A DNA stretch of 21,246 bases, taken from a virus. The notes under the pieces are model-generated. The model was given only the letters and a program-made list of their open reading frames with translations. It was not told the DNA's origin and did no database searches. The translations under genes and the position numbers were made by a program. The stretch is from IMG/VR virus record IMGVR_UViG_3300017770_000216, positions 1 through 21,246 of that record; one strand, 5' to 3'. Shown here in pieces: positions 1-21,246 of this stretch. The first letter of the stretch is position 1, and the number at the start of each line of letters is the position of its first letter.

Positions 1-1
1 C

Positions 2-463
2 TATGCTGATTCTTCCCTACTCGCGGAGACGATCCCTCTACCTGAACTACGCAGACAAGACACCAAGAATCGTCAGAATTCTATTGATGATATTGACCCG
101 TTTCGGCGGCAGAAGTTTGAAATGCTAATGCAACAACATTTTGCACAAGGAATGGATCTCTATCAGAGAATGCTTGATGAGGGTATTGCAAAGGAATGTG
201 CAAGAAATGTGCTACCATTATGTGTAGGCACAAAAATGTACATGACGGGCAATCTTCGCAATTGGATCCATTATATCCAACTGCGTTCCTCCAATGGCAC
301 CCAGAAGGAGCACATGGACATTGCAAACCTTGCCAAGCAACATTTCATCTGTCAGTTCCCAGTCATCTCTGAGGCGCTTGAGTGGTGCTCTGAGGGTGAT
401 TGTAATTGTCCAGATCAATTGGACGAGTGCAACTGTATTCAACCTTCTTTGAGGATAGACTAA
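2..463 (+). CDS. thyX: FAD-dependent thymidylate synthase ThyX, C-terminal part (5' end outside window)
   Basis: ThyX makes dTMP from dUMP using methylene-tetrahydrofolate and FAD, supplying thymidylate for phage DNA synthesis. The frame is open from base 2, so the gene starts upstream; an ATG at 122 is internal. About 153 residues are visible. The segment CARNVLPLCVGTKMYMTGNL followed by RNWIHYIQLRSS matches the ThyX C-terminal region, where an Arg and the LP...T..Y..GN...W.H...LR pattern shape the dUMP/FAD site. The RHRxxSxNExSxR signature expected further upstream is not in the window. The TAA stop overlaps the next ATG by one base (TAATG), so the two are translationally coupled. ThyX is common in T4-like cyanophages, where T4 itself uses the unrelated Td. 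The identification rests on motifs read by eye. Confidence 0.9.
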   Translation, partial: YADSSLLAETIPLPELRRQDTKNRQNSIDDIDPFRRQKFEMLMQQHFAQGMDLYQRMLDEGIAKECARNVLPLCVGTKMYMTGNLRNWIHYIQLRSSNGTQKEHMDIANLAKQHFICQFPVISEALEWCSEGDCNCPDQLDECNCIQPSLRID

Positions 464-693
464 TGCCACTATACAACGTACTAAATAAGGTCACTGGCGA
501 AAAACAAGAGTTTCGCAAGACCGTTGCCGAATACGAGCAATGGAAAACTGACAATCCTGATTGGGATAAAGATTGGCACGCTGGTGTCGCAGGTACTACC
601 TACGGCAATCCTAAACAGTATGATGGATTCAAGGAAGTAATGTCCAAGGTCCAGAAAGCACATCCCCGAGCAAACCTTAGTCGATTCACTTGA
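463..693 (+). CDS. small conserved hypothetical protein (FmdB-like N-terminus)
   Basis: This 76-residue protein begins at the ATG overlapping the thyX stop (TAATG); the frame is open further upstream to 406, but that would intrude on thyX. The start MPLYNVLNKVTGEKQEF resembles the MPxYxxxNxxTGE opening of small phage FmdB or zinc-ribbon-like proteins. It contains no cysteine, so it cannot form the ribbon's zinc site. The rest is hydrophilic with many Lys, Asp and Trp (WKTDNPDWDKDW). No signal peptide or membrane segment is visible. It sits between thyX and phoH and is probably cotranscribed with both. The function is unknown, and the FmdB resemblance is tentative. Confidence 0.75.
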   Translation: MPLYNVLNKVTGEKQEFRKTVAEYEQWKTDNPDWDKDWHAGVAGTTYGNPKQYDGFKEVMSKVQKAHPRANLSRFT

Positions 694-694
694 T

Positions 695-1456
695 ATGCCA
701 AGAGCCAGAAAGCGAAACACTACCAGCAATCCTGTTCCCTCCAACATGAGTGCGAAGCACATCAGAAGGAAGAAACCTATTGATAAGTCCTACATGGTGC
801 CTATCAATCCATTGACTCCAAATCAAGAGACTGCATTTGAGCAATACAATCTAGGTAAAAACCTTTTACTTCATGGTGCAGCAGGTACTGGTAAAACATT
901 TATCACATTGTATCTTGCATTGCAAGAGGTACTTGACGAAACTACACCTTATGATAAGATATACATTGTAAGGTCTTTGGTTCCTACCAGAGAGATTGGT
1001 TTCCTTCCTGGCGATCATGAAGATAAATCAGCACTTTATCAGATTCCATACAAGAACATGGTAAGATACATGTTCAGTATGCCTGACGATAATTCGTTTG
1101 AAATGCTTTATGACAACTTACGAGCCCAAGAAACTATTTCTTTTTGGTCTACTTCTTTTATTCGTGGAGTTACTCTTGATAATGCTATTGTTATTGTCGA
1201 TGAATTCTCTAACTTAAACTTCCACGAACTTGACTCTATGGTCACTCGCATTGGTGAGGACTCTAAGATCATGTTCTGTGGAGACATCACTCAGTCAGAT
1301 CTGGTGAAAGAAAATGAAAGAACAGGAGTTGCAGATTTTATTCGCATCCTTCAAGACATGAGTGAATTCTCTTGTATTGAATATGGAATTGATGATATTG
1401 TTCGTTCTGGATTAGTCAAATCTTATCTTATCACCAAATACAATCTTGGATTTTAA
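695..1456 (+). CDS. phoH: PhoH-like P-loop ATPase
   Basis: This 253-residue protein belongs to the PhoH branch of P-loop NTPases. Walker A is GAAGTGKT at residues 61-68, Walker B is AIVIVDE at 164-170 followed by FSN, and the family motif GFLPGD is at 102-107. A GDITQSD motif at 196-202 matches the sensor region. The first 35 residues are basic (PRARKRN, HIRRKKP) and may bind nucleic acid. The ATG lies one base after the previous stop; an internal Met at residue 18 is a less likely start. PhoH is among the commonest genes of marine phages and belongs to the Pho regulon in E. coli, but its role in infection is not settled; RNA helicase or RNase activity has been suggested for relatives. No Pho box was recognised here. 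Confidence 0.93.
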   Translation: MPRARKRNTTSNPVPSNMSAKHIRRKKPIDKSYMVPINPLTPNQETAFEQYNLGKNLLLHGAAGTGKTFITLYLALQEVLDETTPYDKIYIVRSLVPTREIGFLPGDHEDKSALYQIPYKNMVRYMFSMPDDNSFEMLYDNLRAQETISFWSTSFIRGVTLDNAIVIVDEFSNLNFHELDSMVTRIGEDSKIMFCGDITQSDLVKENERTGVADFIRILQDMSEFSCIEYGIDDIVRSGLVKSYLITKYNLGF

Positions 1457-2136
1457 TGTTATTTAATTTTATCGACACAAACATACAACAAATTGATGTC
1501 GAACCTGTGAATCGAGACGGCACCAGATTCTATCCCATTCCTGGTGCTGATAAATATTATCCGAGTGTTACCTCAGTCACATCGTTTAAGAACGCTCAGT
1601 TCTTCAAAAAATGGAGAGCAAAAATTGGTGAAAATGAGGCTAATCGCATTACTGCTAGAGCAACACAAAGAGGTACTGCATTTCATGCACTTACCGAAGA
1701 TTATTTCAAAGGAGAACTAAACATCGACAAGTACTTGGAAAATAATCCATTATCTGTTAGAATGTTTCAGTCAGCAAAATCCACGTTGAATCGTATAGAC
1801 AACATCTATTGTCTAGAGGAGTTTCTTTACTCCCATTACTTAGGTTTAGCGGGTCGGGTGGATTGTATTGCTGAGTTCGATGGTGAGTTGGCAGTAATCG
1901 ATTTTAAAACTTCAACTAAAGAAAAAAAGGAATCATACATCGAGAACTATTTTGTTCAAGAGACTGCATATGCAGCGATGTTCCTTGAAAGAACTGGTAT
2001 TGAGGTAAAGAAAATTGTCACACTTATCGCCACCGAAGAGGGATCTATTCAAGTATTTGAGAAGTACAATCTTGATGACTATTTACAATTACTCAAATCC
2101 TACATTGAAGAATTTGTTAGGGGAAAACATGCCTAA
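1456..2136 (+). CDS. PD-(D/E)XK exonuclease (MGME1/Cas4-like)
   Basis: This 226-residue protein has the motif order of the PD-(D/E)XK exonuclease group that includes MGME1 and Cas4/RecB nuclease domains. RGTAFH at 72-77 gives the conserved G...H. GRVDCIAEF at 133-141 supplies the first acidic metal ligand (D136). AVIDFKTS at 146-153 supplies D149 and K151, and QETAYAAMF at 168-176 is the downstream Q...Y motif. The expected role is single-strand end processing in replication or recombination, or degradation of host DNA. The start overlaps the phoH stop (TAATG), and phoH-exonuclease pairing is usual in cyanophages. No helicase domain is attached. The family call is strong; the substrate and polarity cannot be read from the sequence. 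Confidence 0.87.
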   Translation: MLFNFIDTNIQQIDVEPVNRDGTRFYPIPGADKYYPSVTSVTSFKNAQFFKKWRAKIGENEANRITARATQRGTAFHALTEDYFKGELNIDKYLENNPLSVRMFQSAKSTLNRIDNIYCLEEFLYSHYLGLAGRVDCIAEFDGELAVIDFKTSTKEKKESYIENYFVQETAYAAMFLERTGIEVKKIVTLIATEEGSIQVFEKYNLDDYLQLLKSYIEEFVRGKHA

Positions 2137-2380
2137 AGAAAAACTTGAGGACAACTTTTTAACACCTACCAAGTTCTCTCAGGAGATTGAGAGACTAGTT
2201 AAAAAAAGTAATGGACTCATTACATACATCGAAGCAGTAGTAACTTACTGTCAAGAGAATGATATTGAGGTAGAAACAGTTTCTAAACTGATTTCTAAAC
2301 CATTAAAAGAACGCTTGCGACATGAAGCACAGCGTTTAAATTATATGAAACAATCATCAAAAGGAGTATTGCCACTGTGA
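2129..2380 (+). CDS. 33: gp33-like late transcription coactivator
   Basis: This 83-residue protein resembles T4 gp33. In T4 gp33 links the sliding clamp and the gp55 sigma factor to the RNA polymerase beta flap, activating late transcription. The signature region runs from KFSQEIERLVKKSNGLITYI through AVVTYCQENDIEVETVSKLI to the basic LKERLRHEAQRLN, the most conserved part of the family. I chose the ATG at 2129 because it follows an AGGGG ribosome site at 5-base spacing; an upstream in-frame Met at 2015 would overlap the exonuclease by over 120 bases. It overlaps the next gene by four bases (GTGA). Its presence fits the NATAAATA-type motifs found before the morphogenesis genes. Confidence 0.88.
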   Translation: MPKEKLEDNFLTPTKFSQEIERLVKKSNGLITYIEAVVTYCQENDIEVETVSKLISKPLKERLRHEAQRLNYMKQSSKGVLPL

Positions 2381-2976
2381 CGGGACTTGAAGTGTATAAA
2401 ATGTATCTTGCATTAAAGATGCACTTCACTAAAGACTCTTATGATTATGTAAAATACAGGGGCAAAGTTTCTGCCTCTGAAAAATCATTTGAAGAACGTC
2501 GCGACCGATATTTCTTTAAAAAACTAGCGGCGAAGTATGAGGATCACATTATCCAAGATTACTTTGTCGCTAATTTTATGGATGAACCTAAAGGGTACAT
2601 ACAATCATTTAATATTAATACTTACGAAAGGTGGAAAGTAAATAAGGAATCGTTTTCTTATAAATTTAGACAGGATGTAGATAATCTACTATCAAACTTT
2701 CAATCTCCATACCAAGATAAATTCGATAAGATTTTTACAATAGAAGAAGGTCAGCATCCAATCCTTATTAAGTCTTATCTTTCAGGAGATATAAAATTAG
2801 AAACACTTGTTGTATTTGAAACTTGCCTAGGATATGTCAAAGCATTCGATAAAAATTTAAAAGATCCTATCTGGAAAGAGATTCGTAGAAGAGTTATAAA
2901 ATATAAACCATTTTTATTAGTCGATTGTGAAAAATACAAGAGTGAAATATTAACAGTAATTAGGACAAAGTTATGA
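2377..2976 (+). CDS. 59: gp59 helicase loader
   Basis: This 199-residue protein resembles T4 gp59, which loads the gp41 replicative helicase onto gp32-coated forks and onto recombination intermediates. The N-terminus (TGLEVYKMYLALKMHFTKDS, then YDYVKY) is the most recognisable part, and the length is close to that of T4 gp59. The protein is rich in Lys and aromatic residues, as expected for a fork-binding protein. The start is GTG, overlapping the gp33 TGA by four bases, with AAGGAG about ten bases upstream. The stop overlaps the next start (ATGA). Its position near gp32 matches its interaction partner. Confidence 0.92.
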   Translation: MTGLEVYKMYLALKMHFTKDSYDYVKYRGKVSASEKSFEERRDRYFFKKLAAKYEDHIIQDYFVANFMDEPKGYIQSFNINTYERWKVNKESFSYKFRQDVDNLLSNFQSPYQDKFDKIFTIEEGQHPILIKSYLSGDIKLETLVVFETCLGYVKAFDKNLKDPIWKEIRRRVIKYKPFLLVDCEKYKSEILTVIRTKL

Positions 2977-3305
2977 CTTTTTTTCAATCAGAACAAGTAC
3001 AAGAAAATCTTCAAGATATTTTTAGAACATATCAGGAAATTGCATCAGTAACTTCTAGACTTCCTACAATGAATCTGGATGAAAAATTAGAGCATATCGA
3101 TGAATGTAAAAATTTAATTGATAAGCAACGAACATTTTATTTTAGATTGAGTCTTGCATCTACTACTGATGAGGAAGCATCAGACATGAAGACCAGGATT
3201 AATGCACTATCTCAAGCGTTTGGGTATCGTGACCTTGGGGAATGCATGGATGCCATGCTAGAGACACTTGAGAAAGCGGCACAGAGCGAGATTGACAAGC
3301 ACTAA
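2973..3305 (+). CDS. DUF1825-family cyanobacterial-type protein
   Basis: This 110-residue protein begins MTFFQSEQVQENLQDIF and continues with a Y..I......L helix pair and DKQRTFYFRLSLA. This matches the layout of the small DUF1825 proteins encoded by nearly all cyanobacteria (MxFFdSExVQxE...dlf..Y..l, then ...lidk.r.f..R..Ls). It is predicted all alpha-helical, with no signal or membrane segment. The family has no established function. It is coupled to gp59 by an ATGA overlap and ends just upstream of gp32, so it sits in the replication block. The TTGACA element of the gp32 promoter overlaps its last codons. The family call is by pattern memory; a role in replication or host take-over is inference from position only. 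Confidence 0.78.
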   Translation: MTFFQSEQVQENLQDIFRTYQEIASVTSRLPTMNLDEKLEHIDECKNLIDKQRTFYFRLSLASTTDEEASDMKTRINALSQAFGYRDLGECMDAMLETLEKAAQSEIDKH

Positions 3306-3320
3306 ATAGTATGCTACGAT
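3292..3320 (+). promoter_or_regulatory. sigma70-type promoter for gp32
   Basis: A perfect TTGACA (3292-3297) is followed, after 17 bases, by TACGAT (3315-3320), with a TGC extended -10 just before it. The -35 lies in the last codons of the DUF1825 gene, leaving a leader of about 45 bases before the gp32 ATG, with CGGAG at 3359-3363. A CTAAATA at 3302-3308 inside the spacer could also serve as a degenerate late motif. The arrangement is the same as the promoter at 20789-20817. Confidence 0.72.
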
Positions 3321-3370
3321 AACCCAGTAGCAAACAATACAACTACACACATTCAATACGGAGAATACAA

Positions 3371-4297
3371 ATGTCTTTTGCAAGTCTCAAGAAAGCGTCA
3401 AGCAAGGGTGACACCTTTGCTAAACTGACACGAGAGATTGACAAACTGAATCAGCCTGCTGCTGGTTCATCTGCAGACGAACGATTCTGGAAACCAGAAA
3501 TGGATAAGTCTGGTAATGGTTTTGCAGTAATCCGATTCCTTCCTGCACCCGATGGCGAAGAGATGCCATGGGCAAAGGTCTGGAGTCATGCATTCAAAGG
3601 TCCTGGTGGCCAATGGTACATCGAGAACTCACTCACCACTCTTGGTAAGGATGATCCTATCGGTGAAATGAATCGCGAACTCTGGAACAGTGGTCGTGAT
3701 AGCGATAAAGAGATCGCTCGTGCTCAGAAGCGCAAACTCTCTTACTACAGCAACATCTACGTGGTCAGCGATCCTGCTCACCCCGAGAACGAAGGTCGTG
3801 TCTTCCTCTACAAATTTGGTAAGAAGATCTTTGACAAACTGACTGAAGCAATGCAACCTGCATTTGCTGATGAATCACCTATCGATCCTTTCAACTTCTG
3901 GAAAGGTGCTGACTTCAAACTGAAGATTCGTAAGGTTGAAGGTTACTGGAACTATGACAAGTCTGAGTTTGCTGCACCTAGCACTCTTGGTAACTTTGAT
4001 GATGACAAACTGGAAAGTATCTGGAATGAAGGATACTCTCTTGCAGAGTTTGAAGATCCTAAGAACTTCAAATCCTATGAGCAACTTACAGCACGTATGA
4101 ATCTGGTGCTTGGTAAGTCATCGACTGCATCTGCTCCTACTATTCGTGAGGATGAAGAGGAAGTCTTTGCTGCTCCTGTTGGTGGTTTCAATGATGCAGA
4201 CATCGCAGGTCTTCGTGAGAGTGCAATCGCTTCTGCTCCTGTAGAAGATCCCGAAGACACACTGTCTTACTTTGCTAAACTTGCTGAGGAAGACTGA
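3371..4297 (+). CDS. 32: gp32 single-stranded DNA-binding protein
   Basis: This 308-residue protein is the T4 gp32 homolog that coats single-stranded DNA in replication, recombination and repair. The N-terminal basic region (residues 1-30, KLTREIDKL) corresponds to the cooperativity domain. The core shows HAFKGPGGQWYIENS (73-87), KRKLSYYSNIYVVSDP (120-135) and EGRVFLYKFGKKIFDK (141-156), aligning with T4 gp32. The C-terminus is acidic (EDPEDTLSYFAKLAEED) and would bind partners such as gp59. The T4 zinc ligands C77, C87 and C90 have no counterpart: only the aligned His (H73) remains and the protein contains no cysteine. It has its own promoter and ribosome site (CGGAG, 7 bases from the ATG). 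It overlaps the next gene by one base (TGATGA). Confidence 0.95.
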   Translation: MSFASLKKASSKGDTFAKLTREIDKLNQPAAGSSADERFWKPEMDKSGNGFAVIRFLPAPDGEEMPWAKVWSHAFKGPGGQWYIENSLTTLGKDDPIGEMNRELWNSGRDSDKEIARAQKRKLSYYSNIYVVSDPAHPENEGRVFLYKFGKKIFDKLTEAMQPAFADESPIDPFNFWKGADFKLKIRKVEGYWNYDKSEFAAPSTLGNFDDDKLESIWNEGYSLAEFEDPKNFKSYEQLTARMNLVLGKSSTASAPTIREDEEEVFAAPVGGFNDADIAGLRESAIASAPVEDPEDTLSYFAKLAEED

Positions 4298-4716
4298 TGA
4301 AACTTGTACTCGCTACAATGATGCTGCTCTCTGCTCTGCCTGTTAGCGCAGAGAGTATTGGTGACCGAAGTAACCGTCAAGCATATAATTCTCAAAGAGG
4401 ATATGCTTCAGAGAACAGATGCTATCGTAATGAATACCGTGAAGAGTATATTCCTGGCACATCTAGGTCTCCTGGATATGTCTCATCATATAAAGAGCGA
4501 GTAGAAGTTCCTTGTAATCGTGAAGTCTATCGTCGTGATGATGCTCCTAGGAAACACAATACAGATGACAATTCTTGTATTGAAGGAGGAGTCTTAGGTG
4601 CTATCGCAGGTGGAGGTGGTGCTGCAGCATTGTCTCGTAAAGAAGGACGCCTCTGGGCGATCCCTCTTGGCATTGTCGGTGGAGCACTGGTAGGATGCCA
4701 GGTTGATGGAGGTTAA
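4297..4716 (+). CDS. secreted glycine-zipper protein
   Basis: This 139-residue protein has a clear signal peptide (MKLVLATMMLLSALPVSA, cleavage likely before ES). A hydrophilic region rich in Tyr, Arg and Ser follows, with two Cys (C42 and C73 by count). The C-terminal 45 residues (GGVLGAIAGGGGAAALS..., then IPLGIVGGALVGC) form a glycine-zipper hairpin of the type seen in small outer-membrane or 17-kDa surface antigen-like proteins. There is no lipobox cysteine right after the signal. It starts on the gp32 stop and so shares its transcript. The likely location is the host periplasm or membrane during infection; superinfection exclusion or envelope modification are guesses. The domain reading is firm, the function unknown. 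Confidence 0.8.
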   Translation: MKLVLATMMLLSALPVSAESIGDRSNRQAYNSQRGYASENRCYRNEYREEYIPGTSRSPGYVSSYKERVEVPCNREVYRRDDAPRKHNTDDNSCIEGGVLGAIAGGGGAAALSRKEGRLWAIPLGIVGGALVGCQVDGG

Positions 4717-4746
4717 AACGAAATTCGACTTTTGATTCCCTGAAAC

Positions 4747-4772
4747 GGCGGAAAAAATCCCCGCCAATTTTT
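4747..4772 (+). terminator. rho-independent terminator of the gp32 operon
   Basis: GGCGG (4747-4751) and CCGCC (4761-4765) form a five-base-pair GC stem with a nine-base loop (AAAAAATCC), followed by AATTTTT. It lies 30 bases after the secreted-protein stop and seven bases before the end of the convergent minus-strand gene, so it separates the two transcription units. On the minus strand no T-run follows the stem. Confidence 0.75.
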
Positions 4773-4778
4773 GGGTCT

Positions 4779-4931
4779 CTAGGGTTTTCTGAACTGTTGC
4801 TCTAAGAGAATCCTAAGCAGACTCTCTTTTAGTAACATTAATGCTTGTTGTTCGTAAGAATCACCACCAGGCCATTTATCCAAATAAAAACAGACGGATT
4901 TGTACATCAGTACGAGTCCGTCTTTTGACAT
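4779..4931 (-). CDS. small WPGGD-motif protein
   Basis: This 50-residue protein starts at the ATG at 4931, 25 bases after the gp53 stop, and ends at TAG 4779-4781. The sequence includes LVLMYKSVCFYLDKWPGGD and then YEQQALMLLKESLLRILLEQQF. It resembles small marine cyanobacterial and phage proteins with an ACxYLExWPGGDPxEQ core, predicted as two helices around a WPGGD turn. The frame is open much further upstream, but that part is antisense or out-of-frame reading of the gp53 repeat. No strong ribosome site is visible. A terminator-like hairpin overlaps codons 3-13 (see 4885-4923). Function unknown. Confidence 0.6.
   Translation of the reverse strand: MSKDGLVLMYKSVCFYLDKWPGGDSYEQQALMLLKESLLRILLEQQFRKP
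4885..4923 (-). terminator. terminator-like hairpin after gp53, inside the start of the small gene
   Basis: On the minus strand AGACGGA...TCCGTCT (arms at 4917-4923 and 4892-4898) pair over seven bases. An inner GTAC/GTAC pair with a four-base loop extends the stem, and GTTTTTATTT follows. This looks like an intrinsic terminator about 34 bases after the gp53 stop, but the stem lies within the first codons of the 50-residue gene. It may end most gp53 transcripts or attenuate the small gene. Confidence 0.5.
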
Positions 4932-4956
4932 GTCTATGTTTATATAATCTTCCGAG

Positions 4957-5874
4957 TTAGTATCCACCGCCGTAACCTGGTGATGGACTTGGTGATGGAC
5001 TTGGAGAAGGAGATGGTGAAGGTGACGGTGAAGGTGATGGACTGGTCGATACAGTACCAGCGGTTTGTACGACTGCAGAAACGGATCCTGAATCGGAAAC
5101 ATCAATCGAAACACCGACTGCAGGACTAGAATTGGAAACAGAAACACCGTTGTCAAAAGTTACAGCACCGCCACCACCATTCTGTGGAGTAGTTACACCT
5201 TGATTCTGATAACTTGCACTACCAGTATTATTCAAGAAGCGTGATGCTATATTAAGAGGAGTTTTTTTATTGTTAAATTCGTCAAGTTCTGAATGAGGTT
5301 CATATCCTACAAGGTCCTCAAAGTCTTCTATAAAGAGATCTAACAATGAAGATTGTGGAATTACAATTTGCCTTTTCAATTCATTTTGTTGATATTCATA
5401 TTCATAATTTGTAAGTGGATATCGTGCATTATCACCAGCGACCAAACTTCCATCTGGAAGTTCAATAGAATAGTCTTCAGTTACTTGAATTCCTGATTTA
5501 ACAAATACATCACCATTACTTAAAATCTCATTAGTTTCGTAATGATGTATCGTATCAGGATTTTGATACTTTTCATTAACATAGTCTATCAAATCTTGTT
5601 GATTTTTAGGCCACTGATCATACAAATCGATAATTTCATTGACTAATAGTATGATCCAATCTAAATGAGGATCTTGAAAGAATGTTTGTGCTAATGAAGA
5701 TGGGGTTTCATCTGGTTTGATGCTATATGCTTCAAACAGAGTTACATATTGATTAAGATCGTCTCGTGCTTTTACTTTTCTAAAAATATTTTTAGTCAGA
5801 CGATATTTGAAGGTCTCATTATCAGTAATGCCTTCGCCAATATAAACGTTTGGGAAATATGAAAAATAAGACAT
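4957..5874 (-). CDS. 53: gp53 baseplate wedge protein with Ser-Pro tail
   Basis: This 305-residue protein starts at the ATG at 5874, one base after the gp48 stop, with an AAAGG site about eight bases upstream; a longer frame to 5976 would overlap gp48. Residues 1 to about 200 match gp53 of T4-like cyanophages (MSYFSYFPNVYIGEGITDNE, then FKYRLTKNIFRKV and SLAQTFFQDPHLDWIILLVN). In T4 gp53 clamps the wedges around the hub during baseplate assembly. The last 100 or so residues are extra relative to T4 gp53: a Gly/Ser/Val-rich stretch, then eleven Ser-Pro pairs (4978-5043) and GYGGGY at the end. The pairs use mixed Ser and Pro codons. The gp53 call is firm; the tail's role is unknown. Confidence 0.85.
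   Translation of the reverse strand: MSYFSYFPNVYIGEGITDNETFKYRLTKNIFRKVKARDDLNQYVTLFEAYSIKPDETPSSLAQTFFQDPHLDWIILLVNEIIDLYDQWPKNQQDLIDYVNEKYQNPDTIHHYETNEILSNGDVFVKSGIQVTEDYSIELPDGSLVAGDNARYPLTNYEYEYQQNELKRQIVIPQSSLLDLFIEDFEDLVGYEPHSELDEFNNKKTPLNIASRFLNNTGSASYQNQGVTTPQNGGGGAVTFDNGVSVSNSSPAVGVSIDVSDSGSVSAVVQTAGTVSTSPSPSPSPSPSPSPSPSPSPSPGYGGGY
4978..5043 (-). repeat. 53: (Ser-Pro)11-coding hexanucleotide repeat in gp53
   Basis: Sixty-six bases encode eleven consecutive Ser-Pro dipeptides at the gp53 C-terminus. On the plus strand it reads as variants of GGTGAT and GGACTT. Serine is spelled TCA, AGT and TCT and proline CCA, CCT and CCG, so the peptide is regular but the DNA is degenerate. This suggests the peptide pattern is kept by selection rather than being a fresh slippage expansion. 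Confidence 0.9.
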
Positions 5875-5875
5875 A

Positions 5876-6814
5876 TTAATAACCTTTAGAGATATCTGCT
5901 TGGGATACGAATCTGGTTTCTGCAAATGACAGTTGTAAAGTAACTGCTGGCACCTGAACACCAGGAACAGGTCCATCTGAAGAATCTACTCCTAAATCAG
6001 GACTTCTAAATGCATTGTATTGTCCATCTGGAGCATAATTAACAGTAACACCCTTGCATACTGATAAGAAGATTTTGAAGTGTAGATCTGCACTTTCTGT
6101 AAATGATCCTGAAGATGGATCTAATCTGATAAACTTAATATCAAATTTATCAGGAACTTCCATAAATCTAGCACTCAGAGCATCATCACCACCAATAATT
6201 GGTGTAGCACCTTCTTTAAAGTATCTGATAATACGATTGACTTCTCGTGCCTCGGCAGGACTTCTAGAAAACATCTTAAAATTGAAAGAATGTGTTCTAA
6301 ATGCCATATTACTGAACAATTGCTCTGTATATGGATTGAATACCTTCCCTCCTGATAATTGAGCAAGTGCATTAGAATCAATATTTCCCGCCAAACCTAA
6401 TGCTTGACTTGCACTATTGGCAAGACCTGCTAATGCTCCTGCAGTAAATTCGGGAGCAATAGCACCTGCAGTTTCTTGAACAAGCGTAGTAAGTTGATCA
6501 AGGTCGTAACCTTTTTTTAAGACATCCATTCCAAGATTCGACAACGCCATACCTGCAACTCCCAAATCAACATTTCTATATCCAGGTTGATATGCAGTTT
6601 GTAACTGCGGTGGCATTGCCAGATAAACTCTATTCGGATCTTTTTTAGTAGATACTTTATTGCCTGGTAGATTTAATCCATAATAACCTTTAGAGTTATC
6701 TTCGTATAAAATTCTCTTTCTTTGGAATACTACATAGTCAGTAAGATCAGTACCACCATCGGCCAAACTATCTGATACTACTGGTGGTTGGAGTGGGTAT
6801 CTAAAATTGGCCAA
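5876..6814 (-). CDS. 48: gp48 baseplate tail-tube cap protein (TTG start)
   Basis: This 312-residue protein resembles T4 gp48, which caps the baseplate hub and nucleates the tail tube together with gp54. A Tyr/Pro-rich N-terminus (ANFRYPLQPPVVSD, VVFQRKRILYED) is followed by a Gly/Ala-rich helical segment (about 85-150). A tube-fold part follows with NMAFRTHSFNFKMFSRSPAE, IIRYFKEGATP and VPAVTLQLSFAETRF. The start codon is TTG at 6814: an in-frame TAG lies seven codons upstream and the next Met is near residue 67, within conserved sequence. The ribosome site is weak (TAGG, about eight bases). Late-promoter motifs at 6846-6853 and 6916-6923 point at it. It forms an inverted two-gene baseplate unit with gp53. 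Confidence 0.82.
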   Translation of the reverse strand: MANFRYPLQPPVVSDSLADGGTDLTDYVVFQRKRILYEDNSKGYYGLNLPGNKVSTKKDPNRVYLAMPPQLQTAYQPGYRNVDLGVAGMALSNLGMDVLKKGYDLDQLTTLVQETAGAIAPEFTAGALAGLANSASQALGLAGNIDSNALAQLSGGKVFNPYTEQLFSNMAFRTHSFNFKMFSRSPAEAREVNRIIRYFKEGATPIIGGDDALSARFMEVPDKFDIKFIRLDPSSGSFTESADLHFKIFLSVCKGVTVNYAPDGQYNAFRSPDLGVDSSDGPVPGVQVPAVTLQLSFAETRFVSQADISKGY

Positions 6815-6845
6815 TTTAACACCTAAATACTACGTGGTCTTTATA

Positions 6846-6853
6846 TATTTATG
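6846..6853 (-). promoter_or_regulatory. late promoter motif CATAAATA for gp48-gp53
   Basis: The minus strand reads CATAAATA, one base from the T4 late consensus TATAAATA, about 32 bases upstream of the gp48 TTG start. It overlaps the ATG of the divergent gp4 gene on the plus strand. Confidence 0.55.
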
Positions 6854-7270
6854 AGATATCAAGGCAAGTATCGTCCATCATTTCCCCAGAAATACAAGGG
6901 CGACTCAAGTAATGTTATTTATAGATCCTCTTGGGAATATAAATTTATGAAGTGGTGTGATATTACTCCGACTGTTCAAGAGTGGGGTAGTGAAGAGATT
7001 ATCATTCCGTATATTTCACCTGTTGATGGAAAAAGGCATAGATATTTTCCTGATTTTTACGTTAAAATTCAGAATAAGAAGTATCTAGTGGAAGTCAAAC
7101 CGTTCAAACAAACTAAAGAACCTAAGACTCAAAAAAGAATGACAAAACGATATATTAATGAAGTTGTTACTTGGAGTGTCAATCAAGCAAAGTGGAAAGC
7201 AGCAACTGAATTTTGTAAAGATAATCGTTGGGAATTTATGCTAATCACCGAAAAAGAACTTAAGGTCTAA
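6851..7270 (+). CDS. 4: gp4 head completion protein (PD-(D/E)XK fold)
   Basis: This 139-residue protein matches T4 gp4 (also numbered 50/65), a head completion protein needed before tails join filled heads. The opening YQGKYRPSFPQKYKGD, the IPYISPVDGKRHRYFPDFYV core and the VEVKP motif are characteristic. E29, D68, E81 and K83 form the TnsA-like PD-(D/E)XK nuclease signature, suggesting trimming of the packaged DNA end. The gene is divergent from gp48 with a 36-base gap. In T4 the gene 4 and gene 53 homologs are also neighbours, though on one strand. A degenerate CTAAATA at 6823-6829 could be its late promoter; no strong ribosome site is visible. Confidence 0.9.
   Translation: MRYQGKYRPSFPQKYKGDSSNVIYRSSWEYKFMKWCDITPTVQEWGSEEIIIPYISPVDGKRHRYFPDFYVKIQNKKYLVEVKPFKQTKEPKTQKRMTKRYINEVVTWSVNQAKWKAATEFCKDNRWEFMLITEKELKV
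6916..6923 (-). promoter_or_regulatory. perfect T4-type late motif TATAAATA inside gp4, antisense
   Basis: The minus strand carries TATAAATA exactly, 102 bases upstream of the gp48 start and facing it, within codons 22-25 of gp4. It could be the main late promoter of the gp48-gp53 unit, giving a longer leader than the motif at 6846-6853. A chance match in AT-rich coding DNA is possible. Confidence 0.4.
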
Positions 7271-7272
7271 CA

Positions 7273-8046
7273 ATGGCAATATTTCGTCCAGAATATGCAA
7301 GATATAATTCTTTTCAAGAGTTCTTATCATTTGCTAAAGACAAGGATAATAGTCCTTCTTTTAGTAATCTATTCTCTGTTTCTATGGCAACTCCTGCCAT
7401 ATTAAGGAGAGGTGCTGGAACAGTTGATAATGGAAACTTAGAAATTAAGGATGATCTTGCTTTACTGTTAGATTATTATGCAGATTCTGTTCAACTTCCT
7501 AGTAAGCAAATAACTACAGGGCAAGTTGGTAATGTTGGATCTAGTTATAAGTATGCCACGAACACAGCATACAGTCAGATGCAGATTGTATTCAGACTTC
7601 CTAGATCTCAACAGTCTAGAAATTTATTTGAAAGATGGACCCAGTTGATGGCTAGTGATTCTGATCAATACACTAGATTTTATAATGAATATTGTTGTCC
7701 CGAATTATTGATATACAAGTGGGAAAGAGGTGGCGGAGATTATGTATATACCGATCCAAAAATGATTCGTGCTTTGAGAGAAGCTGGAAATGACTTCTTA
7801 TTGGCAAGGAAATATGAATTGACTGCATGTTACAGAATGGTTAATGTATTCCCATATAATATTGGGTCGGTTCGTCTTGATAACTCCACAGCAAAGACAT
7901 TAACAATGACTGTAGGGTTTTATTATGAAAGATATAGATTCTATCCTAGAAATAAATTTGATCTGAATCTGACTAATCGTGCAAGATCAACATCTATTGC
8001 AGTTGATAATGCATACATTGCTGGGGAAACTGATTCTATCAGATAA
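7273..8046 (+). CDS. gp54/gp19-fold baseplate tube protein
   Basis: This 257-residue protein shows features of the tail-tube superfamily of T4 gp19 and gp54. There is a LPSKQITTGQVGNVGSSYKY segment near residue 75. FRLPRSQQSRNLFERWTQLM is followed by a Tyr-rich YTRFYNEYC and ELLIYKW. Near the C-terminus comes YRMVNVFPYNIGSVRLDN, then LTMTVGFYYERYRFY. Since gp48 and gp26 are close by, the tail-tube initiator gp54 is the best guess. A gp19-like tube paralog is the alternative; the main gp19 usually lies beside gp18, which is not in this window. AAGG at 7262-7265 is seven bases before the ATG. It follows gp4 by two bases. Confidence 0.65.
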   Translation: MAIFRPEYARYNSFQEFLSFAKDKDNSPSFSNLFSVSMATPAILRRGAGTVDNGNLEIKDDLALLLDYYADSVQLPSKQITTGQVGNVGSSYKYATNTAYSQMQIVFRLPRSQQSRNLFERWTQLMASDSDQYTRFYNEYCCPELLIYKWERGGGDYVYTDPKMIRALREAGNDFLLARKYELTACYRMVNVFPYNIGSVRLDNSTAKTLTMTVGFYYERYRFYPRNKFDLNLTNRARSTSIAVDNAYIAGETDSIR

Positions 8047-8048
8047 CT

Positions 8049-8056
8049 CATAAATA
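8049..8056 (+). promoter_or_regulatory. late promoter motif CATAAATA before gp26
   Basis: CATAAATA lies three bases after the previous stop and 22 bases before the gp26 ATG, in a 31-base gap. The same CATAAATAAAATT string occurs at 15738-15750 in front of the CP12 gene, which supports a real motif. Confidence 0.62.
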
Positions 8057-8077
8057 AAATTACTGAATTGAAATACT

Positions 8078-8785
8078 ATGGCATTACCTAAATTAAATGT
8101 ACCTAGGTACAAATTGAAATTGCCTTCTGATGGTAAAACCGTCAATTACAGACCATTTCTTGTAAAAGAAGAAAAACTACTTCTACTTGCTACAGAAACG
8201 GGTGAGCAAACTGATGTTATAGAAGCAATCAAAACAATCATTAAAGACTGTACTGATCTTCAAAATGTAGAATCCCTAGCAACATTTGATATTGAATATT
8301 TGTTTTTGCAGATTCGCACAAAGTCTGTAGGTGAATCTGTAGATACTCTGGTCATTTGTCCAGATGATGGGGAAACTGAAGTGAAATTATCAATTCCACT
8401 TGATGAAATTAAGGTCGAAAAGACAAGAGGTCATAAGACAGAAATTAAACTGTCTGATGAAATTGTTCTTACCATGAGATATCCTCGTCTTGATACGTTT
8501 GTCAAATCAAATTTTGGCGATGGTATGGGTGTTGATCAAGTGTTTGAGATGGCAGCAGATTGTGCTTCAACTATTGCTGATACTCAACAAGTTTATGATT
8601 GTGCGGATAGCACCAAAGAAGAAATGTTGGAATTTTTAGATCAGTTAAGTTCTAAACAGTTTCAACTGGTTCAAAGTTTCTTTGAGACTATGCCCAAACT
8701 GAAATATACTGCCTCTGTTACTAATCCTAATACTGGGGTTGAATCTGAAGTTGTACTTGAGGGATTGGCGAGTTTTTTCGCGTAG
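8078..8785 (+). CDS. 26: gp26-like baseplate hub assembly protein (zero-frame product)
   Basis: This 235-residue protein matches gp26 of T4-like cyanophages: LPKLNVPRYKLKLPSDGKTV, YRPFLVKEEKLLLLA, FDIEYLFLQIRTKSVGE and the C-terminal FLDQLSSKQFQLVQSFFETM with MPKLKYT. In T4 gp26 takes part in hub assembly. The last codons are GCG AGT TTT TTC GCG TAG; T TTT TTC at 8773-8779 is a canonical -1 slippery heptamer, and the -1 frame continues open for another 64 codons. Zero-frame reading ends after Ala235. A -1 shift would give a fusion of about 298 residues. This resembles the G/GT tail assembly chaperones of other phages, which also precede the tape measure gene. Confidence 0.85.
   Translation: MALPKLNVPRYKLKLPSDGKTVNYRPFLVKEEKLLLLATETGEQTDVIEAIKTIIKDCTDLQNVESLATFDIEYLFLQIRTKSVGESVDTLVICPDDGETEVKLSIPLDEIKVEKTRGHKTEIKLSDEIVLTMRYPRLDTFVKSNFGDGMGVDQVFEMAADCASTIADTQQVYDCADSTKEEMLEFLDQLSSKQFQLVQSFFETMPKLKYTASVTNPNTGVESEVVLEGLASFFA
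8773..8779 (+). promoter_or_regulatory. -1 ribosomal frameshift site T TTT TTC
   Basis: The heptamer is in the X XXY YYZ register of the gp26 frame, two codons before its stop. A -1 slip continues as CGC GTA GCA into the gp51-like frame (to 8973), which has no ATG, GTG or TTG between its upstream stop (8758-8760) and 8836. No convincing downstream pseudoknot was found by eye. Confidence 0.65.
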
Positions 8786-8973
8786 CACTCCTTCACAACA
8801 ATCTTCGTTCTTACTATGAAGGTAACTTTGCCCTAATGCATCACCATAAATGGAATATCGAGCATATCGATAATCTGATGCCTTGGGAAAAAGAGATTTA
8901 CGTCAATCTATTAATAACATTCCTAAAAGAAGAAGAACGTCGCATGAAGGAGAAGCAAGCAGCAGGTGGCTAA
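8779..8973 (+). CDS. 51: gp51-like / tail chaperone C-terminal frame, expressed by -1 frameshift
   Basis: The 64 residues read from 8779 begin RVALLHNNLRSYYEGNFALM and continue HHHKWNIEHIDNLMPWEKEI, then YVNLLITFLKEEERRMKEKQ. The pattern of a short His/aromatic helix, an x-MPWE turn and a charged terminal helix fits gp51 of cyanophages and the T part of GT tail assembly chaperones. The frame opens at 8761 without a usable start codon. The first ATG, at 8836, would remove LRSYYEGNFAL and has only a distant AAGG. Translation through the gp26 frameshift is the simplest explanation; independent initiation at 8836 (45 residues) is the alternative. The TAA overlaps the start of the next gene by eight bases. 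Confidence 0.7.
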   Translation, partial: RVALLHNNLRSYYEGNFALMHHHKWNIEHIDNLMPWEKEIYVNLLITFLKEEERRMKEKQAAGG

Positions 8974-11551
8974 ACTACAAGCATATAAATTTGTTAATCC
9001 TGGTGGTACAACAAGATCACCAGTAAGTCTTGCTGTAAATAAAAATGTACTAGGAATTAATCGACTAGGATCTACTGTTTCTTCTTTAGGATCAGTTATA
9101 TCTGATATTGAAAAAATCAATATTGCATCAATTAAGAATGATAAGAAACAAGAATTATTAGAAAGAAGAAGAAAGCAGAGGGAACGTGATGAATCTGCAG
9201 AAGAAGCACAAGAACTTACTAAATTAGAAAAGGGTAAGTCAAAAATAAAACCCAATACTAAGCAGAAAAAGGCAGCAGGTGGTAGTCTAGGTTTTATTTC
9301 AAAATTTTTAAATCCAATAGGACAATTTTTATTATCTATTGGTGGTCTGGTTGCGGTAAATACTCTTCTAGACTGGGTATCGGATAAAGAAAACTTCGAT
9401 AAGGTTAAGGAGTTTCTAAGAAAGACTCAATTTGTTTTTGACAAGTTATTTGGATTTTTCAAAGCAGTTGGAGATGCTACCTTTAATACATTTAAGACAT
9501 TATTTGGTAGTGACTCTTCGTTTGGTGACAGGTTAAAAGCACTAGGAACTATACTTCTTGGTATTATAGCCTTAAAAGGTGTCATGAATCCATTTGGATT
9601 GATGACCGACATATTGGGATTGCTTGATCTATTCACTGGAGATGGTGGCGGTCGTAATCCTAATCCTGATCCAAACGCAGATAAGAGTAAGAGTAAGAAT
9701 AAACCTGATAATAAAACTAAACCAAAGAGTGCAACTGATCCCGAACGTACTAGGAACATATCAAGACCTAGTGCTTCTTCAACACCTGTAAAACCTCAGA
9801 CTAAATTTACTGGTATTGAAGATACAGATTTAAGATCTCCCCAAAGACGTTTAGCAGATAAAATTTCTAAAAAGCATGGAGCAGGTGCTAGAAGTGCTTT
9901 CGATCAAAGATATAATGATCTAATTAGTAGTGGGTCAAGTCCTGCTCAGGCAACAAGACGTGCAAATGCAGATGTTCTTAAAAGAATAGACAAGAAACAA
10001 ATCACATCTAGACCTGCACTAGGGAATCTTTCTGCTCGTTCTAATAGAATGACAGCAACAATACTTGGTGCTACTAGTGACGATGCAGCAAAATTAGGAA
10101 CCTCTAAGATTTTCAAGAAGGGAGTTGATAAAGCAACTCAACGTTTTCTACTTAAAATTATTGGGATGGGTGGTGTCAAGGCACTCAAGAAGATTCTGAA
10201 TAGAATTCCTATTATTGGTCCTCTAATCACATTTGCACTGAACTGGGCATCAGGAGAGTCTATTGCTGCTTCTGCTGCTATGGCAGTCGGTGCAGGTCTT
10301 GGAGAGTTGTTAGGTGGATGGTTAGGTGGTGCTGCTGGTCTTGCCCTCTCTGGGTTCTCTGGCGGTCTCTTAGCGCCAGTTGCTGTTCCGATAGGTGGAT
10401 TTATTGGTGCAATGCTTGGTGGTATTGCAGGTGAAGCACTCGGTGGATGGTTATTTAAGACTATCACAGGAGAGGGTGGTGGTAGCGGCGGTATGGGTGC
10501 CGTGGGTAGTACTATTGCAGAAGGGTTAAAGCAGTTATTAACAAAAGAGTTTTGGGATAAGATTGGTACTGGTATTGCTGGCGTATGGTCTAATATTGTT
10601 GCTGCCGCAGGAAAACTATGGAACATGTTATCTGGAATGGCAGAGTTCTTAAATATTCCTTCATTTTTTGATACTTTGTGGAAAAAAATGGGTAAAATGG
10701 CGGGGACATTATATGATGTCTTCAGCATTTTAATGAATCCTCTAAGAATTTTAGAGTTACGAAAAGTTCCAGGAATGCTGTTATCCTTTGCAAAGGATTT
10801 TGGTGAATTCTTCATTATGCCTGGTCCCATTGGATTCATTTGGAAGCATGGGGTCGAACCATTCTTTAGCAAACTAGGTGATCTTTGGAATAACAGAGAT
10901 AAGTTATGGGATTTCATGATGAAACCTGGAACATTCCAGGATACATTTAATACTGGTAAGTACGATCCAAAGAAAACCTCACCAACAGAAATTAAAAAGG
11001 CTGAGGAAACTCAGAAGGGAATGGCGCATATGCGTGGTGGTCCAGTTCTGAACTTTGCGTTTGGTGGTCCCATTCAACAGTTAGCAAGTGGTGGTCCCAT
11101 TCAACAATTGGCAAGTGGTGGTGTTGTTAATGACATTGGGCAAAGTTTCGTACAACCTGAGTCTCCTTCCATCGGAGCAGATACTGGTGATATATCATTC
11201 AAATTTATGAATGTAAGTCCCAATCTAAATGAAACTATTGTTAAGAGTGTTCGGAATGTTATAACTGTCAATCCTATCAGTAACGTGACTAATGTCAATA
11301 ATACTTTTAGGACTACTAAAAATAATCGTGCGACTCCACCCAAAATGGTTAGTCCTGTAAATTCTAGTAGAAATATGCTATCTGCAACAGATGGATTTTC
11401 TGCACAATATGCCATGGATCAAGGTGCTGAATTTATTCCTATTCCAATTGTCATTGAGAGAGTTGTACCCATCCCTCAAGCAGTGCCTATAAATACTGGT
11501 AAGGAAACAGTGCAAATTACACAAAGTAGCCTTTCTCAAAGGATGAAGTAA
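8966..11551 (+). CDS. tape-measure-like baseplate/tail protein A
   Basis: This 861-residue protein starts at a GTG overlapping the gp51-like frame, with AAGGAG 13 bases upstream. In order it shows an N-terminal KFV...LG.NRLGSTVSSL segment (1-50), a charged coiled coil (about 58-92), a hydrophobic stretch (110-137) and LDWVSDKENFDKVKEFL (135-151). A Lys/Pro/Asn-rich linker (228-280) follows, then a long Gly/Ala hydrophobic region (about 396-500, LGELLGGWLGGAAGLALSG). There are two exact GGPIQQLAS repeats (700-718), a beta-like C-terminal part and a Gln/Ser-rich end. Size, hydrophobic segments and position after the gp26/gp51 pair fit a tape measure role (T4 gp29 analog). No catalytic domain was recognised. 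Residues 1-225 are paralogous to the next protein. Confidence 0.7.
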   Translation: MAKLQAYKFVNPGGTTRSPVSLAVNKNVLGINRLGSTVSSLGSVISDIEKINIASIKNDKKQELLERRRKQRERDESAEEAQELTKLEKGKSKIKPNTKQKKAAGGSLGFISKFLNPIGQFLLSIGGLVAVNTLLDWVSDKENFDKVKEFLRKTQFVFDKLFGFFKAVGDATFNTFKTLFGSDSSFGDRLKALGTILLGIIALKGVMNPFGLMTDILGLLDLFTGDGGGRNPNPDPNADKSKSKNKPDNKTKPKSATDPERTRNISRPSASSTPVKPQTKFTGIEDTDLRSPQRRLADKISKKHGAGARSAFDQRYNDLISSGSSPAQATRRANADVLKRIDKKQITSRPALGNLSARSNRMTATILGATSDDAAKLGTSKIFKKGVDKATQRFLLKIIGMGGVKALKKILNRIPIIGPLITFALNWASGESIAASAAMAVGAGLGELLGGWLGGAAGLALSGFSGGLLAPVAVPIGGFIGAMLGGIAGEALGGWLFKTITGEGGGSGGMGAVGSTIAEGLKQLLTKEFWDKIGTGIAGVWSNIVAAAGKLWNMLSGMAEFLNIPSFFDTLWKKMGKMAGTLYDVFSILMNPLRILELRKVPGMLLSFAKDFGEFFIMPGPIGFIWKHGVEPFFSKLGDLWNNRDKLWDFMMKPGTFQDTFNTGKYDPKKTSPTEIKKAEETQKGMAHMRGGPVLNFAFGGPIQQLASGGPIQQLASGGVVNDIGQSFVQPESPSIGADTGDISFKFMNVSPNLNETIVKSVRNVITVNPISNVTNVNNTFRTTKNNRATPPKMVSPVNSSRNMLSATDGFSAQYAMDQGAEFIPIPIVIERVVPIPQAVPINTGKETVQITQSSLSQRMK
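11063..11116 (+). repeat. 27-base tandem repeat coding GGPIQQLAS
   Basis: Two adjacent 27-base units (11063-11089 and 11090-11116) differ only at two silent positions (CAGTTA versus CAATTG) and encode GGPIQQLAS twice. A partial third GGTGGT follows. It looks like a recent in-frame duplication in a linker of the tape-measure-like protein. Confidence 0.85.
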
Positions 11552-11555
11552 TTAA

Positions 11556-14333
11556 ATGGCAACTACAGTACAAAAAGGGGCAAAAATAAATTTTTACAAA
11601 TTTGTTGGTGTTGGGACTGTTTCTACAGACTCTCCTGACAGAGATGTTGTAGAATCTATTAATAAAACAACACTTGCCCTGAATAACCTAGGGAGTACTG
11701 TAAATTCCATTTCTTCTAGTATAATTGATTTAAAAAAATCACAACTAAAAATATTAGAAGCAGAAAAGAAAAATAATACTAAATTTGAACCAAAATATAC
11801 AAAAAAAGAAAAGAAAACCTTTACATCATTTTTATCGAAACTTAAGATAGGTAAAATTCCTAACTTCTTTGAAGCAATGTTGGGATTGCTAGGAAATTTA
11901 TTTAAATTATTTGTTGTTGGACCTGCTCTTGAGTGGATTAGTAAAAAAGAAAATCAAAAAAAGGTAAAGAAAGTACTAGAAGTAATAAGTAATGTACTAA
12001 AATTTGTTAAAGATTGGGCAGTATTTGGTGTCACCAATACTATAGAAGGATTATACACATTATTATCAGACGAATCTACTTTTGGTGAAAAGTTTGGTGG
12101 ATTTATTCGCGCAACTGTAGGAATAGGTTCATTATTACTTGGGATACGTTGGCTAACTAATCCTCTAAAAATCATTTCAGATTTTGGAAGTGTCCTAAAA
12201 TTATTTTTTAATAGTTTAAATAAGACTAGAAGATCACTCATGGCTCGTAAGGGTCTTGCGAGATTTGGGGGGAGAGGAGTTCTTCCTATGATAGGCAAGG
12301 TTGTCCTTCCTGCTACTGCTCTCTGGTTACTTTCTGAGGGTTTAGCAACCCGTCCTGCTGCAGATGGCACTCTGGATGCCCAAAAAGATGCACAGGGGAG
12401 ATTGCCAGAAGATCCAGGATTTGACAAAACAACTAAAGGACAATACAAACCACCCGAAAAAGCACAAGGTGGAATATTACCACAAGCAGCATCAGGAGGA
12501 TGGATTAATGGACCACAATCAGGATATCCCGTATCATTGGATGGAGGGAGATCAACCTCGTTTATCGGACACGGATCCGAATATGTTGCTAGAAAGTCTA
12601 ATGGGGGAGCTTTCGTCGTTCCTTTTAATACTCCTGCAACAAAAACACAACCAAATCTAACCTCTAGGAGGATGGGTGAGGCAAAAAGTCAAGGATTTAG
12701 TCTTCCTGGATTTTCTAGCGGTGGTAATACTGCAAGATCTGGTGCTCCTAGTATAAAATTACCAGAACTACCAGAATTTTCAAGAGGTGGTAACTTAGAC
12801 AAGCAAATCTATTTGCATTGGACTGCTACTGATTATAATTATAAAAAAGGACCTTATAATGCAGTAATTCAAGGTGATGGAAAAGTATATAATGATAGAC
12901 CTTCTGACCAGGTTGGAGGGGAGCATACCTGGAGACGTAATAGCAAGGGTGTAGGAATTAGCATGGCAGCAATGTCAGGTTATAACTGGGATTCCTATGG
13001 TCCAAAACCCATCCAGATTGAAAATATGTCAAAGGAAGCAGCAAATGTTGCTAAAAAATGGGGATGGAAACCTAGTGATATTAATATCAAGAGAGTGATG
13101 AATCACGCTGAAGCAGCGTCAAACAAAGATGGTAAGAGTCCAACTCCTAACTATGGTCCTACTTGGTGGAATGGTACGGGTGAAAGATCCGACTTACATA
13201 AGTTGAAGAAAAGTGATAAGGATGGCACAGGTGGTGATAAACTTCGTGCAAAAATTAGAAAATATATGGGTGGGGAGGACACAATAGCTCCTACTGCTGG
13301 ATTAAAACCAGGCGATCACGGTCCAGCGACAACTGGTGGCAGTGCCAAGATTGCTAGTGGTGATTATGCATTACTCCAAAAACTTGTTCTTGCTGAAGCT
13401 GGAGGAGAAGGTCATTTAGGAATGGCATTAGTTGCACGATCTGTTTTGAACAGAGCAGGATTAGTCCAAAAAGGCATTGTAGGACCTGGGATCTTCATGG
13501 CAGAAAGTGGAAGTGTTAAAGATATTATCATGGCAGACAATGGCGGACAATACACTCCAGCAAAACCAGGCGGATCTCTATTCAAAAATAGAAGTGATGC
13601 TGATATGTTGAGAGCACAGAAAGCAATTGAAACTGCTAGGAATCCGACAGGTCTTAGAGGATATCTTGAATCTAAAAATGTTCCAGCAGAGCAAATTAAT
13701 TATCTTATGGGTTCTACTGGATTTAGAAATTATGATGCTGCTTTCACAGATCCATCTCAACAGGTCAATGAGGTTAAGTTTGGGAATCATACATTCAATA
13801 CTGCAAGTAATCCAAATATCCTCACTCCTGTAAGTGAAATTACTGGTCATGGTGGAACTGGTGGAGGTCATAGTAGTTCTCCTCTTGAAAGCACGCCTGA
13901 ATCTGGTGGATATAATTATGATATCGGAACAAATGGAGCAGTATTTACGCCATCCTCTGCAGATAGTATGACTACTAGGTTGGGTGTTCCTTCTCCTAAA
14001 AGCAACTTCCAACCTGGTGTAGGTAGTAACATAACCTCTGGAAAAGATCAGTTTAAGTTACAAAGACATACACAAGAAGTAACTACTGCTCGTCAGCAAA
14101 CCACTCAAATGCAGAAAGATTTAATTTCTGCAGTATTGACACAAGTTGCTGGATCTAATCAATCTAATAATGTAGCAATCCAGAAGGCAAATAAAATGAT
14201 TCAAGAAATAATGAGTTCCGCTGGATCAAGCACACCAACTCCAGTAACAACTGGTAGTAGTAAATCTGATGATGGTAGTACTGCATCATTACTAAATTCT
14301 TTCAATAACCCCCTTAGAGGTGCGTTCAAATGA
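11556..14333 (+). CDS. tape-measure-like protein B with amidase and SleB-like hydrolase domains
   Basis: This 925-residue protein repeats the N-terminal architecture of its neighbour (1-215: ALNNLGSTVNSISSSIIDL, hydrophobic 103-127, LEWISKKENQKKVKKVL). A Gly-rich linker includes SGYPVSLDGGRSTSFIGHG (322-340). Residues 415-550 look like an amidase_2/PGRP N-acetylmuramoyl-L-alanine amidase: IYLHWTATDY with H421, GGEHTWRRNSKGVGISM with H457, VMNHAEAA with H517, and D546 as a possible third zinc ligand. Residues 600-755 look like a SleB-type cell-wall hydrolase: LVLAEAGGEGHLGMALVARS then VLNR, with E614 and E618. The C-terminus has a Gln-rich helix (835-890). Peptidoglycan cutting during tail penetration is inferred. 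It is ATGA-coupled to the gp27-like gene. Confidence 0.78.
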   Translation: MATTVQKGAKINFYKFVGVGTVSTDSPDRDVVESINKTTLALNNLGSTVNSISSSIIDLKKSQLKILEAEKKNNTKFEPKYTKKEKKTFTSFLSKLKIGKIPNFFEAMLGLLGNLFKLFVVGPALEWISKKENQKKVKKVLEVISNVLKFVKDWAVFGVTNTIEGLYTLLSDESTFGEKFGGFIRATVGIGSLLLGIRWLTNPLKIISDFGSVLKLFFNSLNKTRRSLMARKGLARFGGRGVLPMIGKVVLPATALWLLSEGLATRPAADGTLDAQKDAQGRLPEDPGFDKTTKGQYKPPEKAQGGILPQAASGGWINGPQSGYPVSLDGGRSTSFIGHGSEYVARKSNGGAFVVPFNTPATKTQPNLTSRRMGEAKSQGFSLPGFSSGGNTARSGAPSIKLPELPEFSRGGNLDKQIYLHWTATDYNYKKGPYNAVIQGDGKVYNDRPSDQVGGEHTWRRNSKGVGISMAAMSGYNWDSYGPKPIQIENMSKEAANVAKKWGWKPSDINIKRVMNHAEAASNKDGKSPTPNYGPTWWNGTGERSDLHKLKKSDKDGTGGDKLRAKIRKYMGGEDTIAPTAGLKPGDHGPATTGGSAKIASGDYALLQKLVLAEAGGEGHLGMALVARSVLNRAGLVQKGIVGPGIFMAESGSVKDIIMADNGGQYTPAKPGGSLFKNRSDADMLRAQKAIETARNPTGLRGYLESKNVPAEQINYLMGSTGFRNYDAAFTDPSQQVNEVKFGNHTFNTASNPNILTPVSEITGHGGTGGGHSSSPLESTPESGGYNYDIGTNGAVFTPSSADSMTTRLGVPSPKSNFQPGVGSNITSGKDQFKLQRHTQEVTTARQQTTQMQKDLISAVLTQVAGSNQSNNVAIQKANKMIQEIMSSAGSSTPTPVTTGSSKSDDGSTASLLNSFNNPLRGAFK

Positions 14334-15697
14334 CATTACCAAGAGAAAATGTAGGTGACGTTGAATATAAAGTTACCGTATATAGAGACGGAAAAGAACT
14401 GAAGAATAAGGAAGGATATTCTAACGTCAAAGAATTTATTCCTGGTATTGAAATTTTTGAATCTCTTAATTCTGCGACCTTAGAAGCAAGATTGATTGTT
14501 CAAGATTCCTCTGGATTTCTGGGAGCAATGACAGGATCTGAACTGTTTAGGATTCAGATTAAGGGTACTATTGTAGATAAAGTTTATTTCTTTAGAGCGT
14601 ATGAAATTGAATCTCGTTCTAGATATCAGGGGGTTGATACTTTTATCCTCAATTGTGCATCGGATGAATTCATTAAGAATGAGATTGTAAATATTTTCGG
14701 TCACAGTGAAGTTATCTTTCAAGGTAAGACAGAATCTAGCGAAATTATTAAACAACTGTTATCAGATAAAAGGTTTATAGACACACCTAAAAAATTATTT
14801 GTAGAGCAGTCAATCAACAAACATCAGTTCATATCTCCAAATTGGAGACCATTTGATGTGATTTATTGGTTATGTCAGAGATCTGTTAGGCAAGCAAAAG
14901 GAGGAGGAGGTCTTCAGAATGGATTTGTATTCTGGGAAAATTCTCTCGGATATCATTTCAAATCCCTTGATAATATCATTGATTCTGTAAATTCTCAAGA
15001 TCTGAAAGAAACTAATCCAAGCAGGGGAACAGCAAAATTATACACATATTCTTATTCCCCATCTTCTGTAGATGATGGTGCAGCAGATACTTTCAAAATT
15101 AATGCTGTTACATTTCCAGATGAAAGAAATTTCTTGAGTGGATTAAGGCATGGAACTTGGTCTGGATATAGTATAGGATTTGATCCTGTTACTATAACAG
15201 AATCTAAGGTGGGTTTGAGTGCTGATATGTCAGTAGATGCATATCGTTATAGTATTTCAGAAATGTGGGGAAAGATGTCTCACCTCAACAAAAATAAGAC
15301 TACTAGTCCTATTAAGCAAATGGATAGTGGTATTCAAGCTCTTATAGATCGCCCCAAAAGAGTTCGATATTCGATGCTTCCAAACCAAAATTTTGATCCT
15401 AAGTATCAAGACAATCCTCAAAAAAATTATGAAGAAATTACAGAACTTCAAGCATATCAGTATCTTCGTATTGAGTCTTTTAAGAATATTAAATTGACGA
15501 TTAGCATCCCTGGTAATCTTGATTTGTATGCTGGATATGGAATAAATGTAGTTCTTCCTGGTAACTTTAGGAATCAAGATAGAACTCAAGTTGATAAGAA
15601 ATACAGTGGTCGTTATGTAATCGCAGGACTAACCCATAAAATTTTAGATACTAAAATCACAACTGATTTGTTGCTAGTTAAAGATTCTGTGCTATAA
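14330..15697 (+). CDS. gp27-like baseplate hub protein
   Basis: This 455-residue protein overlaps the previous gene by four bases (ATGA) and has AGAGG nine bases before its ATG. The N-terminus (VEYKVTVYRDGKEL, then EFIPGIEIFESL, ARLIVQDSSGFL) and C-terminus (YQYLRIESFKNIKLTISIPG, NLDLYAGYGINVVLP, GRYVIAGLTHKIL) resemble the tube-like beta-barrel parts of T4 gp27 and related D-type hub proteins, which form the trimeric platform beneath the tube and bind gp5. Its place after the tape-measure-like genes and near gp5 supports this. Sequence similarity to T4 gp27 is low by eye, so the call depends on context and the C-terminal hub pattern. Confidence 0.62.
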   Translation: MTLPRENVGDVEYKVTVYRDGKELKNKEGYSNVKEFIPGIEIFESLNSATLEARLIVQDSSGFLGAMTGSELFRIQIKGTIVDKVYFFRAYEIESRSRYQGVDTFILNCASDEFIKNEIVNIFGHSEVIFQGKTESSEIIKQLLSDKRFIDTPKKLFVEQSINKHQFISPNWRPFDVIYWLCQRSVRQAKGGGGLQNGFVFWENSLGYHFKSLDNIIDSVNSQDLKETNPSRGTAKLYTYSYSPSSVDDGAADTFKINAVTFPDERNFLSGLRHGTWSGYSIGFDPVTITESKVGLSADMSVDAYRYSISEMWGKMSHLNKNKTTSPIKQMDSGIQALIDRPKRVRYSMLPNQNFDPKYQDNPQKNYEEITELQAYQYLRIESFKNIKLTISIPGNLDLYAGYGINVVLPGNFRNQDRTQVDKKYSGRYVIAGLTHKILDTKITTDLLLVKDSVL

Positions 15698-15737
15698 TAA
15701 CACTGTAAGGGTTCAAAGATAAGTTTTAGAGCTCTTT

Positions 15738-15745
15738 CATAAATA
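15738..15745 (+). promoter_or_regulatory. late promoter motif CATAAATA before CP12
   Basis: CATAAATA lies 16-25 bases before the two candidate CP12 start codons, in the 64-base gap after the gp27-like gene. It shares the 13-base string CATAAATAAAATT with the motif before gp26. It suggests the metabolic genes are expressed late with the structural genes. Confidence 0.6.
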
Positions 15746-15761
15746 AAATTATAAAGCACTT

Positions 15762-15998
15762 ATGTTACAAATGGACAGTATCGAAAAGCATATCGAGAAG
15801 GATAAAGAAATTCTCGATAATCCTATGACCTCTCCTAATCAACGTCGCCACATTGAAGGTGAGTTGCATGAATTGGAAGAGTATGCAGAACATCACAAGA
15901 AAGAGATTGAAGCAGGCGATCATCATGATCCGACCTACCTAGAACTATTCTGTGATGCAAACCCTTCGGAACCAGAATGTTTAGTATATGAAGATTGA
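15762..15998 (+). CDS. cp12: CP12-like Calvin cycle inhibitor
   Basis: This 78-residue acidic protein ends LELFCDANPSEPECLVYED. The paired cysteines C64 and C73 enclose eight residues, exactly as in the C-terminal loop of CP12 (CxxNPxxxEC, then YED), which inserts into GAPDH. CP12 bridges GAPDH and phosphoribulokinase and switches off the Calvin cycle; cyanophage CP12 is thought to steer carbon to the pentose phosphate pathway. The N-terminal cysteine pair of full CP12 is missing, and the AWDxVEEL motif seems replaced by a charged helix (GELHELEEYAEH). The start may be the Met at 15762 or 15771 (MDSIEKHIEKDK); neither has a clear ribosome site. It overlaps cpeT by 11 bases. Confidence 0.82.
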   Translation: MLQMDSIEKHIEKDKEILDNPMTSPNQRRHIEGELHELEEYAEHHKKEIEAGDHHDPTYLELFCDANPSEPECLVYED

Positions 15999-16434
15999 TG
16001 ATTATCTATTAGGACATTGGTCAAATAAATTTCAAGCACAATCATGTCCCCATCAATATTCTACAGTAGAAATTGAGTGGAAAAAAATAGAAGGTGGATA
16101 TCACTCTAAAAACTATTATCGAGAAGATGGTCCTAATAAACCATATCGAGAACGTTATCATAAACTTGTAGTAAAATCTGAAACTAAAGTTCAATTTGAA
16201 AATTATGATCTAGACTGGACAAAATCCGAAAATTGTGATATGATATTTGTATTCGATGGCAATGCATGGCATGGACAATTAATCGGTGACAAATGCACTG
16301 GTGTTCGAGGATACCGAGTTGTTTCTGAAATTCATTTGTATGGAGATAAACTCCATAGTATGGATCAGGGATACAATGCTGGAGGAGAAATGATGTGGGG
16401 TAGTGAATTGCTCTACAAATTTACTCGTATCTAG
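15988..16434 (+). CDS. cpeT: CpeT-like phycobiliprotein lyase
   Basis: This 148-residue protein matches the CpcT/CpeT lyase family, which attaches bilins to phycobiliprotein cysteines. Family features visible are LLGHWSNKFQAQ at the start (7-18), PYRERYHKL (52-60), ENYDL (71-75), ENCDMIFVFDGNAWHGQLIG (81-100), C103, and the terminal DQGYNAGGEMMWGSELLYKF (126-145), where the MDxG and WGS patterns are typical. Cyanophage CpeT proteins bind phycoerythrobilin; whether this one transfers it is unknown. The start lies inside the CP12 reading frame (11-base overlap). The last base of its TAG stop is the first base of the tRNA. Confidence 0.83.
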   Translation: MKIDDYLLGHWSNKFQAQSCPHQYSTVEIEWKKIEGGYHSKNYYREDGPNKPYRERYHKLVVKSETKVQFENYDLDWTKSENCDMIFVFDGNAWHGQLIGDKCTGVRGYRVVSEIHLYGDKLHSMDQGYNAGGEMMWGSELLYKFTRI

Positions 16435-16505
16435 GGCGAATAACTCAGCGGTAGAGTGCCTCCTTTACACGGAGATTGTCGGGGGTTCGATCCCCTCTTC
16501 GCCCA
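16434..16505 (+). tRNA. tRNA-Val (anticodon UAC)
   Basis: A complete 72-base cloverleaf is present. The acceptor stem GGGCGAA/TTCGCCC is perfect, the D stem is ACTC/GAGT, and the anticodon loop TTTACAC has TAC at 16466-16468. The anticodon stem is CCTCC/GGAGA with one C-A mismatch at its outer pair. The T arm is GGGGG-TTCGATC-CCCTC. The discriminator is A (16505) and CCA is not encoded. It overlaps the cpeT stop by one base and sits 16 bases before the next gene. It decodes GUA-type Val codons. Confidence 0.93.
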
Positions 16506-16521
16506 TGTTCAATTTATTATT

Positions 16522-17199
16522 ATGAACAACAAATTTATTAATGCGCTTCTGACTATCAGTCTCTTGGGAGTATCTTCTCCTGTATTGGCAGATCCCCTCA
16601 AAGATAGTGAATACAATACACCACATGCTATGGGGTGTATGTTACTTGGAGAATGCACTGATGATGTAGTCAAGGTAAATTCTATGCTTGACATCTCATC
16701 CAATTATAATGATATGGAAGACTTTACTAGTGTGACTGGTGAGTTCCATAACATTCTACACTCACTGAATCAAATTGGAGTCAATGTATTCCTTGCTGAT
16801 TCAAAGTATTTCCCAAGTATGCACCGTGGTGTATATCATACTGTAAGTAACAACTTCTTTTTGAACAAGGACTTTATGGGTGATCCTGCAGTCCTAATGA
16901 TGGTGATGCGTCACGAAGGATGGCACGCTGCACAAGATTGTATGGCAGGTACGATTGACAACAGTCTGATTGCCATCATCAAACCAGAGGATGAAGTTCC
17001 TATGATTTGGCGTGTATTAGTAGAGCGTACATATCCTGAGTCTGCTGTTCCCTGGGAAGCAGAAGCACAGTGGGCAGGTAGAACAGAGAACATGACTATG
17101 AATGCTCTTGCGGCATGTGCTGGTGGTAATATGTGGGAAGTTTATGACCCAACACCACTTACTCGTAAGTATCTTGAAGATCATGGTTATATTCAGTAA
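16522..17199 (+). CDS. secreted HEXXH metalloprotease-like protein
   Basis: This 225-residue protein starts at the ATG after the tRNA; the frame is open upstream through the tRNA, but that part is not coding. Residues 1-23 are a signal peptide (FINALLTISLLGVSSPVLA, cleavage before DP). Residues 130-141 read RHEGWHAAQDCM, a zincin HEXXH motif (H131, E132, H135) followed by the A..Q often seen in gluzincins. WEAEAQWAG (178-186) offers E179 or E181 as third ligand. Four cysteines (39, 45, 140, 199) could form disulfides in the periplasm. The length suits a small peptidase. The substrate is unknown; periplasmic or envelope proteolysis in late infection is inference. No Shine-Dalgarno site is visible. 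Confidence 0.68.
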   Translation: MNNKFINALLTISLLGVSSPVLADPLKDSEYNTPHAMGCMLLGECTDDVVKVNSMLDISSNYNDMEDFTSVTGEFHNILHSLNQIGVNVFLADSKYFPSMHRGVYHTVSNNFFLNKDFMGDPAVLMMVMRHEGWHAAQDCMAGTIDNSLIAIIKPEDEVPMIWRVLVERTYPESAVPWEAEAQWAGRTENMTMNALAACAGGNMWEVYDPTPLTRKYLEDHGYIQ

Positions 17200-17641
17200 A
17201 AATAAATATCAATTAGCAAAACAGATAACATGGGATGATGTCATCAAAAAGATGGAAAATGAGTTTGAACTTGAAACTTGTACATCCCAGTTTAATTCTA
17301 CAAACGCACCAACAATTATCTTACATAATGGGAATCTACCAATAAGTATTTTTAATGCAGTAAAAGAGATTGAAAAGGATTGGGTGACAAGTAGTTGTCA
17401 TGTATATACTTCATTTGCTAAATCTGCCAATACTTTTGGAAGACATAATGATAACGTAAATGTTTTGATCGTTGGTGCTATTGGAAAAGTCTCTTATAAA
17501 TTTGATGATGGATCTGAATATTTTGTAGAACCTGGTGATACTTTATACATTTCAGCAGGAGAATATCACGATCCAGTAGTTCATTCTGCTAGAGCAACAC
17601 TGAGTATTTCTACACCACAATCACCAACATTTCAAGTATAA
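17183..17641 (+). CDS. cupin / JmjC-like iron-binding protein
   Basis: This 152-residue protein is read from the ATG at 17183, overlapping the metalloprotease gene by 17 bases; an upstream Met at 17102 would overlap far more. FGRHNDNVNVLIVGAIGKV (85-103) has the HxD pair (H88, D90) and following beta strand of bacterial JmjC/cupin hydroxylases. VEPGDTLYISAGEYHDPVVH (115-134) carries the PGD-LYI-H pattern with H129 or H134 as the distal ligand. It is short for a ribosomal-oxygenase-type JmjC protein and lacks an obvious extra domain. It is coupled to the next oxygenase gene by TAATG. A hydroxylase is likely, a sugar- or metabolite-binding cupin is possible. Confidence 0.62.
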   Translation: MVIFSKNKYQLAKQITWDDVIKKMENEFELETCTSQFNSTNAPTIILHNGNLPISIFNAVKEIEKDWVTSSCHVYTSFAKSANTFGRHNDNVNVLIVGAIGKVSYKFDDGSEYFVEPGDTLYISAGEYHDPVVHSARATLSISTPQSPTFQV

Positions 17642-18225
17642 TGAGTAACGCAAGAGATTATCTGTTTCAGATTCCATTCAAACAGTACAGTATATCTAAT
17701 TGGTCTGAGCATAAAAAGAAAATAGTAGAGGCATTGCCCCTAGATCAATATACAGATTTTTATGATAATCTTTATAAGATGCCTAGTTATTTGCCTGTAG
17801 TGTCTGATGCTATTAGTGAGTCTATGCAAGATTTTGCTGATACTTATCCATGTCCAGTAATGATAACATCGATGTGGTATGCAAACTCACAAAAAGGTGA
17901 TGGACACAAACCTCATAATCATGGATCTACAGGATACTCTGCAATTTTGTATGTTGATTTTGATATGGCAGAACATGAATCAACTATATTTTATTCTCCA
18001 TTTCAGGAACCAGCAACTGGAGACAGTATGAAATTCAAACCCAATATACATGAGGGGGATCTTATTATATTTCCATCGATGATTTTGCATGAGGCACCTG
18101 CAAATTTAAGTTCTAGTAAATCACGTTTGATCGTTTCCTTCAATATTATGGGTGATGATTGTGCAAAAGCATATACCAGTGGTCTTAATGCTTCACCACT
18201 GACCCGCAAAGACTTTGATAAATAA
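17641..18225 (+). CDS. 2OG-Fe(II) oxygenase-like protein
   Basis: This 194-residue protein resembles the putative 2OG-Fe(II) oxygenases common in cyanophages. SMWYANSQKGDGHKPHNHGS (77-96) holds H92 and H94, followed by TGYSAILYVDF. EGDLIIFPSMILHEAPANL (138-156) holds the distal H150, and SRLIVSFNI (161-169) supplies R162, expected to bind the 2-oxoglutarate carboxylate. The HxH in place of the usual HxD should be noted, although this family often has HxH plus H. The substrate is unknown. The gene starts on the stop of the cupin gene and contains a GATAAATA motif at its very end that may drive gp5. Confidence 0.75.
   Translation: MSNARDYLFQIPFKQYSISNWSEHKKKIVEALPLDQYTDFYDNLYKMPSYLPVVSDAISESMQDFADTYPCPVMITSMWYANSQKGDGHKPHNHGSTGYSAILYVDFDMAEHESTIFYSPFQEPATGDSMKFKPNIHEGDLIIFPSMILHEAPANLSSSKSRLIVSFNIMGDDCAKAYTSGLNASPLTRKDFDK
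18217..18224 (+). promoter_or_regulatory. late promoter motif GATAAATA before gp5
   Basis: GATAAATA lies across the last codons of the oxygenase gene, 20 bases before the gp5 ATG, at the same distance as the motif before gp26. It matches the NATAAATA form of cyanophage late promoters. It is partly explained by coding (Asp-Lys-stop), so confidence is limited. Confidence 0.48.
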
Positions 18226-18243
18226 TTAAAAATTCAGAAATTC

Positions 18244-20787
18244 ATGAACACCATTGACGGTATTATTAATGAACCTACTGTAAATTTTGTCGGTAAAGAT
18301 GGATTTTTTTGGTGGGTAGGTGAAGTCGAAGATAATGAAGATCCAATGGAACTCGGACGAGTTAAAGTTCGTGTGCTTGGATATTATACTAATGTTCGCG
18401 GCGGCACAACATCAGATCTTCCTAAAGATTATCTTCCATGGGCAACAGTGCTACAACACACTTGCCAACCAGGTAATGATGGACAGGGTGAAAGTTCTGG
18501 ACAATTGCAACCTGGTGCTATTGTCATGGGATTCTTCATGGACGGTGATCAGGCACAAATGCCAATCGTAATTGGTGTTATGAGAGTGAAGAAGTCTGCT
18601 GAGACACAAACTGAAAAGCAGTTTGCCTTCACTGGTGAGAAGATGGAACCTGGGATTGCTCCCAATCCAGCAACAATGCATCCAATGAATCCCAATTCAG
18701 TGATGGCAGGTACTAAGGAAGAGGGATATAATAGGGTTAAAGAGGATAATACTGTTGTTGTTCCAGGTACAAAAAAAGCAACTGCATCTGCAGCAGGCAG
18801 AGGATCACCTGCTAATGTAGGCAATCAACTTAATGGTAGTTCTGGCAATCCCAACAAACCAAGACAACCTGAAAAACCTATTCCTGCTGCTAATGGTGTT
18901 GCTGGTCCTTGGAAGACACTAGAATATAAACTAGGATATCTTGTAGAAGATCTTGCTGACCATGCTGGCAGTTTGATAAAAGCAGAAGATGGAGATTTCT
19001 TAGATATTGTAACTGGTAAGTTGGTATCTGCAAAAGCATTGACTGCAAAAATACAAAACTTTTTGAGTTCTGTATTTACACAGGTCGTTTCTGCTATGAG
19101 ACAAGCTCTTGCTAATCTTGCAGAACAGTTAGAACTTGTTAATCTTCTTGGTGGTGCAACTGGTGCTCCATTTGTAGTCTTTACTGCTATTCAAGCAGCA
19201 GTTACTACGATTCTAAAATCACTGTGTAGTATTGATGCACAGATCATTAACTTCATTCAAGATCCCATTGGTACGCTTACAGGTTTTCTAGAGGATCTTC
19301 TAGATGGTTTGATCGACAAAGCAACATTTGTTCTTCAAGGTGTTCAGCAAGCAATTGACAGCGTTATTTGTCAGGTTCAGAAACTTCTTGATCAGGTTCT
19401 TCAGATTGTTGATACTGTAAAGACTATTGTTGATGGTGTTGGTAAAGCAAAAGAAATTATTGATGCATGGCAAGCAGGCAGCGAAATCTTTGAAGCAGGA
19501 ACTGACCTTATTCAGAAAGGTATTACCAGTATTACTGGATTGATTGCACTCTTTATTAAGTTTGCTGCTAGTGATTGTGGTCGTGCAGCAGATGGCGGTA
19601 AAGATACTGTTGGTTGGTATCCACTATTCGGTGTAACTCACTGTACTCCAGAAGAATTAGAAACAATTAATAGGATCAGGGGTAAAAGTAGAGGTGATTG
19701 TGGTGGTGATAGTAGAGCAGGAGGTCTTTTAGACTCTATCTTTAGTGAAGCAGATCCTTATTTGACTGCTGCAAAAACATTTATTGATGGTTCTTATGAA
19801 ATGTTTGTTGGTACTCCTGGTAGTACCGCTAGCATCAAGAAAAATTCTAGTGGAACAACACACACATCAATCAATAGGAATCAGAGTACCTATTCTGAAT
19901 ATGTTGCAAGAAAGAGGATTAGAGAACAATATCCAACTGCAACAGAAGAAGAACAAGAAAAGAAAGTACAAGAGTATAAAAAGACACAAAACAATGGTAA
20001 GGAAGATGATGGATCTTTAGTTGCCGATCATAGTTCTTATGCTGGCAACTATACTCAAGAAGTTCATGGTGATGACTGTAAAGCAATTGATGGTGATCAC
20101 GTAGTTAATATTGAGGGTGATTATTTCCTCAAAGTTACTGGTGATTGTCATGTTGAAGTTGGTGGAGGTTTCTTCTTTGGTGCTGAAGGTGCTCCTAAAG
20201 TTGTTGATTCTAAAGGAGAGAGTAAAAATACTAAAGTTCAGAAACATACACTTAGATTTGGTTCTGATGTTGATGTCTCAACTGTTGGTGCTAAATTTGA
20301 ATTACAAGGTGCTGAGTTTAATGTAGGATCTATTTCCACTAAATTTAGTAGCAGCATCTTTGAGTCTAGTGGTGGTCAAGCATCAATCTCTGCAGGAGAG
20401 ACAATCATTAGTGGTGACAACTCAATTGAACTTGTTACACCACACTTGGTGGAGATGATTAATACTCCCCCTTCAGTAATTCCTAAGGCACTTACAGGTA
20501 TTCGTAGATTTGTTGGTGGTTCTGTTGAAACTGTAATGACACCAGGTCTATCTGCTGATGCTATTCCCAGATATACTATTGCCAACCCACTTGGTCCTTA
20601 CTCTGGAACGTTTGGTGCCACAGGATACAACTGCAATGTTCTTACTGGTGCATTCAATGTAAATGTGGCAGCAGGATTTATCTTTATGGATGCTAGTCTT
20701 GCAGTTACCTTGAAGGCAGGTCTGGGCATGGTTCTTTCTGCGGGTGGTGTCGTCATCATTACAGGTAAATCAATTTTCCTGAACTGA
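18244..20787 (+). CDS. 5: gp5-like baseplate hub / central spike protein, no lysozyme domain
   Basis: This 847-residue protein starts with an OB-fold like that of T4 gp5 (about 18-115: GFFWWVGEVEDNEDPMELGR, then VKVRVLGYY, PGAIVMGFFMDGDQAQMPIV). A Pro/Asn/Gly linker (118-220) follows, then an amphipathic helical region (225-445) unlike lysozyme. The C-terminal beta-helix is marked by repeating short strands (NYTQEVHGDDCKAIDGDHVV, then NIEGDYFLKVTGDCHVEVGG, about 600-740) and a Gly-rich tip (780-847). In T4 the lysozyme sits between the OB-fold and beta-helix; here I find no such catalytic domain. The spike would pierce the outer membrane on a gp27-type hub. No terminator was seen; the next promoter starts two bases after the stop. 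Confidence 0.82.
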   Translation: MNTIDGIINEPTVNFVGKDGFFWWVGEVEDNEDPMELGRVKVRVLGYYTNVRGGTTSDLPKDYLPWATVLQHTCQPGNDGQGESSGQLQPGAIVMGFFMDGDQAQMPIVIGVMRVKKSAETQTEKQFAFTGEKMEPGIAPNPATMHPMNPNSVMAGTKEEGYNRVKEDNTVVVPGTKKATASAAGRGSPANVGNQLNGSSGNPNKPRQPEKPIPAANGVAGPWKTLEYKLGYLVEDLADHAGSLIKAEDGDFLDIVTGKLVSAKALTAKIQNFLSSVFTQVVSAMRQALANLAEQLELVNLLGGATGAPFVVFTAIQAAVTTILKSLCSIDAQIINFIQDPIGTLTGFLEDLLDGLIDKATFVLQGVQQAIDSVICQVQKLLDQVLQIVDTVKTIVDGVGKAKEIIDAWQAGSEIFEAGTDLIQKGITSITGLIALFIKFAASDCGRAADGGKDTVGWYPLFGVTHCTPEELETINRIRGKSRGDCGGDSRAGGLLDSIFSEADPYLTAAKTFIDGSYEMFVGTPGSTASIKKNSSGTTHTSINRNQSTYSEYVARKRIREQYPTATEEEQEKKVQEYKKTQNNGKEDDGSLVADHSSYAGNYTQEVHGDDCKAIDGDHVVNIEGDYFLKVTGDCHVEVGGGFFFGAEGAPKVVDSKGESKNTKVQKHTLRFGSDVDVSTVGAKFELQGAEFNVGSISTKFSSSIFESSGGQASISAGETIISGDNSIELVTPHLVEMINTPPSVIPKALTGIRRFVGGSVETVMTPGLSADAIPRYTIANPLGPYSGTFGATGYNCNVLTGAFNVNVAAGFIFMDASLAVTLKAGLGMVLSAGGVVIITGKSIFLN

Positions 20788-20788
20788 C

Positions 20789-20817
20789 TTGACAGGACAC
20801 CTCACCTCTGCTATACT
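20789..20817 (+). promoter_or_regulatory. sigma70-type early promoter
   Basis: A perfect TTGACA (20789-20794), a 17-base spacer ending in TGC, and TATACT (20812-20817) form a near-consensus promoter two bases after the gp5 stop. The next gene starts 23 bases downstream, with AGAGG at 20831-20835. It has the same TTGACA-N14-TGC-TA...T layout as the gp32 promoter. Confidence 0.82.
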
Positions 20818-20839
20818 ACATAGGTAGTCAAGAGGCAGA

Positions 20840-21034
20840 ATGTCCGACACTCTCTCACACGTCTTCGTAAATTTTTCAAAACGAAAAATTACTCTTCTTG
20901 ATGAAGAGGGTTACGAAAAAGACGTTCGATGGAACTTCAACTCTATAGGTTCTGAAGGTTTTTCTGAGACTGTGAGTCAAATTCAAGAAATTTTGGATCC
21001 TGACATGATCACTTATTGTTTTGCTGCAGAATGA
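20840..21034 (+). CDS. small conserved hypothetical protein, early promoter
   Basis: This 64-residue protein begins SDTLSHVFVNFSKRKITLLD and continues EEGYEKDVRWNFNS, ending QEILDPDMITYCFAAE. The strand-rich start followed by a helix suggests a compact alpha/beta fold. There is no signal or membrane segment. It has a strong promoter and ribosome site (AGAGG, about four to five bases from the ATG) directly upstream, so it is probably made early and abundantly. It overlaps the next gene by ATGA. I recognise it only as a type of small protein seen in cyanophages; its function is unknown. Confidence 0.75.
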   Translation: MSDTLSHVFVNFSKRKITLLDEEGYEKDVRWNFNSIGSEGFSETVSQIQEILDPDMITYCFAAE

Positions 21035-21246
21035 TTGGACCTATTGGAGTTACACTACAACAAGCAGAAGATCACTTTGAGTTTCTTTTAGATCTCACTG
21101 ATAATCAACGTGTTTGTTGGAAGATTACTCGTCCTGATGGAAAGTCTGTAATGATGGTTCCTGTAAATGAAGTCTCTCCTATTCCCGATGAGATTCAAAC
21201 TCAGGTAGATGAATTTCAAAAGCAATTTATGGAAACTAATGAGACC
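21031..21246 (+). CDS. hypothetical protein, 3' end outside window
   Basis: The frame opens at an ATG overlapping the previous TGA (ATGA) and stays open for 72 codons to the window end. It reads MIGPIGVTLQQAEDHFEFLL, then ITRPDGKSVMMVPVNEVSPI and a Gln/Glu-rich helix. The VCWKITRPDGKSVMMVPVNE part looks like a small beta-hairpin. No family was recognised. It is probably cotranscribed with its neighbour from the promoter at 20789. Confidence 0.7.
   Translation, partial: MIGPIGVTLQQAEDHFEFLLDLTDNQRVCWKITRPDGKSVMMVPVNEVSPIPDEIQTQVDEFQKQFMETNET

Follow-up and report, generated by a model that had tools for sequence, protein, structure and literature searches.

The gp26 gene of the window (the whole 21,246-nt stretch of viral DNA that was analysed) most probably specifies two tail assembly chaperones comparable to G and GT of lambda: gp26 as the short form and, by a -1 frameshift, a gp26-gp51 fusion as the long form. 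We put the probability of this reading at about 93%. It is based on a conserved slippery heptamer, on selection acting on the -1 frame protein, on the colinearity of the joined product with T4 gp51 and on a predicted chaperone-like fold; together with the gene order, these support the preliminary description, in which gp26/gp51 had been proposed as a T4-type version of G/GT made by a -1 slip. The phage is a T4-like marine cyanophage of the ACG-2014a type, and the joined protein of ACG-2014a is 99% identical to that of the window.

Table. Features of the gp26-gp51 region (positions in the window)
Feature	Position	Strand	Evidence or remark
Upstream neighbour, tail tube family protein	7273..8046	+	phrog_45 E=3e-61
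gp26, putative short tail assembly chaperone (TAC-N, lambda G-like)	8078..8785	+	235 aa; PF12322, phrog_150, predicted fold
Shine-Dalgarno-like GAGGGA, 8 nt upstream of the heptamer, candidate stimulator	8755..8764	+	anti-Shine-Dalgarno pairing; GAG usage
Slippery heptamer T TTT TTC in the gp26 register	8773..8779	+	sequence; invariant in 80/80, including synonymous third positions
-1 frame extension, gp51-like C-terminal domain (TAC-C)	8779..8973	+	64 codons + stop; phrog_634 E=6e-31; pN/pS 0.21; T4-type gp51 residues 200-245
gp26 stop TAG, one codon (GCG) past the heptamer	8783..8785	+	stop position constant in 80/80
First ATG of the -1 frame, within the conserved domain	8836..8838	+	sequence
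Downstream neighbour in tape measure position	8966..11551	+	GTG start overlaps gp51 stop by 8 bases; role inferred from position

In the proposed mechanism, most ribosomes would end at the TAG and release gp26, and a minority would shift into the -1 frame at T TTT TTC to make gp26-gp51 (298 aa); no other frame encodes the C-terminal domain of this long form. On the model of lambda G/GT, the abundant short form would cover the tape measure protein, and a small number of long forms would bring in the tail tube subunits. The slippage, its frequency and these binding roles are inferred.

The 3' end of gp26 reads AGT TTT TTC GCG TAG, in which T TTT TTC fits the X XXY YYZ register for -1 slippage. 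The preliminary description was right about the heptamer and its register, and was corrected on the distance to the stop, which it had given as two codons (there is one). For comparison with relatives, a viral contig search yielded 80 related loci; one near-identical locus was set aside and the window was added, giving a set of 79 related loci and the window (80 sequences). In all 80, T TTT TTC was present with a single codon between it and the stop. The first Phe codon was always TTT and the second always TTC, and the preceding codon (AGT, TCT, GCT, GAT or AAT) ended in T throughout; conserved codons adjoining the heptamer differed at their third positions. A naive joint probability of this invariance was about 1e-72, a figure that ignores relatedness and is indicative only. 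The stop itself was TAG in 71/80 sequences, perhaps because the -1 frame reads TAG within a conserved hydrophobic-Ala/Gly/Ser pair.

Within the genes of the whole window, 25 in-register slippery heptamers were counted in 6310 codons. After the one at the end of gp26 the -1 frame stayed open for 66 codons, versus 2-28 codons after the other 24. Conservation among relatives is a stronger test of the heptamer than this chance count. A second in-register heptamer (A AAT TTT at 8509) was rejected: a stop comes after 8 codons.

Directly after a TGA at 8758-8760, the -1 frame opens at 8761 and continues to its stop at 8971-8973; the post-shift product would be 64 residues long (RVALLHNNLRSYYEG...KEKQAAGG). 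Neither ATG nor GTG nor TTG occurs in this frame upstream of 8836, the sole near-start codon being an ATT at 8764, so that the earlier account of a 64-codon frame lacking these starts before 8836 is borne out by the sequence. Selection on this segment was estimated from the 16 sequences, window included, that have no start codon before +50. From the slip site to +50, pN/pS was 0.21 in the -1 frame versus 1.9 and 1.6 in the two remaining frames. By this sequence measure, the segment upstream of 8836 behaves as protein-coding in the -1 frame, under purifying selection. Its protein-like character had been claimed before, and the confinement of purifying selection to one frame confirms it; the compared cyanophage sequences contained both the conserved heptamer and the conserved residues upstream of the first ATG that had been named as supporting evidence. 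Because the segment is conserved as protein in relatives that lack a start, no common start codon explains it.

Homology to the T4 gp26/gp51 family was indicated by profile matches of gp26 (PF12322, E=4e-74; phrog_150, E=3e-88), by the phrog_634 match of the -1 domain and by hhalign profile comparison. In the latter, gp26 aligned to residues 5-198 of T4-type gp51 and the -1 domain to residues 200-245, and the two alignments met at the position of the slip site. In Acinetobacter and Klebsiella gp51, single tblastn alignments of the joined protein ran across the junction. On these alignments, the predicted joined product is colinear with T4 gp51, in which a gp26-like domain precedes the same C-terminal domain. 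The window's gp26 is homologous to T4 gp26, and its gp26 extended by the -1 domain is homologous to T4 gp51; T4 encodes the two proteins in separate genes, 26 and 51, on opposite strands instead of in one frameshifted gene. Within a small test set, T4 gp26 and gp51 also matched each other, with E=2e-5. Cyanophage gp51 has been described as being without about 200 N-terminal residues relative to the gp51 of other T4-like phages (Sullivan et al. 2010, PMC3037559). The frameshift would supply these residues: cyanophage gp51 would have looked short because its N-terminal part lies in gp26. With the chaperone pair made by frameshifting, or in T4 by two related genes, the evolutionary switch between the two becomes testable.

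This arrangement, with T TTT TTC or T TTT TTT as the heptamer, was also found in Pseudomonas pf16, Caulobacter Cr30, Vibrio Va3, Aeromonas Ah1, Stenotrophomonas Moby, Delftia PhiW-14, Rhizobium IC12, Sinorhizobium phiM7, Acinetobacter SH-Ab 15599, P-HM1 and S-CRM01; the heptamer of phiM9 is T TTT TTG. Three further loci (L090, L091 and L098; two Ackermannviridae and Vibrio K452) keep the C-terminal domain in the -1 frame and lack a canonical heptamer, with weaker motifs (ATT TTC or CTT TTT) before the end. Viral contig searches with the Cr30 and Va3 queries gave only four extra loci, at least two of which were the query phages themselves.

Four other explanations of the junction were weighed against the frameshift. 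The heptamer could be a chance product of a conserved Phe-Phe pair in an AT-rich genome, and TTT is indeed the commoner Phe codon elsewhere in gp26 (TTT 650, TTC 252). This is scarcely credible: the second Phe is TTC in 80/80 sequences even though TTC is the rarer codon (252/902), the prior codon always ends in T, and the idea is contradicted by the third-position counts. RNA polymerase could instead slip on the run of six T (8773-8778), placing the frame change in the mRNA and not on the ribosome. A run of only six T is on the short side for transcriptional slippage, neither the seventh base (C) nor the codon register varies in the 80 sequences, and an element pairing with the anti-Shine-Dalgarno sequence lies at a set distance upstream, as expected of ribosomal slippage; we regard polymerase slippage as highly improbable. 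An equally remote prospect is an independent small gp51, translated from the ATG at 8836 or 8878 by reinitiation after gp26. The public annotation of ACG-2014a, with a 31-aa gp51, and the ATG or GTG that directly follows the gp26 stop in many relatives speak for such a protein. In 16 relatives, nevertheless, conserved -1 protein precedes any start; sequences that do have an ATG keep the heptamer unchanged as well, and T4 gp51 is a full-length fusion. For the lineage of the window, an independent start was rejected on the conservation of the -1 frame as protein upstream of 8836.

The start codons of the relatives leave room for a mixed arrangement, in which the frameshift fusion and a free C-terminal domain would both be made in those lineages whose stop has an ATG close by. 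Of the 79 relatives, 46 have an ATG or GTG no more than 8 nt from the stop, and every one of these keeps the heptamer; a separate gp51 start is possible in such lineages. Among these 79 sequences, no cyanophage homologue with a start codon lacked the heptamer, the combination that the preliminary description had named as contrary evidence. The lineage of the window has no start before 8836, however, and the Met that relatives carry near the stop may be a mere permitted residue where other phages carry Leu. The GAGGGA element was rejected as the Shine-Dalgarno site of the relatives' ATG at +5, the spacing of about 23 nt being too long. On balance we consider the use of both routes unlikely. Counted against the frameshift reading as a whole are the 46 relatives with a possible separate start, the lack of a downstream stem in the lineage of the window, the weak plain Foldseek result, a Z score of 7.5 that is not decisive and a downstream gene that matched no tape-measure family.

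As to elements that could stimulate the frameshift, predicted anti-Shine-Dalgarno pairing across the 80 sequences was highest 8 nt upstream of the heptamer. GAG was over-used at the Glu codon of this site (56/80 versus 578/1907; p=2e-12, uncorrected for relatedness). The combination of GAGGGA and heptamer resembles the arrangement in E. coli dnaX, with its internal Shine-Dalgarno stimulator, and from sequence GAGGGA is a likely frameshift stimulator in the window's lineage. Downstream of the slip site, the RNA was more structured than synonymous shuffles in most cyanophages (mean z -1.75). A stem of this kind was absent by the same shuffle test in the window (z +0.5) and its nearest relatives, and was rejected as a stimulator there; no consensus RNA fold emerged from the alignment. 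Any contribution from a downstream stem seems confined to lineages other than that of the window. It is conceivable, if doubtful, that a dnaX-like element 8-10 nt upstream of T TTT TTC is the main driver of chaperone frameshifting in cyanophages and that an ATG gained just after the slip site in many lineages may let one gene make three products (short, long and free C-terminal domain). We know of no description of one gene making short, long and free C-terminal chaperone products.

The predicted model of gp26 (pLDDT 87) had its best matches among solved structures in 2ob9 (the HK97 tail assembly chaperone, gp13; Z 7.5), 3fgx (Z 7.5), 3klu (YqbN; Z 6.8) and 5ir0 (a PICI-element protein; Z 5.2), of which 3fgx and 3klu are prophage proteins of the tail assembly chaperone kind. 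The next row was unrelated (Z 5.0) and the remaining rows were at or below 2.4. All these structural matches were limited to residues 1-94 of gp26. HK97 gp13 resembled residues 1-84 (rmsd 4.4 over 83 residues); gp26 differs from it in a further domain of about 150 residues, and a sequence match between the two is absent. A plain Foldseek search of the PDB with the gp26 model gave nothing significant, with 2ob9 near the top, and the gp26 profile had zero matches to the sequences of solved structures. With moderate confidence, the modelled fold of gp26 is chaperone-like, although Z values of 7-8 can come from a common arrangement and are not decisive alone; the fact that a tail assembly chaperone heads the list, with two proteins of its kind next, carries weight. 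T4-type gp51 is predicted to have the same order of elements as gp26, followed by a helical C-terminal domain; its model matched 2ob9 at Z 3.7 only, amid unrelated rows.

The two frames lie between a tail tube gene (phrog_45) and a gene in the tape measure position, the placement of lambda-type chaperone genes. The preliminary description had called the next gene tape-measure-like: its position agrees with this, and a search of the tape-measure families in PHROGs gave no match to it. The equivalent downstream gene in Cr30 is called tail tape measure. AAGGAG lies just upstream of the GTG at 8966, and because this GTG also overlaps the gp51 stop, translation of the downstream gene may be coupled to frameshifted ribosomes.

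Programmed frameshifts in the chaperone gene are known from most tailed phages, and the slippery heptamer of lambda is GGGAAAG, unlike that of the window. Vladimirov and colleagues are said to have noted in 2022 that the frameshift seems to be conserved across several groups of T4-like phages, T4 using the separate genes 26 and 51. A chaperone frameshift had already been proposed for some T4-like phages, and the present case is a well supported and fairly ordinary one. Lambda gpG/gpGT likewise arise by a -1 slip near the 3' end of the short chaperone gene, directly before the tape measure gene, with the long form carrying a C-terminal domain (PMC5009743). At 235 aa gp26 is larger than lambda gpG, and detectable sequence similarity is not expected. 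Pakpunavirus/Vandenendeviridae (phage Adele, PMC12846349) share the poly-T slip site, the conserved -1 frame and the position before the tape measure gene with the window, but these are other phage families with another motif context (GTTTTT). That genes 26 and 51 of T4-like phages encode chaperones is credited to Vladimirov, Gautam and Davidson (2022, Virology 566:9-15), who are cited for separate short and fused-long chaperone genes in some T4-like phages (PMC10885494) and for poly-T slippery sites in TAC-N genes of T4-like phages (PMC12846349); the TAC-N/TAC-NC treated there are of the same gene family (T4 genes 26 and 51) as gp26/gp51 of the window. The selected Shine-Dalgarno-like element upstream is possibly new, as are the differences between lineages in start codons and in RNA structure downstream of the slip site.

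For annotation, gp51 of ACG-2014a was deposited as a 31-aa protein (positions 4801-4896 of locus L101, equal to 8878-8973 of the window) that starts in the middle of the conserved domain; this short gp51 of near-identical phages is a mis-annotation. No joined gp26-gp51 CDS was flagged in the annotated public-record regions examined, and the annotation of two tail genes would be corrected in hundreds of marine phage genomes.

Elsewhere in the window, the gene downstream of gp51 is adjacent to another large gene on the same strand in tape-measure position (11556-14333, +), which carries an Amidase_2 domain; the N-terminal regions of the two are 30% identical over 235 columns (E=9e-13). A tRNA-Val (TAC) was found at 16434-16505 (+), and the ORF from GTG 16456, which begins inside this tRNA, is probably mis-started.
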